Positions 1 to 64,000 of a DNA stretch of 64,000 bases are shown here, in pieces. Made by a program: the position numbers and the translations under genes. The stretch covers positions 374,501 through 438,500 of the forward strand of contig NZ_JADCLL010000001.1 of NCBI RefSeq assembly GCF_015070375.1, written 5' to 3'. A model generated the notes under the pieces. That model had not been told where the DNA came from. It saw nothing but the letters and a program-made list of their open reading frames with translations, and made no database searches. Numbering within the stretch: the first letter of the stretch is position 1; every line of letters starts with the position of its first letter. Origin of the DNA: Nocardioides kribbensis. GTDB taxonomy: Bacteria > Actinomycetota > Actinomycetes > Propionibacteriales > Nocardioidaceae.

Positions 1-296
1 CCATCTCCGTGCCGCCGCAGGCCGGTGCCGAGCTCGAGAAGCGCTTCGGCGCCGCCGCCCATCGCATGGACGGCACGCCCGGCTTCCTCGGCTTCCAGCT
101 GCTGCGCCCCGTCGCCGGGGAGTCGCGCTACTTCGTGGTCACCCACTGGGCCGACGACGAGGCCTTCGCCGCCTGGCGCGAGGGCCAGGCCGGCGCCGTG
201 CACGGGGGCGAGGGCGGCGAGCGCCGCGACCCCGTCTCCTCGGGCGCCGACCTGCTGGAGTTCGAGGTCGTCCTCGACGTCGCCGCCTCCTCCTGA
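1..296 (+). CDS. Antibiotic biosynthesis monooxygenase (ABM)-family protein, 5'-truncated by the window edge
   Basis: This is the 3' part of a small ferredoxin-fold protein. The visible residues read as an ABM/heme-monooxygenase-like domain: a helix (AELEKRFGAAAHRMDG), then GFLGFQLLRP, then YFVVTHWADDEAFAAW, the usual pattern of this dimeric alpha+beta barrel. A GTG lies at position 9, but the frame stays open to the left edge and the codons before it (Ile-Ser) fit the first beta strand of the family, so the true start is probably outside the window. The family includes heme-degrading and quinone-oxidising enzymes and many members of unknown substrate. No Asn or His known from IsdG-type catalysis can be assigned with confidence, so the reaction is left open. 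It converges on the acyl-CoA ligase downstream. Confidence 0.75.
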   Translation, partial: ISVPPQAGAELEKRFGAAAHRMDGTPGFLGFQLLRPVAGESRYFVVTHWADDEAFAAWREGQAGAVHGGEGGERRDPVSSGADLLEFEVVLDVAASS

Positions 297-324
297 CCCG
301 CCGATCGACCCGCTGGTCGGGCCC

Positions 325-1878
<1,554 letters not shown>

Positions 1879-2070
1879 CGGACCTCCTGGCTGGTCGCCC
1901 GGCGGCACGCCGGGCGGACGAGTCTCCTGGACCCTCCTGGACGGGGAGTGACGCGGGCCACTCTAGTGAGACCAGGTTGCCTCGCCGCTGGCCCGACGCG
2001 CCGGGCGCGACGAGCGGTCGCTCCCCCGCGCCCGGTGGTCGTGCCGGCAGCAGGGCGCCGGGGTGGTGAG

Positions 2071-2109
2071 GATGAGAACCCTCTCATCGCGGTCTCACGC
2101 CCGACCCAC
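2071..2109 (+). promoter_or_regulatory. Candidate response-regulator operator A (inverted repeat plus 11-bp-phased CTCAY boxes)
   Basis: GATGAG (2071-2076), six bases, then CTCATC (2083-2088) make a perfect inverted repeat. From the second arm, boxes CTCAT (2083), CTCAC (2094) and CCCAC (2105) recur every 11 bp. A -10-like CAGGAT follows at 2117-2122, so the array overlaps the -35 region of the gene starting at 2133. Direct repeats with about 11-bp phasing are the known binding mode of OmpR/PhoB-type regulators, and one is encoded in this operon. The same layout occurs at 6345-6383. Binding itself is inferred. Confidence 0.65.
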
Positions 2110-2132
2110 GATGAGGCAGGATCGTCCTCGTC

Positions 2133-2561
2133 ATGAACATCGTGTGGAAGGTCGTCGTCGCCCTGGCGCTGCTGCTGCCCGTGGGCGGCTACGTCGCGGG
2201 CTCCCTGGCCGCCAACTCCAGTGACGGCCCGGCTCCCCGCGACCCGGTCGTGATCTCCCCGGCGGCCTCGCCCGACACCGACCCCGCCCGCGCCGCCGGC
2301 GACGACCGCGGCGGAGAGCGGTCCGACGACGAGCGCTCCGACGACCGGTCGGACGACCGCGACGACGACTCCGACGAGCGCGGGGACGACTCCGGTGGCG
2401 TCGACGTGGTCGCGCCACGACCCGGCGAGGTCGACGACGACAGCGGCCCCGGCAGCGGTGACGACGGGGACGACGACGGGGACGACGACACCGATGACGG
2501 CGGGGACGACGGGGACGACGGGGACGACGGGGACGACGACGGCGGGGATGACGACGACTGA
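2133..2561 (+). CDS. Small membrane-anchored or secreted Asp-rich protein
   Basis: A 142-aa protein of no recognised family. Residues 5-27 are a hydrophobic segment (VWKVVVALALLLPVGGYVAG) with a Lys before it, so it is exported or anchored with the rest outside. From about residue 55 it is dominated by Asp with Gly, Ser and Arg, and the last 40 residues are nearly all Asp and Gly, encoded by perfect 9-bp repeats. Such polyacidic tails can bind Ca2+ or other cations, but nothing here proves that. It is the first gene of a three-gene operon with a sensor kinase and response regulator; its stop overlaps the kinase start by 14 bases, implying coupled translation. Its promoter carries operator A. 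A role as ligand, cofactor or target of the kinase is an inference from position. Confidence 0.75.
   Translation: MNIVWKVVVALALLLPVGGYVAGSLAANSSDGPAPRDPVVISPAASPDTDPARAAGDDRGGERSDDERSDDRSDDRDDDSDERGDDSGGVDVVAPRPGEVDDDSGPGSGDDGDDDGDDDTDDGGDDGDDGDDGDDDGGDDDD
2502..2537 (+). repeat. Four perfect tandem copies of GGGGACGAC inside the Asp-rich gene
   Basis: Copies lie at 2502, 2511, 2520 and 2529. Each 9-bp unit encodes Gly-Asp-Asp, so gain or loss of units changes the length of the acidic tail without shifting the frame. Confidence 0.9.
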
Positions 2562-4176
2562 CGCGCCCCGCACCGCGACCGACGCCCGACCACGCCGGTC
2601 GGGCGTCTCGGTGCGGGTGCGCATCACCGCCACCGTGGCCCTGCTCGTCGCGCTCGCGCTGACGGGCGCCGGCTTCATCGTCTACGCCATCGAGAGCCAG
2701 CGCCTCGACCGGCAGTCGGCCGAGGAGGTCGACCAGGAGCTCGACGAGTTCGCCCGGCTCGTCGCCGACGGCCGCGACCCCGAGACCGGTGAGGCCTTCC
2801 CCGCGATCCGCCCGCTCATCGACCTCTTCATGGGCCGCAACGTCCCCGACGACGACGAGCTGCTGGTGGGCTGGATCGGCGACGGCCCCAAGGTGAGCTT
2901 CCCCGAGGACGACCTGGTCTACGACCCCGGCTTCCGCGCGGCCACCGCTCCCCTGGTCACCGGCGGCGGGTCGACCACCCTCGACACCGCGCAGGGCGAG
3001 GTGCTCATCGCCTCCCAGCCGATCACGCTGGCCGGCTCCGACGCGGTGGCCCCCGACGCCAGCGGGCCCTCGACCGGCGCCCTGGTCGTCGTGGTCTACC
3101 TCGACGAGGACCGCGCCGAGCTGCTCGACACCATGCGCACCTACGGCATCGTGGCGCTGCTGTCGCTGCTCGCGGTCATCGCCTTCGCCTTCTGGCAGTC
3201 GGGCCGGCTGCTGGCGCCGTTGCGCACCCTGCGGCTGACCGCCGAGGAGATCGGCGACACCGACCTGTCGCGGCGCGTGCCCGTGCGCGGCAACGACGAC
3301 ATCACCGCGCTCACCCTCACCGTCAACGGCATGCTCGACCGGCTCGAGGACTCCTTCGCCGGCCAGCGACGCTTCCTCGACGACGCCGGCCACGAGCTCA
3401 AGACGCCGCTCACCGTGCTCCGCGGCCACCTCGAGCTCCTCGACGTCGGCTCCCGCGAGGACGTCGAGGAGACCAAGGGCCTGCTGCTCGACGAGGTCGA
3501 CCGCATGGCGCGCCTCGTCGGGGAGCTCATCCTGCTGGCCAAGAGCGACCGGCCCGACTTCGTCACCACCGGCCCGGTCCAGCTCGGCCGGCTCACCGAG
3601 GACCTGCTGTCCAAGGCCAGTGCCCTCGGTGAGCGTGCCTGGCGCCTCGACGCCGCGGCCGAGGTCGAGGTCGACCTCGACGAGCAGCGCGTCACCCAGG
3701 CGGTGCTCCAGCTGGCCGACAACGCGGTCAAGCACACCCGCCCGGGCGCGGAGGTCGCGCTGGGCTCGTCGTACGACGGGCGCGACGTGCGGCTGTGGGT
3801 GCGCGACACCGGGCCCGGCGTGCCCGCCGGCGACCGCGAGCTGGTCTTCACCCGCTTCGGGCGCAGCGCCGTGCCCGAGGGCGACGAGGGCTTCGGGCTG
3901 GGCCTGTCGATCGTGGCCGCCATCGCGGAGGGCCACGGCGGACGCGTCGAGCTCGACGACGCCGAGCCGCACGGCGCGCGCTTCACCCTCGTGCTGCCCT
4001 CGCGCTCCCACGGCGCACCCGACGTCACCGCCACCCGGACGCTGCCCGCCCTGCGGGCCGTGACCGGGCCCGACGGCACCACCCGCACCACCACCGTCAC
4101 CAGCACCAGCACCAGCACCGACACCGACACGCGGCCCGTGAGGGCCCTCCAGGAGGACTCGTGGCCCGCATCCTGA
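2548..4176 (+). CDS. Membrane sensor histidine kinase (HAMP-HisKA-HATPase)
   Basis: A 542-aa two-component sensor. After an Arg-rich N-terminus come a transmembrane helix (about residues 24-45), an acidic extracytoplasmic domain of about 145 residues, a second helix (about 193-212, TYGIVALLSLLAVIAFAF), a HAMP linker, the dimerisation/phosphoacceptor helix with His282 in DDAGHELKTPL, then the ATPase domain with N box LADNAVKHT, G1 box DTGPGVP and G2 box GFGLGLSIV. The tail after about residue 490 is Thr/Ser-rich low complexity. The frame is open further upstream, but that stretch is only the alternate reading of the Asp repeats; ATG 2548 overlaps the previous stop in a coupled arrangement. It overlaps the response regulator by 16 bases, so the two are cognate partners. 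The ligand is unknown. Confidence 0.92.
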   Translation: MTTTDAPRTATDARPRRSGVSVRVRITATVALLVALALTGAGFIVYAIESQRLDRQSAEEVDQELDEFARLVADGRDPETGEAFPAIRPLIDLFMGRNVPDDDELLVGWIGDGPKVSFPEDDLVYDPGFRAATAPLVTGGGSTTLDTAQGEVLIASQPITLAGSDAVAPDASGPSTGALVVVVYLDEDRAELLDTMRTYGIVALLSLLAVIAFAFWQSGRLLAPLRTLRLTAEEIGDTDLSRRVPVRGNDDITALTLTVNGMLDRLEDSFAGQRRFLDDAGHELKTPLTVLRGHLELLDVGSREDVEETKGLLLDEVDRMARLVGELILLAKSDRPDFVTTGPVQLGRLTEDLLSKASALGERAWRLDAAAEVEVDLDEQRVTQAVLQLADNAVKHTRPGAEVALGSSYDGRDVRLWVRDTGPGVPAGDRELVFTRFGRSAVPEGDEGFGLGLSIVAAIAEGHGGRVELDDAEPHGARFTLVLPSRSHGAPDVTATRTLPALRAVTGPDGTTRTTTVTSTSTSTDTDTRPVRALQEDSWPAS

Positions 4177-4838
4177 TCGTCGAGGACGAGGCGCGCATCG
4201 CGTCGTTCGTGGCGAAGGGTCTCAAGGCCGACGGCCACCAGGCGACCGTCGTGGGCGACGGCCCCGGCGGGCTCGACCACGCCCTGAGCGGCGACTACGA
4301 GCTCATGGTGCTCGACATCGGCCTGCCCGGCATGGACGGCTTCGAGGTGCTCGACCAGCTGCGCTCCCAGGGATCGCGGATGCCGGTCATCGTGCTCACC
4401 GCGCGCGACTCGGTGGGCGACACCGTGACCGCGCTGGAGAACGGCGCCGACGACTACATGCCCAAGCCCTTCCGCTTCGCCGAGCTCCAGGCGCGCATCC
4501 GGCTGCGCCTGCGCCAGGCCCCCGGCAACGAGGGCGGCGGGGGCCGCTCGGGCGACGTGGTCGAGGCCGGCGGGGTGGCGCTCGACGTGCGCACGCGCCG
4601 CGCCACCGTCGACGGACGCCAGGTCGACCTCTCGGCGCGTGAGTTCACCCTCGCCGAGATCTTCATGCTCAACGCCGGCCAGGTGCTCTCCCGCGAGCAG
4701 CTGCTCGACCACGTGTGGGGCTTCGACTTCGACCCCGGCTCCAACGTGGTCGACGTCTACGTCGGCTACCTGCGCAAGAAGTTCGGCGCCCCGACCATCG
4801 AGACCGTCCGGGGCATGGGCTACCGCTTCGTGCCCTGA
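4161..4838 (+). CDS. OmpR/PhoB-family response regulator, partner of the upstream kinase
   Basis: A 225-aa cytosolic transcription factor. The receiver domain has the acidic pair ED in ILIVEDEA, the phosphoacceptor Asp52 in LMVLDIGLPGMDG, Thr80 in VIVLTARD and Lys102 in YMPKPF. The C-terminal winged helix reads LSAREFTLAEIFMLN, then LSREQLLDHVWGFDFDPGSNVVDVYVGYLRKK and the final GMGYRFVP. GTG 4161 is chosen because AGGAGG lies four bases before it inside the end of the kinase gene. Members of this family bind direct repeats of about 11-bp period; exactly such repeats sit before its own operon and before the convergent 5883-6278 gene. It therefore probably controls both, a testable inference. 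Confidence 0.93.
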   Translation: MARILIVEDEARIASFVAKGLKADGHQATVVGDGPGGLDHALSGDYELMVLDIGLPGMDGFEVLDQLRSQGSRMPVIVLTARDSVGDTVTALENGADDYMPKPFRFAELQARIRLRLRQAPGNEGGGGRSGDVVEAGGVALDVRTRRATVDGRQVDLSAREFTLAEIFMLNAGQVLSREQLLDHVWGFDFDPGSNVVDVYVGYLRKKFGAPTIETVRGMGYRFVP

Positions 4839-4862
4839 GCCCGCCCGTCCCCACGACGAGAA

Positions 4863-4902
4863 CCGCGGCGGGGGGCCCGGGGACAGGGGCCTCCCGCCGC
4901 GG
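4863..4902. terminator. GC-rich hairpin between convergent operons
   Basis: CCGCGGCGGG (4863-4872) pairs perfectly with CCCGCCGCGG (4893-4902), with a further GGCCC/GGGCC inner stem. It has no U-tract, which is common in actinobacteria. It sits between the response regulator and the convergent kinase gene and could serve both strands. Confidence 0.55.
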
Positions 4903-4970
4903 CGCGGTGGAGGGGGGACTGGCGGAGGATCGTGCGGAGCGTGGTGCGGACGGGGCGGGTACGCCGCGTC

Positions 4971-5849
4971 TCAGCGCACCTTCCAGCCCGCGAGCCGGGC
5001 CCGCGGCTGGGCGGCGAGCACCGGCTCGAGGGCCTCGGCCACCTCGTGTGGCAGCGGACGGTCCTCGGGCCGCTTCTCGAGACCGGCGTAGACGATCTTG
5101 GCCACGTCGGCGGGCACGGCGTCGGGGAGCCGGTAAGGGTCCTGGGACACCTGCGGGTAGCGCACCCGCACGTCGTCGGAGGTCAGGTCGCCGTCGTCGA
5201 AGGCGCGGTAGCCCGCCACCGCCTCGAAGAGGGTCGCGGCCAGCCCCCAGACGTCGCTGGCGTGTCCGGGGGTGCCGGTGCGGGGCGGGTCGGCCTGCTC
5301 GGGGGCGAGGTAGGCGTCGGTGCCGATGACGTGGTCGAGGGTCTCGGCCGCGGCCAGCGGGCGCGCCACCGAGAGGTCGATCAGGCGCGCGGGTGCGCCC
5401 ATGATGATGTTGCTCGGCTTCACGTCGAGGTGGGTCCAGCCGAGGTGGCGCAGGTAGTGCAGCGCCGAGGCGACCTCGATGCCGAGCGGCAGGTACTGCT
5501 GCGGCTGGAGCGGGCCGTAGCGGCGTACGAGCGAGGACAGGCGGGGCCCGTCGAGGTGCTCGAGCACCAGGTGGGGCCGCTCCCCCTCCAGCTCGTGGCG
5601 CAGGCCGCGGACGACGGCGGGGTGGTTGACGACGGCCAGCGCCTCGATCTCACGGCGCAGGCCGCGGATGCTCGAGCGGTCCTCGACCTTGGCCGGCCGG
5701 ACGATCTTCACCACCACCGGGGCGTAGGTGATCTCGTCGAAGGCCAGGTAGGCCTCGTAGGACGACCCGCCCCCGAGCAGCCGCATCGCGGTCAGCTCGC
5801 GGGTGATCGGGTCGCCCTCGCCCAGGCCCCAGGTGCTCGGCTTGCTCAT
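4971..5849 (-). CDS. Soluble Ser/Thr protein kinase (Hanks-type)
   Basis: A 292-aa protein that is almost only a kinase domain, with no membrane helix or sensor domain. Visible elements: Gly-rich loop LLGGGSSYEAY (25-34), VVVKI with Lys48, the helix-C Glu in LRREIEA, the catalytic loop THLDVKPSN with Asp142, APEQ, and SDVWGLA in subdomain IX. The Mg-binding DFG is replaced by DLS (Asp158 in LIDLSVA), so Asp is kept but Phe-Gly is not. ATG 5849 has a strong GGAGGGG. It follows the secreted Asp-rich peptide gene by 33 bases on the same strand with no terminator, so the two are probably co-transcribed from the promoter bearing operator B. This would put a Ser/Thr kinase in the same regulon as the two-component pair. 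Substrates are unknown. Confidence 0.88.
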   Translation of the reverse strand: MSKPSTWGLGEGDPITRELTAMRLLGGGSSYEAYLAFDEITYAPVVVKIVRPAKVEDRSSIRGLRREIEALAVVNHPAVVRGLRHELEGERPHLVLEHLDGPRLSSLVRRYGPLQPQQYLPLGIEVASALHYLRHLGWTHLDVKPSNIIMGAPARLIDLSVARPLAAAETLDHVIGTDAYLAPEQADPPRTGTPGHASDVWGLAATLFEAVAGYRAFDDGDLTSDDVRVRYPQVSQDPYRLPDAVPADVAKIVYAGLEKRPEDRPLPHEVAEALEPVLAAQPRARLAGWKVR

Positions 5850-5882
5850 CTCGTCCCCTCCGTCGTCCGCGGGCCCGGACCG

Positions 5883-6278
5883 TCAGCCGCGGGTGTCGTT
5901 GCGCGAGGCGTCGTTGGTCTGGTTGGCGGAGAAGTCGCGGGTGCGGTCGCCGCCGTCGCGCGTGAAGTCCTTGGTCTTGTCGCTGCGCGAGACGTCGCGG
6001 TCGCGGCTGGCCTTGGTGAAGTTGCTGTTGGTGCCGTCGTTGGTCGACTTGCTGGCGCCGGTGTTGGTGCCGCCGGTGTTGTCGCCGTTGGTGTCGTCGT
6101 CGCGGTTGCCCGTGTCGTCGTCATCGTCGTCGTCGACGCTCATCACGACGTCGGCGGTGTCCTCGTCACGCTTGGCGAAGGCGTCGTCGGCGTTGGCGAT
6201 CGGGGCCTGGAACGCCAGCAGACCGCCGGTGAGGGCGGAGGCCAGGGTGAGCGAGCCGATGGTGGCGATCTTCTTCAT
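5883..6278 (-). CDS. Secreted Asp/Asn/Thr-rich small protein
   Basis: A 131-aa protein with a clear Sec signal peptide: MKK, a hydrophobic core (about residues 6-24), and a likely cleavage site after ANA (about residue 29), leaving a mature protein of about 100 residues. The mature part is hydrophilic and disordered-looking, with a run of seven Asp (about 49-56) and repeated short DRT/DFT/NDT motifs, and no Cys. No known family is recognised. ATG 6278 is preferred over an upstream extension because it follows AGAGGAAG and begins the signal peptide. Its promoter contains operator B, the twin of the operator before the Asp-rich protein/kinase/regulator operon. The shared acidic composition and shared operator suggest a common function, possibly cation binding at the cell surface (inference). 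Confidence 0.8.
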   Translation of the reverse strand: MKKIATIGSLTLASALTGGLLAFQAPIANADDAFAKRDEDTADVVMSVDDDDDDDTGNRDDDTNGDNTGGTNTGASKSTNDGTNSNFTKASRDRDVSRSDKTKDFTRDGGDRTRDFSANQTNDASRNDTRG

Positions 6279-6344
6279 GGTGCTTCCTCTCGTGGGTCCG
6301 CCGGATGGTCCGGCGGGTGATGAGGAAGACTCTGACGGCCGGGG

Positions 6345-6383
6345 GTGAGGCCGCCATGAGCCTCGGATGAGGGCACTCTCATC
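6345..6383 (-). promoter_or_regulatory. Candidate response-regulator operator B, twin of operator A
   Basis: Read on the minus strand: GATGAG (6383-6378), six bases, CTCATC (6371-6366), giving the same inverted repeat and spacer length as operator A. CTCAT boxes begin at 6371 and 6360 and CTCAC at 6349, exact 11-bp steps. A -10-like CAGAGT lies at 6334-6329, leaving a leader of about 45 bases before ATG 6278. The match in motif, order, spacing and orientation between two operons 4 kb apart is hard to attribute to chance. Confidence 0.65.
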
Positions 6384-6437
6384 CACGACGGGCCGCAGGG
6401 GTGAGGCGCACCCTGCAGACGCCGGGTCGGCGCCGGG

Positions 6438-7367
6438 TCAGCGCCGCCAGACGGCCAGGCGTCGCGACGAGGTCGGCTCGGTCGGCGGGGAGTCGGTCTG
6501 GGCCCACACCCGCCGCCAGGTGGCCACCGCGGGGCCCGAGGGGTCGGGGGTCTCGCCGCGGGCGGCACGCCCCCGGGCCTCCCACCAGGTGGTGGTCTCC
6601 TCGTCGAGCAGCGCGGCCACGGCGTCGCGCACCCTCGGCGCGAAGTCGCGCACCGACTCGCCCTCGCGCGGTCGCAGCGGCTCGCCGAAGCGCACGGTCA
6701 GCTGGCGCCGTCCGCGACCGGGCCACCCCTGGCCGCGCGGCATCGCCGCGAAGGTGCCGCGGTGGGCCACCGGCACGACGGGCACGCCGTGCTCGTGGGC
6801 CAGCCAGGCCGCGCCCATCCGGAAGCCCGACATCCAGCCGTCGGTCGACCGGGTGCCCTCGGGGTAGATGACCAGGCTCCAGCCGTCGGCCAGCACCTCG
6901 CCGGGCGTCGCGGTGAGGGTGCCGCCGCGCCGGTCGATCGGGAAGGTGTTGAACAGCAGCGAGGAGCCCACCGCGCGCCACCAGGTGTCGAAGAAGTAGT
7001 CGGCCGCGGCGGCCACCGCCGTGCGCCGCCGCCACGCGTCGGGCAGCGAGAGCAGGATGAGCGGGGTGTCGAGGTGGGAGGCGTGGTTGGCCACGAAGAT
7101 CACCGGGCCCTCGACCCGCTCGAGCACGTCGAGGCCCTCCACGCGGGTGCGCACCTGGCTGCGGAAGAGCGGCTCCAGCCCGCCGCGCTGCGCCACCTCG
7201 CGGGCGGCCACGGCCGAGGGCCGGCGCGACCAGTCGGAGGGGAACACCCGCGGGCGCGCCGCGGGCACGTAGGGCTCGGCCGAGCGCGGCACCTGCGCCC
7301 GCCTCCCCCAGCGCCAGCCGCGCGCCGTGCGGCGTACGTCGTCGACACCCTCGCTGACGAAACCCAT
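6438..7367 (-). CDS. 1-acyl-glycerol-3-phosphate acyltransferase-like protein (PlsC family)
   Basis: Predicted 309-aa membrane-associated acyltransferase. It carries block I NHASHLDTP (the NHxxxxD catalytic pair) and block III VIYPEGTRSTDG, the substrate-binding PEGTR motif. An extension of about 90 residues precedes the catalytic domain and a 60-residue Arg/Pro-rich tail follows. ATG 7367 has GGGAG upstream. It is the last gene of a minus-strand run after the LarA-like, alcohol dehydrogenase and reductase/HAD genes, separated from the LarA-like gene by 23 bases. In that setting it may acylate a reduced or ether-type lipid intermediate rather than serve general phosphatidate synthesis, but this is inference; the acyl acceptor cannot be read from sequence. 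Confidence 0.85.
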   Translation of the reverse strand: MGFVSEGVDDVRRTARGWRWGRRAQVPRSAEPYVPAARPRVFPSDWSRRPSAVAAREVAQRGGLEPLFRSQVRTRVEGLDVLERVEGPVIFVANHASHLDTPLILLSLPDAWRRRTAVAAAADYFFDTWWRAVGSSLLFNTFPIDRRGGTLTATPGEVLADGWSLVIYPEGTRSTDGWMSGFRMGAAWLAHEHGVPVVPVAHRGTFAAMPRGQGWPGRGRRQLTVRFGEPLRPREGESVRDFAPRVRDAVAALLDEETTTWWEARGRAARGETPDPSGPAVATWRRVWAQTDSPPTEPTSSRRLAVWRR

Positions 7368-7390
7368 CGCTGTCTCCCTCGCCCCGCCGC

Positions 7391-8974
7391 TCAGACCCGC
7401 ACGTCGGCGACGAGGTGGGGCGGGTTGTGGAGGTAGGTGATCGACGGGCTCGAGCCCACCGAGCCCGACACCATCTCGAGGGCGTCGGCCAGCGTCGACG
7501 CGGCGCGGAAGCCCAGCCGCGCGGCGACCCGGCGGTCGCCACCGACCCACACGACGTCGCCGACGTGGTCCATCGCGTGCGCCGCCCAGTACCACATGTA
7601 GAACGGGTGGACGCCGTGGTAGGCGTGGGAGGTGCGGTAGAGGTGGCGGTACCAGTCGTCCTCGGCGAACTGCCGCTCGTACTTCTCCGAGAGCACCACG
7701 GGGTCGGTCGTCTCGGAGAGCACCTCCTCGTAGAAGTCGACGTAGGAGGGGTGGTGCAGCTGGTTGAAGCCCTCGTCGAGGGGGTGGTAGAGGATGACCG
7801 CCCCGCCGCGGCGGACCACCGGGTGGTTGCGGTAGGAGTTGAAGTAGTAGCCCAGCCCCATGCACGTGGCGAGCACGGGGTTCATCGAGCTGCCGACGTT
7901 GTAGGGGCCCAGGAACGGCACCCCGAGCACGAGCACGTCGGAGGCTCCGTCGACCTCCACCAGCTGCTGGCGGTGCACCCGCTCCAGGGTCTGCTCGTGG
8001 ACCGCCTCGACCTCGCCGGCGGCGATGCCGGTCAGGCCGTAGGGCGCACGCAGGTCGTGGAAGATCTTGTGCCGCAGCTTCGCGGGGGCGAGCGCCAGCC
8101 CGCGGCGGGCCGCGAGCATCGAGGCCTGGTCGCGCAGCGACCACTCCCACTCACGCTTCATGAGGAAGTCGAAGGGCGCCGGGAAGACCTGGTTGTCGAG
8201 CGTGGTCTCGATCTGGAAGACCGCCACGTGCTCCTTGATCACCCGCCCGATGCGCCACGCCGAGTGGTGCATCGCCGACTTCTTGTGGTCCATGAAGGAG
8301 CGCGAGTGCACCATCGTGCGCGGGTTGTGGTGGTGGCGCAGCGAGCGGTAGGAGGCCAGGCCGATGCCGACCGACTTGTGCCCTCCGTCCATGGCCACGA
8401 GGTTGACGTTGACGTAGACCAGCAGGTCGGACTCCGCGGCCCGCTTGCTGATCTCGATGTCCTCGCCCTCGTCGGTGGTGCCGAGGTGGGTGAGGTTGTC
8501 GCGGTCCTCGGCGTCGAAGTTGTAGAGCTTGCCCTGGGGGTGGAAGGAGCGGAAGACGCGCTCACCGACGATGTGGCGCAGCTCCGCCGTCGTCATCCGG
8601 CGGTGCAGGGCGTTGGCGGCGATGATCTCGACGTCGTCGACGCCGGCCTCCGCGGCCAGGGTGAGCACCTGCTCGATCACCCGCTGGCGGATGTCGGGGG
8701 CGCGCATCGGGGGCAGCGGCAGCGAGACGTCGTCGAAGGCGATGGTCAGCCGCATGCCCGGGAAGAGGCGCTCGGGCAGCGGGTCGGAGCCCAGCGGGTG
8801 GAGCAGGGCGTCGGTGATCGCGGCCTCCACGTCGCGCACGGCCGGCAGCGACTCGGGCGGGTAGACCACGCGCGTGCCCTGCGGGAAGTCCTCGAGCCGG
8901 AAGCCGAGGCCCTCGTGCACGAGGAGCGGAGGCGTGCGGTCGTCGACCTCCAGGACGAATCCGGGACGGGGCAC
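7391..8974 (-). CDS. LarA-like (lactate racemase domain, DUF2088) protein
   Basis: A 527-aa protein with the LarA fold. LarA is a nickel-pincer (NPN) enzyme that racemises 2-hydroxy acids. Matching elements: FDDVSLPLPP, which resembles the N-terminal DDxTRP region; AANALHRRMT with His124, at the site of the first catalytic His; and GGHKSVGIG with Lys200, which fits the cofactor-anchoring Lys, followed by an HHH run at 214-216. It is about 100 residues longer than LarA and rich in Trp/Tyr/His near the C-terminus (FYMWYWAAHAMDH). GTG 8974 shares one base with the stop of the alcohol dehydrogenase gene (TAGTG), so the two are coupled. No larB, larC or larE cofactor genes are in the window. The actual substrate is probably another 2-hydroxy acid or lipid alcohol; unproven. 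Confidence 0.78.
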   Translation of the reverse strand: MPRPGFVLEVDDRTPPLLVHEGLGFRLEDFPQGTRVVYPPESLPAVRDVEAAITDALLHPLGSDPLPERLFPGMRLTIAFDDVSLPLPPMRAPDIRQRVIEQVLTLAAEAGVDDVEIIAANALHRRMTTAELRHIVGERVFRSFHPQGKLYNFDAEDRDNLTHLGTTDEGEDIEISKRAAESDLLVYVNVNLVAMDGGHKSVGIGLASYRSLRHHHNPRTMVHSRSFMDHKKSAMHHSAWRIGRVIKEHVAVFQIETTLDNQVFPAPFDFLMKREWEWSLRDQASMLAARRGLALAPAKLRHKIFHDLRAPYGLTGIAAGEVEAVHEQTLERVHRQQLVEVDGASDVLVLGVPFLGPYNVGSSMNPVLATCMGLGYYFNSYRNHPVVRRGGAVILYHPLDEGFNQLHHPSYVDFYEEVLSETTDPVVLSEKYERQFAEDDWYRHLYRTSHAYHGVHPFYMWYWAAHAMDHVGDVVWVGGDRRVAARLGFRAASTLADALEMVSGSVGSSPSITYLHNPPHLVADVRV

Positions 8975-10200
8975 TAGTCGGTTCTCCTCGGGTCGAAGGC
9001 CACCTTGACCGTGCCGAGACGGCCGGCGGCGTGGGCGTGGTCGAGAGCTTCTCGCCAGCGGTGGAGCGGGTAGGTCGCGACCGACCCGGCGATGCGGGCG
9101 ACGGCGTCGTGGGCGGCGAGGTCGGCGGCGAGGTCGAACGCCGCGCGGCCGGCCCGCGCACCGCCCTCGGCCCCGTGCAGGGGCTCGCGGGCGGCCGAGG
9201 CGTAGGTGCCGACCAGCTCCAGCTCGCGGAACCACGCCGCCGACAGGTCGGCCGCGGCGGGCATGCCCGAGAGCACGACGCGCCCGCCGGCGCGGGTGGC
9301 CTGCAGCGCCGTCTCGAGCGAGCCGCGGGAGCCGACCGCGTCGATCGCCACGTCGACGCCGCCGAGCAGGTAGGGCGCGTGCAGCTGCGGGCTGACCTGG
9401 AAGGCCCCCGTCGTACGCCGCACCCGGCGCAGCACCTCGCGGGGCGCGACCACGTCGGTGGCTCCCAGCGCCAGGGCCAGCTCGCGCTGGTGGGGGTGCT
9501 TGGCCACGACCGTGACGTGCCCGGCGGGCGTGAGCTCGCGCAGGGCGAGCGTGGCGAAGAGCCCGACCGCGCCGGCGCCGCTGACCAGCACCCGGTCGCC
9601 CGAGGACACGCCGGCGCGCAGCGCCGTGTGGACCGCGCAGGCCAACGGCTCGAGCAGCAGTGCCTGGTGGTCGTCGAGACCCTCGGCCACGGGGTGCAGC
9701 TGGCTGCGGTGGGCCACCAGCTGCTGGCCCCAGCCGCCGCCGGTGTCGCGGCAGAAGCCGGTCTGCAACCCGGGCGCGAGGTGGCCGACGGTGATGCGCG
9801 AGCAGCGGTTGGTCGCACCCACCCGGCAGGCCTCGCACGGCTCGACGCCCCGGGTGGCGCAGGCCAGGACCGGGTCGAGCACCACGCGCGTGCCGGCCGG
9901 CAGGTCCTCGCAGTCGTCGAGGAGCTCGGCGACGACCTCGTGGCCGGGCACGAAGGGCAGCGAGGACACCGCGGAGAAGTAGAGGCTCGTGCGCCCCGAG
10001 AGCGCGCCGAGGTCGGAGCCGCAGATGCCCGAGACGCGGGTGCGCAGCCGGGCCCAGCCGGGGCGGTCCACGCGCGGTGCCTCGCGGGTGACCAGTCGCA
10101 GCGGGGCGGCGAAGCCCGACAGCAGTCCGGGCACGCGGCCGCCGACGGCACGGCCGGCCACGTGGCGCGGCAGCGAGCGGAACATCTCCAGCGCGAGCAT
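8974..10200 (-). CDS. Zinc-dependent alcohol dehydrogenase (MDR superfamily)
   Basis: A 408-aa NAD(P)-dependent medium-chain dehydrogenase/reductase. The catalytic zinc site starts at SGICGSDLG and includes PGHEVVAE. Cys residues in LACATRGVEPCEACRVGATNRC make a structural-zinc-like cluster, spaced somewhat differently from horse-liver ADH. The Rossmann motif is VSGAGAVGLFA. Residues before about 45 form an N-terminal extension. ATG 10200 overlaps the stop of the upstream reductase/HAD gene by one base (TGATG), and its own stop overlaps the LarA-like start. It probably interconverts an alcohol and an aldehyde or ketone made by its neighbours; the substrate is not identifiable. Confidence 0.85.
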   Translation of the reverse strand: MLALEMFRSLPRHVAGRAVGGRVPGLLSGFAAPLRLVTREAPRVDRPGWARLRTRVSGICGSDLGALSGRTSLYFSAVSSLPFVPGHEVVAELLDDCEDLPAGTRVVLDPVLACATRGVEPCEACRVGATNRCSRITVGHLAPGLQTGFCRDTGGGWGQQLVAHRSQLHPVAEGLDDHQALLLEPLACAVHTALRAGVSSGDRVLVSGAGAVGLFATLALRELTPAGHVTVVAKHPHQRELALALGATDVVAPREVLRRVRRTTGAFQVSPQLHAPYLLGGVDVAIDAVGSRGSLETALQATRAGGRVVLSGMPAAADLSAAWFRELELVGTYASAAREPLHGAEGGARAGRAAFDLAADLAAHDAVARIAGSVATYPLHRWREALDHAHAAGRLGTVKVAFDPRRTD

Positions 10201-12527
10201 CACCGGCGGCCTCCCGCGGGGTTGAGCGAGCGACCGGCCGAGGCGGGGCTGGCCCAGTCGACGATGCTCCAGCCCTGACGACGCGCGTGGCGGTAGAGCG
10301 GGACGTCGGGCCGCACGGCGACCGGGTTGCCGACGGCGGCCAGCAGCGGCAGGTCGGAGTGGGAGTCGGCGTAGGCGTAGGAGGCCGTCAGGTCGACGTC
10401 GTGCTCGGCGGCCCACGCCTGCATGAAGGCGGCGCGCGACTCCCCCACCAGCGGGGAGGACACGAGGTGGCCGGTGCAGCGGCCCTGGTCGTCGACCACG
10501 AGGTCGACGGCCTCGACGTGGTCGAAGAGCGGCGCGAGCGGGCGGGTGAGCGGACGCACGGCCCCGGTGATGAGGACCGTGCGGTGACCCGCACGACGGT
10601 GCTCGCGGATCCGGCGCGCCGCCTCGGGCGAGAGCCGGGCCAGCACGTGGTCGGTGAGCAGCTCGTCGGCGACCCGGTCGAGGGCGGCGCGGTCGGCGCC
10701 CTCGTAGTCGCGGTAGACCGCGCGCAGGAAGTCCCCGCGCTGGCGTCGCTCGGCGCGCAGCAGCCCGGGCACCCGGCCCAGCACCCGGCCCAGCTCCCCG
10801 GCGCGCTCACCGGCCGAGAGCTCCTGCAGGCGCATCCACAGGTAGGTCTCGACCACGTTGGAGGACAGCAGCGTGCCGTCCATGTCGAAGAACGCCGCGA
10901 CCCCCGGGGCGCCCGCGCCCTCCGCCGCCGGCACGGGGCGCAGCCCGCCGGCGCGCGCCGGGGTGGACCGGGCGCGCCGGGCACGGATCTCGTCGAGGCG
11001 TCGGATCGGCGCCGTCACCGCCGGGCAGTGGATCTGCTCGACGTAGACCCGCCAGTCGACGGCGGCGGTGTCGAAGGCGAACCGCTCCTGGTCGGCCGCC
11101 GACAGCGAGAGGCGCAGCGCGGTGGTGCGCTCGTCGGAGAAGCGCAGGTCGGCCTGGGCGTACTCCTGGTAGAGGTCGAGGTAGCGCCGCAGGAACTCCA
11201 GGCGCTGCTTCTGCTGCTCCAGCCGGCGGGCCAGGTCGCGGGTGCGGTCGCTGCGCGGGGCGCGGCCCACGACCGACTCCGCGACGCGGTGGGCGCGCTC
11301 GCTGGTGGTCAGCAGCCGCTCGACCGCCGAGGCCCCGGGGAAGCGCCAGTCGGGCAGCGGGCTCGCGCCCCGCGACCCCGCCTGGAAGGGGTGGGCGTCG
11401 AAGTAGGCACGCACGTGCTCGTAGAGCCGGCGGAAGGTGAGCGGGTTGCGGTGGCCCGAGGAGACGTGGAACCAGGCCGGCTCGCCCGCGGCCGGCGGGT
11501 GCGCCAGCACCGCGACCAGGGTCGCGACCACGTGGTCGACCGGCACGATGTCGACGATGGTGTCGGCCGCGGCGGGGAACTCCGGGAGCTCTCCTCGCCC
11601 GTAGGCGAGGATCAGCGGCTCGGCCATCTTGAAGCCCTCGATCCAGCCCGGGTGGGGGCTGGCGAGCGCCGACTCGATGATGCTGGGGCGCACCACCGAC
11701 ACCGGGTGGGTGCGGGCGTGCTGCTCCACGACACGCTCGCCGAGGGCCTTGGTGAAGGTGTAGCAGTCGGTCCAGCCCAGGCTGCGGGCCCGCTCGCTGC
11801 CCACGCGGACCAGCTCGTCCTTGACCCACTGCCGTCGCGCGGCCTCGCTGGCCGCGGCCGCCGTGAGCAGCCCCGCGCGCCCGTGCTCGCGCTCGGCGCG
11901 CCGCCGCTGGGCCTCGAGCCGGTCGGCGTCGCGCGAGCGCCGCTCGAGCTCCTCGCGCTGGGCCAGCCCCCACGCCAGCTCGGCCTCGAGGTCGACGTCG
12001 TGGGCCACCGGTCCCTCGGGCACCGTGCCGCTGCGCCGCCCGGAGACGTAGGCGGTGGAGACGTGGACGTAGTGCACGGCACGGCCGTCGCCGCGCTCCT
12101 CGGCCTCGCGCAGCCGGGCGAGCAGGTCGCGCGTGCCGACGACGTTGGTGGTGAAGGCCGCGTCGACCGGCGGGTCGAAGGACACGTCGCCCGCGCAGTG
12201 GACGACCGCGTCGAGGTCGTCGGGCAGCGCGGGCACGTCGGAGAGGTCGCCGGCCACGACGCCGACGCGCGCGGCCAGCAGGGGCTCCACCCCGCCGGCG
12301 ACCTCCACCGCCGGGGCGAAGACCGGCTTGCCCAGCAGCGTCGCGACCCTCGCGGCCGCGGACGTCGAGCCCTTGGGGCGCACGAGCACGCTGACCCGGA
12401 CGTCGGGCACCTCGACCAGCAGCAGCCGCAGCAGGGCCTCGCCGACGAAGCCGGTGACCCCCGTCAGCAGGACGTGACGGCCGGCGAGGCGCTCGGCGAC
12501 GCCCGGCCCGGATCCGGTTGCTGCCAC
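10200..12527 (-). CDS. Fusion of fatty-acyl-CoA-reductase-like SDR and HAD-IB phosphatase
   Basis: A 775-aa two-domain protein. Residues about 15-500 form an extended SDR with Rossmann motif GVTGFVG (23-29), STAY, and the YxxxK catalytic pair Tyr256/Lys260 in CYTFTKALGE, as in FAR_N/male-sterility-type reductases that turn acyl-CoA or acyl-ACP into aldehyde or alcohol. Residues about 545-775 form a HAD-IB phosphatase with FFDMDGTLL (Asp548, Asp550), VLITGAVRP and YADSHSDLPLL. An Arg/Glu-rich helical insert lies at about 185-245. GTG 12527 is chosen because GGAGG lies seven bases upstream and the residues before it have no family likeness. It is the first gene of a coupled set with an alcohol dehydrogenase, a LarA-like protein and an acyltransferase. 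The substrate pair (acyl thioester plus phosphoester) suggests lipid synthesis; the product is unknown. Confidence 0.85.
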   Translation of the reverse strand: MAATGSGPGVAERLAGRHVLLTGVTGFVGEALLRLLLVEVPDVRVSVLVRPKGSTSAAARVATLLGKPVFAPAVEVAGGVEPLLAARVGVVAGDLSDVPALPDDLDAVVHCAGDVSFDPPVDAAFTTNVVGTRDLLARLREAEERGDGRAVHYVHVSTAYVSGRRSGTVPEGPVAHDVDLEAELAWGLAQREELERRSRDADRLEAQRRRAEREHGRAGLLTAAAASEAARRQWVKDELVRVGSERARSLGWTDCYTFTKALGERVVEQHARTHPVSVVRPSIIESALASPHPGWIEGFKMAEPLILAYGRGELPEFPAAADTIVDIVPVDHVVATLVAVLAHPPAAGEPAWFHVSSGHRNPLTFRRLYEHVRAYFDAHPFQAGSRGASPLPDWRFPGASAVERLLTTSERAHRVAESVVGRAPRSDRTRDLARRLEQQKQRLEFLRRYLDLYQEYAQADLRFSDERTTALRLSLSAADQERFAFDTAAVDWRVYVEQIHCPAVTAPIRRLDEIRARRARSTPARAGGLRPVPAAEGAGAPGVAAFFDMDGTLLSSNVVETYLWMRLQELSAGERAGELGRVLGRVPGLLRAERRQRGDFLRAVYRDYEGADRAALDRVADELLTDHVLARLSPEAARRIREHRRAGHRTVLITGAVRPLTRPLAPLFDHVEAVDLVVDDQGRCTGHLVSSPLVGESRAAFMQAWAAEHDVDLTASYAYADSHSDLPLLAAVGNPVAVRPDVPLYRHARRQGWSIVDWASPASAGRSLNPAGGRR

Positions 12528-12720
12528 GCTGCGTCCTCCGTCGCCGCTCGCCGTGCTGGTCTGTGGTGGGTGCGGGGCCGATTGTGCCCCGTCCCACCGA
12601 CACCCGTCGGCCGGGGTCCACACCGTGGGGGCACGCGACGACGGCCGCCCCGGGTGGACCGGGACGGCCGTCGTACGTCGTGCTCGCGCCCGCACGGGCG
12701 CCGTGGTCGCGCAGGAGCGC

Positions 12721-13128
12721 TCAGGCTCCGGGCCACTCCGCGGTGGCGACGGACCCCCCGGGGACCTCGACGGTCAGGACGATGTCGGTCGTGTCCTTCA
12801 CGTAGAGGTCGTAGGAGCCCCCGACGAGGTCGGGGTAGACCAGCGAGGGCACCGAGCCCCCGCCGGGCACCGGACGGGCGACGACCGCGACGTGCGGGTG
12901 CCTCCCGTGGCCGTGGCCGTGGCCGTGGTCGTGGCCGTGGCCGTGGCCGTGGTCGTGCGGGTGGTCGGCCGGCTCGTCGAAGTCGGCGCCGACCGGCTTG
13001 ATCTCCACCTCCACGTCGAGCATCGACGCCGGCATGGTGACCACCAGGGCCCCGACGTCACCCCCGATGTCGAGCAGGACCGAGCCCTGCCCGGCGTGCG
13101 GGTTCTCGACCGACGCGGGGGTGGTCAC
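12721..13128 (-). CDS. Hypothetical protein with a His-Gly-rich metal-binding-like stretch
   Basis: A 135-aa soluble protein with no signal peptide or known family. The first 50 residues (SVLLDIGGDVGALVVTMP and similar) and the last 50 (VYPDLVGGSYDLYVKD) look like beta strands of one small domain, split by a linker of about 20 residues made almost wholly of His, Gly and Asp (HDHGHGHGHDHGHGHGHG). Such linkers bind Zn, Ni or Cu in other proteins. It overlaps the DUF4331 gene by four bases (GTGA), so it is translated with it; GTG 13128 is chosen for that overlap. The linker DNA is a GTGGCC-type hexamer array prone to length change. Function unknown; metal binding or sensing is inference. Confidence 0.75.
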   Translation of the reverse strand: MTTPASVENPHAGQGSVLLDIGGDVGALVVTMPASMLDVEVEIKPVGADFDEPADHPHDHGHGHGHDHGHGHGHGRHPHVAVVARPVPGGGSVPSLVYPDLVGGSYDLYVKDTTDIVLTVEVPGGSVATAEWPGA

Positions 13129-14510
13129 GAGGCCTGCGTGGTGCCGGGCTCGGTCTGGTAGCCGCCGCCGGGCAGGCCCAGGAACGGGAACCGGTCGAGC
13201 AGCGGCGCGTTGGTGTTGCTGGTGCCGTCGGTGAGGGCACCGGCGGCCGCGTCGGGCTCGTAGGACGGGTCGACCAGCGGGATCGTGGCACCGGCCACGG
13301 CCCGCAGCTCGATGGCCACCACGTCGTCGCCGAGGCGGCGGCCGTTGGGGAAGCCCGCGGCGTCGCCGGCCACGAGGCCGATCGGGTTCTCGTCGGCCGG
13401 AGCCGTCGGGGGCACCGCCACGTTGAGGCGCAGCATGTCGGCCTTGACCGGCCCGGTGTAGTTCTGGAAGCCGGGCACGACACCCTCGGGGATGCCGGTC
13501 AGCAGGATCGCGTCGAGGTCGGCGCGCGGCTTGTCGTAGGCCGCCAGGTTCGGGAAGACCCCCGGGTAGAGCGCCGGGAGCAGACCCTGCAGCTCGGGCT
13601 TGGCGACGTACTTGGCGAAGCGCTTGTCGGCGGTGACCGGGCTGGCGTTCCAGTTGTCCTTCTCGGCCATCGGGACGATGACCTCGTTGAACAGCGGGTT
13701 GCCCAGGCGCGAGACCTGCTGCCACGGGCCCATGCCGGTGTACTTGCCCTGGTTGGCGTTCCACATCCGCGACTTGCGGCGGCTGGCGGTGGCCCACACG
13801 CCGATGACGGACTTGGGGTCCATCACGTCGTCGGGCTTGGAGCCGTCACGGGTCAGCTCGGTGATGTTCACCTGCAGCGCGATGGTGTGCACGTTGTAGG
13901 ACTGCACCGAGTTGACGCCGTTCATCTCCGGCATGGAGATGACGTGCGCCTCGTTGAAGGGGCGCAGGGCACCGAGGTCGAAGATGCTGCCCAGGTCGAC
14001 GTGGAAGGCGTCGGCGCGCTGGCCCGCGAAGACCTTGCGGCCGTTGCCGAGGCGGTGGGTGGCCTGGTCGGCCAGGTCGCCGTAGTTGGGCGTGCTGCGC
14101 GGGCCCACGTTGACCGGGGGCACGGGCAGGTTGCGCCCGATGACCTGCTTGCGGCCGCCCTGCACCTTCATCACGGTGTAGAACTGCGGGCGGTTCCAGG
14201 CCTCGTCGGAGATGTTGGTGATCTGGCCGGTGTTGTAGAGGAACGTCTTGGGGTTGCGCACCTGGGTCCGGAAGCGGAACTGGTAGGTGATGTCGGGCTC
14301 CGAGGTGCCCTTGTTCGAGACGTGGATCTCGTACTGCACGTCATCGGCGAACTCGTAGAAGTTCGGGCCACCGTTGGGCTGCTGCAGCGGGATGAAGTTC
14401 GCGATCAGGATGACCTTGTTCGGGTTCTCCGGGCTCACGAACGCGTAGGTGTCGGTGCCGTCGGCCGCGGGGTCCTTGGCGATCTCCGGTGCTTCGCGGT
14501 GCGACGACAT
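13125..14510 (-). CDS. DUF4331 family protein
   Basis: A 461-aa protein starting MSSHREAPEIAKDPAADGTD, the hallmark N-terminus of DUF4331, with TYAFVSPENPNKVILIANF, YEIHVSNKG and the Asn-rich region GQITNISDEAWNRPQ. Members of this family are often surface proteins of unknown function. This copy has no signal peptide of its own. Its start codon shares one base with the stop of the upstream Tat-signal gene (TGATG) and has GGAGG upstream. The family's SSHREAP start is normally preceded by a signal, so either export depends on the small Tat protein or this copy is cytosolic; both are open. It is followed, with overlap, by the His-rich gene. Confidence 0.88.
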   Translation of the reverse strand: MSSHREAPEIAKDPAADGTDTYAFVSPENPNKVILIANFIPLQQPNGGPNFYEFADDVQYEIHVSNKGTSEPDITYQFRFRTQVRNPKTFLYNTGQITNISDEAWNRPQFYTVMKVQGGRKQVIGRNLPVPPVNVGPRSTPNYGDLADQATHRLGNGRKVFAGQRADAFHVDLGSIFDLGALRPFNEAHVISMPEMNGVNSVQSYNVHTIALQVNITELTRDGSKPDDVMDPKSVIGVWATASRRKSRMWNANQGKYTGMGPWQQVSRLGNPLFNEVIVPMAEKDNWNASPVTADKRFAKYVAKPELQGLLPALYPGVFPNLAAYDKPRADLDAILLTGIPEGVVPGFQNYTGPVKADMLRLNVAVPPTAPADENPIGLVAGDAAGFPNGRRLGDDVVAIELRAVAGATIPLVDPSYEPDAAAGALTDGTSNTNAPLLDRFPFLGLPGGGYQTEPGTTQAS

Positions 14511-14773
14511 CAGTTGCCTCCTGCTGCGTTGAGGATGCGGGTCACGAGGTCGCGGTCGCGCACCTCGATCTCGCGCTCGCCGACGAGGATCGTCAGGCGG
14601 TCGGAGCGGTGGTTCTCGACGTAGGCCACGACGGCCTCCTTCGCGGTGCCCGGACGCGGGCGGGCGGCAGCGGCGCTGCCGCCGGTCGCCAGGGTCACGC
14701 CGCCGGCCACGGCGGTCGCCGCGGTGCCGGCTCCGGCCGCGGCGATGAACTTCCTTCTGCTGGTGTCGCTCAT
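14510..14773 (-). CDS. Small protein with twin-arginine signal
   Basis: An 87-aa protein. MSDTSRRKFIAAAGAGT is a Tat signal (RRKFI) followed by a hydrophobic Ala/Gly core and an Ala-rich cleavage region near residue 36. The mature part is about 50 residues (KEAVVAYVENHRSDRLTIL and so on), a little domain without Cys. ATG 14773 has a strong GGAGGGG seven bases upstream. It leads the Tat-protein/DUF4331/His-rich operon. Because it is itself Tat-targeted and directly coupled to a leaderless DUF4331 protein, it may escort that protein out of the cell as a complex; this is an inference with no direct evidence. Confidence 0.8.
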   Translation of the reverse strand: MSDTSRRKFIAAAGAGTAATAVAGGVTLATGGSAAAARPRPGTAKEAVVAYVENHRSDRLTILVGEREIEVRDRDLVTRILNAAGGN

Positions 14774-14958
14774 GCGAAAGCCCCTCCATAGGGATCCAGT
14801 CGCCTCGTGTGAGGCAGGCCACTACGTGTTCGGAGCCCTGGCCGTGGCGGATGGGCCCGGATCGGACCCGGTTTCCGACTGGTCTGGTCCGGAGGGCGTC
14901 GACCGCCCGGCGACGGTCTCGTCTAGTCTGTGCCCGCCTCGGTGCGACCGGGGCGCGG

Positions 14959-15033
14959 GGGCGTATAGCTCAGCGGTAGAGCAGCTCGCTTACAACGAGC
15001 AGGTCGGGGGTTCGATCCCCTCTGCGCCCACCA
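14959..15033 (+). tRNA. tRNA-Val (anticodon TAC)
   Basis: Full cloverleaf. The acceptor GGGCGTA pairs with TGCGCCC and the discriminator is A. The D arm is GCTC/GAGC, the anticodon stem GCTCG/CGAGC with loop CTTACAA (anticodon TAC at 14993-14995 region), and the T loop is TTCGATC. The 3' CCA is encoded (15031-15033). A -10-like TAGTCT lies at 14924-14929, about 35 bases upstream. Confidence 0.96.
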
Positions 15034-15044
15034 GCCCGGCCCGG

Positions 15045-15680
15045 TCAGCCGCCGAAGACCGCGCGACCCCGCGTGGCCGACGTGCCGAGGTCGCTGACGG
15101 GCAGGGCCTCCCCCGCGGCGACGGCCGCGGCCCAGTCGCCCGTCGTGGCCACGGCCGCGAGGTTGGAGTGCAGCAGCACCATCACGGTGGCGTGCAGCTG
15201 CTCGGCCGAGACCTCGCCGGCCTCGTTGGCCAGGTGGATGGCGCCCGTGGCGTCGGAGAGGACCTCGGCCGTGAGGCCGAGCTCCTCGGCGCCGACGGCG
15301 GTGGCGAGGTCGCAGTTGTTGGTCATGTAGCCGACGATCGTCACGGTGTCGACGTCGCGCTCGGCCAGCCAGCCGGCCACGTCGGTGCCGGCGAAGACGC
15401 TCGCCTTGTCCTTGGTTGCGCGCAGCCACGACGGGTCGAGCCGGCGCTCGACCTCCGGGTGCAGCGACCAGCTCCGACTGCCCACGGCGAAGACCGGCGC
15501 GCCCTCGGGCAGCTCGTGCTGCACGACGACGACCGGCAGGTCGGCCTCCGCGGCCGTGTCGAGGGCCGCGAGCACCTGGGCGAGGGTGCGGTCGCGGTCG
15601 GGGGCCTGGATCGCGAGCACTCCCTCGAAGTACTCCTGCTGGACGTCGACGACGACGAGGGCGCGGCGCGGGTGGGTCAT
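15045..15680 (-). CDS. Isochorismatase-like cysteine hydrolase
   Basis: A 211-aa cytosolic hydrolase of the isochorismatase/nicotinamidase superfamily. The triad is visible: Asp12 in LVVVDVQQEYF, Lys92 in TKDKASVF, and Cys123 in GYMTNNCDLATA, preceded by the usual cis-peptide region. Members cleave amides or vinyl ethers, for example nicotinamide, pyrazinamide, ureidoacrylate or isochorismate. The metal-binding Asp-x-His pair of nicotinamidases is not evident, so a generic amidase is safer. ATG 15680 has GAGGAG upstream. It lies alone between tRNA-Val and the peroxiredoxin, with no pathway partner. Confidence 0.88.
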   Translation of the reverse strand: MTHPRRALVVVDVQQEYFEGVLAIQAPDRDRTLAQVLAALDTAAEADLPVVVVQHELPEGAPVFAVGSRSWSLHPEVERRLDPSWLRATKDKASVFAGTDVAGWLAERDVDTVTIVGYMTNNCDLATAVGAEELGLTAEVLSDATGAIHLANEAGEVSAEQLHATVMVLLHSNLAAVATTGDWAAAVAAGEALPVSDLGTSATRGRAVFGG

Positions 15681-15744
15681 GGTCTCTCCTCGGTGCAGCG
15701 GGGGTGGACCCCCAGCCTCCCCCACCGCGCCACGGCGGGACCGC

Positions 15745-16251
15745 TCAGGCCAGGGCCTGCAGCTGGCGCACGTGCTCGTCGAGGTCGCGGCCCTCGGGGT
15801 TGGCGTTGTGCACCGCCCACCGCACCAGGCCCTCCTTGTCGACGACGTAGGAGGAGCGGCGGGGGCAGCCCTTGCGCTCGTCGAAGACGTCGTAGGCCCG
15901 CGTGACCTCGCCGTGGGGCCAGAAGTCGGAGAGCAGGGGGAAGTTCAGCCCGTCGGCGTCGGCGAAGGCTCGCAGGGCGAAGGTCGGATCGCAGGAGATC
16001 GCGAGGACCTCGCTGTCGAAGGTCATGAACTCCGCGAGCCGGTCGCGCACCCCGGCCATCTCGCCGGTGCACACCCCGGAGAAGGCGAAGGGGTAGAAGA
16101 GGATGGCCACCGCCTTGGTGCCGCGGTAGGACGACAGCGTGACGTCCTGGCCGAACTGGTCGCGCAGCGTGAAGTCGGGCGCCGGGCCCCCGAGCCGCAG
16201 ACCCGGGGCCCCATCCGCCGACGGGGACGCCGACACCGCGGTCGCGCTCAT
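15745..16251 (-). CDS. Peroxiredoxin, AhpE-like
   Basis: A 168-aa thioredoxin-fold peroxidase. The active-site segment is YPFAFSGVCTGE, where Cys61 is the peroxidatic cysteine in the PxxxTxxC position (here with Ser for Thr, as in some AhpE-type enzymes). It reduces hydroperoxides using a small thiol or redoxin. A further Cys lies in ISCDPTF and another in RKGCPRRSSYVVD; neither is at the classic 2-Cys resolving site. It starts with ATG overlapping the stop of the acyl-CoA synthetase gene (ATGA), so the two are translated together. Why a peroxidase is coupled to fatty-acid activation is unclear; protection against lipid peroxides is one reading. Confidence 0.9.
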   Translation of the reverse strand: MSATAVSASPSADGAPGLRLGGPAPDFTLRDQFGQDVTLSSYRGTKAVAILFYPFAFSGVCTGEMAGVRDRLAEFMTFDSEVLAISCDPTFALRAFADADGLNFPLLSDFWPHGEVTRAYDVFDERKGCPRRSSYVVDKEGLVRWAVHNANPEGRDLDEHVRQLQALA

Positions 16252-17864
16252 GCGTCCCGCTTCGCCAGGTCGCGCTTGAGGACCTTGCCGGTGGAGTTGC
16301 GCGGCAGCTCGTCGAGCAGCACGATCTCGCGCGGCACCTTGTAGCGGGCCAGGTTCTGCTTCACCCAGCCCTTCAGGTCGTCCTCGCTGACCGAGGAGTC
16401 GTCGACCACCACGAAGGCCTTGAGCCGCTTGCCGAAGTCGTCGTCGTCGACCCCGACGGCCGCCGCCTCGACCACGTGCTCGTGGCGGGCCAGGCAGTCC
16501 TCGACCTCCTTGGGGAAGACGTTCTCGCCGCCGGAGACGATCATCTCGTCGTCACGGCCCTCGACGTAGAGCCTGCCGTCCTCGCCGAAGCGCCCCACGT
16601 CGCCGGTCGACATCAGCCCGTCGACGACCTCCTTGTGACCGCCGCCGGTGTAGCCCTCGAAGAGCAGCCCGTTGCCCACGAAGATCCGCCCGGCCTCGCC
16701 GGCGGGCAGCTCGCGGCCCTGCTCGTCGAGGATCTTCACGACCGTGGCGTACGGCGGGTGGCCGGCCGACGACGGGGCCGCGCGCAGGTCGCGCGGGCCG
16801 GCGATGGAGGCGTAGGCGACCTCCGTGGAGCCGTAGGTGCTGTAGAGGTTGTCGCCGAAGCGGTCCATCCACGTCACCGCCAGGTCGCCGGGCAGCGCCG
16901 AGCCCGACGAGGCGACGACCTCGAGGCGGGTCAGGTCGTGGCGCTCGAGCACCTCCTCGGGCAGGGCGAGGATGCGCTGCAGCATGACCGGGATGACCAC
17001 GAAGGAGTCGCACTCCTCGGCCGCGAGCAGCTCGAGGCTGGCCTCGGGGTCGAAGCGGCGGGTGAGCACGAGGGTGGAGCCGAGCAGCATGGCCAGGGCC
17101 ATGTGGGCGAAGCCCCACGTGTGGAAGAGGGGCGCGGCGACGTGGGTGCGCCAGCCCTGCTTCAGCGGGATCCCCGAGAGCAGCGCGACCGCGGCGTCGA
17201 CGCCGGCCTCGCTGCGCGGAGCGCCCTTGGGCGTGCCGGTGGTGCCGGAGGTCAGGATGATCGTGCGGCCGTGGCGCTCGGGGGCCGTGAGGTCGCCGTC
17301 GTCGTGGGCCGCGACGAGGGATTCCACGGTCGGCTGCCCGGGCTCGGAGCCCTGCTCGGTCCAGGCCAGCACGGTGTGGGCGACCTCGGCCGCCGCGACC
17401 ATCTCGGCGAACTCCTCGTCGTGGACCAGCACGGTGGGCCGGTCGCGCTCCAGGACCTCCACGAGCTGCGGTCCGGCGAAGGCGGTGTTGAGGTAGATCG
17501 CGTCACCGCCGAGCTTGGCGACGGCGATGCTGGCGTCGAGGAAGTAGCGGTGGTTGCGGCACATGATCGCGACGCCGTCGCCCTCGCCCACGCCCAGGTC
17601 GGCCAGCGCTCGCGCGAGGGCGTTGGAGCGACGGTGCAGCTGCTCCCACGTCAGGGAGCCGATCTCGTCGACCAGCCCGGTCGCGTGGGGGTCGCGGATC
17701 GCCAGCGAGGCGAAGCCGCCCGCGGGCCCCGGGCCCCACTGCGTGAGCGTCCTGGCCAGCCGGGCCAGCACCACCGGCGAGTAGGGCTTGATGACCCCGG
17801 CACGACCGAGGACCTTCACCGACATGCCGGCCGAGGAGACACCGGTCATGATCTTCTGGAGCAC
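16248..17864 (-). CDS. Acyl-CoA synthetase (AMP-binding)
   Basis: A 538-aa ANL-family ligase. Motifs: ILTSGTTGTPKGAPR (P-loop), YSTYGSTEVAYAS (A5), LMSTGDVGRF, GRDDEMIVSGGENVFPKEVED (hinge and A8), and NSTGKVLKRDLAK with the C-terminal catalytic Lys. The P-loop ends in APR rather than the usual V, as in several mycobacterial FadD-type ligases. The start is uncertain: GTG 17864 follows AGGAA at good spacing, and ATG 17849 is five codons in; both precede the conserved region. It overlaps the AhpE-like peroxiredoxin by four bases. It is distinct in sequence from the ligase at 325-1878, so the two probably serve different acids. Confidence 0.9.
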   Translation of the reverse strand: MLQKIMTGVSSAGMSVKVLGRAGVIKPYSPVVLARLARTLTQWGPGPAGGFASLAIRDPHATGLVDEIGSLTWEQLHRRSNALARALADLGVGEGDGVAIMCRNHRYFLDASIAVAKLGGDAIYLNTAFAGPQLVEVLERDRPTVLVHDEEFAEMVAAAEVAHTVLAWTEQGSEPGQPTVESLVAAHDDGDLTAPERHGRTIILTSGTTGTPKGAPRSEAGVDAAVALLSGIPLKQGWRTHVAAPLFHTWGFAHMALAMLLGSTLVLTRRFDPEASLELLAAEECDSFVVIPVMLQRILALPEEVLERHDLTRLEVVASSGSALPGDLAVTWMDRFGDNLYSTYGSTEVAYASIAGPRDLRAAPSSAGHPPYATVVKILDEQGRELPAGEAGRIFVGNGLLFEGYTGGGHKEVVDGLMSTGDVGRFGEDGRLYVEGRDDEMIVSGGENVFPKEVEDCLARHEHVVEAAAVGVDDDDFGKRLKAFVVVDDSSVSEDDLKGWVKQNLARYKVPREIVLLDELPRNSTGKVLKRDLAKRDA

Positions 17865-18031
17865 GGGGCGTTCCTGTCTGGCCGTCCACAGGCGACCTGG
17901 GCATCCGGCCGCGGGAGCCGGTCGGGGCGGTGCCGCCCCGGTGAGCGGACCGTACGACGCGTCGCGCGCCGCCGGTTCACCCACCAGGACGACTCGGTCG
18001 TGCGGGAAGCCGGGGGTGGCCGGCGGCCCGC

Positions 18032-18505
18032 TCAGGCGGGGGTCTTCGGCGCGACCAGGCGCGTCGCGGCCCAGTCCTTGCTCACCGCGGCGGTCGTGGT
18101 CTGGGCCAGGCCCGCGATGGGCGCGGCCTCGGCGATGTCGGCGGCGTCGACCGAGCCCGGTCGTCCGACCTTCGGCGTGAGCAGCCAGATGGAGCCGCCG
18201 CCGACCAGGTCGGTGAGGGAGTCGACGAGCCCGTCGACGAGGTCGCCGTCGTCGGCGCGCCACCACAGCACGACGGCGTCGACCACGTTGCCGTGGTCGC
18301 CGTCGACCATGTCGGCGTCGATGGTGTCCTCGATGGAGACCCGGAGGTCGTCGTCGGTGTCGTTGTCCCAGCCGAGCTCCTGGATGACCATGCCCGCGCT
18401 GAAGCCGAGCCGTGCCGCCGGAGTGTCGGCAGTGGTGCCGTCGTCGGTCGTGGTCCCGGTCGTGGGGCCTGTCTGGGTGGACCCGCCACCCGCGGTCGAG
18501 CTCAC
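18032..18505 (-). CDS. DUF3052 family protein
   Basis: A 157-aa soluble acidic protein of an actinobacterial family without a known reaction. After a Thr/Gly-rich N-terminal 40 residues comes the conserved core: LGFSAGMVIQELGWDNDTDD, DAVVLWWR, SIWLLTPKVGRPG and DWAATRLVAPK. GTG 18505 is chosen for GGAGG six bases upstream. It is divergent from aceE across 209 bases, and this pairing is common in actinobacteria, hinting at a link with pyruvate metabolism that remains unproven. Confidence 0.87.
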   Translation of the reverse strand: MSSTAGGGSTQTGPTTGTTTDDGTTADTPAARLGFSAGMVIQELGWDNDTDDDLRVSIEDTIDADMVDGDHGNVVDAVVLWWRADDGDLVDGLVDSLTDLVGGGSIWLLTPKVGRPGSVDAADIAEAAPIAGLAQTTTAAVSKDWAATRLVAPKTPA

Positions 18506-18702
18506 TGAGTCCTCCAGTCTGTGGGCTCCGGGGCCGTCGGTCCGGCCACGGATGAGGAGTAGTCCAGCGGAGTGCGGGCCCGCGCGCAAGCCAGTGACCA
18601 GGGTGAGGACGCCGGCGGTCCGGTCAACGGACGTCCCGTGACGCTCAGCGAACCCTTTTCCGGCGTACTCGCGGGTAGATTTCGCCGGTCGGGACGGCGT
18701 GC

Positions 18703-18708
18703 CACGAT
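18703..18708 (+). promoter_or_regulatory. -10-like CACGAT, leaderless promoter of aceE
   Basis: CACGAT is six bases before GTG 18715, with TTCGCC 16 bases further upstream as a weak -35. There is no Shine-Dalgarno sequence between, which fits transcription starting at the start codon. Confidence 0.45.
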
Positions 18709-18714
18709 GAGCGA

Positions 18715-21540
18715 GTGACCGATGACTCATCCACCCCGTCCGGCACCTCCTCGACCGGTCCCGCCACCGCGGGCACCGCACGTGCGGGCTCGGCCCGCGC
18801 CGTGATCCACGAGGGCCTGCCCACCCAGCTGCCCGACATCGATCCGGACGAGACCCACGACTGGATCGACTCCTTCGACTCCATGGTCGACGAGCGCGGC
18901 CGCGAGCGCGCGCGCTACGTCATGCTCCGGCTGCTGGAGCGCGCCCGGGAGATGAACGTCGGCGTGCCCGCCCTGCGCAGCACCGACTACATCAACACCA
19001 TCCCGCCGGAGCGCGAGCCCTGGTTCCCCGGCGACGAGGAGGCCGAGCGGCGCATCCGCGCCTTCATCCGGTGGAACGCCGCGGTGATGGTCTCCAGCGC
19101 CAACCGCAAGGGCCTGGAGGTCGGCGGCCACATCGCCACCTACCAGTCCTCGGCGAGCCTCTACGAGGTCGGCTTCAACCACTTCTTCCAGGGCAAGGAC
19201 GCCCCCGGCGGCGGCGACCAGATCTACATCCAGGGCCACGCCTCCCCCGGCATCTACTCACGCGCCTACCTCGAGGGCCGGCTCAGCGAGCAGCAGCTCT
19301 ACCGCTTCCGCCAGGAGGTGCAGCACGGCACGGGCCAGGGCCTGCCCTCCTACCCGCACCCGCGCCTCATGCCGGACTTCTGGGAGTTCCCGACGGTCTC
19401 GATGGGTCTGACCGGCATCAACTCGATCTACCAGGCGCGCTTCAACCGCTACCTGCAGAACCGCGGCATCAAGGACACCGACAACCAGCACGTGTGGGCC
19501 TTCCTCGGCGACGGCGAGATGGCCGAGCCCGAGTCGCTGGGCGCGATCCGCGTCGCGGCCCGCGAGGAGCTCGACAACCTCACCTGGGTCATCAACTGCA
19601 ACCTCCAGCAGCTCGACGGCCCGGTCACCGGCAACGGCAAGATCATCCAGGAGCTCGAGGCCAACTTCCGCGGCGCCGGCTGGAACGTCATCAAGGTCGT
19701 CTGGGGCCGCGAGTGGGACCAGCTGCTGGCCCGCGACGTCGACGGCGTCCTGGTCAACAAGATGAACGCCACCCCCGACGGCGACTTCCAGACCTACTCG
19801 GTCGAGGACGGCGGCTACGTCCGCGAGAGCTTCTTCGGCGGCGACCCGCGCCTGCGGGCCATGGTCGAGCACATGAGCGACCAGCAGATCCAGAAGCTGC
19901 CGCGCGGCGGCCACGACTACCGCAAGGTCTACGCCGCGTTCGACGCCGCCAAGAAGCACGTGGGCCAGCCCACCGTGATCCTGGCCAAGACCATCAAGGG
20001 CTGGACGATCGACGCCCTCGAGGGCAAGAACGCCACGCACCAGATGAAGAAGCTGACCCCCGAGGACCTCAAGAAGTTCCGCGACCGGCTCTACCTGCCG
20101 ATCTCCGACCGCGACCTCGAGCGGTCCTACGAGGAGACCGGCGCCGCGCCGTTCTTCCACCCCGGCGAGAAGTCCCCCGAGATCGACTACATGATGGAGC
20201 GCCGTCGCCAGCTCGGCGGCTCGGTGCCGCGCCGTGTGCTGCGGGCCAAGCCCCTGACGCTGCCGGCCGACAAGGTCTACGCCGACCTCAAGAAGGGCTC
20301 GGGCAAGAACTCGGTGGCCTCGACCATGGCCGTCGTCCGCCTGCTCAAGGACTGGATGAAGGACCCCGAGATCGGCAAGCGCCTCGTGCCGATCGCCCCC
20401 GACGAGTACCGCACCTTCGGCATGGACGCGATGTTCCCCAGCGCCAAGGTCTACAACCCGGGCGGCCAGCGCTACGAGTCGGTCGACCGCAAGTTGTTGC
20501 TCTCCTACAAGGAGTCGACGCAGGGCCAGATGCTCCACGAGGGCATCTCGGAGGCCGGCGCCATGGCCTCGGCCACCGCAGCGGGCTCGGCCTACTCCAC
20601 GCACGGCGAGCACATGATCCCGTTCTACATCTTCTACTCGATGTTCGGCTTCCAGCGCACCGGCGACTCGATCTGGGCCATGGCCGACCAGCTCGCCCGG
20701 GGCTTCCTCATCGGCGCCACGGCCGGTCGCACCACGCTGACCGGCGAGGGCCTGCAGCACGCCGACGGCCACTCGCCGCTGCTCGCCACCACCAACCCGG
20801 CGATCAAGCACTACGACCCGGCGTTCGCCTACGAGATCAGCCACATCATGCAGACCGGGCTGGAGCAGATGTACGGCTCCACCGAGGAGCACCCCGACGG
20901 CGAGAACGTCATCTACTACCTCACCGTCTACAACGAGCCGGTCCCGCAGCCGGCCGAGCCCGAGGACGTCGACGTCGAGGGCATCCTCAAGGGCATCCAC
21001 AAGGTGTCCACCGGCGAGGGCGACGGACCCCGCGTGCAGCTGCTCGCCTCCGGCGTCGGCTTCCCGTGGGCCCAGGAGGCCGCGCGGATCCTGCGCGAGG
21101 ACTGGGGGGTCGTGGCCGACACGTGGTCGGTCACGTCGTGGAACGAGCTGGCCCGCGACGCCGTCGCCTCCGAGCAGTGGAACCTCATGCACCCCGGCGA
21201 GCCGCAGCGCACGGCGTACGTCGCCGACAAGCTGGCCGGGTCGCAGGGCCCGTTCCTGGCCGTCTCGGACTTCATGGCCGCGGTGCCGCTGCAGATCGCG
21301 CGCTGGGTGCCCGGCGACTACTGCGTGCTCGGTGCCGACGGGTTCGGCTTCGCCGACACCCGGCCCGCCGCGCGCCGCTTCTTCAACATCGACGCCGAGT
21401 CGGTGGTGGTGCGCACGCTGCAGGCCCTGGCCGACGCGGGCGAGATCGACCCGGCACAGGTCGAGAAGGCCTTCGCGCAGTACCGCATCGACGACCCGAC
21501 CGCGGTCGCCGGACGCAAGCAGGAGGGCGGCGACGCCTGA
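18715..21540 (+). CDS. aceE: Pyruvate dehydrogenase E1 component, homodimeric type
   Basis: A 941-aa thiamine-diphosphate enzyme that decarboxylates pyruvate and transfers the acetyl group to the lipoyl domain of E2 in the pyruvate dehydrogenase complex. The ThDP/Mg motif is [10 protein letters not shown] followed about 25 residues later by NCNLQQLDG. Other landmarks are [45 protein letters not shown] and [13 protein letters not shown], all typical of E. coli-type AceE, and the length is normal. GTG 18715 is used; an ATG eight bases upstream runs into a stop. No SD is seen and a -10-like hexamer sits six bases upstream. E2 and E3 genes are not nearby. It lies just upstream of the fatty-acid synthesis operon that uses its product acetyl-CoA. 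Confidence 0.98.
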
Positions 21541-21564
21541 GCGTCACCGCACCAGCACGGCACC

Positions 21565-21600
21565 CGAGGGGCGTGCGGGCCTCGGCCCGCACGCCCCTCG
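21565..21600. terminator. Strong perfect hairpin between aceE and the convergent hydrolase
   Basis: Positions 21565-21580 pair without mismatch with 21585-21600 (16 bp, loop CTCG). No U-run follows. Its position between two convergent genes suggests a two-way terminator. Confidence 0.8.
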
Positions 21601-21652
21601 CGGCGTCGGCACCGCTCCGGGCCCGGCACGCGCCACCGCGCCCGGCGCGGCC

Positions 21653-22597
21653 TCAGGCCGTGGCGACCGCGTGCACCGGGCTGACCGGTGCGGCGGGACC
21701 GTTGGCGAGCAGCCGTCGCCACCGCGCCCGGCTGTAGACCGCGGGCCGGGTCGTGCGCACGAAGTCGTCGAAGATCGCGGCGAACCGCTCGGGGTGGTCC
21801 TTGTGGGGGAAGTGCCCCGCCCCCGCGATCACCTCCACGCTGGCCTTGGGCGCCAGCGACGCGGCGTTGTCGGCGTGGCTGACCGGGATCACCCGGTCGT
21901 GGCTGCCCCAGACCACGCTCATCGGCATGGCCTCGGTGAGGTAGGCCCGATCGGCCATCGTGACGAGCTGGCCGCGCCAGTCGACGACCGCGCGCACGAC
22001 CTGGCGGATCGCGGCCCGGGCGCGGGGATCCTTGAAGGAGTCGTAGATGTCGGCGACCTCGGCGAGGTCGCTCGTGCCGGGCAGCGGCGCCGCGGCCAGG
22101 GTGCGCATGCCGGCGACGCCCACGTGACGCACGCCGGGCAGCGTGAGCACGCCCATCAGCTGGTGGAAGCCGGGCGTCGTGATCGCGCGGATCGCCGGCG
22201 AGACCTCGGGCCCGAGCCCCCCGGAGGCGACCAGCATCATCCGCTCGGTGCGCTCGGGGAACTGGTAGGCGAACTGCATCGCCACGCCGCCGCCGAAGCT
22301 GTGGCCGACCACCGTCACCTTGTCGATGCCCAGCACCGTGAGCAGGTCGCGCATGCCGTTGGCGTAGCCACCCACGGAGTAGTCGGCGCGCGGCTTGTCG
22401 GAGGCGCCGTGACCCAGCAGGTCGGGCGCCAGCACGGTGTAGCGCTCGGCCAGGGTGTCGATGACCGGCGACCACGTGGTGTGGTCGCAGCCCAGACCGT
22501 GCAGCAGCAGGACGACCGGCCCGCTGCCGACCTTGACGAAGGCGCGGCGGTGGCCGTGGATGGTGAGGTGCTGGACCTCGTGGTGCGGTGCCGTCAC
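21653..22597 (-). CDS. Alpha/beta hydrolase
   Basis: A 314-aa hydrolase with the oxyanion motif LLLHGLGCDH, the nucleophile elbow VVGHSFGGGVAM (catalytic Ser), an acid in VVWGSHDRVIP and the catalytic His in AGAGHFPH. A cap domain of about 90 residues lies between strands 6 and 7. The spacing resembles meta-cleavage hydrolases, haloperoxidase-like and lipase-like esterases; the substrate cannot be told. GTG 22597 is chosen for GGGAGG upstream. It is divergent from fasR and next to the fatty-acid operon, so an ester or thioester lipid substrate is plausible (inference). Confidence 0.87.
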   Translation of the reverse strand: MTAPHHEVQHLTIHGHRRAFVKVGSGPVVLLLHGLGCDHTTWSPVIDTLAERYTVLAPDLLGHGASDKPRADYSVGGYANGMRDLLTVLGIDKVTVVGHSFGGGVAMQFAYQFPERTERMMLVASGGLGPEVSPAIRAITTPGFHQLMGVLTLPGVRHVGVAGMRTLAAAPLPGTSDLAEVADIYDSFKDPRARAAIRQVVRAVVDWRGQLVTMADRAYLTEAMPMSVVWGSHDRVIPVSHADNAASLAPKASVEVIAGAGHFPHKDHPERFAAIFDDFVRTTRPAVYSRARWRRLLANGPAAPVSPVHAVATA

Positions 22598-22704
22598 GCG
22601 GGACCTCCCGGGGCTGCGACGTTGTGCGGGATTCAACCAGACGCCCCGCGGCCCACGCAGCACAACCGCCCGGCCCGCCGCTGATTTCACCTGCGCGGGG
22701 GCAC

Positions 22705-22710
22705 TAGCCT
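22705..22710 (+). promoter_or_regulatory. -10-like TAGCCT, leaderless promoter of fasR
   Basis: TAGCCT is followed by six bases and GTG 22717; no SD is present. Confidence 0.5.
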
Positions 22711-22716
22711 CGGGGC

Positions 22717-23946
22717 GTGCCCCCTGCCGCCGCGGACCCCTCGGAGCAGCGGCGCCGCGCCGCGGCGCGCCTGCTGCGCGCCACCGGCGCCCTCAGCACC
22801 GCCGCCACGGCGCGCATGGACGCCTCCGTCCCGTGGTTCCGCGAGCTCAGCGCCGAGGACCGCTCCTGGGTCGGCCTCATCGTGCAGGCGGGCGTGCGCG
22901 GGTTCGTGGAGTGGTACGGCGCCGACGGCGGGACCCCCGGCTCCGGGCCGGCGCTGGCCGGGTCGATCTTCGAGGCCGCGCCCCGCACCCTGGCCGGCGT
23001 CATCACCCTGGGCCAGACCGTCGACCTGGTGCGGCTCTCGATCGAGGTCGTCGAGAGCAACGTCGACAGCGTGCTGGAGCCCGAGGAGGCGGTCGACGTG
23101 CACGCCGCCCTGCTGCGCTACGCCCGCGAGATCGCCTTCGCGACCGCCGAGGTCTACGCGCGCGCCGCCGAGGTCCGCGGCGCCTGGGACGCCCGCCTCG
23201 AGGCGCTGGTCGTCGACTCGGTGCTGCGCGCCGAGGCCGACGAGACCGTGCTGTCCCGCGCCAGCGCCCTCGGGTGGACCGCGCGCGGCCGGGTCGTGGT
23301 CGTGCTCGGGTCGGCGCCGGCGCGACGCACCGAGACCGACCTCTTCGACGAGGCGCGCCGACGGGCCCGGGCCGCGGGCACCGACGCCCTGTGCGCCGTG
23401 CAGGGCGAGCGGCTCGTCGTCATCCTGGGCGGCGTCGAGGACCCCCGCGCCGCCGCGGACGTGGTCGTCGGGCTCTTCGGCGAGGGACCGGTCGTGGTCG
23501 GGCCCGTCGCCGGGAGCCTCGCGGAGGCCCACGTCTCGGCCCGGGCCGCGGTCTCGGCGCTGCGCGCCGCCAGCGGCTGGCCCGAGGCGCCGCGCCCCGT
23601 GCTGGCCAACGAGCTGCTGCCCGAGCGGGTGCTGGTGGGCGACGGCCACGCCCGGCGCCACCTGGTGGAGGACGTCTACCTCCGCCTGGTCGGGGCTCGC
23701 GGCACGCTGGTGGAGACCCTCGCGGCCTACCTCGCCGCCGGCGGCTCCATCGAGGGCGCCGCGCGGGCGCTCTTCGTCCACGCCAACACCGTGCGCTACC
23801 GGCTGCGCCAGGTCGCCGACCTCACGGGCTACGCGCCCGGCGAGCCGCGCGACGCCTTCACCCTCGAGATGGCGCTGGTGCTCGGGCGGCAGTCGGGTCG
23901 GCGGACCCCGGCACGACCGGCGTCGGACACCACGACACATCTGTAA
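22717..23946 (+). CDS. fasR: PucR/CdaR-family transcriptional activator of fatty-acid synthesis (FasR-like)
   Basis: A 409-aa regulator. The C-terminal PucR-type helix-turn-helix is clear: LVETLAAYLAAGGSIEGAA then ALFVHANTVRYRLRQVADLTG. The middle region (VVVVLGSAPARR, LVVILGG) is the GGDEF-like fold of this family, and the N-terminal 150 residues are helical. In Streptomyces and mycobacteria FasR sits directly before fabD and activates the fabD-fabH-acpP-fabF operon, with long-chain acyl-CoA as the signal. The gene order here is the same, which supports the name. The candidate binding site is the palindrome at 23954-23970 in the 91-base gap to fabD. Confidence 0.9.
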   Translation: MPPAAADPSEQRRRAAARLLRATGALSTAATARMDASVPWFRELSAEDRSWVGLIVQAGVRGFVEWYGADGGTPGSGPALAGSIFEAAPRTLAGVITLGQTVDLVRLSIEVVESNVDSVLEPEEAVDVHAALLRYAREIAFATAEVYARAAEVRGAWDARLEALVVDSVLRAEADETVLSRASALGWTARGRVVVVLGSAPARRTETDLFDEARRRARAAGTDALCAVQGERLVVILGGVEDPRAAADVVVGLFGEGPVVVGPVAGSLAEAHVSARAAVSALRAASGWPEAPRPVLANELLPERVLVGDGHARRHLVEDVYLRLVGARGTLVETLAAYLAAGGSIEGAARALFVHANTVRYRLRQVADLTGYAPGEPRDAFTLEMALVLGRQSGRRTPARPASDTTTHL

Positions 23947-23953
23947 ACCGGAT

Positions 23954-23970
23954 TTGTCGGGTTCCTACAA
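23954..23970. promoter_or_regulatory. Candidate FasR operator palindrome before fabD
   Basis: TTGTCGG, three bases, CCTACAA: a 7+3+7 inverted repeat with one mismatch, unusually AT-containing for this DNA. It lies 56 bases before the fabD -10-like element, fitting an activator site. FasR control of this promoter is known in relatives; the exact site here is inferred. Confidence 0.45.
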
Positions 23971-24025
23971 CTCTGAGCCGCGCACTTGGTGCGCGCCGCA
24001 GGTGGGTCCCGGCCCCGGGCCCCGG

Positions 24026-24031
24026 CAGAGT
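24026..24031 (+). promoter_or_regulatory. -10-like CAGAGT, leaderless promoter of fabD
   Basis: CAGAGT is followed by six bases and GTG 24038; no SD. Confidence 0.4.
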
Positions 24032-24037
24032 GGGGGT

Positions 24038-25222
24038 GTGCTCGTCATCGTCGCTCCCGGTCAGGGAGCCCAGTCGCCCGGTTTCCTCACCCCCTGGCTC
24101 GAGGACCCCACCTTCGCCGCCCGCTTCGAGTGGCTCTCCACCGTCGCGGGCCTCGACCTCGTCGACTACGGCACCCACGCCGACGCCGAGACCATCCGCG
24201 ACACCAAGGTCGCCCAGCCGCTGCTGGTGGCGACCGGTCTGGTCACGGCGCTCGCGCTCTTCCCGCACCCCGGCGACGCCTTCGAGCGCATCGGGGCCGT
24301 GGCCGGTCACTCCGTGGGCGAGATCGCCGCCGCGGCGGGCGCCCGCGTCATCACCGCCGAGCAGGCCATGGTGCTGGTGCGCGAGCGCGGCAAGGCCATG
24401 GCCGAGGCCTCGGCCGCGACCCCGACCGGCATGACCGCCGTGCTGGGCGGCGACCGCGAGGAGGTGCTGGCCGGCCTGGCCCGGCACGGCCTCACCGCCG
24501 CCAACGACAACGGACCCGGCCAGGTCGTCGCCGCGGGCACCCTGGAGCAGCTGGAGGCCTTCAAGGCCGATCCCCCGGCCAAGGCCCGCCTCGTGCCGCT
24601 CTCGGTCGCCGGCGCCTTCCACACCCACCACATGGAGCCCGCGGTCGGCCACCTCGGCCACCTCGCCCGCGCCGTGTCGACCCACGACCCCCGCACCCGC
24701 GTCATCTCCAACCGCGACGGGCAGGTCGTCCACGACGGTCGCGAGGTGCTGCGCCGCCTGGTCGGGCAGATCTCCCACCCGGTGCGCTGGGACCTGTGCC
24801 TGGAGACCATGGAGGACCTCGGCGTGACCGGCATCCTCGAGATGCCGCCGGCCGGCACCCTGACCGGCATCGCCAAGCGGGCGCTCAAGGGCGTGGAGAC
24901 CTTCGCGCTCAAGACCCCCGACCAGCTCGACGACGCACGCGCCTTCTGCGACAAGCACGGCGAGTCCGCGGGCATGGAGAACAGCCCCACCTGGCGCATG
25001 GTCGTCTCCCCCACCAAGGGCACCTTCCACCGCGACGAGGCGGCCGGCGCCACCGACCAGCTGGCCGCGGGCGCGGTGATCGGCGAGGTCGCCAGCTCGC
25101 GCGACAAGCTGGTCGTCACCGCCAACCACGGCGGCCAGGTCGTGGAGTGGCTCGTCGAGGACGGCGACCTGGTCTCCCCCGGTCAGCCCCTGCTGCGCCT
25201 GCACCCCCACGGCGCCAGCTGA
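24038..25222 (+). CDS. fabD: Malonyl-CoA:ACP transacylase with a fused C-terminal biotinyl/lipoyl-like domain
   Basis: A 394-aa protein; FabD is normally about 300-320 aa. Residues 1-305 are a standard transacylase that loads malonyl groups onto ACP: GQGAQ (9-13), Ser92 in GHSVGEIAA, and His195 in VAGAFHTHHM. Residues about 319-391 form a second domain that aligns along its length with BCCP-type domains: MVVSPTKGTFHR matches IVRSPMVGTFYR of E. coli BCCP, and VVEWLVEDGDLVSPGQPLLRL matches the last two strands. At the place of the biotinylated Lys (EAMKM) it has SSRDK: Arg355 sits at the modified position and Lys357 two residues later. The domain is therefore either unmodified or uses a shifted Lys. 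A longer frame starting at 23954 is unlikely, as it would include the operator. It overlaps fabH by one base. Confidence 0.93.
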   Translation: MLVIVAPGQGAQSPGFLTPWLEDPTFAARFEWLSTVAGLDLVDYGTHADAETIRDTKVAQPLLVATGLVTALALFPHPGDAFERIGAVAGHSVGEIAAAAGARVITAEQAMVLVRERGKAMAEASAATPTGMTAVLGGDREEVLAGLARHGLTAANDNGPGQVVAAGTLEQLEAFKADPPAKARLVPLSVAGAFHTHHMEPAVGHLGHLARAVSTHDPRTRVISNRDGQVVHDGREVLRRLVGQISHPVRWDLCLETMEDLGVTGILEMPPAGTLTGIAKRALKGVETFALKTPDQLDDARAFCDKHGESAGMENSPTWRMVVSPTKGTFHRDEAAGATDQLAAGAVIGEVASSRDKLVVTANHGGQVVEWLVEDGDLVSPGQPLLRLHPHGAS

Positions 25223-26232
25223 TGGCCGCCACCACGGGCCTGCGCACCGCCCAGGGCGCCGCCCACGCCGCCATCAAGAGCGTCGGCGCCTACCGCGCCT
25301 CGCGGGTCGTGCCCAACTCCGAGGTCGTCGAGGCCATCGACTCCTCCGACGAGTGGATCCAGCAGCGCTCGGGCATCCGCGAGCGGCGCTGGGCCACCGA
25401 GGAGGAGACGGTGCAGGTGATGGCCGTGGGCGCCGCCCGCCAGGCCGTCGAGCGCGCCGGCCTCGAGCCGGGCGACATCGGCTGCGTCATCGTCGCCACC
25501 GTCAGCCACCACCTCAGCACGCCGTCGCTGGCCACCGCCGTCGCCCACGAGCTCGGCACCGACCACGCCCCGGCCTTCGACATCTCCGCGGCGTGCGCCG
25601 GCTTCTGCCACGGCGTCGCCCTGGCCTCCGACCTCGTGCGCGGCGGCAGCGCCGGGCACGTGCTGGTCATCGGGGTCGAGAAGCTCTCCGAGATCACCGA
25701 CCCCACCGACCGCGGCACCGCCTTCATCTTCGCCGACGGCGCGGGCGCCGTGGTCGTCGGACCGAGCGAGACCCCGGGCATCGGCCCGGTCGTCTGGGGC
25801 TCCGACGGCGAGCAGTACGACCTCATCCGCACCCGCGAGGACTGGCACCAGGCGCTCACCTCCGAGGAGCCCCGCGTGCCGCACCTGGTGATGCAGGGCA
25901 ACGCCGTCTTCCGCTGGGCCTCCTTCCAGATGGCCAAGACCGGGCTGGAGGCCGTCGAGCGGGCCGGGATCACCGTCGACGACCTCGACTGCTTCGTGCC
26001 CCACCAGGCCAACAACCGCATCACCGACACCATGGCGCGGGCCATGAAGCTGCCGGCCGACGTGCGCATCGCCCGCGACATCGTCGACCAGGGCAACACC
26101 TCCGCCGCCTCCGTGCCGCTGGCGCTGGACCGCATGGTGGCCGAGGGCGACGCCCGCTCCGGCGACCTCGCGCTGCTCATCGCCTTCGGCGCCGGGCTCT
26201 CCTACGCCGCGCAGGTCGTCACCATCCCCTGA
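25222..26232 (+). CDS. fabH: 3-oxoacyl-ACP synthase III
   Basis: A 336-aa condensing enzyme that joins an acyl-CoA starter to malonyl-ACP to begin fatty-acid chains. The catalytic triad is visible: Cys125 in ISAACAGFCHG, His in CFVPHQANNRI and Asn in DQGNTSAASVP. SDEWIQQRSGIRERRW is the family start region. Its ATG shares a base with the fabD stop (TGATG), so the two are coupled. Actinobacterial FabH enzymes often prefer branched starters, but specificity cannot be told here. It is second in the fabD-fabH-acpP-fabF-accD set. Confidence 0.96.
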   Translation: MAATTGLRTAQGAAHAAIKSVGAYRASRVVPNSEVVEAIDSSDEWIQQRSGIRERRWATEEETVQVMAVGAARQAVERAGLEPGDIGCVIVATVSHHLSTPSLATAVAHELGTDHAPAFDISAACAGFCHGVALASDLVRGGSAGHVLVIGVEKLSEITDPTDRGTAFIFADGAGAVVVGPSETPGIGPVVWGSDGEQYDLIRTREDWHQALTSEEPRVPHLVMQGNAVFRWASFQMAKTGLEAVERAGITVDDLDCFVPHQANNRITDTMARAMKLPADVRIARDIVDQGNTSAASVPLALDRMVAEGDARSGDLALLIAFGAGLSYAAQVVTIP

Positions 26233-26356
26233 CCGGCCCTGACCGGCCCCGCGCGGGCCCGGCAGGGGCCCGACCACACGCCCCCGACGTACCCGAACGC
26301 ACCACCCGAACCCCCGCGGGGACCTCCCGCGGCCACCACAGAGAAGGAATCACGCG

Positions 26357-26602
26357 ATGCCCACCACCGAAGAGATCCGCGCCGACCTCGCCGAGATCGT
26401 CAACGAGGTCGCCGGCGTGGACGCCGACGACGTCCAGCTCGACAAGTCCTTCGTCGACGACCTCGACGTCGACTCGCTCTCGATGGTCGAGGTCGTCGTG
26501 GCCGCCGAGGAGAAGTTCGGCGTGTCCATCCCCGACGACGAGGTCAAGAACCTCAAGACCGTCGGCGACGCCGTCGCGTTCATCGAGCGCGCCTCCGCCT
26601 GA
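26357..26602 (+). CDS. acpP: Acyl carrier protein
   Basis: An 81-aa acidic four-helix protein. Ser40 in DLDVDSLSMVE carries the 4'-phosphopantetheine, and the rest (EEKFGVSIPDDEVKNLKTVGDAV) is canonical. It shuttles growing acyl chains among FabH, FabF and the other type II synthase enzymes. ATG 26357 follows GAGAAGGA. A 124-base gap separates it from fabH, with a small CCGCGGG/CCCGCGG hairpin. After it lie a tandem repeat and two strong hairpins before fabF, so acpP may be expressed at a higher level than the downstream genes, as is usual for ACP. Confidence 0.97.
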   Translation: MPTTEEIRADLAEIVNEVAGVDADDVQLDKSFVDDLDVDSLSMVEVVVAAEEKFGVSIPDDEVKNLKTVGDAVAFIERASA

Positions 26603-26605
26603 CCG

Positions 26606-26685
26606 GCAGCACCACCCCAGCACCACCCCAGCAGCACGCAGCAGCACCACCCCAGCACCACCCCAGCAGCACGCAGCAGCACCAC
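26606..26685 (+). repeat. Perfect 35-bp tandem duplication (2.3 copies) after acpP
   Basis: Positions 26606-26640 and 26641-26675 are identical, and the first ten bases recur at 26676-26685. The units are purine-poor on the plus strand (CAGCACCAC-type), with almost no G runs. The repeat lies directly before the hairpins, in the untranslated spacer between acpP and fabF, where copy number is free to vary. Confidence 0.95.
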
Positions 26686-26710
26686 GGCGGCCCCGGACCC
26701 CGGGGCCGCC
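26686..26710 (+). terminator. Hairpin 1 between acpP and fabF
   Basis: GGCGGCCCCGG (26686-26696) pairs perfectly with CCGGGGCCGCC (26700-26710) across a three-base loop. There is no U-tract. It may attenuate transcription into fabF or protect the acpP mRNA 3' end. Confidence 0.6.
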
Positions 26711-26720
26711 CCGCACCACC

Positions 26721-26755
26721 CGCGTCGGGCGGGCGCAGCAGCACCGCCCGACGCG
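26721..26755 (+). terminator. Hairpin 2 between acpP and fabF
   Basis: CGCGTCGGGCGG (26721-26732) pairs perfectly with CCGCCCGACGCG (26744-26755) with an 11-base loop, only ten bases after hairpin 1 and about 30 bases before the fabF start. Confidence 0.6.
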
Positions 26756-26785
26756 TCCCTTCCCGCACGTGAGGACACCCTGACG

Positions 26786-28050
<1,265 letters not shown>

Positions 28051-28054
<4 letters not shown>

Positions 28055-29487
28055 GCGTCCAGGCCGCGCCCGCCAAGCCGGCGAAGCTCCCCCGCGACCA
28101 GGACCCCCGCAACCCGGTCCTGCGCCTGACCGCCTTCTTCGACGAGGGCTCGATGGAGCTGCTCACCCCCGACGGCGACTCCGGCATGCTCGCCGCCATC
28201 GGCAAGGTCGCGGGCTCGCCCGTGGTCGCGTTCTGCTCCGACGCCACCGTCATGGGCGGGGCGATGGGCGACGTGGGCTGCCGCGTGGTCGTCGACGCCT
28301 ACCACCGCGCGATGACCGACGGCGTGCCGATCGTGGGCCTGTGGCACTCCGGTGGAGCGCGCCTGGCCGAGGGCGTGCTCTCCCTGCACGCCGTGGGCCG
28401 CATCTTCCACGTGATGACCCAGGCCTCGGGCAAGATCCCGCAGATCTCCGTGGTGCTCGGCCCCGCGGCCGGCGGCGCGGCCTACGGCCCGGCGCTGACC
28501 GACGTGGTCGTCCTCGGCCCCGAGGGACGCATCTTCGTCACCGGGCCCGACGTCGTGCGCTCGGTGACCGGGGAGGACGTCGACATGCTGCGTCTCGGTG
28601 GTCCCGAGCCGCACGGTCGCCGCTCCGGCGTCGTGCACATCCTCACCGACTCCGAGGCCGAGGCCCTCGAGCGCGCCCGCGGCGTGGCCTCGCTGCTCGG
28701 CGCCCAGGGCAGCCTGCGCGTCGAGGACGTCGAGGACCGCGACCTCGCGGCCCTGCTCCCGGAGTCGAAGAAGCGCGCCTACGACGTGCACCCGCTGGTC
28801 GAGTCGGTGCTCGACGAGGGCACCGCCCAGGAGCTCCACGCCCGGTGGGCGCCCAACATCGTCACCGCCCTGGGCCGCTTCGGCGGGCGCACCGTCGGTG
28901 TCGTGGCCAACAACCCGCTGCGCCTCGGCGGCTGCCTCGACTCGCTGTCGGCGGAGAAGGCCAGCCGCTTCGTGCGCATGTGCGACGCCTTCGGGGTGCC
29001 CCTCATCGTCCTCGTCGACGTGCCCGGCTACCTGCCCGGTGTCGGTCAGGAGTGGGACGGCGTCGTGCGTCGCGGCGCGAAGCTCCTGCACGCCTTCGGC
29101 GAGTGCGTCGTGCCCCGGGTGACCCTGGTGACCCGCAAGACCTACGGCGGCGCCTACATCGCCATGAACGCCCGCTCGCTCGGTGCCACCAAGGTGTTCG
29201 CCTGGCCCGGGGCCGAGGTCGCGGTCATGGGCGCTGTCGCCGCGGTGCGCATCCTGCACCGGCGCAAGCTCGCCGAGGTGTCGGTGGAGATCCGTCCCCA
29301 GGTCGAGGCCGAGCTCGCCGCCGAGCACGAGCGCATCGCCGGTGGCGTCGACAAGGCCGTCGAGATCGGGGTCGTGGACGAGGTCGTCAGCCCCGAGCGC
29401 ACCCGCAGCATGATCGCGCGCGCCATCGACGAGGCCGTGCAGAGCGTCGGCGTACGCCACGGCGCGCACGGCAACATCCCGCTCTGA
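28051..29487 (+). CDS. accD: Acyl-CoA carboxylase beta (carboxyltransferase) subunit
   Basis: A 478-aa carboxyltransferase of the acetyl/propionyl-CoA carboxylase type, which moves CO2 from carboxybiotin to acyl-CoA to make malonyl- or methylmalonyl-CoA. The N half carries GLWHSGGARLAEG and LGPAAGGAAYGPALTD, with oxyanion-forming Gly/Ala turns. The C half carries VDVPGYLPGVGQEWDGVVRRGAKLL (crotonase-like) and KTYGGAYIAMNARSLGA. It is shorter than most PccB/AccD proteins (about 530 aa) and lacks the Cys4 zinc finger of E. coli AccD, as is normal in actinobacteria. A biotin carboxylase/BCCP alpha chain is not in the window. It overlaps fabF by four bases, so acetyl-CoA carboxylation for fatty-acid synthesis is the most likely role. 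Confidence 0.93.
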
Positions 29488-29538
29488 GGCTCCTCGTCGG
29501 CACCCCGCCGCGCCCCCGCACGCACCAGCGCGCACCAG

Positions 29539-29573
29539 CACGCCCCCGGGTCGTCCCACGATCCGGGGGCGTG
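29539..29573 (+). terminator. Hairpin after accD
   Basis: CACGCCCCCGG (29539-29549) pairs perfectly with CCGGGGGCGTG (29563-29573), loop 13 bases. It closes the fab-acc operon about 50 bases after its last stop. Confidence 0.65.
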
Positions 29574-29647
29574 TCGCGTAACCGTGGCGCCCGTGGCACG
29601 TTGGGGAGACGACCGTCACACGACGACCACCCGGGAGGTCGACCCCC

Positions 29648-30142
29648 ATGCCCGCCACCACGCTCGCGCTGATCCGCCCGTCCACCCGCCGCGCCCGCGC
29701 CGCCCGAGGCCCACGCGCGGGCGCACTGGCCGTCGCGGCGGCCACGGCGCTGGGCGCCGCCGTGCTGGGGCCCGCTGCGCCGGCGCCGGCGCACCCGGGC
29801 CACGAGGGCTTCGCCCGCTTCGCCCAGATCGAGCGCGGCGACGGCATCCTGCGCAAGGGCTGCCACGACTACCGCTACCGCTACGAGGTGGAGGTGAAGC
29901 CGCGCTTCGACCAGTGGGCGTTGGAGACGTTCCTGGTCGACCGGCGGGGCGAGCGGGTCGCGGCCGGCGCCTTGCTCAAGGGCGCCGACCCGAAGACCGG
30001 GGTGGACTCGGTCCGCTTCTGCCGCACCGCGACCGTGCCGGGCCGCTTCACGCTGCGCGGCAAGCTCACGCTGCAGAACGTCGACGAGATCCACGACGGC
30101 TTCATCAAGCCGATCCGCTTCCGCCTGCGCCTGCCGGGCTGA
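29648..30142 (+). CDS. Secreted hypothetical protein
   Basis: A 164-aa protein of no recognised family. An Arg-rich N-region is followed by a hydrophobic Ala/Gly/Leu segment (about residues 24-45) and AHPGHEG near residue 48, typical of an exported protein cleaved near AHA-like residues. The mature part of about 115 residues has two Cys (KGCHDYRYRY and RFCRTATV), which could form a disulfide outside the cell, and alternating basic and hydrophobic residues that suggest a beta-sandwich. ATG 29648 has GGGAGG nine bases upstream. It is a single gene between the accD terminator and the convergent DUF3145 gene. Confidence 0.75.
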   Translation: MPATTLALIRPSTRRARAARGPRAGALAVAAATALGAAVLGPAAPAPAHPGHEGFARFAQIERGDGILRKGCHDYRYRYEVEVKPRFDQWALETFLVDRRGERVAAGALLKGADPKTGVDSVRFCRTATVPGRFTLRGKLTLQNVDEIHDGFIKPIRFRLRLPG

Positions 30143-30234
30143 CCCGACGGCTCGCGCCGCACCGGGCTCGGCGGGACCTCACGGCGTCGGCCCTGCGGGG
30201 TGCCGGACCGGCGTGGGCGACCAGCCCGCCGGCC

Positions 30235-30753
30235 TCAGACGACCTGGTGCAGCCAGCGCACCGGCGCGCCGTCGCCCGCGTGGCGGAAGGTCTCGAGCTC
30301 GTCGTCCCACGGCTTGCCGAGCAGCTTGTCGATCTCGGTCAGCAGGGTCACCTCGCCCAGCGCGGCCTTGACGACCGCGGCCTTGAGCCGGTCCTCGGGG
30401 ATCATGATGTCGCCGTGCAGCCCGGTGACGGCGTGGTAGACGCCGAGCTCGGGGGTGTAGGAGAAGCGGGTGCCCTCGGTGGCGCTGGTGGGCTCCTCGG
30501 TGACCTCGAAGCGCAGGTGGTTCCAGCCGCGCAGCGCCGAGGCGATGGCGGCAGCACTGCCGGCCGAGGCTGCCCAGGACAGCTCGGCTCGGTACGTGCC
30601 CGACTGCGCCGGCTGCGGCGTCCAGTCGAGGCTGACGGCGGCACCGAGCACTCCGCCGACGGCCCACTCCACGTGCGGGCACAGCGCCGAGGGCGCTGAG
30701 TGCACGTAGAGCACGCCCCTCGTCGAATTACGGGTGGCAGTCTGTGTGGTCAC
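30235..30753 (-). CDS. DUF3145 family protein
   Basis: A 172-aa soluble protein of an actinobacteria-specific family. Conserved features include TRGVLYVHSAPSALCPHVEWA near the start, LDWTPQPAQSGTYRAELSW, WNHLRFEVTEEP and PWDDELETFRHAGDGAPVRWLHQVV at the end. No enzymatic motif is known. GTG 30753 is chosen because GGAGG lies five bases before it; an in-frame ATG at 30768 would swallow that SD. The family is often found next to fatty-acid synthesis genes, as here, which suggests but does not prove a lipid-related role. Confidence 0.88.
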   Translation of the reverse strand: MTTQTATRNSTRGVLYVHSAPSALCPHVEWAVGGVLGAAVSLDWTPQPAQSGTYRAELSWAASAGSAAAIASALRGWNHLRFEVTEEPTSATEGTRFSYTPELGVYHAVTGLHGDIMIPEDRLKAAVVKAALGEVTLLTEIDKLLGKPWDDELETFRHAGDGAPVRWLHQVV

Positions 30754-30820
30754 CGTGACCTCCTTCATCTGCGGCGCGAGCTACGCCTTCCCCAGCGGTC
30801 TCGTCGTCAGATGTCGGTCG

Positions 30821-30837
30821 CACGAATGACACTCGTG
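30821..30837. promoter_or_regulatory. 17-bp imperfect palindrome in the DUF3145/redox-operon gap
   Basis: CACGA, seven bases, TCGTG, with 14 of 17 positions matching its own reverse complement. It lies 68 bases before the DUF3145 start and 172 before the divergent gene at 31009, in the largest intergenic gap of the window. The binding protein is unknown. Confidence 0.3.
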
Positions 30838-31008
30838 TAGTTGTGCGCCCCATTGTGCCGCACACCGGTCCCGGGCACCAGCACGACATCCCGTCGGTGG
30901 CTCACAGGTGACGCACAGGTGGTGCCGGTGGTGCTGCCAGCCGCCCCGGCGAGGGTCCTCGGTGTGAGACGTCGAGCGACGTCGCAGACCTGGCGAGAGG
31001 ACACCACC

Positions 31009-31584
31009 GTGAGCGACGACCGATCCGGCACCGACCGGCCCACCCCCAGCGGCTCGCGCTGGGAGCCCACCGACCCCGCGGCGCCCACCGCACCGCTCGC
31101 CGCCGCACGCCCGCCCGAGGCCCCCGCTCCGAGCGCCGAGACGAGCGCCGAGACGAGCGCCGAGACGGGCACCCCGACGGGCACCGCTGCCGCCGCGCCC
31201 CCGTCCACCCGCCGCCCGTGGCGTGAGCGACTCCCCCGGCGGCGCGGCGCACGCGTGGCCGCCGCCGGCGCGCTCGCCGCACTGCTGCTGCTGGGCTCGG
31301 CCGCGGGCGGCTTCGCGGTGGGCCGGGCGACCGGTCCCGACGGCGACCGCACCGGCGTGCCGGGCGCGCCGTCGGGCTACGGACCCGGCGACGGCGAGGA
31401 CCGTGGCTTCCCCGCTCAGGGTGGCCCCGACGGCGACGGCCCCGCGGGAGGGTTCCCCGCCGCTCCCGACGGCACCCTGCCCGACGGCACGGCACCCGAC
31501 GGCACCGCTCCCGGGGGGACCGCGCCCGACGTCGCCACTCCCGGCGCCACGACCGACGACGACGCGAGCGGATCGGCCACGTGA
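31009..31584 (+). CDS. Single-pass membrane protein of the redox operon
   Basis: A 191-aa protein with no enzyme domain. About 80 cytosolic residues rich in Ala, Pro and Thr (with a repeated SAETSAET) are followed by a basic patch (RRPWRERLPRRRGAR), one transmembrane helix (about residues 84-104), and a Gly/Pro/Asp-rich outer tail of about 85 residues with a repeated PDGTAPDGT motif. GTG 31009 starts it; the stop overlaps the reductase start by four bases (GTGA). It may anchor, space or regulate the electron-transfer proteins encoded after it (inference from position). Orthologs with a family name are not recognised. Confidence 0.7.
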   Translation: MSDDRSGTDRPTPSGSRWEPTDPAAPTAPLAAARPPEAPAPSAETSAETSAETGTPTGTAAAAPPSTRRPWRERLPRRRGARVAAAGALAALLLLGSAAGGFAVGRATGPDGDRTGVPGAPSGYGPGDGEDRGFPAQGGPDGDGPAGGFPAAPDGTLPDGTAPDGTAPGGTAPDVATPGATTDDDASGSAT

Positions 31585-32993
31585 CCACCCTCGCCGCTCC
31601 CCCGGCACCGCAGGGGGTCCCGAGCACGTCCGCGGCGCTCGACACCCGGGCCGCGCGCGTCGATGCCGCGGTCCGGACCTCGGCCGTGGCGGCGCTCTGG
31701 CTGAGCCTGCTCGTCGTCACCTACTGGTGGGTCGCCGGCGGAGGGGTGCAGGACCTGGCGGGCTGGGAGACGGGGCTGCTCTCCAGCGGCCGCCTCGTCG
31801 GGCTGGTCGGCTCCGACCTGCTGCTCGCGCAGGTGCTGCTCATGGCGCGGCTGCCGTGGCTCGAGCGCGCCTTCGGCCAGGACCGACTGGCACCGCTGCA
31901 CCGCGTGGTCGGCTTCGTGTCCTTCGACCTCGTGCTGGCCCACGTCGGTCTGATCGTCTGGGGCTACGCCGCCGGGGACCTGCTCGCCACTCCGGCGACC
32001 GCCTGGGACCTCACCGTCGACTACCCGGGCATGCTCCTCGCGCTCGCCGGCCTGGTCTGCCTGGTCATGGTCGTAATCACCAGCGTCCGCGCCGCGCGCT
32101 CCCGGCTGCGCCACGAGTCGTGGCACCTGCTGCACCTCTACGCCTACCTCGGGGTCGGGCTCGCGCTGCCCCACCAGCTGTGGACCGGGCAGGAGCTGCT
32201 CGCCTCGACCGCGGCCACCGTCTACTGGTGGAGCGCCTGGGCGGCGGCGGCCGGCGCCGTCCTGGTGTGGCGCGTGGCGCTGCCGCTGTGGCGCTCCTGG
32301 CGCCTGGACCTCCGGGTCACCTCGGTGGTGGCGGAGGGCGACGCCGCGGTGTCGGTCTACCTCACCGGACGCCTCGACCGACTGCGGGTCGAGGCCGGGC
32401 AGTTCCTGCTGTGGCGCTTCCTGACCGGCCCGGGCTGGTCGCGCGCCCACCCCTACTCGCTCTCGGCCGCCCCCGACGGGCGCAGCCTGCGCCTGACGGT
32501 CAAGGCGCTCGGTGACGGCAGCGCCGCCGTCGCCTCGCTGCGACCAGGCACCCGCGTGCTCGTCGAGGGCCCCTTCGGACGCCTCACCGCGCGCGCCCGC
32601 ACCCGCCGGGGCGTGCTCCTGGTGGGGTCGGGCGTGGGCATCACCCCGCTGCGCGCGCTGGCCGAGGGGCTCGACCAGGCCCCGGGCGACGTGGTCGTCC
32701 TCCACCGCTACGCCCGGGAGCCGCTGCTCGGCGCCGAGCTCGCCGTGCTGGCCCGTGAGCGCGGCCTGCGCCTCGTGGGGCTCCCCGGCCCCCGCCGGGC
32801 TCCCGGCTCCTGGCTCGGCGACGGCGTGCCGCCCGTCGACGACGCGACGGCCCTGCTCCGCCTCGTGCCCGACGTCGCCGAGCGCGACGTCTTCGTCTGC
32901 GGCCCCGACGGCTGGAACGACTCCGTCCTGGCCAGCCTGCGCGCCGCGGGCGCGCACCCCGACCACGTCCATCTCGAGACCTTCCGGTGGTGA
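31581..32993 (+). CDS. Ferric-reductase-like transmembrane flavocytochrome with ferredoxin-reductase module
   Basis: A 470-aa membrane oxidoreductase. About six transmembrane helices (residues 33-240) hold paired His that could bind heme: PLHRVVGF and LAHVGLIVW, then ESWHLLHLYAYLG and LPHQLW. The cytosolic part has the FAD site HPYSLSAAPDG (the RxYS-type motif, with His for Arg), the NAD(P)H loop LVGSGVGITPLRAL and the end FVCGPDGWNDSV. It would take electrons from cytosolic NAD(P)H across the membrane. The next two genes encode an FMN-binding protein and the enzyme that attaches FMN, so the likely acceptor is a covalent flavin outside the cell. The final acceptor is unknown. Confidence 0.88.
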   Translation: MTTLAAPPAPQGVPSTSAALDTRAARVDAAVRTSAVAALWLSLLVVTYWWVAGGGVQDLAGWETGLLSSGRLVGLVGSDLLLAQVLLMARLPWLERAFGQDRLAPLHRVVGFVSFDLVLAHVGLIVWGYAAGDLLATPATAWDLTVDYPGMLLALAGLVCLVMVVITSVRAARSRLRHESWHLLHLYAYLGVGLALPHQLWTGQELLASTAATVYWWSAWAAAAGAVLVWRVALPLWRSWRLDLRVTSVVAEGDAAVSVYLTGRLDRLRVEAGQFLLWRFLTGPGWSRAHPYSLSAAPDGRSLRLTVKALGDGSAAVASLRPGTRVLVEGPFGRLTARARTRRGVLLVGSGVGITPLRALAEGLDQAPGDVVVLHRYAREPLLGAELAVLARERGLRLVGLPGPRRAPGSWLGDGVPPVDDATALLRLVPDVAERDVFVCGPDGWNDSVLASLRAAGAHPDHVHLETFRW

Positions 32994-32997
32994 CCCG

Positions 32998-33510
32998 ATG
33001 AGACGCATCTCCCTGTGGGCCCTCAGCACGCTGTCGACCGTCGTGCTCCTCCTGGGCTACCGCACCTCGCTGGAGGGCCCCAGCACCACCGCGGCCCTCC
33101 CCTCCTACAGCGCCACCACCACGAGCACCGCCGGCACGACCACGGGCGGGACCACCGGCGGGAGCACCACCGGTGGGTCGACCGGCGCAGGGGCGGGAGG
33201 AGGTGACGCCGGCTCGGGCGGCTCCGGCGGGTCGAGCACGGTGACCGGCAGCGTGGTGCAGACCCAGTGGGGGCCGGTGCAGGTGCAGCTCACGGTGGAC
33301 GGCGGCGGCGCGATCACCGGGGTCGACGTGCTGCAGTACCCCTCCGGCAACGGCCACGACCAGGAGATCAACGCCTACGCGCTGCCGGTGCTGGTGCAGG
33401 AGACGCTCGACGCCCAGAGCGCCGAGATCGACATGGTCAGCGGCGCCACCGTGACCAGCCAGGGCTACCTCGGCTCGCTGCAGGACGCACTCGACCAGGC
33501 CGGCCTGTGA
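32998..33510 (+). CDS. Exported FMN-binding domain protein
   Basis: A 170-aa protein. An N-terminal membrane/signal segment (residues 5-20, ISLWALSTLSTVVLLLGY) is followed by a Thr/Gly/Ser-rich linker of about 50 residues, then an FMN-binding domain with TQWGPVQVQL, ITGVDVLQYPSGNGHDQEIN and the flavinylation motif MVSGATVTSQGY. In this family the Thr of SGAT receives FMN through a phosphoester bond made by ApbE. The apbE gene is the next gene, overlapping by four bases, which strongly supports covalent flavinylation. The domain would carry electrons outside the membrane, fed by the preceding reductase. Confidence 0.9.
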   Translation: MRRISLWALSTLSTVVLLLGYRTSLEGPSTTAALPSYSATTTSTAGTTTGGTTGGSTTGGSTGAGAGGGDAGSGGSGGSSTVTGSVVQTQWGPVQVQLTVDGGGAITGVDVLQYPSGNGHDQEINAYALPVLVQETLDAQSAEIDMVSGATVTSQGYLGSLQDALDQAGL

Positions 33511-34304
33511 GCGCCCCCGCGGCCACCGCACCCGGCCCGACGCGCCGCCACGTCGACCACGTCATGGGCCTGCCGGTCAGCCTCGCGCTGCGGGGGCCAC
33601 ACGCCGCCGACCCCGACGACCCGGCCGCGCGCGAGGCCTGGTCGGCGGTCATGACGAGCCTGCGCGGCAGCGACGCGCTGCTGAGCACCTGGCGCGAGGA
33701 CTCCTGGGTCTCGCGACTGGACCGCGGCGAGGTCTCCCTGGCGCAGTGCCCACCGGAGCTGGCCGAGGTCCTCGCCCTCGGGGAGGACGCCGCCCGCGAC
33801 TCCGGCGGCGCCTTCACGCTGCGCCTGCCCGACGCCGCGGGCCGCGTGCGTCTCGACCCGACGGGCGTGGCCAAGGGCTGGGCCCTCGACCGGGCGGCCC
33901 GCGCGCTGGAGCCGCTGGCCGGCACCGACTGGTGCCTGTCGGGCGGCGGCGACGTGCTCTGCCGCACCCGGAGCCGGCGTACGCCGCTGTGGCGGGTCGG
34001 CGTCGAGGACCCGCGCGACGCGTCGCGGCTGCTCGCCGTGGTGCCGGTCGGCAACGGCGCGGTCGCCACCTCGGGCACGACCCACCGCGGCGCACACCTG
34101 CTCGACGGGCGCACCGGCCGCACGGCCCGCGGGGTGCGGCAGGTGACGGTGGTGGCCCCGACCCTCACCGAGGCCGACGTCGACGCCACCTGCGCCTACG
34201 CCCTGGGCCCCGACGCGCTCGCGTGGCTGCGGCAGCGCCCCGGGCGCTCGGGGCTGGTGATCCACGACGACGGCACCACGAGCACCTTCGCCACCCCGCG
34301 CTGA
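33507..34304 (+). CDS. apbE: FAD:protein FMN transferase
   Basis: A 265-aa ApbE-family enzyme that transfers FMN from FAD to Thr on a target protein outside the membrane. Landmarks are the HVDHVMGLPVSLAL start, LLSTWREDSWVSRLDRGE, LDPTGVAKGWALDRA, the flavin site CLSGGGDVLCR, and the Mg-site region HLLDGRTGR and TEADVDATCAY. No signal peptide or lipobox is seen, although ApbE often acts outside the cell; either it works inside or it leaves with a partner. It overlaps the FMN-binding protein gene (GTGA), its obvious substrate. Confidence 0.93.
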   Translation: MSAPAATAPGPTRRHVDHVMGLPVSLALRGPHAADPDDPAAREAWSAVMTSLRGSDALLSTWREDSWVSRLDRGEVSLAQCPPELAEVLALGEDAARDSGGAFTLRLPDAAGRVRLDPTGVAKGWALDRAARALEPLAGTDWCLSGGGDVLCRTRSRRTPLWRVGVEDPRDASRLLAVVPVGNGAVATSGTTHRGAHLLDGRTGRTARGVRQVTVVAPTLTEADVDATCAYALGPDALAWLRQRPGRSGLVIHDDGTTSTFATPR

Positions 34305-34366
34305 CCACGCGCCACCGGTGTCCCACTCGCACCGAGTCCACACCGGGCCGGCTTGGGGGCCCGTCG

Positions 34367-34372
34367 CAGGAT
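34367..34372 (+). promoter_or_regulatory. -10-like CAGGAT before the aldo/keto reductase
   Basis: CAGGAT-GGGCCC-ATG: a hexamer, six-base spacer and start codon, without an SD. The GGGCCC spacer is shared with the promoters at 37185 and 37784. Confidence 0.45.
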
Positions 34373-34378
34373 GGGCCC

Positions 34379-35350
<972 letters not shown>

Positions 35351-35372
35351 GGCCCCGCCGGGACCGCCCGGG

Positions 35373-37025
35373 TCAGTACGACGCGGCCGTGTCGGTGCTG
35401 CCGGTCGCGTCGGTGCCGTCGGCGGGCGCGTAGGCGCAGGAGTCCTCGGGGTCCTCGGCCCGGCCGGGGTCCTTCTTGCCCAGCCCGGGTCGCGAGCGCG
35501 GCTCGAGGGCCTTGGCCACGACCTGGCGCATGTAGTCGAAGTCGGGGTCACCGGAGAAGAACCGCTCGGAGGGCCGGAAGACGACCGACTTGACCTTGGC
35601 GTCCTTGACCTTCAGGGCGAGGTCGAGCAGCGCCGGCACGATCCGTCGCGGGATGTCGGTGGAGACGATCTCCTGCCCGGTCTCGGCCAGGGCCTGGTAG
35701 CGCTGCAGCACGGTCATGGGGTCGGCGGCCTCGATGATGGCGTCGACGGCGCAGCGCTGGCGGTCCATGCGCTCGTAGTCGTCGGAGCCGTAGCGCCCGC
35801 GGGCGAACCACAGCGCGTGGAAGCCGTCGAGCTCCTGGTCGGGGCCGGGGTCGATGTAGTCCACCGGCGGGATGCCCAGGTCGGTGTTGCCCTGGATGGC
35901 GACCGGCTCGTTGACGTTGACGGTGATGCCGCCGATGGCGTCGACGACGTCCTCGAAGCCCTTGAGGTTGACCAGCAGGTAGTAGTCGACCGGCACCCCG
36001 AGACTGCCCTCGACGGCCTGCTTGAGGGCGTCGGCACCCTCGTTGTCGCTCTTTCCCAGGATGCCCGGGTGACGCTCGGGGATCTGTCCGTAGATGGCGT
36101 TGAGCATGTAGAAGCCGTCGTCCTCGGGCCCGCTGAACCCGGTCGGGTAGAGGTCGTGCAGCGGGCTGCCCTCGGGGAACTGCGCGTTCATCAGGTTGCG
36201 CGGCAGGCTCACCGTGACCGCGCGGCCGGTGGTGGTGTCCATGCTCAGCAGGATCACGGTGTCGGTGCGCACGCCGGTGCGACCCTCGCCGCCGTCGCCG
36301 CCGAGCAGGAGCACGGTCACCCGCTCCCGCCCGCCCCAGGGGTCCTCCTCGGTGACGTCGGTCGGCACGGTGGCGCTCTCGTTGCGGTCGTCGTCGAAGA
36401 CGGTGCCGACCAGCCCGGCCTGCACCTGGGCGTAGCGCGCCGCCACCGCGAAGGGCGCGCCGATCGCGAGGCAGAGCACCAGCACGAACCCGTGGCCGAC
36501 CGCCGTGTGCCACCGGGGTCGGCTCGGGGGCCTGACCTGGCGGTAGGTCAGGTAGACCACGGCCACCCAGGTCGCGAGGCCGAGGACCAGCACGACCGCG
36601 GCGATGGTGAGGCGGGTGGGGTCGACGGCGAAGGCGAGCAGGGCGCGCAGGTCGCGCCCGACGTACCACGCCGCGCCTCCCAGCAGGGCCAGCACCGGCA
36701 GCAGCACCAGGGCCCCGAGCAGGCGGCGTCCGGTGTAGAGGAAGCCGGCCCCCGGCACGAGCGCGCCGAGCAGCGTCACCCCGAGCGTGCCGGGCAGGCC
36801 CTCGGCGCGGCGCCGGCGCCGGTCGGCGCGGGCGCCGCCGCGGCGGCGGGTGGGAGGCTGGGTGGAGGGCGAGGCGGAGGGCGAGGCGGAGGCACGGGCC
36901 CGCCGCGTACGCCGGGCGAGGGCCGGTCGGCTGCTGGCCCGCCGGCGTCCGCGTCGGGGCGCCGGGGGCGACGGGGACCCGGGGTGGGCCGGCACGGCAC
37001 CGGGCTCACGTGACACGTCCTCCAC
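35373..37025 (-). CDS. LytR-CpsA-Psr (LCP) family cell-wall glycopolymer transferase
   Basis: A 550-aa membrane protein that should attach polyprenyl-linked glycopolymers (arabinogalactan- or teichoic-like) to peptidoglycan. The N-terminal 75 residues are Arg/Ala/Pro-rich and cytosolic. About four transmembrane helices follow (residues 80-200), where typical LCP proteins have one. The outer LCP domain has VLLLGGDGGEGRTGVRTDTVIL, VSLPRNLMN (the conserved Arg), VNLKGFEDVVDAIGGITVNV and LWFARGRYGSDDYERMDRQR, where conserved Arg and Asp hold the polyprenyl diphosphate. The C-terminal tail carries one Cys. GTG 37025 with GGGAGAGG is preferred over GTG 37094, and TATTTT at 37104-37109 fits as the -10. 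Confidence 0.88.
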   Translation of the reverse strand: MEDVSREPGAVPAHPGSPSPPAPRRGRRRASSRPALARRTRRARASASPSASPSTQPPTRRRGGARADRRRRRAEGLPGTLGVTLLGALVPGAGFLYTGRRLLGALVLLPVLALLGGAAWYVGRDLRALLAFAVDPTRLTIAAVVLVLGLATWVAVVYLTYRQVRPPSRPRWHTAVGHGFVLVLCLAIGAPFAVAARYAQVQAGLVGTVFDDDRNESATVPTDVTEEDPWGGRERVTVLLLGGDGGEGRTGVRTDTVILLSMDTTTGRAVTVSLPRNLMNAQFPEGSPLHDLYPTGFSGPEDDGFYMLNAIYGQIPERHPGILGKSDNEGADALKQAVEGSLGVPVDYYLLVNLKGFEDVVDAIGGITVNVNEPVAIQGNTDLGIPPVDYIDPGPDQELDGFHALWFARGRYGSDDYERMDRQRCAVDAIIEAADPMTVLQRYQALAETGQEIVSTDIPRRIVPALLDLALKVKDAKVKSVVFRPSERFFSGDPDFDYMRQVVAKALEPRSRPGLGKKDPGRAEDPEDSCAYAPADGTDATGSTDTAASY

Positions 37026-37103
37026 GCGGCGCCTCTCCCTCGGTCCGGTCGGCCTGCTCCTGTCGGGCCGGTGCACCGGCACGGCTCGCACCACCCCCGG
37101 CGG

Positions 37104-37109
37104 AAAATA
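37104..37109 (-). promoter_or_regulatory. -10-like TATTTT of the LCP gene
   Basis: Reading TATTTT on the minus strand, this is the most AT-rich hexamer near the gene; transcription from about 37097 would leave a leader of about 70 bases carrying the GGGAGAGG site. Confidence 0.4.
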
Positions 37110-37184
37110 GCACCCTGCCCGATCACCCCGCCGGGGTCGACGCCCTCACCCGTTCGGGGTCTGGGGTCCGCCGGCGCCCCGACG

Positions 37185-37190
37185 TAGCGT
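37185..37190 (+). promoter_or_regulatory. -10 TAGCGT before the DUF3072 gene
   Basis: TAGCGT-GGGCCC-ATG: matches TANNNT, six-base spacer, no SD; a leaderless start is expected. Confidence 0.5.
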
Positions 37191-37196
37191 GGGCCC

Positions 37197-37496
37197 ATGA
37201 CCTCATCGAACATGTCTTCGAACGACCAGGCCCCGGAGCAGGGCACGGAGCAGACCCCGAGCGGCGTGCCCGACGGCGAGGTCCTGGGTGCCGACAACCC
37301 CAGCCCGACCAACGCCGAGAAGGACCCCAACGACTGGGTGACCGGCGACGAGCCGATCACCGGCGCCCAGAAGAGCTACCTCGACACCCTGGCCCGTGAG
37401 GCCGGCGAGACGCTTCCCGCCGACCTGACCAAGGCCGAGGCCTCCGAGCACATCGACCGGCTCCAGGCCTCCACCGGGCGCGGCGCCGACAGCTGA
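37197..37496 (+). CDS. DUF3072 family protein
   Basis: A 99-aa acidic soluble protein. The conserved family core is DPNDWVTGDEPITGAQKSYLDTLAREAGETLPADLTKAEASEHIDRLQ, which looks like a short helical pair. The first 40 residues are Ser/Gln/Glu-rich and probably disordered. Function is not known; members are common in actinobacteria and proteobacteria. It is followed by a strong hairpin, so it is a single-gene unit. Confidence 0.88.
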   Translation: MTSSNMSSNDQAPEQGTEQTPSGVPDGEVLGADNPSPTNAEKDPNDWVTGDEPITGAQKSYLDTLAREAGETLPADLTKAEASEHIDRLQASTGRGADS

Positions 37497-37548
37497 GCCC
37501 ACCGCGCCGCCGAGGCGGCGCAGCGCCTCCGTGCCGCAGCGGCGGCGG

Positions 37549-37578
37549 AGCCCCCGGGACCTCACGGTCCCGGGGGCT
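37549..37578 (+). terminator. 13-bp hairpin after the DUF3072 gene
   Basis: Positions 37549-37561 pair perfectly with 37566-37578 around the loop TCAC. It also stands at the 3' side of the minus-strand tRNA-Met and may stop both transcripts. A weaker GCGCCGCC/GGCGGCGC hairpin precedes it at 37504-37521. Confidence 0.8.
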
Positions 37579-37586
37579 CGCTGACG

Positions 37587-37660
37587 TAGGGCGGGTGGGG
37601 CTCGAACCCACGACCCAAGGATTATGAGTCCTCTGCTCTGACCGGCTGAGCTACCGCCCC
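37587..37660 (-). tRNA. tRNA with CAT anticodon (elongator tRNA-Met most likely)
   Basis: Minus-strand cloverleaf of 74 bases. The acceptor GGGGCGG pairs with CCGCCCT (first pair G-T wobble), the anticodon loop is CTCATAA, the T arm GTGGG/CCCAC with TTCGAGC, and the discriminator A. The CCA end is not encoded. CAT anticodons also occur in tRNA-Ile2, where C34 is modified to lysidine; the sequence alone does not fully exclude this. The lack of the initiator three-GC anticodon stem argues against tRNA-fMet. Confidence 0.93.
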
Positions 37661-37783
37661 ACGGTGCGGACGGTCGAGGATCGCGCCCGTCCAGCCGCGC
37701 ACTCTACCGACGCCGCGCTCCCGCCGACGTCAGGCGCCCCGCCCGGTCCGGGGGCCCCGCGAGGCCCGGACCACCGGCCCTGC

Positions 37784-37789
37784 TTCGAT
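37784..37789 (+). promoter_or_regulatory. -10-like TTCGAT before the Dabb-like gene
   Basis: TTCGAT-GGGCCC-ATG: same layout and same spacer as at 34367 and 37185. Confidence 0.4.
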
Positions 37790-37795
37790 GGGCCC

Positions 37796-38089
37796 ATGAT
37801 CCGCAACGTGGTGGTGGGAGTGCTCCGGGACGACGCGACGCGCGAGCAGGCGCAGGCCGCGCTCGACGCGATCGCGGCGATGCGCGTCGAGGGGGTCGCG
37901 TTCGAGATGCGCACCGGTCTCGACCTGGGCCTGCGGGAGGGCAACGCCAGCTACGTGCTCACCGCCGACTTCGCCGACGCGGAGGCCTACCGCGTCTACG
38001 ACCTCGACGAGGAGCACAACCGGATCCGCCGCGAGCTGTTCGCGCCGATCTCGAGCGAGATCCGCCGCATCCAGTTCGCCCTCGACTGA
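37796..38089 (+). CDS. Dabb-type (stress-responsive alpha/beta barrel) small protein
   Basis: A 97-aa protein with the ferredoxin-like fold of the Dabb family: MIRNVVVGVLRDDATREQ (strand then helix), then a central strand, NASYVLTADFADAEAYRVY (the family's ADF-type strand) and a final helix ending EIRRIQFALD. Family members are usually dimeric and of unknown activity, some involved in cyclisation or stress response. A single gene with its own leaderless-type promoter; convergent with the alpha-galactosidase gene. Confidence 0.8.
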   Translation: MIRNVVVGVLRDDATREQAQAALDAIAAMRVEGVAFEMRTGLDLGLREGNASYVLTADFADAEAYRVYDLDEEHNRIRRELFAPISSEIRRIQFALD

Positions 38090-38107
38090 CCCCCCGCCCC
38101 GCACCGG

Positions 38108-40324
38108 CTACCCGACGCGGCGCACCTCGATCAGCACGAGGTGCTCGGGGTCCTGCGCCGGGGCCTGGACCCCGACGGTGTCGAGCACCCGCCCGGTCAG
38201 GCGCAGGCCGGTCGACCACCACGGCAGCGGCGAGTAGCCGGGGCCGTGCACGACGTCGCCGGGCGCCAGCGCCGCCACGTCGTACGTCGACGCCGCGTCG
38301 AGACCGGGCAGCGTGACCGGGCCGGGCGGCCACGTGGTCGGCCCGGCGGTCGCGACGACGGCGTAGACCGCGTGGTCGGCCGCGGGCGAGACGACCCCGT
38401 GCACGAGCGTGGCGGGGTCGGGGTGGTCGGAGCGCACCGTCGTGCCGGTGGCCAGCAGCGGGCGCAGCCGCCGGTGCAGCGCCACCCACGCCGCGAGCTC
38501 CTCGCGCTGCGCCGCGGTGGCCTCGCGCAGGTCCCACTCGATGCCGAGGTGGCCGAAGAGGGCGGTGCCGGCGCGGAAGGACAGGTCGTGGGTGCGTCCG
38601 GTGGTGTGGGAGCGCGCGGAGCCGATGTGGGCGCCGAGCAGCTCCGGGGGCACCAGCAGCGAGGTCCAGCGCTGGATGCCCTGGCGCTCGAGGGGGTCGA
38701 TGCAGTCCGAGGCCCAGACCCGGTCGGTGCGCTCGAGCACCTCGAGGTCGATGCGGCCACCGCCCGAGGAGCACGACTCGATCTCGACGCCGGGGTGCCG
38801 GCGGCGCAGCTCGTCGACCAGCGCGTAGAAGGCCAGCGTCTGGCGGTGCACCGACGCCGCGCCCGCGGGGCCGCTGCCGGCGTCGACGAGGTCGCGGTTG
38901 TGGTCCCACTTCAGGTAGGCGATGTCGTGCGCGGTGAGCAGGGCGTCGAGGCGCTCCAGGACGTGGGCGAAGGCGTCCGGGTGGGCGAGGTCGAGCACCT
39001 GCTGCTGGCGCGAGGCCACCGGCACCCGTCCGCCGGTGCCCAGCACCCACCCGGGGTGGGCGCGGGCGAGGTCGGAGTCGAGGTTGACCATCTCCGGCTC
39101 CACCCACAGCCCGAACTCCATGCCCAGCGCGCGCACCCGCCCGATGAGCGGGTCGAGGCCGTCGGGCCAGACCGTGGGGTCGACGTACCAGTCGCCGAGG
39201 CCGGCGGTGTCGTCGCGCCGACCGAGGAACCAGCCGTCGTCGAGCACGTAGCGCTCCACCCCGACCCCGGCGGCCAGCTCGGCCAGCTCGGTGAGGACCT
39301 CGAGGTCGTGGTCGAAGTAGACCGCCTCCCAGGTGTTGAGGGTGACCGGGCGGGGTCGCCTCGGGTGCTGCGGGCGCGAGCGCAGGTGGGTGTGGATGCG
39401 TGCGGTGACCTCGTCGAGGCCGGTGCCGTGGCTGCCGTAGAGCCACGGCGCGGCGTAGGACTCCCCCGGCGCCAGGCGGACCTCTCCGGGCAGCAGCAGC
39501 TCGCCGCCACTGACCAGCGTCACGCCGGTCGTGGCCCGCTCCACGCGGCTGCGGTGGTCGCCCGACCAGGCGACGTGGGTGGCCCACACCTCACCCCGAC
39601 GGAAGCCGAAGCCGGGCTCGCCGAGGGCGGTGAGCAGGGTGGCGTCGGTGCCGGTGCGTCCGCGGCGGCCCTCGCGCACGTGGGCACCCACGGTGACCGG
39701 GCGCCGCTGGGGGCTGCGCTCGCGTGCGTGGCGCCCGGTGAGGTCGAGCAGCTCCCCGGCCCGGGTCGGCACGGGCAGCGCCGGCTCCAGCGCGTCGAGA
39801 CGGTAGTCGCCCTCCCCCGTGTTGGTCACCGTGGCCCGGGTGCGCAGCAGCCCGCTGGCCAGCAGCTCCACCTCGAGCAGCACCGCCAGCCCCGCCACCG
39901 CGTCGAGGAGCTCGTACGTCGCGCTGCCGCCCGGCGACGCCGTGTCCGCCGGGTCCGCCGGGTCCGCCGGGTCCGCCGGGTCCGCCGTGGTGGTCGACAC
40001 CGCGCGCACCCGCAGCACGGGCGACCAGTCGGCGCCGTCGGCGCGCGCGCCGCGCAGGCCGGGGGTGCCGGGCCAGCCCGAGGCGTGCTCAGGCAGCAGG
40101 CCGACCGGACGCAGCTCGTCGACGGTGTTGGGGGTCAGCTCGCGGTGCCCGGCACGCACGACCTGGTCCCGGGCCTCCTGGTCGAGCGGACCCAGGTCGG
40201 CGCCCCAGTGGGCCACCCACGGCCCGCCGTGGTCGACGTCGGGGTGGTGGGCCAGCAGCACGCTGACCCCGGCTGCCCGCAGGTGCAGGGTGGTGGGCGC
40301 GCCCACGGCGCGGTCGTCGGTCAC
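38108..40324 (-). CDS. Alpha-galactosidase (glycoside hydrolase family 36)
   Basis: A 738-aa cytosolic glycosidase for alpha-galactosides such as melibiose or raffinose-type sugars. The N-terminal beta-sandwich (to about 330) precedes the barrel, which has NTWEAVYFDHD, VLDDGWFLGRRDD, and the nucleophile in AYLKWDHNRDL (KWDxNR motif). ESCSSGGGRID and the acid/base region VWASDCIDPLERQ follow, then a C-terminal beta domain. No signal peptide. A Pro-Ala-Asp repeat (PADPADPADPADTA) near residue 115 is a surface loop encoded by 9-bp repeats. GTG 40324 has GAGGAGG upstream. No transporter or sugar regulator is adjacent, which is unusual for a catabolic glycosidase. Confidence 0.94.
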   Translation of the reverse strand: MTDDRAVGAPTTLHLRAAGVSVLLAHHPDVDHGGPWVAHWGADLGPLDQEARDQVVRAGHRELTPNTVDELRPVGLLPEHASGWPGTPGLRGARADGADWSPVLRVRAVSTTTADPADPADPADPADTASPGGSATYELLDAVAGLAVLLEVELLASGLLRTRATVTNTGEGDYRLDALEPALPVPTRAGELLDLTGRHARERSPQRRPVTVGAHVREGRRGRTGTDATLLTALGEPGFGFRRGEVWATHVAWSGDHRSRVERATTGVTLVSGGELLLPGEVRLAPGESYAAPWLYGSHGTGLDEVTARIHTHLRSRPQHPRRPRPVTLNTWEAVYFDHDLEVLTELAELAAGVGVERYVLDDGWFLGRRDDTAGLGDWYVDPTVWPDGLDPLIGRVRALGMEFGLWVEPEMVNLDSDLARAHPGWVLGTGGRVPVASRQQQVLDLAHPDAFAHVLERLDALLTAHDIAYLKWDHNRDLVDAGSGPAGAASVHRQTLAFYALVDELRRRHPGVEIESCSSGGGRIDLEVLERTDRVWASDCIDPLERQGIQRWTSLLVPPELLGAHIGSARSHTTGRTHDLSFRAGTALFGHLGIEWDLREATAAQREELAAWVALHRRLRPLLATGTTVRSDHPDPATLVHGVVSPAADHAVYAVVATAGPTTWPPGPVTLPGLDAASTYDVAALAPGDVVHGPGYSPLPWWSTGLRLTGRVLDTVGVQAPAQDPEHLVLIEVRRVG
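39942..39986 (-). repeat. 9-bp tandem repeat (five units) inside the alpha-galactosidase gene
   Basis: GGGTCCGCC (plus strand) occurs four times without error from 39951, preceded by one copy with a single change. It keeps the frame and encodes the Ala-Asp-Pro loop; copy number may vary between strains. Confidence 0.9.
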
Positions 40325-40406
40325 GGTCGCCTCCTCGTCGGCGACAGACGCTAGCGGCGACGCCGGGCCGGCGGGCGCGCGGGCCCGGCGCTCCCGCCGG
40401 CGAGGA

Positions 40407-40775
40407 TCAGGCGGCGCGTCGCCCGTCGACGACCAGCGCGACCGTGTTCAGGGCCGCCCAGCCGAGGGTCACGGCCATCACCTTGCTGCGCACCTGGGAG
40501 TCGGGGGCCTTGGCGGCGAGGATCGCGCAGTCGCCCAGGTCGCCGACGATGCGCAGCAGCATCGCGGTGCGCACGACCTTGTCGGAGCGCCCGAGTGCGC
40601 CGGCGGCGCTGATGCCGAGGTCGCGCACGCCGTAGGTGCGGGCCAGCACGTCGTAGCCACCCCGCTCGGAGCGGCCGGCCTGCATGGCCGAGCCGAGGTG
40701 GTCGGGCTTGAGCAGGGCGAAGGCGCCGTAGCCGGCGGTGGCGGTGGACATGAGGCGGCTCAGGGGATAGCTCAT
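40407..40775 (-). CDS. Small integral membrane protein, unknown function
   Basis: A 122-aa protein with several weakly hydrophobic helices (about 9-27, 52-64, 68-90 and 96-116) and conserved-looking ARTYGVRDLGISAAGALG in the middle. This arrangement resembles small DUF4267-type membrane proteins, but the match is not certain. ATG 40775 lies near GGAGG, which is too close to serve as a normal SD; a TAGACC hexamer six bases before the ATG could make it leaderless. It sits alone between the alpha-galactosidase and the second kinase gene. Confidence 0.65.
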   Translation of the reverse strand: MSYPLSRLMSTATAGYGAFALLKPDHLGSAMQAGRSERGGYDVLARTYGVRDLGISAAGALGRSDKVVRTAMLLRIVGDLGDCAILAAKAPDSQVRSKVMAVTLGWAALNTVALVVDGRRAA

Positions 40776-40809
40776 GCCTCCGGTCTACCCCGCGCCGGGG
40801 CTCCCCGGC

Positions 40810-42345
40810 TCACCCGCGCGGGGTGGTCGCCGCGCCCACGGGCCCGTCCGCGGTCGCTCCCGCGGGCAGGGTCAGCCGCATCCGGGTGCCCGCGCCGCCG
40901 GCGGGCTCGCGGCAGACGAGCTCGCCGCCGTGGGCGCGGGCGAGGCCGCGGGCGATCGAGAGCCCGAGGCCAGAGCCGCCCGCCCGGCGCTCGCGGGCGG
41001 GGTCGAGGCGCACGAGCCGGTCGAAGACCCGCTCGCGGTCGGCCGCGGGGATGCCCGGGCCGTCGTCGACGACCTCCACGACCGCCGCGTCCCCGTCGTA
41101 GAACGAGCGGAGCTCGACCTGACGCGCGCCGGCCTGCACGGCGTTGTCGACGAGGTTGCCCAGCACCTGCACGACCCGGTCGCGGTCGGCGGCGGCCACC
41201 ACCGGGCCGCCCGCCACCCTGACCACCGCCGGGCCGGGCCGCGGCGACCTCGCCACCTCCTCGGCCACCGACCGCAGGTCGACCGGGCCCGTGACCAGGG
41301 CCAGACCGCGGTCGATGCGTGCCATCAGCAGCAGGTCGTCGACGAGCCGGCCGGCGCGCTGGGCCTCGCGGATGAGGTCCACCAGCACCTGCTCGCGCTC
41401 CTCGCGCGGCGGGTCGGTGCGCAGCACGTGCTCGGCGGCGGCGCGGATGCCGGTCACCGGGGTGCGCAGCTCGTGGGCGGCGTCGGAGACGAAGTCGCGC
41501 AGCCGGGCCTCCGAGTCGACCGCTCGGGCCTCGGCGCCCACCACCTCGTCGAGCATCTCGTCGAAGGCCAGCGCGGTGCGGCCGAGGTCGGTGCCGGGCG
41601 CGGTCGGGCGCAGCCGCCGCCCGCGGTCGCCGCGGGTGATGCTGCGGGCCACGTCGGTGATGCGGCGCAGCGGCCGCAGCGCCCCGCCCACCACCAGCGG
41701 CACGACGAGGGCGGTGGCGAGCAGCACCGCCACCGCGGTCACGAGCAGCACCAGCCTGACCTGGGCGACGGTCTCGCGGACGTCGCTGGCGTCGGCGAGC
41801 AGCAGCAGCGTGCTGCCGTCGGCGAGGCTGCGCGAGACCGTGAGCAGGTCGCCGCTCTCCTGCACCGCGGGGGTCGCGCCCGGCGGGTCGGGCGGACCCG
41901 GGTCGCCCCGCAGCGGGCTGGGCACCGTGGCGGGCCCCCGGGGCCCGCCGTCGGCCGGCCCCCCGCCCTCACTCGAGTCGCCTCCCGTGCCTCCGGAGCC
42001 TCCTGTGGCGTCCTCACCGTCCCCCGGGGCCACGCCGGCCGCCCCGGCCAGCGGCCCCTCGGCGAACACCTCGCCGTCGGCGGTGCGCACCACGGCCGAC
42101 ACGCCCTCCCCCTCCAGGCGGCGGGCCAGGTCGCGGTCGTCGACCTCACCCACCAGGGCGTCGGCCACGCCCGCGCGCTCGACGAGGCGCTGGCGCAGCT
42201 GGTCGTCGAGCCGCTCGCGCAGCGCCAGCTCGGTGGCGGCGACCAGCACCACCAGCAGCACGGCCACCAGCGCCACCACGACCAGCGTCACCCGCCGCCG
42301 CAACGACGGGGTGCGCAGGCCCGGCGCGCCGCCGGGGCCGCTCAC
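40810..42345 (-). CDS. Membrane sensor histidine kinase of the second two-component system
   Basis: A 511-aa sensor. Transmembrane helix 1 spans about residues 19-38 and helix 2 about 197-220. The outer domain between them is about 155 residues and includes a Gly/Pro/Ser-rich low-complexity stretch (about 105-160). HAMP follows, then His291 in SDAAHELRTPVTG, N box LGNLVDNAVQAG, G1 box DDGPGIP and G2 box GSGLGLSIARGLA. GTG 42345 overlaps the stop of the response regulator (GTGA), so the regulator is translated first. The kinase resembles actinobacterial kinases for envelope stress, but the ligand is unknown. Confidence 0.92.
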   Translation of the reverse strand: MSGPGGAPGLRTPSLRRRVTLVVVALVAVLLVVLVAATELALRERLDDQLRQRLVERAGVADALVGEVDDRDLARRLEGEGVSAVVRTADGEVFAEGPLAGAAGVAPGDGEDATGGSGGTGGDSSEGGGPADGGPRGPATVPSPLRGDPGPPDPPGATPAVQESGDLLTVSRSLADGSTLLLLADASDVRETVAQVRLVLLVTAVAVLLATALVVPLVVGGALRPLRRITDVARSITRGDRGRRLRPTAPGTDLGRTALAFDEMLDEVVGAEARAVDSEARLRDFVSDAAHELRTPVTGIRAAAEHVLRTDPPREEREQVLVDLIREAQRAGRLVDDLLLMARIDRGLALVTGPVDLRSVAEEVARSPRPGPAVVRVAGGPVVAAADRDRVVQVLGNLVDNAVQAGARQVELRSFYDGDAAVVEVVDDGPGIPAADRERVFDRLVRLDPARERRAGGSGLGLSIARGLARAHGGELVCREPAGGAGTRMRLTLPAGATADGPVGAATTPRG

Positions 42346-43025
42346 CGGGGCGCCCGCAGCACGTAGCCCAGCCCGCGCTCGGTGTGGATGAGCCGCGGTC
42401 CGTGGGCCTCCAGCTTGCGGCGCAGGGCGCTGAGGTGCACCTGCACGAGGTTGTCGGCGTAGTCGTCGTAGCCCCACACCTGGCTGAGGATCTGGGCGTT
42501 CGAGAGGACCCGGTCGCGGTGACGGGCCAGGTGGGCCAGCAGGCGCAGCTCGGTGGCGGTGAGCGCGACGTCGTGGCCGCCGCGCGTGACCCGCGCCGCC
42601 TCCTCGTCGACGACCAGGTCGTCGATCTCGATCGTGGTGGCCACGGCGCCGGTGCGCCGCAGCACCGCCCGCACCCGGGCGAGCAGCTCCTCCACGACGA
42701 AGGGCTTGGCCAGGTAGTCGTCGACACCGACCTCGAAGCCGCGCAGGCGGTCCTCGACGGCCTCGCGGGCGGTGAGCATCACCACCGCGGCGTCGCTGCG
42801 TCGTCGCACGACGCGCACCAGCTCGGGGCCGTCGCGCCCCGGGAGCATCCAGTCGAGCACCACGAGGTCGACGCGGTGGGCGGCCAGCTCCTCCTCGAGC
42901 GCGCCGCCGTCGGGCAGCGCACGCACGGCATAGCCCTCCGAGCGCAGCGACCTCACCAGCGACTCGCGGATGACGTCGTCGTCCTCCACCACGAGCAGTC
43001 GAGCGGCAGCGTCACGGGTCGGCAC
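42342..43025 (-). CDS. OmpR-family response regulator of the second two-component system
   Basis: A 227-aa DNA-binding regulator. The receiver has LLVVEDDDV, phosphoacceptor Asp58 in LVVLDWMLPGRDG, Thr85 in VMLTARE and Lys108 in YLAKPF. The winged helix has LTATELRLLAHLARHRDRVLS, SQVWGYDDYADNLVQVHLSALRRKL and the end RGLGYVLRAPR. GTG 43025 is preceded by CACACT at six bases and no SD, suggesting a leaderless transcript. The gap before it holds 11-bp-phased repeats that it may bind to control itself and the divergent small membrane protein gene at 43198. Confidence 0.92.
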   Translation of the reverse strand: MPTRDAAARLLVVEDDDVIRESLVRSLRSEGYAVRALPDGGALEEELAAHRVDLVVLDWMLPGRDGPELVRVVRRRSDAAVVMLTAREAVEDRLRGFEVGVDDYLAKPFVVEELLARVRAVLRRTGAVATTIEIDDLVVDEEAARVTRGGHDVALTATELRLLAHLARHRDRVLSNAQILSQVWGYDDYADNLVQVHLSALRRKLEAHGPRLIHTERGLGYVLRAPR

Positions 43026-43031
43026 CCCGAC

Positions 43032-43037
43032 AGTGTG
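43032..43037 (-). promoter_or_regulatory. -10-like CACACT of the second response regulator
   Basis: CACACT-GTCGGG-GTG on the minus strand; weak hexamer but the spacing matches the leaderless pattern of the window. Confidence 0.35.
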
Positions 43038-43046
43038 CCGTCGCCG

Positions 43047-43105
43047 ACCTGAAGACCACCTCAAGAAGTCCGCGAGCGGCCGCCGTCTTCAGGTGGCCCG
43101 CAGGT
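43047..43105. promoter_or_regulatory. Candidate operator array of the second response regulator
   Basis: CTGAAG at 43049 and CTCAAG at 43060 are 11 bp apart, and CAGGT at 43090 and 43101 are also 11 bp apart. ACCTGAAGAC (43047-43056) and GTCTTCAGGT (43085-43094) are perfect inverted copies 28 bp apart. The array lies between the divergent regulator gene and the 43198 gene, where an OmpR-type dimer pair could act on both. The motif differs from operators A and B. Confidence 0.55.
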
Positions 43106-43197
43106 ACGCCGCACAGAGTGCTCCTCGTGGCCCCGAGAGCCGCACCGCCCGGTCCTCGACCCGGCGGGCCCCCTCCGTCCCCGACCCAGGAGTGCCC

Positions 43198-43530
43198 GTG
43201 CCGCACCTGTCCTCCCTCGGCCTGGTCGACCTGCTGGTCGTCCTCGCCGTCGTGCTCGCCGTCGTCGGAGCCCTGCGCACCGGTCGCGGACTCATTGCAA
43301 CGCTGCTGTCCGCCGTGGGCGCGGGCCTCGCCGCCCTCGCCGTCGCCTGGGTCCTCACCTCGGCCCTGAGCGCCTGGGGGCCGCCCCGCGTCGCCCAGGC
43401 CGTCGACCGCAGCGCCTTCGCCGCAGCCCTGCCCGCGCCCGACCGTGCGCTCGCCGAGCTGCGCGACCTCATCGGCGGTGGGCCCGGCGGACCCGGCGGC
43501 CGCGACGACGCACCCGGCCCACGCCCCTGA
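43198..43530 (+). CDS. Small membrane protein divergent from the second two-component system
   Basis: A 110-aa protein with two transmembrane helices (about residues 9-24 and 32-56) separated by a short basic turn (LRTGRGLI), then a soluble 50-residue tail ending in a Gly/Pro-rich stretch. The hydrophobic part resembles the start of CvpA-type proteins, but it is too short for a full CvpA domain. GTG 43198 is chosen for AGGAG five bases upstream. The operator array between it and the regulator gene suggests it is a target of the second two-component system, perhaps as a feedback or accessory protein (inference). Confidence 0.65.
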   Translation: MPHLSSLGLVDLLVVLAVVLAVVGALRTGRGLIATLLSAVGAGLAALAVAWVLTSALSAWGPPRVAQAVDRSAFAAALPAPDRALAELRDLIGGGPGGPGGRDDAPGPRP

Positions 43531-43641
43531 CGGGGCCCACCCCGCGACCCCGGGCGAACCCGGACGGCCGCGGCGCCCCTGACCGCACCGAGCGAGCCCC
43601 ACGGATCGGCCCGATCCGACCACCACACGAAGGAGCACCCG

Positions 43642-44295
43642 ATGACCCAGCCCCAGCACCCCCGCCCGCAGGACTCCTGGCACGACGACACCCAGCCGCT
43701 GAGCGTCGGCGCCTGGTCGGCCGGTGGCCCGCACACCGCCCCGCTCCCCGCCGGTCGCACCCGTGCCCCCCGCTCGCGCCTCGTGGCCGGGCTCGCTGCC
43801 GGAGCCGTGGCAGGACTGGTGCTCGGCCTGGGGGTGCCGGCCCTCGCGGGCGGCTCCGGGTCGAGCGGGAGCAGCCCCACCGGCGCCACCGGTGACGGCA
43901 GCTCGGTCACCACCCCGGTCGCACCGACCGATGCACCGGCCGACGCCCCGGCGGAGGACTCCACCGACGGCGGAGCCGCCACGCCGGGGGCCGACGGCCG
44001 GCCGGCGCCCGGCGACGGGGTGCCCGTGCCTCCCGCGACCACTCCGGCTCCCGCCCCCGGCGGCCCGCTCTGCGAGGCCGGCACGGCGACCCTCCCGGCC
44101 CCGGGCGAGGCGTCCGAGGACGGCGCTGCGCCGGTCCCGGCCCCGCACGGCGGGGAGCACCCCGCGCCGCCGGCTCCCCCCGCCCCGGGTGAGGGCGGGC
44201 GGCCCGGCGCCACGCCGACCCCGCGCGTCGAGCCCACCCCGCCGGCCGTGCCCGGCACGGGCGACGAGGTCGACCCGAGCACCCAGCCCGGCTGA
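43642..44295 (+). CDS. Pro/Ala/Gly-rich single-pass membrane protein
   Basis: A 217-aa protein. A hydrophilic N-terminal 45 residues ends in a basic patch, one transmembrane helix follows (about residues 48-69, LVAGLAAGAVAGLVLGLG), and then about 145 outer residues are almost only Pro, Ala, Gly, Thr, Asp and Glu, probably disordered, with a single Cys. It has no known domain. ATG 43642 has AAGGAG six bases upstream. It follows the 43198 gene by 111 bases and ends at a strong terminator, so both may belong to the regulon of the second two-component system. Confidence 0.68.
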   Translation: MTQPQHPRPQDSWHDDTQPLSVGAWSAGGPHTAPLPAGRTRAPRSRLVAGLAAGAVAGLVLGLGVPALAGGSGSSGSSPTGATGDGSSVTTPVAPTDAPADAPAEDSTDGGAATPGADGRPAPGDGVPVPPATTPAPAPGGPLCEAGTATLPAPGEASEDGAAPVPAPHGGEHPAPPAPPAPGEGGRPGATPTPRVEPTPPAVPGTGDEVDPSTQPG

Positions 44296-44312
44296 CCGGA
44301 CCCAGGAGACGC

Positions 44313-44351
44313 AGAAGGCCCCGGCCCGCATCACGCGGGCCGGGGCCTTCT
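44313..44351. terminator. Strong 17-bp hairpin before tRNA-Asn
   Basis: Positions 44313-44329 pair perfectly with 44335-44351, loop ATCAC, followed on the plus strand by a pyrimidine-rich CTCTGCTCC. It ends the 43642 gene on the plus strand and lies just past the 3' end of the minus-strand tRNA-Asn. Confidence 0.85.
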
Positions 44352-44356
44352 CTCTG

Positions 44357-44429
44357 CTCCCCCGGTTGGACTCGAACCAACAACCCTCCGATTAACAGTC
44401 GAATGCTCTGCCAGTTGAGCTACAGGGGA
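44357..44429 (-). tRNA. tRNA-Asn (anticodon GTT)
   Basis: Minus-strand cloverleaf of 73 bases. The acceptor TCCCCTG pairs with CGGGGGA, the D arm is GCTC/GAGC, the anticodon loop CTGTTAA, the T loop TTCGAGT and the discriminator G. CCA is not encoded, unlike in tRNA-Val at 14959. Confidence 0.96.
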
Positions 44430-44516
44430 TCGGTGCAGCGCGCACACATTAGCAAGCGTGGTCGGCGAGGTGAAATCGGCCTCCCTCGACCCGGCGGACC
44501 GTGCGGAACGGCCACC

Positions 44517-45071
44517 TCAGCCCAGCCCGACGGCGTTCCGCGCCGAGGCCAGCGCCTCGGCCGCCGCGGCCTGCACGACGGGATCGGTGGGGTCCACGCC
44601 CTCGTCGTACTGGAAGACCCAGGTGACCCCGGAGCCGCCGCCGGGGGCGCGTCGGGCCACGACCCGCACCCCGCGTCGGCCGGCGAGGGGCACGTGGCGC
44701 TGCAGCAGCACGCTCGCCGTGACCCGCTCGCGCACCAGCTCCAGCAGGCGGGCGCCGTCGTCGAGGCGGAAGCGGTGCACGACGCGTGCGTCGGTGCGAC
44801 CCGCGTCGTCGGCCTCGGTCACGGCCAGCGTGGAGGTCTCGGCGTCCCAGTCGGCCGCGTCCACCCGCTCCCAGCGCAGTCGCGCGGAGCGGGAGCCGTC
44901 GACGGAGACGTAGAGCGCGTCGCGGGTGCCACCGACGTCGCGACCGTCGTCGGTGCGGGCCCAGGCCAGCAGCCGCTCGCCGCGGCCCACCTGGAGGTCG
45001 GGCCGGGGACCGTCGGCGCGGGTGCGCCACCACGGGCGGAACGCTCCGCGCAGCGCCCCGGCGAGGCTCAC
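44517..45071 (-). CDS. Hypothetical protein coupled to dnaG
   Basis: A 184-aa soluble protein. It is rich in Arg, Asp and Trp, with segments such as ERLLAWARTDDGRDVGGTRDALYVS and TASVLLQRHVPLAGRRGVRVVARR that look like an alternating beta structure. No catalytic motif or known family name is recognised. GTG 45071 overlaps the dnaG stop by four bases (GTGA), so it is translated with primase. Similar unnamed proteins are often found directly after dnaG in actinobacteria, as far as I recall, but a link to replication is not shown. Confidence 0.75.
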   Translation of the reverse strand: MSLAGALRGAFRPWWRTRADGPRPDLQVGRGERLLAWARTDDGRDVGGTRDALYVSVDGSRSARLRWERVDAADWDAETSTLAVTEADDAGRTDARVVHRFRLDDGARLLELVRERVTASVLLQRHVPLAGRRGVRVVARRAPGGGSGVTWVFQYDEGVDPTDPVVQAAAAEALASARNAVGLG

Positions 45072-46972
45072 GCGCCCATCACCCGGTCGCGCAGGGCCCG
45101 ACGGTGCTGCTCGAGGGCGGCCAGCTCGCCGAACATCCGGTTGTAGGCCTCGACGTCCTCCACCGGGTTGGTGCGCTGCAGTCGTGACTTCACCTCGGCG
45201 ATGCGGCGCATCGTCGTGAGCTCGAGGAGGCGGAAGACATGGTGGCCGACGTAGGCCGCGTCGGGCTCCTTCTCGGTGAGCAGCGGCTCGACGCCGAGCG
45301 CGGAGACGGCCGAGGAGACCTCGGGGTCGCTCGCGGCGTCGCGCAGGCGGGCCGCCCAGGCCGGGTCGCCGGCGCCCGTGGCGGTGCCGCCGGCCTGCTC
45401 GACCAGCTCCCACACCGCGCGGTAGGTCGGGTGGGTGAAGTCGTTGGCGCCGATGTCGGCGGTGGTGCGGCCGATCGCCATCGGGTGCTGCACGACGAGC
45501 TTGAGCGTCTCGCGCTCCAAGGTGAAGCGGGGGTCACGCAGGTCGGGCACCTGGCGTCGAGGCGCGGCGGGGGCACTGTCGGCCGCGGCCGGGGACCGGT
45601 CGGCCCGGCGGTCCTGCCCCCGCCCGCCGGCTGCCGGGGCGGGGCGGTGGGCGGCGCGGCGTACCTCGGCGCGCGCCTCGTCGGGGTCGACGCCGATCAT
45701 CTGCGACAGCTCGCGGGCGAAGGCGTCGACCTTGGACTTGTCACGCACGCTCGAGACCAGCCGGGCGCCCTCACGCAGGGCGTCGATGCGGCCGTCGGCG
45801 CGGTCGAGGTCGTACTTGCCGACCACGTTGGTCAGCACGAAGCGGTAGAGCGGCACCCGTCGCGCGACCAGCTCGCGCACGGCGGCGTCGCCGTCGGCGA
45901 CGCGCAGGTCGCACGGGTCCTTGCCCGAGGGCTCGACCGCGACGTAGGTCTGCGAGACGAAGTTCTGGTCGCCGGAGAAGGCCCGCAGGGCGGCCTTCTG
46001 CCCGGCCGCGTCGCCGTCGAAGGTGAAGATCACCTCGCCGCGGAACTCCTCGTGGTCGTCGAGGAAGCGCCGCAGGATCCGCGAGTGGTCCTCGCCGAAG
46101 GCGGTGCCGCAGGTCGCCACCGCCGTGCCGACCCCGGCCAGGTGGCAGGCCATGACGTCGGTGTAGCCCTCGACGATCACCGCCTGGGAGGACCGCGCGA
46201 TCTCGCGACGGGCCAGGTCGATGCCGTAGAGCACCTGGCTCTTCTTGTAGATCGGGGTCTCGGAGGTGTTGAGGTACTTGGCGTCGATGCGGTCGTCGTC
46301 GAGGATGCGCCGCGCGCCGAAGCCGATGGTGTCGCCGCTGGCGTCGCGGATCGGCCACATCAGCCGGCCCCGGAAGCGGTCGTAGGCCGACCGGCCCACG
46401 GCCACCAGGCCGCCGGTGACCAGCTCTTCCTGGCTGAAGGCCTTGGCGCGCAGGTGCCTGAAGAGGTCGTCGCCGCCCCGCGGGGAGAAGCCGATGCCGA
46501 ACTGCTCGGCGGCGGCCTGGTCGAAGCCGCGCTCGGCGAGGAACTGACGGGCGACCAGCGCCTCGGGGGTGGCCAGCTGCTCGGCGTAGAACTCCTGCGC
46601 CTCGCGGTGGGCCTCCACCAGGCGGGTGCGGGACGGGCCGCGCGGACGGTTGTCGCGCTCGTCGCCCTCCTCGCGCCGCAGCTGCACGCCGTACTTGTCG
46701 GCCAGCCGCTCGACGGCCTCCCCGAAGCCCAGGCCGTCGATCTTCATCACGAACGTGATGACGTCGCCGCCCTCCTGGCAGCCGAAGCAGTGGAAGAAGT
46801 TGCGCGCCGGGGTGACGTGGAAGGAGGGCGACTTCTCGTCGTGGAAGGGGCACAGGCCCTTCTGCGAGCCACCGCCGGCGTTGCGCAGCGTGACGTACTG
46901 CGACACGACGTCGTCGATCCGGGCCTTCTCACGCACCTCGGCGATGCTGTCGTCTCGGATCCGGCCCACCAC
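45068..46972 (-). CDS. dnaG: DNA primase
   Basis: A 634-aa enzyme that makes RNA primers for chromosome replication together with the replicative helicase. The N-terminal zinc-binding domain has CPFHDEKSPSFHV and CFGCQEGGD (CHCC zinc ligands), the middle has FSPRGGDDLFRHLR, and the TOPRIM domain has VIVEGYTDVMA and VIFTFDGDAAGQKAA with its acidic metal ligands. The C-terminal 200 residues, the helicase-binding domain, are Arg/Ala-rich at the linker (about 430-470). Two GTG codons are adjacent at the start; 46972 is used because TAGGAT lies six bases upstream, giving a leaderless start. Confidence 0.97.
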   Translation of the reverse strand: MVGRIRDDSIAEVREKARIDDVVSQYVTLRNAGGGSQKGLCPFHDEKSPSFHVTPARNFFHCFGCQEGGDVITFVMKIDGLGFGEAVERLADKYGVQLRREEGDERDNRPRGPSRTRLVEAHREAQEFYAEQLATPEALVARQFLAERGFDQAAAEQFGIGFSPRGGDDLFRHLRAKAFSQEELVTGGLVAVGRSAYDRFRGRLMWPIRDASGDTIGFGARRILDDDRIDAKYLNTSETPIYKKSQVLYGIDLARREIARSSQAVIVEGYTDVMACHLAGVGTAVATCGTAFGEDHSRILRRFLDDHEEFRGEVIFTFDGDAAGQKAALRAFSGDQNFVSQTYVAVEPSGKDPCDLRVADGDAAVRELVARRVPLYRFVLTNVVGKYDLDRADGRIDALREGARLVSSVRDKSKVDAFARELSQMIGVDPDEARAEVRRAAHRPAPAAGGRGQDRRADRSPAAADSAPAAPRRQVPDLRDPRFTLERETLKLVVQHPMAIGRTTADIGANDFTHPTYRAVWELVEQAGGTATGAGDPAWAARLRDAASDPEVSSAVSALGVEPLLTEKEPDAAYVGHHVFRLLELTTMRRIAEVKSRLQRTNPVEDVEAYNRMFGELAALEQHRRALRDRVMGA

Positions 46973-46978
46973 GGGTCG

Positions 46979-46984
46979 ATCCTA
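46979..46984 (-). promoter_or_regulatory. -10 TAGGAT, leaderless promoter of dnaG
   Basis: TAGGAT-CGACCC-GTG on the minus strand; it matches TANNNT and has no SD. Confidence 0.55.
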
Positions 46985-46992
46985 CGGCCGGG

Positions 46993-47919
46993 TCAGTACT
47001 CCCCCGACATCACGTTCGCCAGCTCCTCGCCGGCGGCGAAGCGCCGCAGCTGCTCGCGCACCAGGCGGTGGGCCCGGGGCCACATCGCGCTGCTCGCCCC
47101 ACCGACGTGCGGGGTCATCAGCAGGCCCGGGGTCTCCCACAGCGGGCTGTCGGAGGGCACCGGCTCGTCCTCGAAGACGTCGCTGGCCGCGCGCAGCCGC
47201 CCCGAGGCCAGCTCGGCGAGCAGCGCGTCGGTGTCGACCACCGCGCCCCGCGCGACGTTGACCAGCAGCGCGCCGTCCTTCATGCGGGCCAGGAGGTCGG
47301 CGTCGACCAGGCCGCGGGTCTCCTCGGTCAGCGGCACGACGAGGACCACGACGTCGACGTCGGGCACGAGGTCCGGCAGCTCCTCGAAGCCGTGGACGTG
47401 GCCCTCGGGCTCCTCGCGCGCCGCGCGGGCCACCCGCACCACCTCGCACTCGAAGGGCAGGAGGCGGGCCTCGATGGCCCGGCCGATGGCGCCGTGACCC
47501 ACCAGCAGCACCCGCTTGTCGGCCAGCGACGGGCGCCAGCCGGCCGCCCACTCGCGCCGCTCCTGGGCGCGCACGAAGTCGGGCACGCCGCGCAGCGAGG
47601 CCAGCGTGAGGGTCAGCGCGAGCTCGGCGGTCGAGGTGTCGTGGATCCCGCGCCCGTTGCACAGCGTGACCCCGTCCGGCACGCGGCCGCGCACGGCGTC
47701 GACCCCGGCGGTGAGCAGCTGCACGACCTCGAGGGAGGACATGCGCTCCATGACCTCCACGATGCCCGAGCCCAGCTGGTAGGGCGGCACGTAGAACCGC
47801 ACGTCACCGACGCTGTCGGGCACCTCGCGGGTCGGGTCGACCCGCTCGTAGCGCAGCCCGGCCGGGGCCTCGCCCAGCTCGGAGACGTCGAAGGGCAGCC
47901 AGACGAGGGGTTCGCGCAC
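46993..47919 (-). CDS. D-2-hydroxyacid dehydrogenase
   Basis: A 308-aa NAD(P)-dependent dehydrogenase of the D-isomer 2-hydroxyacid family. The Rossmann motif is VLLVGHGAIGRAIEARL, the catalytic Arg lies in LLVNVARGAVVDTDAL, Glu in DVFEDEPVPSDSPLW and His in MTPHVGGAS. These enzymes reduce 2-keto acids such as glyoxylate, hydroxypyruvate or phosphonate-type substrates; which one is unclear. GTG 47919 is preferred to GTG 47937 because TAGGGT lies seven bases before it. That -10 contains the stop codon of the dGTPase gene. Confidence 0.92.
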   Translation of the reverse strand: MREPLVWLPFDVSELGEAPAGLRYERVDPTREVPDSVGDVRFYVPPYQLGSGIVEVMERMSSLEVVQLLTAGVDAVRGRVPDGVTLCNGRGIHDTSTAELALTLTLASLRGVPDFVRAQERREWAAGWRPSLADKRVLLVGHGAIGRAIEARLLPFECEVVRVARAAREEPEGHVHGFEELPDLVPDVDVVVLVVPLTEETRGLVDADLLARMKDGALLVNVARGAVVDTDALLAELASGRLRAASDVFEDEPVPSDSPLWETPGLLMTPHVGGASSAMWPRAHRLVREQLRRFAAGEELANVMSGEY

Positions 47920-47926
47920 GGCACCG

Positions 47927-47932
47927 ACCCTA
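47927..47932 (-). promoter_or_regulatory. -10 TAGGGT of the 2-hydroxyacid dehydrogenase gene
   Basis: TAGGGT, seven bases, GTG 47919. Its first three bases are the TAG stop of the dGTPase gene, so stop and promoter are nested. Confidence 0.55.
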
Positions 47933-49198
47933 GCCACGACCCAGGAGCCGGCGGTGCCAGCCCACGGCGCTGGCGTCGGTGAGCGAGGCGACCTGGTCGA
48001 CGACCACCCGCAGCCGGGCCGCGTCGTCGGGCGCCGCCGCCCAGTCGTCGGCGAAGGCCCGCTCGAGGGCGTCGGGGCCGCGGTGGGCCACCAGCGCCAC
48101 CAGCTCGGCCATCACCTCGCGCTGGCGCGCCATGACGGCGAGCCGGTCGTCGGTCTGCATCACGTAGTACGCGGCCACGCCCTTGAGCACCGCGATCTCC
48201 AGCAGCGTCCGCCCGGGCAGCACGAGGTCGCCGCCGTGGCGCACGAGGGCGCCCGGCCCGGAGGCGAAGGTCGCCGCCTGCACCGCCCCGCAGAAGCGGC
48301 CGATCAGGTCGCTGGTGAGGTTCTTCAGCGCCGCCAGCGACCTCCGGCTCGCGTCGTACGGCGCGCTGGGCCAGCTCGCCTGCGCGACCAGCCCCGCGAG
48401 CACGTCGTCGAGCTCGTCGTCGTCGGCCTCGGGGAGGTACCACTCGCGCACCGTCTGCCACACCGCCGCGGTGTCGAGCGCGGTGAGCTCGATGCGCCCG
48501 ACCACGATGCCGTCCTCCACGTCGTGCACGCTGTAGGCGACGTCGTCGGCGAGGTCCATCACCTGCGCCTCCACGCAGCGGCGCGGACCGTCGACACCGG
48601 CGCGCAGCCAGGCGAAGACCGGCGCGTCGTCGGCGTAGACCCCGAACTTCGGGTCGGCGGCTCCCCCCGGCCCGGCCCCGCGCGCCCACGGGTACTTGGT
48701 GCAGGCGTCGAGCGTGGCCCGGGTGAGGTTGAGGCCCACCGAGCGCCCCTCGGCGTCGGCCGACTTCGCCTCCAGCCGGGTCAGCAGCCGCAGGGTCTGG
48801 GCGTTGCCCTCGAAGCCGCCGCACTCGGCGGCGAGGTCGGCCAGCACCCGCTCGCCGTTGTGACCGAAGGGCGGGTGACCCAGGTCGTGGGCCAGCGCCG
48901 CGGTCTCGGCGATGTCGGGGTGGCAGCCCAGGGCGCGTGACAGGTCGCGGGCCACCTGGGCCACCTCGAGGGAGTGGGTGAGCCGGTTGCGCACGAAGTC
49001 GTCGGTCTCGGGACCCACCACCTGGGTCTTCGCCGCCAACCGGCGCGACGCCGCGGCGTGGACCACCCGGGCGCGGTCGCGCTCGAAGGGGGTCCGCTCG
49101 GGGGCGTCGACCCGCTTCGGCGGCTCCGCCACGACCCGCTCGCGCGCCGACGCGTCGTAGCGCTCGAGCAGGTCGTCGGAGTCGAGGAGCCGGGGCAC
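47930..49198 (-). CDS. dgt: Deoxyguanosinetriphosphate triphosphohydrolase (dGTPase)
   Basis: A 422-aa HD-domain enzyme that splits dGTP (and probably other dNTPs) into deoxynucleoside and triphosphate. The HD site is made of RNRLTHSLEVAQVARDL, then AALAHDLGHPPFGHNGE, where HD binds the metal, and MDLADDVAYSVHDVEDG. KTQVV and ERTPFERDRARVVHAAASRRL form the family's N-terminal region. GTG 49198 has TAGAGT seven bases upstream and no SD. It lies in the dnaG neighbourhood, as often in actinobacteria, fitting control of dNTP pools near replication genes. Confidence 0.95.
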   Translation of the reverse strand: MPRLLDSDDLLERYDASARERVVAEPPKRVDAPERTPFERDRARVVHAAASRRLAAKTQVVGPETDDFVRNRLTHSLEVAQVARDLSRALGCHPDIAETAALAHDLGHPPFGHNGERVLADLAAECGGFEGNAQTLRLLTRLEAKSADAEGRSVGLNLTRATLDACTKYPWARGAGPGGAADPKFGVYADDAPVFAWLRAGVDGPRRCVEAQVMDLADDVAYSVHDVEDGIVVGRIELTALDTAAVWQTVREWYLPEADDDELDDVLAGLVAQASWPSAPYDASRRSLAALKNLTSDLIGRFCGAVQAATFASGPGALVRHGGDLVLPGRTLLEIAVLKGVAAYYVMQTDDRLAVMARQREVMAELVALVAHRGPDALERAFADDWAAAPDDAARLRVVVDQVASLTDASAVGWHRRLLGRG

Positions 49199-49205
49199 CG
49201 GCCCG

Positions 49206-49211
49206 ACTCTA
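49206..49211 (-). promoter_or_regulatory. -10 TAGAGT of dgt
   Basis: TAGAGT, seven bases, GTG 49198; TANNNT match, no SD. Confidence 0.55.
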
Positions 49212-49218
49212 GCGGCGC

Positions 49219-50172
49219 TCAGTAGGTCGTGACGTGGACGTGGTCGTAGTGGTTGGCCGTGACCGAGCCACGGTCCTCCATCGCCCGCCAGCCCTCGGAG
49301 GCGCGGTCGACCGACCAGATCTGCTGGGAGTAGATGATGTAGTTGACGCCCAGCTCCTGGTAGTTGGCCTGGACGAAGTCGCGCACCTGGTAGCCGAGGT
49401 CTCCCGACACCATGATGTCGATCGCGATGCCCTGGGCGTGCTCGCCGTCGCTGCGGAAGGTGCCGTAGGTGGTGATCGACGGGAAGGCCGCGCACACCGC
49501 CTCGTGGATCGCGGCGATGTTGGGGCTGACCCCGCTCGGCACCGACGTGCCGTTGGTGCAGGTGGCGGAGCCGACGCTGCGGGCGGAGGCGACGTCGCCG
49601 GCCTCCTCGGCCACCGGCTTGTCCTCGGAGAGGTAGCCGGCGGTGACCCAGCGGGCCGAGCCCTTGACGACGATCTCGACCCGGTCGCCGAGAGCGCGCC
49701 CGGTCACGAGGACCTTCTTCCCCTCGTCGAGCACACCGGTCTGGCCGGCCTGGCCGGTGGGACCGGTCCACAGGTTGAGGGGGGCGGTGCTCCACCGGGG
49801 CTGGTCGGCGCCGGCCACCGCGGCGCGGACGGCGGCGGGCGTCATCATCCGCTCAGCCGCGGTGGGCTTGGAGAGCGTCAGGCCCCGCTCGACGCGGTAG
49901 GCCGCCGTGCGGTCGGCGTCGCGGGACAGACCGCGGCCCTCGGCGAAGGCCTGGAGGGCGGCGACGTCGGTGGGCTGGACCGCCTCGGCGAGGTCGGAGG
50001 TGCCGGCCTGCTGCAGGGGCGCCGTGCCGGGGTCGGCGGTGGCGACGCCGAGGGCGACGACCGCGGAGGTGGCGAGGAGGGCGACGGGTCCGGCGACGAG
50101 GGCGGCGCGGGGACGCGGACGTCGGGTGGTGCTGCGGGCATTGGCGTCCCGCTTGTGGCGATGATCTGCCAC
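49219..50172 (-). CDS. Secreted SH3-like protein with a conserved C-terminal domain (cell-wall associated)
   Basis: A 317-aa exported protein. A basic N-region and hydrophobic core (about residues 20-42, ALVAGPVALLATSAVVALG) make a signal peptide. An SH3-like domain follows at about 135-185 (LNLWTGPTGQAG to SARWVTAGYLSE). The C-terminal 100 residues contain TYGTFRSDGEHAQGIAIDIMVSG and ANHYDHVHVTTY, similar to a C-terminal domain seen in many actinobacterial secreted proteins, with His/Asp placed like an M15-type metal site. A peptidoglycan-binding or hydrolase role is plausible. GTG 50172 is chosen for AAGGA upstream. Its leader of 100 bases or more can fold into two strong hairpins. Confidence 0.8.
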   Translation of the reverse strand: MADHRHKRDANARSTTRRPRPRAALVAGPVALLATSAVVALGVATADPGTAPLQQAGTSDLAEAVQPTDVAALQAFAEGRGLSRDADRTAAYRVERGLTLSKPTAAERMMTPAAVRAAVAGADQPRWSTAPLNLWTGPTGQAGQTGVLDEGKKVLVTGRALGDRVEIVVKGSARWVTAGYLSEDKPVAEEAGDVASARSVGSATCTNGTSVPSGVSPNIAAIHEAVCAAFPSITTYGTFRSDGEHAQGIAIDIMVSGDLGYQVRDFVQANYQELGVNYIIYSQQIWSVDRASEGWRAMEDRGSVTANHYDHVHVTTY

Positions 50173-50202
50173 AGCGCTGATCCTTTGCTGTTGCTGGCTC
50201 CT

Positions 50203-50253
50203 GCCGGGCGGTCGCCCGGCATGACGACGCCGTCCTGCGGTAGGCAGGGCGGC
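50203..50253 (-). promoter_or_regulatory. Structured 5' leader before the secreted SH3-like gene
   Basis: Two hairpins on the minus-strand RNA: 50229-50253 (GCCG/CGGC plus CCTGC/GCAGG, loop CTAC) and 50203-50220 (GCCGGGCG/CGCCCGGC, loop of two to four bases). The SD (AAGGA, 50181-50185) follows about 18 bases later. Cell-wall hydrolase genes in actinobacteria are often behind c-di-AMP (ydaO) riboswitches, but the conserved ydaO core is not recognisable here. Confidence 0.4.
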
Positions 50254-50377
50254 GGAGTTGTCGAGTGAAGCACAGGCGGACAGCAGGCGACCAACCGTCG
50301 CGGGTAAAAACTGACGTGTCACCGGTCACGACCGTGCCGACCCGGCCGCCACGACGCGACGCGGGAGACCCGCCGGA

Positions 50378-51550
50378 TCAGCCGCCGGAGCCCGCGTCGG
50401 CGTCCTCGGCGACCGCGCACCCGGCCCCGTCGGCGTCGTCGAGCCAGCCCTCCGGCAGCACCACCCGGGCCCGCGGCGAGCCCTGGCGCCCCCGGGGCGT
50501 GCCGAGCTCGGCCACCGGGAAGGGCGCGTCGGGGTCGAGCTCGGCGAGCAGCTGGTCGAGCCCGTCGAGGGTCTCCACCAGGGCCAGCGCCCGCCGCAGG
50601 TCGCCACCGGCCGGGAACCCCTTGAGGTACCACGACACGTGCTTGCGGAACTCCTTGCAGCCGCGCTCCTCGCCCATGTGCTGGCACAGCAGCTCGGCGT
50701 GGCGGCGCATGACGTCGCGCACCTCGCCCAGGCGCGGCAGCGTCGCACGGAAGCCCTCGGCCGGCACGTCGCCGGCGAAGGCCGCGGCCAGGTCGCGGAA
50801 GAGCCACGGACGGCCCAGGCAGCCCCGCCCCACGACCACGCCGGCGGCGCCGGTGTGCTCGACCATGCGCAGCGCGTCGCCGGCCTCCCAGATGTCGCCG
50901 TTGCCGAGCACCGGCAGGTCGACGTGGGCCACGAGCTCGCCGATGGCGTCCCAGTCGGCCTGCCCCGAGTAGGCCTGCGCGACGGTACGCCCGTGCAGCG
51001 CGATCGCTGCGCAGCCGGACTCCTGGGCGATCCGGCCGGCGTCGAGGTAGGTGAGGTGGTCCTCGTCGATGCCCTTGCGGGTCTTCATCGTCACGGGCAC
51101 GTCGTACGCCGAGGCGGCCCGCACCGCCTGCTCGAGGATCCGCGCGAGCAGGCCGCGCTTCCAGGGCAGCGCACCGCCGCCGCCCTTGCGGGTCACCTTC
51201 GGCACGGGGCAGCCGAAGTTGAGGTCGATGTGGGCCACGCCGTAGTCGGCGCAGAGGATCTCGGCGGCCCGCCCGACGTAGACGGGGTCGGTGCCGTAGA
51301 GCTGCACCGAGCGCGTGGTCTCCAGCTCGTCGAAGACGAGCATGTCGCGGGTGTGCTGGTCGCCCTCGACGAGGCCGCGGCTGGTGATCATCTCGCAGAC
51401 GTAGAGCCCGGCGCCCTGCTCGGCGCACAGCCGGCGGTAGGCGGCGTTGGTGATGCCGGCCATGGGCGCGAGCACCACCGGGGTGTCGACCCGCAGCGAC
51501 CCGAGGGTCAGCCCCGGGTGGGGGCGCGTCGGCTGGGCGGTCGTCGTCAC
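50378..51550 (-). CDS. dusB: tRNA-dihydrouridine synthase
   Basis: A 390-aa FMN enzyme that reduces uridine in tRNA to dihydrouridine with NADPH. VVLAPMAGITNAAYRRLC is the FMN-site start, Cys114 in DLNFGCPVPKVTRKGGG is the catalytic acid, VTMKTRKGIDEDH and ALHGRTVAQAYSG hold substrate and FMN residues, and GNGDIWEAGDA and GRGCLGRPWLF complete the barrel. The helical tRNA-binding C-terminal domain follows. The start GTG 51550 has GACAAT six bases upstream. Which uridines are modified is not told by the sequence; the DusB name follows overall similarity. Confidence 0.93.
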   Translation of the reverse strand: MTTTAQPTRPHPGLTLGSLRVDTPVVLAPMAGITNAAYRRLCAEQGAGLYVCEMITSRGLVEGDQHTRDMLVFDELETTRSVQLYGTDPVYVGRAAEILCADYGVAHIDLNFGCPVPKVTRKGGGGALPWKRGLLARILEQAVRAASAYDVPVTMKTRKGIDEDHLTYLDAGRIAQESGCAAIALHGRTVAQAYSGQADWDAIGELVAHVDLPVLGNGDIWEAGDALRMVEHTGAAGVVVGRGCLGRPWLFRDLAAAFAGDVPAEGFRATLPRLGEVRDVMRRHAELLCQHMGEERGCKEFRKHVSWYLKGFPAGGDLRRALALVETLDGLDQLLAELDPDAPFPVAELGTPRGRQGSPRARVVLPEGWLDDADGAGCAVAEDADAGSGG

Positions 51551-51556
51551 CGGACC

Positions 51557-51562
51557 ATTGTC
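51557..51562 (-). promoter_or_regulatory. -10-like GACAAT of dusB
   Basis: GACAAT-GGTCCG-GTG on the minus strand, with TTGGGG 18 bases upstream as a possible -35; no SD. Confidence 0.5.
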
Positions 51563-51587
51563 CGCCGCGCCCGCCGAGCGCCCCAAA

Positions 51588-52349
51588 TCAGCCGTCGCCG
51601 CCGCCCTGGCCACCGCCGGCGGAGCCCTTGCCCCCACCGGCGGAGCCCTTGTTGCCACCGGCGGAGCCCTTGCCGACGGTCGTGACGGGCCCCGACCACG
51701 TGATCGGGTTGAAGTCCTCGGTGGGCCGGAAGCTCACCGCCTCCAGCGAGCCGCCGTCGGGCACGAGGTAGACCAGGCAGACCTTCTCCTCGTCGCCGTT
51801 GCGGAACTTCTTGGGCAGCGGCGTGCTCGGGCAGGGCGTGAAGGTGCTGACGAACGACGAGGACTCGACGAGCACGTCGGCGTCGTCGACGGCGTAGAGC
51901 GGCACCCGGCGTCCGCCGAGGTCGCTGTCGCCGACGTTGGCCACGGTGGCCTGCACGAAGTAGGGCGTGGCCGTGCGCACCTGCTTGGTCAGCTCCCAGC
52001 CCTGGAAGGACTTCTCGAACGTCGTCCGCTGGACCTTCTCGACGGTGATGTCGAGGACCCCGACGCTCTTCTGGTCGGGCTCGTAGGCCACGACGGCCTC
52101 GTCGCCCAGCGAGAGCGCCGAACCCTGCCCGGTCAGCTCGACGTCGTCGGGCACGGGCAGGTAGGGCTCGCCCTCGGCCGAGGCCGAGGCACCCGCCGAG
52201 GCGCTGGTGCTGGTGGAGGGGGCGCCGGACGCCTCCGACGGCCCCGCCGCCTCGTCGGTCCCGCTGCACCCGGCGGTGGCCAGGGCGAGCACGGGCAGGA
52301 CCGCGAAGGCGGCCAGGCGGGGGCGGCGGAGCAGCGGACGAGCGGTCAT
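51588..52349 (-). CDS. Lipoprotein with Lys-Gly-Ser-rich tail
   Basis: A 253-aa surface lipoprotein. The signal peptide ends in the lipobox LATAGC with Cys28, followed by a Ser/Ala/Thr-rich linker (about 30-65). The main domain (about 70-225) contains EPDQKSVGVLDITVEKVQRTTFE, then TPYFVQATVANVGDSDLGG, which looks like the immunoglobulin-type DUF4352/telokin-like fold of many lipoproteins. Two Cys (FTPCPST and KVCLVYL) could pair. The tail has three copies of a seven-residue KGSAGGx repeat, encoded by 21-bp repeats at about 51607-51672. ATG 52349 has CACAAT six bases before it. Function unknown. Confidence 0.83.
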   Translation of the reverse strand: MTARPLLRRPRLAAFAVLPVLALATAGCSGTDEAAGPSEASGAPSTSTSASAGASASAEGEPYLPVPDDVELTGQGSALSLGDEAVVAYEPDQKSVGVLDITVEKVQRTTFEKSFQGWELTKQVRTATPYFVQATVANVGDSDLGGRRVPLYAVDDADVLVESSSFVSTFTPCPSTPLPKKFRNGDEEKVCLVYLVPDGGSLEAVSFRPTEDFNPITWSGPVTTVGKGSAGGNKGSAGGGKGSAGGGQGGGDG

Positions 52350-52355
52350 CGGGTC

Positions 52356-52361
52356 ATTGTG
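52356..52361 (-). promoter_or_regulatory. -10-like CACAAT of the lipoprotein gene
   Basis: CACAAT-GACCCG-ATG on the minus strand; leaderless arrangement. Confidence 0.5.
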
Positions 52362-52374
52362 CACAGCGGGCGGC

Positions 52375-53772
<1,398 letters not shown>

Positions 53773-53823
53773 GGGTGCTCCTGCTCTCACGGACCGGCTG
53801 GCTGCCGGTCCTCGACGAAGCGC

Positions 53824-54144
53824 TCAGCCTAGCGATCGGGTCCGCTCGACATTGAGGTCGGTCCCGGGCTCGACGACCTCGTAGGCGCTCGGCTCGTCGA
53901 GGGCGCGGTAGAGCACCGGCACGGCGTGCAGCTTCACGTCGTACGACGACAGCGCGCGGCGGTAGGCGCCGACGTTCTCCCACCGCGTGGTCAGCACCCA
54001 CAGCCCGGGGTCGTCGACGTTGCGGCCGATCGTCGCGCCGACGTGGCCGGGTCGCGCCGCGAGGGCGTCGCGGGCGGTCTCGAGCGCGACGCGGAAGGAG
54101 CCCTGCTCCTCGGGGGCGACGCGGAAGCGGTTGACGACGATCAC
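53824..54144 (-). CDS. Antibiotic biosynthesis monooxygenase (ABM)-family protein
   Basis: A 106-aa ferredoxin-fold protein: IVVNRFRVAPEEQGSFRVALE (strand and helix), ATIGRNVDDPGLWVLTTRWENVGAYRRALSSYDVKLHAVPVLYRA. The NRF start with RW in the third strand is typical of ABM-family members, which include heme oxygenases of the MhuD/IsdG group and quinone monooxygenases; the key Asn/His/Trp of heme degradation are not all certain. It is divergent from the zinc-uptake operon, and the Zur-like boxes start only 23 bases past its -10, so Zur may affect it too. The gene at 1-296 belongs to the same superfamily. Confidence 0.82.
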   Translation of the reverse strand: MIVVNRFRVAPEEQGSFRVALETARDALAARPGHVGATIGRNVDDPGLWVLTTRWENVGAYRRALSSYDVKLHAVPVLYRALDEPSAYEVVEPGTDLNVERTRSLG

Positions 54145-54150
54145 ACCCCG

Positions 54151-54156
54151 ACCCTA
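54151..54156 (-). promoter_or_regulatory. -10 TAGGGT of the ABM-family gene
   Basis: TAGGGT-CGGGGT-GTG on the minus strand, no SD; leaderless arrangement. Confidence 0.55.
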
Positions 54157-54177
54157 GGCCAGCCCCGGCCGACGATT

Positions 54178-54206
54178 TTGACAATCGTTCTCAGCGGGTC
54201 GAGAAT
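54178..54206 (+). promoter_or_regulatory. znuA promoter: TTGACA, 17 bases, GAGAAT
   Basis: A perfect -35 (54178-54183) and a -10-like GAGAAT (54201-54206) with ideal 17-base spacing. ATG 54214 starts seven bases after the -10, so the message is probably leaderless. Each element is covered by a Zur-like palindrome. Confidence 0.75.
54179..54193. promoter_or_regulatory. Zur-like box 1 over the znuA -35
   Basis: TGACAATCGTTCTCA is a 15-bp palindrome with one mismatch (TGAcAA-TCG-TTcTCA). Fur-family Zur sites in actinobacteria have this TGANAAT-N-type form. Zur is encoded in the same operon. Confidence 0.65.
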
Positions 54207-54214
54207 CGTTCTCA
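54200..54214. promoter_or_regulatory. Zur-like box 2 over the znuA -10 and start
   Basis: CGAGAATCGTTCTCA contains the perfect palindrome GAGAATCGTTCTC. It lies exactly 21 bp after box 1, two helical turns, so two dimers could sit on the same face and block RNA polymerase. Confidence 0.7.
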
Positions 54215-55275
54215 TGACTTCGCGTGCCACCCGAGCCACCCGCCCCGTCCGACAGCGGCTGCTCGCCCCCGCGGTCGCCGGCGTCGCCGCCCTCGCGCTG
54301 AGCTCGTGCGCCGCCTTCTCCGACGACACCGGCACCGCCTCCGACGACGGCGACGTCACGGTCGCCGCCGCCTTCTACCCGCTGCAGTTCGTCGCCCAGC
54401 GCGTGGCCGGCGACCGCACCGAGGTCGCCAACCTCACCAAGCCCGGTGGCGAGCCCCACGACCTCGAGCTGAGCGTCGGCCAGACCGCCGAGGTGGCCGG
54501 CGCCGACCTGGTCGTCTACGAGGCCGACTTCCAGCCGGCCGTGGACGCCGCCGTCGAGCAGAACGCCGAGGGCGCCACGCTCGACGCCGCCGAGGTGGTC
54601 GGCCTCGAGCCCTTCGCCGACGAGCACTCCGACGAGGCCCACTCCGACGAGGCCCACTCCGAGGAGGCCCACTCCGAGGAGGAGCACTCCGAGGAGGAGC
54701 ACGTGGACGACGCCCACTCCGAGGAGGAGCACGCGGAGGAGGAGCACGACCACGGCGACCTCGACCCCCACTTCTGGCTCGACCCGGTGCGTCTGGCCGA
54801 CCTCGGTGACGCCGTCGCCGAGCAGCTCGCCGAGATCGACCCCGACGGCGCGCAGACCTACACCGCCAACGCCGCGACCCTGCGCGAGGACCTCGAGAGC
54901 CTCGACGGCGAGCTGTCCGAGGGCCTGGCCGACTGCGAGCGCTCGACCATCGTGGTCTCCCACGACGCCTTCGGCTACCTCGGCAAGTACGGCATCGAGG
55001 TCGAGCCCATCGCCGGGCTCTCCCCCGACGCCGAGCCCACGCCGGCCGACCTGGCCCGCCTGCAGCAGATCATCGACGAGGACGGCATCACCACGGTCTT
55101 CTCCGAGCGCCTGGTCTCCCCCGCCCTCAGCGAGTCGCTGGCCCGCGACAAGGGCATCGAGACCGCGGTGCTCGACCCGGTGGAGGGCCTGAGTGACGAG
55201 ACCGCCGACGAGGACTACCTTTCCCTGATGCGTGAGAACCTCGCGGCCCTCCGGACCGCCAACGGGTGCCGGTGA
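54214..55275 (+). CDS. znuA: Zinc ABC transporter substrate-binding lipoprotein
   Basis: A 353-aa cluster-A-I binding protein that captures Zn2+ outside the membrane. The lipobox is LALSSC (Cys32). Metal ligands are expected in GGEPHDLELS, DPHFWLDP and VVSHDAFGYLGK. Between the first and second lies a long charged loop (about residues 138-185) with some ten His in a Glu/Asp background (repeated HSDEAHSEEEH), typical of ZnuA-type zinc proteins and thought to gather zinc. The N-lobe starts VTVAAAFYPLQFVAQRVAGD. ATG 54214 is the only start inside the promoter geometry. It heads znuA-znuC-znuB-zur with overlapping genes. Confidence 0.95.
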   Translation: MTSRATRATRPVRQRLLAPAVAGVAALALSSCAAFSDDTGTASDDGDVTVAAAFYPLQFVAQRVAGDRTEVANLTKPGGEPHDLELSVGQTAEVAGADLVVYEADFQPAVDAAVEQNAEGATLDAAEVVGLEPFADEHSDEAHSDEAHSEEAHSEEEHSEEEHVDDAHSEEEHAEEEHDHGDLDPHFWLDPVRLADLGDAVAEQLAEIDPDGAQTYTANAATLREDLESLDGELSEGLADCERSTIVVSHDAFGYLGKYGIEVEPIAGLSPDAEPTPADLARLQQIIDEDGITTVFSERLVSPALSESLARDKGIETAVLDPVEGLSDETADEDYLSLMRENLAALRTANGCR

Positions 55276-56156
55276 CCCCCACGAGCCCGGCCGCACCGAC
55301 GCCAGCGCCCGAGCCCGGGGCCGACCACACGGTCGGCCCCGGGCTCGAGGCCGTGGTGCGACTCGTCGACGGCGCCGTGGCCATCGCCGGTCGCCCGGTG
55401 CTGCGCGGCATCGACCTGACGGTGTCGCGCGGCGACTTCGTGGCGCTCATGGGCGCCAACGGCTCCGGCAAGTCCACCCTCGTGCGGGCGCTGACCGGCC
55501 TGCGACCGCTGACGACGGGCAGTCTGGAGCTCTTCGGCCACCGGTTGGAGCACTTCGACGAGTGGCGCCGCGTCGGCTTCGTGCCGCAGCGCACCGGCGC
55601 CGCCTCGGGCGTGCCGGCGTCGGTGTGGGAGGTGGTGGCCTCCGGGCGGCTCACCCGCCGCCGCCTGCTGCGCCCCCTCGGGCGCGCCGACCGCCGCGCC
55701 GTCGCCGACGCGCTCGAGGTGGTCGGCCTGGCCGACCGGGCGCGCGACGGCGTCTCGCAGCTCTCCGGCGGCCAGCAGCAGCGCGTGCTCATCGCGCGGG
55801 CGCTGGCCGGCGAGCCGGAGCTGTTCTTCCTCGACGAGCCCACGGCCGGGGTGGACCTGCCCAACCAGCACGCCCTCGCCGCGTCGCTGGCGCGCCTGAA
55901 GGAGCGCGGCGCCACCGTCGTGCTCGTCGCCCACGAGCTGGGCCCGCTGGCCCCCCTGGTCGACCGGGCGGTGGTGATGCGCGACGGGCGCGTCGTCTAC
56001 GACGGCACCCCCCTGGCCGACCACGAGGTGCACCAGCCCTGGCTGGGCGAGGCCCACTCCCACCACCACGCCACGCACCGTGACCGCGCCCGTCACGACC
56101 ACGCGCCCCACGTCGCCTCACCGCTCGGGACCCACCCGGAGGAGCACCACCGATGA
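55272..56156 (+). CDS. znuC: Zinc ABC transporter ATP-binding protein
   Basis: A 294-aa ATPase. Walker A GANGSGKST, the Q loop in GFVPQRTG, signature SQLSGGQQQRVLIARAL, Walker B LFFLDEPTAGVD and the His switch VLVAHELG are all present. An N-terminal extension of about 25 residues and a His-rich C-terminal tail (EAHSHHHATHRDRARHDHAPH) are added; a His-rich tail on the ATPase is less usual and may sense or hold zinc in the cytosol. GTG 55272 overlaps the znuA stop (GTGA), although GTG 55266 is also in frame. Drives zinc uptake with ZnuA and ZnuB. Confidence 0.94.
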   Translation: MTPTSPAAPTPAPEPGADHTVGPGLEAVVRLVDGAVAIAGRPVLRGIDLTVSRGDFVALMGANGSGKSTLVRALTGLRPLTTGSLELFGHRLEHFDEWRRVGFVPQRTGAASGVPASVWEVVASGRLTRRRLLRPLGRADRRAVADALEVVGLADRARDGVSQLSGGQQQRVLIARALAGEPELFFLDEPTAGVDLPNQHALAASLARLKERGATVVLVAHELGPLAPLVDRAVVMRDGRVVYDGTPLADHEVHQPWLGEAHSHHHATHRDRARHDHAPHVASPLGTHPEEHHR

Positions 56157-57211
56157 GCACCCTCGAGCTGTTCTCCCTGCCCTTCATGCAGCGCGCCCTC
56201 ATCGCCGCGGTCTTCGTCGGGCTCGCCGCCCCGGTCGTCGGCACCTACCTGGTGCAGCGGCGCCTGGCCCTCATGGGCGACGGCCTCGGCCACGTCGCCG
56301 TCACCGGCGTCGCCCTCGGCCTGCTCACCGGCACGTCCCCGACGTGGACGGCCGTGGTGGTCGCGGTTCTCGGCGCGGTGCTGATCGAGGTGATCCGCGA
56401 GCGCGGCCACACCAACGGCGACGTCGCGCTCGCCCTGCTCTTCTACGGCGGCCTCGCGGGCGGGGTGCTGCTGACCGGGCTCGGCGGCCAGAGCGCCTCG
56501 CGGCTCCAGACCTTCCTCTTCGGCTCGATCACCACGATCTCCGTGGCCGACGTGGTCACGACGATGGTGCTGGCTGCCGTCGTCGTGATCCTCGGTGTCG
56601 GTCTTTCCCCGCAGCTCTTCGCGGTGGCCCAGGACCAGGAGTTCGCCCGCGTGGCGGGCCTCAACGTCCGGGCCTACAACCTGCTGGTGGCGGTGATGGC
56701 CGCGGTGAGCGTCACGGTGGCCATGCGCACGGTCGGCCTGCTGCTCGTCTCGGCGCTCATGGTGGTGCCGGTGGCCACCTCCCAGCAGCTCACCCGCTCC
56801 TTCCGCACCACCCTGGTCGCGGCCATGGCCCTCGGCACCGTCGCGTCGCTGGGCGGGCTGGTGATCTCGGCGCTGGTGCCGGCCGGCACCTCGGTCTCCC
56901 CCGGGCCGACCATCGTGCTGCTCGCCCTGGCCGGCTTCGTGGCCACCTGGCCGGTGGGGGTGTGGCTGCGCCACCGCGAGCAGCTGCGGGCGCCCTTCCC
57001 GGTGGACCCCGACGCCCCCGACGGCGCGGTCGCGCCCCTGTGCCCCGAGGTCGTGCCCGGGCCCGCCGACCACCGCCACGACGAGGAGCACGTCGACCAC
57101 GACCACGGGCCCGACTGCGGGCACGTCGCCGTGCCCCACGGCGACCACGTCGACTACGTTCACGACGGACACCGCCACGCGCCGCACGGGAGGCACTATG
57201 ACGAGCACTGA
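56153..57211 (+). CDS. znuB: Zinc ABC transporter permease
   Basis: A 352-aa ABC-3 family permease with about eight transmembrane helices (residues 10-290): PFMQRALIAAVFVGLAAPVVG, LMGDGLGHVAVTGVALG (the family GDGLGH motif), FLFGSI, and VGLLLVSALMVVPVATSQQL. The last 55 residues form a cytosolic tail with about 14 His (HRHDEEHVDHDHGPDCGH, then VHDGHRHAPHGRH), so all three transporter parts carry His-rich zones. Its ATG overlaps the znuC stop. The end of the gene lies in a 19-bp duplication that also spans the zur start. Confidence 0.95.
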   Translation: MSTLELFSLPFMQRALIAAVFVGLAAPVVGTYLVQRRLALMGDGLGHVAVTGVALGLLTGTSPTWTAVVVAVLGAVLIEVIRERGHTNGDVALALLFYGGLAGGVLLTGLGGQSASRLQTFLFGSITTISVADVVTTMVLAAVVVILGVGLSPQLFAVAQDQEFARVAGLNVRAYNLLVAVMAAVSVTVAMRTVGLLLVSALMVVPVATSQQLTRSFRTTLVAAMALGTVASLGGLVISALVPAGTSVSPGPTIVLLALAGFVATWPVGVWLRHREQLRAPFPVDPDAPDGAVAPLCPEVVPGPADHRHDEEHVDHDHGPDCGHVAVPHGDHVDYVHDGHRHAPHGRHYDEH

Positions 57212-57235
57212 GCCCCATGACGAGCACTGAGCCGC
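57198..57235 (+). repeat. 19-bp tandem duplication across the znuB stop and zur start
   Basis: 57198-57216 and 57217-57235 are alike at 18 of 19 bases (ATGACGAGCACTGAGCC shared). The first copy has the good SD (GGGAGG) before its ATG but is out of frame with zur, opening only a ten-codon frame. The second copy holds the working zur start without an SD. Confidence 0.9.
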
Positions 57236-57678
57236 CGACGACGGACCGCGCCGACCAGCAGACCGCTCACCAGACCGACCAGGAGCCCGCCGCGAAGCCC
57301 GCACTGCGCCCGACCCGCCAGCGTCGTGCCGTGAGCGAGGCGATGGCCTCCTTCGAGGACTTCCGCTCCGCGCAGGAGATCCACGAGCTGCTGCGCAACC
57401 GCGGCGAGGCGGTCGGCCTGGCCACCGTCTACCGCACGCTGCAGCGCCTGGCCGACGCCGGCGAGATCGACATGCTGCGCAGCGAGGACGGCGAGGCGAT
57501 CTACCGCGCCTGCTCGACCACCCACCACCACCACCTGGTGTGCCGCTCCTGCGGACGCACCGTCGAGGTGGAGGGCCCCGCCGTCGAGCGCTGGACCAGC
57601 GCGATCGCCGCCGAGCACGGCTACGGCGAGGTCAGCCACACCCTGGAGATCTTCGGCACGTGTCCGGCCTGCCGCTAG
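57217..57678 (+). CDS. zur: Fur-family transcriptional regulator, zinc-responsive type
   Basis: A 153-aa repressor. The winged helix has [57 protein letters not shown]. The dimer domain has the metal sites: THHHHLVCRSCGRTVEVEG (Cys2 and His) and the end FGTCPACR (Cys2), which with the first CxxC forms the structural zinc site. It would repress znuACB when zinc is plentiful by binding the boxes at 54179-54214. It is the fourth gene of that operon, so control is autogenous. The start ATG 57217 is five bases after the znuB stop and lacks an SD, so translation by re-initiation after ZnuB is likely. Confidence 0.94.
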   Translation: MTSTEPPTTDRADQQTAHQTDQEPAAKPALRPTRQRRAVSEAMASFEDFRSAQEIHELLRNRGEAVGLATVYRTLQRLADAGEIDMLRSEDGEAIYRACSTTHHHHLVCRSCGRTVEVEGPAVERWTSAIAAEHGYGEVSHTLEIFGTCPACR

Positions 57679-58220
57679 ACCCCGCGCCCGTCGAGGCGCC
57701 GCGCACCCCGCTCCAGGTCGTCGTCATGGGCGTCTCGGCGACGGGGAAGTCGACGGTGGCCCGCGGCCTCGCCGACGACCTGGGCTGGCCGATGGTGGAG
57801 GGCGACGACCTCCACCCCGAGGCCAACATCGCCAAGATGGAGGCCGGTGAGCCCCTGACCGACACCGATCGCGAGCCGTGGCTGGACCGCATCGCCGTGG
57901 CCCTGCGCAGCGACGTCGAGGCCGGTCGGCCCGGCGTGGTGACCTGCTCCGCGCTCAAGCGGTCCTACCGTGACCGGCTGCGCGCCGGCGCGCCCGACGT
58001 GTTCTTCGTGCACCTCCACACCGACCCGGCGGTGCTGCGGGAGCGGATGGCGCGCCGCGAGCGGCACTTCATGCCCACCTCGCTGCTCGACAGCCAGCTG
58101 GAGACCCTGGAGGCGCTCGACCCCGACGAGCAGGGCGCCGTGGTCGACGTCGCCCCACCGGTCGAGGAGGTCGTGGCCGAGGCCGCCCGTGTGGTGCGGG
58201 CGCGGCTGTCGTCGCCGTGA
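57660..58220 (+). CDS. gntK: Gluconokinase (carbohydrate kinase, GntK type)
   Basis: A 186-aa P-loop kinase that phosphorylates D-gluconate to 6-phosphogluconate. Walker A GVSATGKST; EGDDLHPEANIAKMEAGEPLTDTDREPWLDRI is the gluconate-binding region; VVTCSALKRSYRDRLR and FVHLHTD follow; RERHFMPTSLLDSQLETLE is the lid. GTG 57660 overlaps the end of zur by 19 bases with no SD, giving a 20-residue Pro-rich start; a later start at ATG 57727 would be nearly flush with Walker A and is less likely. It is translated with the zinc operon but has no clear link to zinc. Confidence 0.9.
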   Translation: MSGLPLDPAPVEAPRTPLQVVVMGVSATGKSTVARGLADDLGWPMVEGDDLHPEANIAKMEAGEPLTDTDREPWLDRIAVALRSDVEAGRPGVVTCSALKRSYRDRLRAGAPDVFFVHLHTDPAVLRERMARRERHFMPTSLLDSQLETLEALDPDEQGAVVDVAPPVEEVVAEAARVVRARLSSP

Positions 58221-58227
58221 GCCCGCG

Positions 58228-59013
58228 CTAGCCCTCGGTCGGGTTCGGCAGCGCCCCGCCGTACCTGCGGTCGCGCGAGGCGTAGATCTCGATGGCCCGC
58301 CACAGGGCGCGGCGGTCGACGTCGGGCCACAGCACGTCGGTGAAGACCATCTCGGCGTAGGCGGCCTGCCAGAGCATGAAGTTCGACAGCCGCTGCTCCC
58401 CGGAGGTGCGCCACACCAGGTCGGCGTCGGAGAGCTCGGGCACGTAGAGGTGGCGGGCGAAGGTCTTCTCGGTGATCCGCTCGGGGTCGAGGCGTCCTGC
58501 GGCGACCTCACGGGCGATGGAGCGGGCCGTGTCGGCCAGCTCCGCGCGTCCGCCGTAGTTGACGCACATGGTCAGCGTCAGCACGTCGTTGTCGCGGGTC
58601 AGCTCCTCGGCGACCTGCAGCTCCTTGACCACCGAGCGCCACAGCCGCGGGGTGCGACCGGCCCACCGCACCCGCACGCCCAGCTCGTGCATCTCGTCGC
58701 GCCGGCGGCGGATCACGTCGCGGTTGAAGCCCATCAGGAACTTCACCTCGTCGGGCGAGCGTGACCAGTTCTCGGTGGAGAAGGCGTAGGCCGACACCGC
58801 CTTGACGCCGATCTCGATCGCGCCCTCGACCACGTCGAAGAGCGAGGACTCCCCCGCCTCGTGGCCCCGGGTGCGGGGCAGGCCGCGCTCCTTGGCCCAG
58901 CGCCCGTTGCCGTCCATGACCACCGCGACGTGGCGGGGCACCAGCTCGCGGGGCACGGCGGGGGGCCGGGCGCCCGAGGGGTGCGGGGTCGGGGGACGGA
59001 CGTCGCGCTTCAC
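58228..59013 (-). CDS. uppS: (Z)-polyprenyl diphosphate synthase (undecaprenyl/decaprenyl type)
   Basis: A 261-aa cis-prenyltransferase that builds the polyprenyl carrier for peptidoglycan and other envelope sugars. It has [18 protein letters not shown] with catalytic Asp34, [21 protein letters not shown], the [15 protein letters not shown] region and [24 protein letters not shown] at the end. The N-terminal 28 residues are a Pro-rich extension. GTG 59013 has TAGGGT seven bases upstream. Actinobacteria often have two such enzymes of different chain length; this looks like the long-chain one. Confidence 0.95.
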
Positions 59014-59020
59014 GCAGCAG

Positions 59021-59026
59021 ACCCTA
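59021..59026 (-). promoter_or_regulatory. -10 TAGGGT of uppS
   Basis: TAGGGT, seven bases, GTG 59013 on the minus strand; no SD. Confidence 0.55.
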
Positions 59027-59056
59027 GGACCCGCGGGCCCGGGCACCGGTCCCGGC

Positions 59057-59785
59057 TCACCGCTCGACGTGCTCCATCGAGCGCAGCCCGCGCTCGAGGT
59101 GCCAGTGCAGGTACGCCGCGACCAGGCCGCTGGCCTCCTTGCGGGTGCGGGCGTCGGCGGCGGCGACGGCCGGCCAGTCACCGGCCAGCAGCGAGCCGAG
59201 CAGCTCGAGCGTGGCCGGCGCGGGGCTGGCCGACCCGGGCACCCGGCAGGTCGCGCAGAGCACCCCGCCCATCGCGTGGTTGAACCAGCGGTGCGGGCCC
59301 TCGACGCCGCAGCGGGCGCAGTGGTGGAAGGACGGGGCGTAGCCGGCCACCGACAGCGAGCGCAGCAGGTAGGAGTCGAGCACCTGCCCGGGCCCCCGGT
59401 CGCCCGAGACCATCGCCCGCAGCCCGCCCACGAGCAGCAGGAACTGCTGCAGCGAGGGCTCGCGCTCCTCGGTGGCCAGCCGCTCGGCGGTCTCGAGCAT
59501 GACGGTGCCGGCGGTGTAGCGCTCGTAGTCCAGCCCCACACCCGCGGCGAAGGGGTCGAGGGTCTCGGCCTGGGTGATCGTGTCGAGGTTGCGCCCCTCG
59601 GCGAGCTGGAGGTCGACGTGGGTGAAGGGCTCCAGCCGCGAGCCGAACTTGGAGGCGGTGCGCCGCACGCCCTTCGCCACCGCGCGGACCCGGCCGTGGT
59701 GGCGGGTCAGCAGGGTGATGATGCGGTCGGCCTCCCCCAGCTTGTGGGTGCGCAGGACGATCGCCTCGTCGCGGTAGAGGGGCAC
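59057..59785 (-). CDS. recO: DNA repair protein RecO
   Basis: A 242-aa protein that helps load RecA on gaps coated by SSB, with RecF and RecR. The OB-fold start is [41 protein letters not shown], followed by helices and a zinc module with [10 protein letters not shown] and [11 protein letters not shown] (CxxC pairs). The GTG at 59785 is preferred over an ATG at 59794, because that ATG lies inside the -10-like CACAAT. It is followed by uppS, a pairing conserved in actinobacteria. Confidence 0.94.
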
Positions 59786-59792
59786 GCCCCCC

Positions 59793-59798
59793 ATTGTG
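59793..59798 (-). promoter_or_regulatory. -10-like CACAAT of recO
   Basis: CACAAT, seven bases, GTG 59785 on the minus strand; no SD. Confidence 0.45.
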
Positions 59799-59821
59799 CC
59801 CGCCCCGGGGTCGCCCGGCGC

Positions 59822-60691
59822 TCAGGCGCCCGGGCGCGGGCGGGTGCGGCGCGAGGCGCGGGGGCTGCGCCAGCAGGCGGTCGCGAAGTCGGCCGCCGCC
59901 CGGTCCAGCCGGGCGGGGGCGACCCGCCACTCCAGGATGCTGCGGGCCCGCACGAAGGTGGCGTTGGGCATCTCCGCGGCCAGCATCGCCGCGTCGGCGG
60001 CCGGGTGGATCGGGTCGGCGGGGTGGCCCACCACGAGCGCCGGCGCCTGGATGGCGCGGCGCTGCCGGGAGGAGGGCGCCACGCGGCCGAAGAACAGGCC
60101 GTGCACCACGGCGGCGACGCTGTCGGCGCGCTGGTCGAGGGTGTCGAGCACGATCCCGACCCAGAAGGGCACCAGGCCGCGCGGCACGGGGCGGGTCAGT
60201 CGCCGGACCCCGTTGACGGTGAAGGGCAGGAAGCGGGCGGCGAAGAGCACCGGGGCGAAGGCCAGGATGCCGGCCTCGACGGCGTTGTCGAGCACGGGCA
60301 TCTCGAGGATCAGGCCGCGCACCCGGTCGGGGGCCTCCACCGCGACCTCGAGCGAGACGTTGGCCCCCAGCGACGTGCCTCCGACGACCGCCTGCGGCGC
60401 GCCGAGGTGGTCGAGCAGCGCCACGACCTGCTCGGCGAAGGCGGTCATGGAGTAGGCCAGCGGGTCGGCGGGCCGGTCGGAGCGGCCGTGGCCGAGCAGG
60501 TCGACGGTGACGACGTGGAGGCCCTCGGCGGCCAGCGCGCGCGCCAGCGGCTGCTGCATGCGCCGGGGCATGAGCTGGCCGTGGATCAGCACGACCCACG
60601 AGTCGCCGCCGCCGTACTCGGTGTACTCGAGGCGGTCGCGGCCCGACTCGCCCTCGAGGAAGAACTGACCGATCCGCTCGGAGACCAACAT
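59822..60691 (-). CDS. Alpha/beta hydrolase
   Basis: A 289-aa hydrolase. VVLIHGQLMPRRM is the oxyanion region, VVGGTSLGANVSLEVA the nucleophile elbow with Ser (GTSLG in place of GHSxG), VVGHPADPIHP the acid. The usual GAGH catalytic His is not obvious; the C-terminal end reads NATFVRARSILEWRVAP, without His at the expected site, so activity is uncertain. ATG 60691 has TACATT six bases before it. It is divergent from the MASE1 kinase gene, 48 bases away, and the two promoters lie back to back. Confidence 0.82.
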   Translation of the reverse strand: MLVSERIGQFFLEGESGRDRLEYTEYGGGDSWVVLIHGQLMPRRMQQPLARALAAEGLHVVTVDLLGHGRSDRPADPLAYSMTAFAEQVVALLDHLGAPQAVVGGTSLGANVSLEVAVEAPDRVRGLILEMPVLDNAVEAGILAFAPVLFAARFLPFTVNGVRRLTRPVPRGLVPFWVGIVLDTLDQRADSVAAVVHGLFFGRVAPSSRQRRAIQAPALVVGHPADPIHPAADAAMLAAEMPNATFVRARSILEWRVAPARLDRAAADFATACWRSPRASRRTRPRPGA

Positions 60692-60697
60692 GGCGCG

Positions 60698-60703
60698 AAT
60701 GTA
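60698..60703 (-). promoter_or_regulatory. -10 TACATT of the hydrolase gene
   Basis: TACATT-CGCGCC-ATG on the minus strand; the best -10 match in this group. It is only 23 bases from the -10 of the divergent kinase gene. Confidence 0.55.
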
Positions 60704-60726
60704 CTGCGAGCGGCTCCGGCACCGGG

Positions 60727-60732
60727 GAGAAT
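60727..60732 (+). promoter_or_regulatory. -10-like GAGAAT of the MASE1 kinase gene
   Basis: GAGAAT, seven bases, ATG 60740; no SD. The hexamer is the same as in the znuA promoter. Confidence 0.45.
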
Positions 60733-60739
60733 GCCCGCC

Positions 60740-63589
60740 ATGAGCGAGCACGGCGGTCGACCCCTGACCCTGAGGGCGTCGGTGCTGCTGCTCGTGGCGA
60801 CCTACGCCGCAGCGGTCGGGGCGGTCGAGCTCGCCCCCGCCGACCGCCCGGTGGCGTCCTGGTGGCCGGCCGCCGGCATCGCGGTCGTGCTGGTGGCCTG
60901 CGCCCGTCCGGGCCGGCTGGCCGTGCCGCTGACGGTGGCCGCGCTCGTGGTGGTGACCGCGGCGGCCAACGTGACCGGGGGCCGTCCCCTCGACGTCGCC
61001 ACCGCCTTCGGCGCCGCCAACGCCGCCGAGGCCCTCGTCGCGGGCCTCGTGCTGCGCCTGGGACGGGGCCGGGCGGGCGGGCCCCCCGGGCTCGCGGGCG
61101 CCGACGACTTCGTGCGGCTGGTGCTCGCCGCCCTGGCCGGCGGGGCCACGGTGGCGGCGGGTGCCGCCCTCACGGTGGCCACGCTGGCGCCGGGCGGGTC
61201 CCCGGGCGAGGCCGCGGTCTCGGTGCTCGCCGCCCACGCCGCCTCGACCCTGGTGATCGCCCCGATCGCGCTCGCGGCGACGACGCGTCGCCGTCCGCGG
61301 GGGCGCAGCGAGGAGCTGGCGGTGCACGTGGCGGCCCTGCTGGTCGCCACGCTGGTCGTCTTCTCCCCCGCCCAGTCGCTCCCGCTGGCCTTCGTGCCCT
61401 TCGTGCTGCTGGCCTGGGCCGGCCTGCGCTTCGACCTCCGCACGGTCACCGTGGAGCTGGCCGGCTTCGCGGTGCTGACGACCTACGTCACCGACCTCGG
61501 GTGGGGGCCGCTCGGCAACGCCGCCGACGCGGCCGCGCTCGGTGGCCTCGCCGCGGCGACGCTCGCCCAGGGCTACCTCGTCTGCGCGGTGCTCATCACC
61601 CTGCCCCTGGCCATCGTGGTCGCCCAGCGCGCCGAGCTCCTCGAGCGGATCCGCTCCGACGGCCTGCTCTTCCGGCGCAACTTCACCGAGTCGCTGCTCG
61701 GCCAGGTGCTGCTGCGCGCCGAGGGCGCCGACCTGGTCGTCGTCGACATCAACGACGCCGCCGCGGCCGTGCTCGGCGCGGGCCGCGAGAGCCTGCTCGG
61801 TCGTGACCTGGGCGGGCTGCTGGTCACCCCCCAGTCGTTGCCCGACCTCGTCGTGGGGCTGAGCACCGGGCGCATCCGCAGCTGGCAGTCCACCGTGGGG
61901 GTGACCGGTCGCGAGGGAGCGCGCGTCGACGTGGCCTTGGCGGTGATCGACCGCGAGCTCGACGGGGGGCTAATCTACTCCGCCCAGCTGCTCGACGTCT
62001 CCCGCGAGCACAGCGCCCGACGCCAGCTCGAGGCCGCGCAGAAGCTCACCAGCGCCACCCTCGACACCACCGACGCGCTCATCCTGGTCACCGACCTCAG
62101 CGGCCGCGTGGTGCGCGTCAACGCGGCCACCACGCGGGCCACCGGCTACGGCGAGACCGAGCTGATCGGCCGCCTCGTCGGGGAGACCGGCCTGGCCCCC
62201 GACAGCGGCGACCTCGACGCCCTCTTCGTGTGGCCCAACCGCTCCGGTGCCCCGGTGGTCCGCGAGGGCGAGGCCCTGACCCGCAGCGGCGAGCGGCGCC
62301 GCATCGTGTGGAGCAGCAACGTCGTGCGCGACGAGCACGGCTTCCCGGCCTTCGGGGTGATGACCGGCATCGACGTCACCACCGAGCGCGCCAGTGCGGG
62401 GCTGGTCAGCCACCTCATGCAGGCCCCGATCGGCACCGCCCTGCTGGGCCTGAGCCCCGAGGGCTGCATCGAGGTGGTCAACACCGGCGCCGTGCAGCTG
62501 CTGGGCCACCAGCCCCACGAGGTGGTCGGTCGCCGCTTCGTGGACCTGCTCGACCGCGAGCAGCTGCTGGCCCGCACCGGCGCCACCGACCTGCGGGCCG
62601 CCTTCGCCGCCCTGGTGGCGGAGGCCGGTGGCGGGGAGACCCGCGCCCGCGAGTGGACCTTCGTCGGGGGCGACGGCAGTCCCCGGGTGATCTCGGTGAC
62701 CCTGAGCGCGACCGACCCCTCGCTGTCGACCGGCGTCGGCTACCTCTGCGTGGGGCGCGACGTCACGCAGCAGCGCCGCAGCCAGGACATGCTCGCCGCG
62801 GCGCTCGACAAGGAGCGCACGGCCGTCGAGCGGCTGCGCGCCCTCGACGAGGCCAAGACCGAGTTCGTCTCCACCGTGTCCCACGAGCTGCGCACCCCCA
62901 TCACCAGCATCGTCGGCTTCACCGAGATGCTGCAGGACGGCTCCGTGGTCGAGCCGCTGCCCGAGCAGCTGCGCCTCTTCGAGACCATCGCGCGCAACGG
63001 CGAGCGCCTCATCGCCCTGTGCAACGACCTGCTCATGCTCAGCGGCCTCGACAGCGACGACGTGACCTGGCGCAGCGAGGAGGTCGACCTGGCCGCCTGC
63101 CTGGGCCTGGTCGAGGACTCCGTGCAGCCGCTGCTGGCCGGGCGCGACCTCACGGTCACCTTCGAGACCCCGACGGGCCCGCTGCACGTGCTGGGCGACC
63201 GCCCGCAGCTCGAGCGGGTGATGGTCAACCTCGTCAGCAACGCGATGAAGTTCACCGAGGACGGCGGTGTCGTGCGCGCCCGGCTCGCCCAGGAGGGCGA
63301 CGAGGCGGTGCTCAGCGTCACCGACACCGGTCTCGGGATCCCGCTCGACGAGCAGGAGGACCTCTTCAAGCGCTTCTTCCGCAGCTCCACCGCCCACACC
63401 GAGGCGATCCAGGGCACGGGCCTGGGCCTGGCCATCGTGGCCGCCATCGTCGAGGCCCACGGCGGTCGGATCCGGGTGCGCTCGGCCCACCTGGAGGGCG
63501 CCACCTTCACCGTGCGGCTGCCGCTGCTGCACAGCGGCGGCCCGAGCCGCCCCGTGGGCGACCCGGGCCACCGGCCGGTGCCGGCCTGA
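60740..63589 (+). CDS. MASE1-PAS hybrid-free sensor histidine kinase
   Basis: A 949-aa sensor. The N-terminal 300 residues hold about eight hydrophobic helices in the pattern of the MASE1 membrane sensor (WWPAAGIAVVLV near the start, NAAEALVAGLVL). Three PAS-like domains follow at about 310-420, 430-550 and 555-690 (LILVTDLSGRVVRVNAATTRATGYGETELIG is the clearest). His715 lies in STVSHELRTPITSIVGFTE; the ATPase has MVNLVSNAMKFTEDGG, DTGLGIP and GTGLGLAIVAAIVEAHGG. No receiver or output domain is present, and no response regulator is beside it, so it is an orphan kinase. The cue could be light, redox, small ligand or membrane state; not told here. Confidence 0.92.
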   Translation: MSEHGGRPLTLRASVLLLVATYAAAVGAVELAPADRPVASWWPAAGIAVVLVACARPGRLAVPLTVAALVVVTAAANVTGGRPLDVATAFGAANAAEALVAGLVLRLGRGRAGGPPGLAGADDFVRLVLAALAGGATVAAGAALTVATLAPGGSPGEAAVSVLAAHAASTLVIAPIALAATTRRRPRGRSEELAVHVAALLVATLVVFSPAQSLPLAFVPFVLLAWAGLRFDLRTVTVELAGFAVLTTYVTDLGWGPLGNAADAAALGGLAAATLAQGYLVCAVLITLPLAIVVAQRAELLERIRSDGLLFRRNFTESLLGQVLLRAEGADLVVVDINDAAAAVLGAGRESLLGRDLGGLLVTPQSLPDLVVGLSTGRIRSWQSTVGVTGREGARVDVALAVIDRELDGGLIYSAQLLDVSREHSARRQLEAAQKLTSATLDTTDALILVTDLSGRVVRVNAATTRATGYGETELIGRLVGETGLAPDSGDLDALFVWPNRSGAPVVREGEALTRSGERRRIVWSSNVVRDEHGFPAFGVMTGIDVTTERASAGLVSHLMQAPIGTALLGLSPEGCIEVVNTGAVQLLGHQPHEVVGRRFVDLLDREQLLARTGATDLRAAFAALVAEAGGGETRAREWTFVGGDGSPRVISVTLSATDPSLSTGVGYLCVGRDVTQQRRSQDMLAAALDKERTAVERLRALDEAKTEFVSTVSHELRTPITSIVGFTEMLQDGSVVEPLPEQLRLFETIARNGERLIALCNDLLMLSGLDSDDVTWRSEEVDLAACLGLVEDSVQPLLAGRDLTVTFETPTGPLHVLGDRPQLERVMVNLVSNAMKFTEDGGVVRARLAQEGDEAVLSVTDTGLGIPLDEQEDLFKRFFRSSTAHTEAIQGTGLGLAIVAAIVEAHGGRIRVRSAHLEGATFTVRLPLLHSGGPSRPVGDPGHRPVPA

Positions 63590-63590
63590 C

Positions 63591-64000
63591 TCAGCCTGCG
63601 CGGTTGACGGCGCTCACCACGGCCTGCAGGGAGGCCGTGACGATGTTGGCGTCCACGCCGACGCCCCAGTGGATGCGGTCGCGCACCGAGCACTCGACGT
63701 ACGCCGCGGCCAGCGAGTCGCCACCGGCGGTCAGCGCGTGCTCGGCGTAGTCGAGGATCCGCACGTCCCAGTCCTGCGGGAGCGCGTTGATCGCGTCGCA
63801 GAAGGCCGAGAGCGGGCCGTTGCCGGTGCCGTGCAGCGACTGGGCCTGCCCGTCGACGAAGACGTTCACGTCGAGGGCGTCCTTCTCGCCGGCCGCGGAG
63901 CTGGTGTGCACCGCGTCGAGGCGCAGCGGGGCCTCCCGGTCGAGGTACTCCGCGCGGAAGACGGCCCAGATCTCGTCGGGCGTGATCTCGCCGCCCTCGG
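63591..64000 (-). CDS. leuA: 2-isopropylmalate synthase, C-terminal part (cut by window edge)
   Basis: The last 136 or so residues of LeuA, which condenses acetyl-CoA with 2-ketoisovalerate in leucine synthesis. The frame runs open from the right edge: GGEITPDEIWAVFRAEYLDRE is the linker, and the rest is the allosteric domain with DVNVFVDGQAQSLHGTGNGPLSAFCDAINAL, HALTAGGDSLAAAYVECSVRD and WGVGVDANIVTASLQAVVSAVNRA, which binds leucine for feedback control. The catalytic barrel lies outside the window. This layout is that of the long actinobacterial LeuA. It converges on the MASE1 kinase gene, with only one base between the two stops. Confidence 0.95.
   Translation of the reverse strand, partial: EGGEITPDEIWAVFRAEYLDREAPLRLDAVHTSSAAGEKDALDVNVFVDGQAQSLHGTGNGPLSAFCDAINALPQDWDVRILDYAEHALTAGGDSLAAAYVECSVRDRIHWGVGVDANIVTASLQAVVSAVNRAG

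Follow-up and report, generated by a model that had tools for sequence, protein, structure and literature searches.

One sensor kinase and response regulator pair, together with one recurring operator, appears from sequence comparison to drive acidic or Ser/Thr-repeat exported proteins and kinases in many soil actinobacteria. The analysis started from a window of 64,000 nucleotides of Nocardioides kribbensis (contig NZ_JADCLL010000001.1, positions 374,501 to 438,500), in which a dpA-HK-regulator operon on the plus strand converged on a dpB-STK1 operon on the minus strand (Table 1). Pfam matches agreed with the genes called in the original prediction, namely a HisKA/HATPase sensor kinase, a Response_reg and Trans_reg_C regulator, and a Pkinase protein. 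Profile searches with dpA and dpB gave no Pfam or NCBIfam match up to E 0.1, and the membrane segment of dpA and the signal peptide of dpB were assigned by eye. The hairpin stretch between the operons (4850-4915) had a folding energy of -50.6 kcal/mol (z -5.2).

Table 1. Features of the convergent module (positions within the window)
Feature	Position	Strand	Description or basis
Operator A	2071..2109	+	GATGAG-N6-CTCATC-N5-CTCAC-N6-CCCAC, boxes every 11 bp
-10-like hexamer GATCGT (dpA promoter)	2120..2125	+	Sequence; conserved offset
dpA, 142 aa	2133..2561	+	Single N-terminal membrane segment (by eye), then Asp-rich tail
Sensor histidine kinase (HK)	2548..4176	+	HisKA/HATPase; extracytoplasmic PAS/sCACHE-like sensor, RNVPDDDE motif
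OmpR/PhoB-type response regulator, GTG start	4161..4838	+	Response_reg + Trans_reg_C
GC-rich terminator-like hairpin separating the converging operons	4863..4902	.	Folding energy
STK1, Ser/Thr kinase, HLD...N and DLS	4971..5849	-	Pkinase match; no membrane segment seen
dpB, 131 aa	5883..6278	-	Signal peptide of Sec type (by eye); core KRDED...VDDDDDDDT; tail rich in (S/T)-R-D
-10-like hexamer CAGAGT (dpB promoter)	6329..6334	-	Sequence; offset shared with operator A promoter
Operator B	6344..6383	-	GATGAG-N6-CTCATC-N5-CTCATG-N5-CTCACC

The boxes of operator A started at 2071 (GATGAG), 2083 (CTCATC), 2094 (CTCAC), and 2105 (CCCAC) on the plus strand, and those of operator B at 6383 (GATGAG), 6371 (CTCATC), 6360 (CTCATG), and 6349 (CTCACC) on the minus strand. 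The shared operator had been predicted at both outer promoters with these positions, which were right, but the third plus-strand box was CCCAC rather than CTCAY, as it also was in the consensus of 65 A sites. GATGAG-N6-CTCATC occurred exactly twice in the 4.12-Mb genome, both times at the outer promoters of the module, compared with about 0.05 occurrences expected from the base composition of the window and none for the reversed control; within the window, two sites with at most one mismatch were observed versus 0.12 expected. A genome scan with the operator pattern at up to three mismatches returned 21 matches versus 2 in the control. Seventeen of the 21 carried three mismatches (the neighbourhood was examined for one, which was the reverse reading of the third-operon site described below), and the sole match with two mismatches was operator A read in reverse. 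Among 76 non-redundant Nocardioides regulator loci, window included, operator B was present at up to two mismatches in 69, and operator A in 65 of the 75 scored, the other 10 having three or more mismatches. The genus consensus was GATGAGAG-N2-CTCTCATC, with CTCAY 11 bp further on and then CCCAC (A) or CTCAC (B) after another 11 bp. The inverted first arm was as conserved as the direct repeats, and simple tandem binding does not explain it.

The promoters showed a matching regularity. An xAnnnT hexamer was found at a single fixed offset from all 65 A sites and from 61 of the 69 B sites with up to two mismatches, and at the same offset in all 26 third operons with a site of at most three mismatches. 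Given this offset, boxes 2 and 3 fell over the -35 region, which is the usual activation position of OmpR/PhoB-type regulators, and the fixed spacing between operator and -10 element resembled that seen for class II activation by such regulators. The hexamer GATCGT was separated from the dpA ATG by only 7 nt, so that the dpA mRNA is probably leaderless. In all 37 loci examined, an open reading frame of the dpA kind was located 38-68 nt beyond the point where the operator match started; six of these loci (L093-L098) had a weak match with 3-4 mismatches. The selected dpA start lay 58-60 nt from the operator-match start, equal to 5-7 nt past the hexamer, in 23 of these loci; in several others, an in-frame start lying upstream by a few codons had been chosen automatically.

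The operator was closely associated with the regulator across genomes. Among 196 Nocardioides genomes, it was present at up to one mismatch in 134 of 134 with a regulator ortholog and in 5 of 62 without, and the pattern read backwards gave two matches in the whole set. One regulator-negative genome (G173, 70% complete) had a facing operator pair 3.9 kb apart, and another (G176) had two sites separated by 155 bp. In 296 genomes sampled class-wide, both elements were found in 64, the regulator alone in 23, the operator alone in 16, and neither in 193; the corresponding numbers after removal of the own genus were 53, 23, 16, and 189. The regulator-positive genomes without an operator at one mismatch (23 of 87 class-wide) depended on a regulator call with an E cut of 1e-60, which may let in paralogs. 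The co-occurrence was also partly circular because two of the sites sit inside the regulator's own locus, a circularity that distant operator targets escape. Loss of the operator pair or the gene set in relatives had been named beforehand as speaking against control of both operons by the regulator; the pair and the set were both conserved, and together with the promoter geometry and the co-occurrence they strongly supported such control. On this comparative evidence, it is very probable that the regulator controls the operons bearing the operator.

The two converging operons had been proposed to form a closed module, which proved wrong since at least one further operon in the same genome and additional targets in relatives carried the operator. 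A third perfect site lay upstream of an operon encoding ArgP (an Arg-rich peptide of 47 aa), an MsbA-like ABC exporter, and STK2, a second HLD/DLS kinase. The exporter (at least 64% identity) was encoded in 27 of the 196 Nocardioides genomes, all 27 regulator-positive. Twenty-four of these operons had an operator with at most one mismatch and two had sites with 2 and 3 mismatches; no operator was found in the remaining one, whose locus sequence was short. ArgP was recognised in 23 of the 27, with RSRS-type repeats in most tails and TRTRTR in two (L275, L276). R-[ST]-R was observed 69 times in the ArgP set, compared with a mean of 44 and a maximum of 64 in 2000 shuffles, although the set wrongly contained three non-ArgP peptides (L256, L257, L269). 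The 21 distant-site loci of a 59-genome sample, own genome included, comprised seven with an ArgP-type operon, seven with an exported CSGS protein (one distant), two with an exported CRGTI protein, one with another Asp-rich protein, and four that were other or unclear.

Similar targets were found at greater distances. In 29 loci with 60-65% identity to the regulator (L150-L178, of which L165 is itself filed as Nocardioides), an operator match with at most two mismatches was present in 16 and absent from 13. Fourteen of the 16 were followed (L155 and L166 were left out), and of the proteins encoded downstream, the first to be exported or membrane-bound was Asp-rich in seven (L150, L151, L152, L161, L162, L165, L172), Ser- or Ser/Thr-repeat-rich in six (L154, L156, L159, L160, L164, L175), and a CRG protein in one (L163). 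Twenty additional stretches from other families, which were picked for having an operator site and hence are no sample, contained comparable target sets. The kinase beside the exported protein was a Ser/Thr kinase in Nocardioidaceae and an APH-type kinase in other families, where the exported protein had repeats of the Ser/Thr-Pro-Ala type; PF01636 scored above its cut-off in 3 of 3 APH-type kinases scanned, with matches in further loci. In L334 the kinase adjoined a protein with equal Asp/Glu and Ser/Thr contents, and, counter to such a pairing, for the Ser/Thr-rich exported proteins of L153 and L154 no kinase was seen by eye among the neighbours listed. The putative regulon with this operator extends to many families of the class.

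The sensor region of HK was predicted with high confidence to fold as a PAS/sCACHE-like domain (mean pLDDT 91.5). Its sole PDB match at E <0.001 was the WalK-YycH model (E 4.9e-5), followed by the B. subtilis domain 4zr7 (E 0.005) and, at E 0.02-0.03, by the KinD sensor and CitA. In the region of the RNVPDDDE motif, four residues (R83, N84, V85, and E90) hardly varied across 35 sequences. Both regulator domains scored above cut-off (PF00072, 89 bits; PF00486, 90.1 bits), and the named identities that were tried did not fit. The top-scoring NCBIfam family for both the regulator and HK was that of the heavy-metal regulators CztR/CopR, but the scores stayed below the curated cut-offs (TIGR01387, 204.7 of 279.2 bits for the regulator; 173 versus 292.55 bits for HK), and the five module genes included no metal-resistance gene. 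CseB (176.9 of 350 bits) and MtrA (165.6 of 300 bits) likewise fell below their curated cut-offs. The CutRS and CssRS systems of Streptomyces are also actinobacterial pairs of histidine kinase and regulator governing exported proteins; however, the CutR site is TAWATAAA, which the GATGAG..CTCATC sites do not match, and HtrA-type proteases are among the CutR targets, as is a cell wall amidase (PMC12802291). PhoP of M. tuberculosis binds direct repeats of 11-bp period, made up of 7-bp motifs and a 4-bp spacer (PMC4832192). The module regulator shared with PhoP and the OmpR/PhoB family the receiver, the winged helix, and, in its putative operator, direct repeats at 11-bp steps, but this operator began with the conserved inverted arm (GATGAGAG..CTCTCATC) and its candidate targets were charged, low-complexity exported proteins.

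STK1 looked like an active kinase. HLD took the place of HRD in all of 61 STK1 sequences, that of the window among them, whereas DFG was replaced by DLS in 58, in line with the substitution originally noted, and by DFS in 3; the catalytic Lys, Glu, Asp, and Asn and the metal Asp were conserved in 61 of 61. The Pkinase domain scored 110.6 bits (PF00069), in keeping with a eukaryotic-like Ser/Thr kinase. An assignment as a PASTA/PknB kinase was rejected (NF033483, 115.2 of 450 bits, without a PASTA match). One as an anti-phage kinase of the PD-T4-6 or MAD6 type is doubtful, the context being unsuitable (best PADLOC score 139.8 bits, with no cut-off given; MAD6, 100.4 of 460 bits). The core of dpB was conserved, and in most loci its tail was built of (S/T)-(R/K/N)-D units. 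Of the 69 loci with a convergent site, 61 of 61 STK1-positive ones encoded a dpB-type protein with a charged, Ser/Thr-rich tail, compared with 0 of 8 STK1-negative ones. The eight encoded instead a His/Asp-rich (3), Asp-rich (2), CSGS (2), or other (1) protein, and two of them were short past the regulator start (L119, 2.3 kb; L114, 3.4 kb). Another seven loci had no convergent site and were excluded; five (L100, L120, L126, L132, L139) ended less than 1.5 kb from the regulator start, and L098 and L117 ran longer. Counts of [ST][RKN][DNH] on the tails touched, the lowest in the STK1-positive group and the highest in the negative group both being 1, so the split rested on the dpB core of Lys/Arg-acid followed by an Asp run, which was scored initially by visual inspection and subsequently with a regular expression devised after the data had been seen. 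In four regulator-positive genomes whose locus lacked dpB (G004, locus L065, 85% complete; G040, L082; G046, L067; G057, L098), no STK1 ortholog was found genome-wide, the best kinase identity being 38% at most versus 80-100% for STK1 orthologs. The proposed link of the histidine kinase pathway with the Ser/Thr kinase is therefore not the most economical one, because STK1 was absent where dpB was absent while regulator and HK were present, which appears to tie it to its operon-mate dpB rather than to the two-component pair. That STK1 acts on the exported dpB tail is suggested only tentatively by this pattern; the Sec-like signal of dpB means that phosphorylation would have to come before export, and two genes sharing an operon could vanish together given any joint function.

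The reading we prefer, at about even chances, is an envelope regulon under autoregulation whose products are exported polyanions, some of them phosphorylated by a partner kinase. HK would detect an extracytoplasmic signal, probably aided by the co-encoded membrane protein dpA with its Asp-rich tail. Once phosphorylated, the regulator would bind the GATGAG..CTCATC/CTCAY array and activate from a class II position, on its own operon as positive feedback and, in this genome, also on the dpB-STK1 operon and the remote ArgP-ABC exporter-STK2 operon. The output would be exported, strongly charged, low-complexity proteins. STK1 would most likely phosphorylate dpB on its Ser/Thr repeats prior to export, making the tail a stronger polyanion, and STK2 would probably treat the RSRSRS tail of ArgP likewise. 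A role in cation or charge control is plausible.

Several other explanations concern what the kinases and exported proteins do. With the regulon itself real, STK1 and STK2 could be signalling kinases of the ordinary kind, feeding back on the regulator, HK, or other cytoplasmic proteins, their neighbours being merely co-regulated. The active-site residues are in keeping with this, and Ser/Thr kinase cross-talk with response regulators is known in actinobacteria; yet STK1 was missing wherever dpB was missing, though regulator and HK remained, and such a role is unlikely, at perhaps half the weight of the preferred reading. Slightly less likely still, the Ser/Thr tails might be O-glycosylated or plain wall-spanning linkers, with adjacent kinases acting on small molecules or sugars. 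Many tails outside Nocardioidaceae were Ala/Pro/Ser/Thr-rich, their kinase belonged to the APH family of mostly small-molecule kinases, and glycosyltransferase genes lay downstream of the operator in L249 and L338. In Nocardioides, however, most tails consisted of (S/T)-R/K/N-D units, which differ from the usual O-mannosylation sites, and the partner enzyme had a protein-kinase fold by Pfam.

The polycation with its MsbA-like exporter and the polyanions under one common operator would also suit a charge-based antimicrobial or protection set, in which ArgP would be exported as a cationic antimicrobial and cationic peptides would be trapped by the Asp-rich proteins. This is improbable, given that the exporter was confined to 27 of 196 genomes versus the acidic dpA in all 37 regulator loci examined. 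Binding of the operator by a different transcription factor is very improbable: the operator tracked this regulator across genomes and 11-bp direct repeats fit OmpR-type DNA binding.

The preferred reading can be extended, with considerable doubt, to the class as a whole, where one regulator would govern polyanions that owe their negative charge either to Asp repeats in the sequence or to a partner kinase acting on Ser/Thr repeats, two kinase families serving one role and the same logic holding for the Arg-Ser polycation. Eukaryotes have secreted phosphoproteins with a partner kinase, of the casein/Fam20C type, and by analogy S/T-x-acidic repeats with a dedicated kinase would yield an exported polyanion. 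A literature search, with most subscription papers outside its scope, found no bacterial secreted phosphoprotein with a partner kinase in such a layout and no published account of the gene set or regulon, in keeping with the original view that no system with this set had been described. What looked like a local oddity becomes a regulon with a readable operator, so that other actinobacterial genomes can be screened for its targets, and a regulon context is now available for several exported proteins to which Pfam gave no match. It becomes directly testable whether dedicated exported proteins are phosphorylated by bacteria ahead of their secretion; if they are so here, the class-wide polyanion system would be a bacterial counterpart of the secreted phosphoproteins.

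The AMP-binding ligase gene beside operator A, the copy of the operator ahead of the dpA-sensor kinase-regulator operon, kept the same position relative to the operator in 32 of 36 relatives. At one related locus (L072), about 70 bases or less separated the start of the ligase gene from the operator, and the ligase gene may therefore be co-regulated.

Position of the ligase gene relative to operator A
Feature	Coordinates	Strand	Arrangement
AMP-binding ligase gene	325-1908	(-)	divergent from operator A

Other genes were also found after the operator. Glycosyltransferase genes (PF04101) were preceded by it in two genera (L249 and L338), together with PF00534 and an ABC exporter at L249. An exported CRG(T/A)IG... 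repeat protein was encoded downstream of the same operator in several families (L234, L240, L163, L325, and L327), and a CSGS..DWKIKAGPDDGR-type small exported protein was a recurrent predicted target (L235, L236, L239, L241, L243, and L244). Searches of Pfam with the L163 repeat protein and the L236 small protein returned no match.

A more distant group of the MsbA-like exporter (45-48% identity) was present in four genomes lacking the OmpR-type regulator (G021, G022, G112, and G167), and G012 and G133 had members of it as a second exporter copy; no operator was found at loci L278-L280 of this group. The regulator gene itself occurred in two tandem copies, each with 64% identity, at G151:C42:49958-51655.

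In some cases, the operator was complete on both strands (G125:C9:21282-21319 and G431:C1:808290-808327), and such a single site would be able to drive divergent genes.
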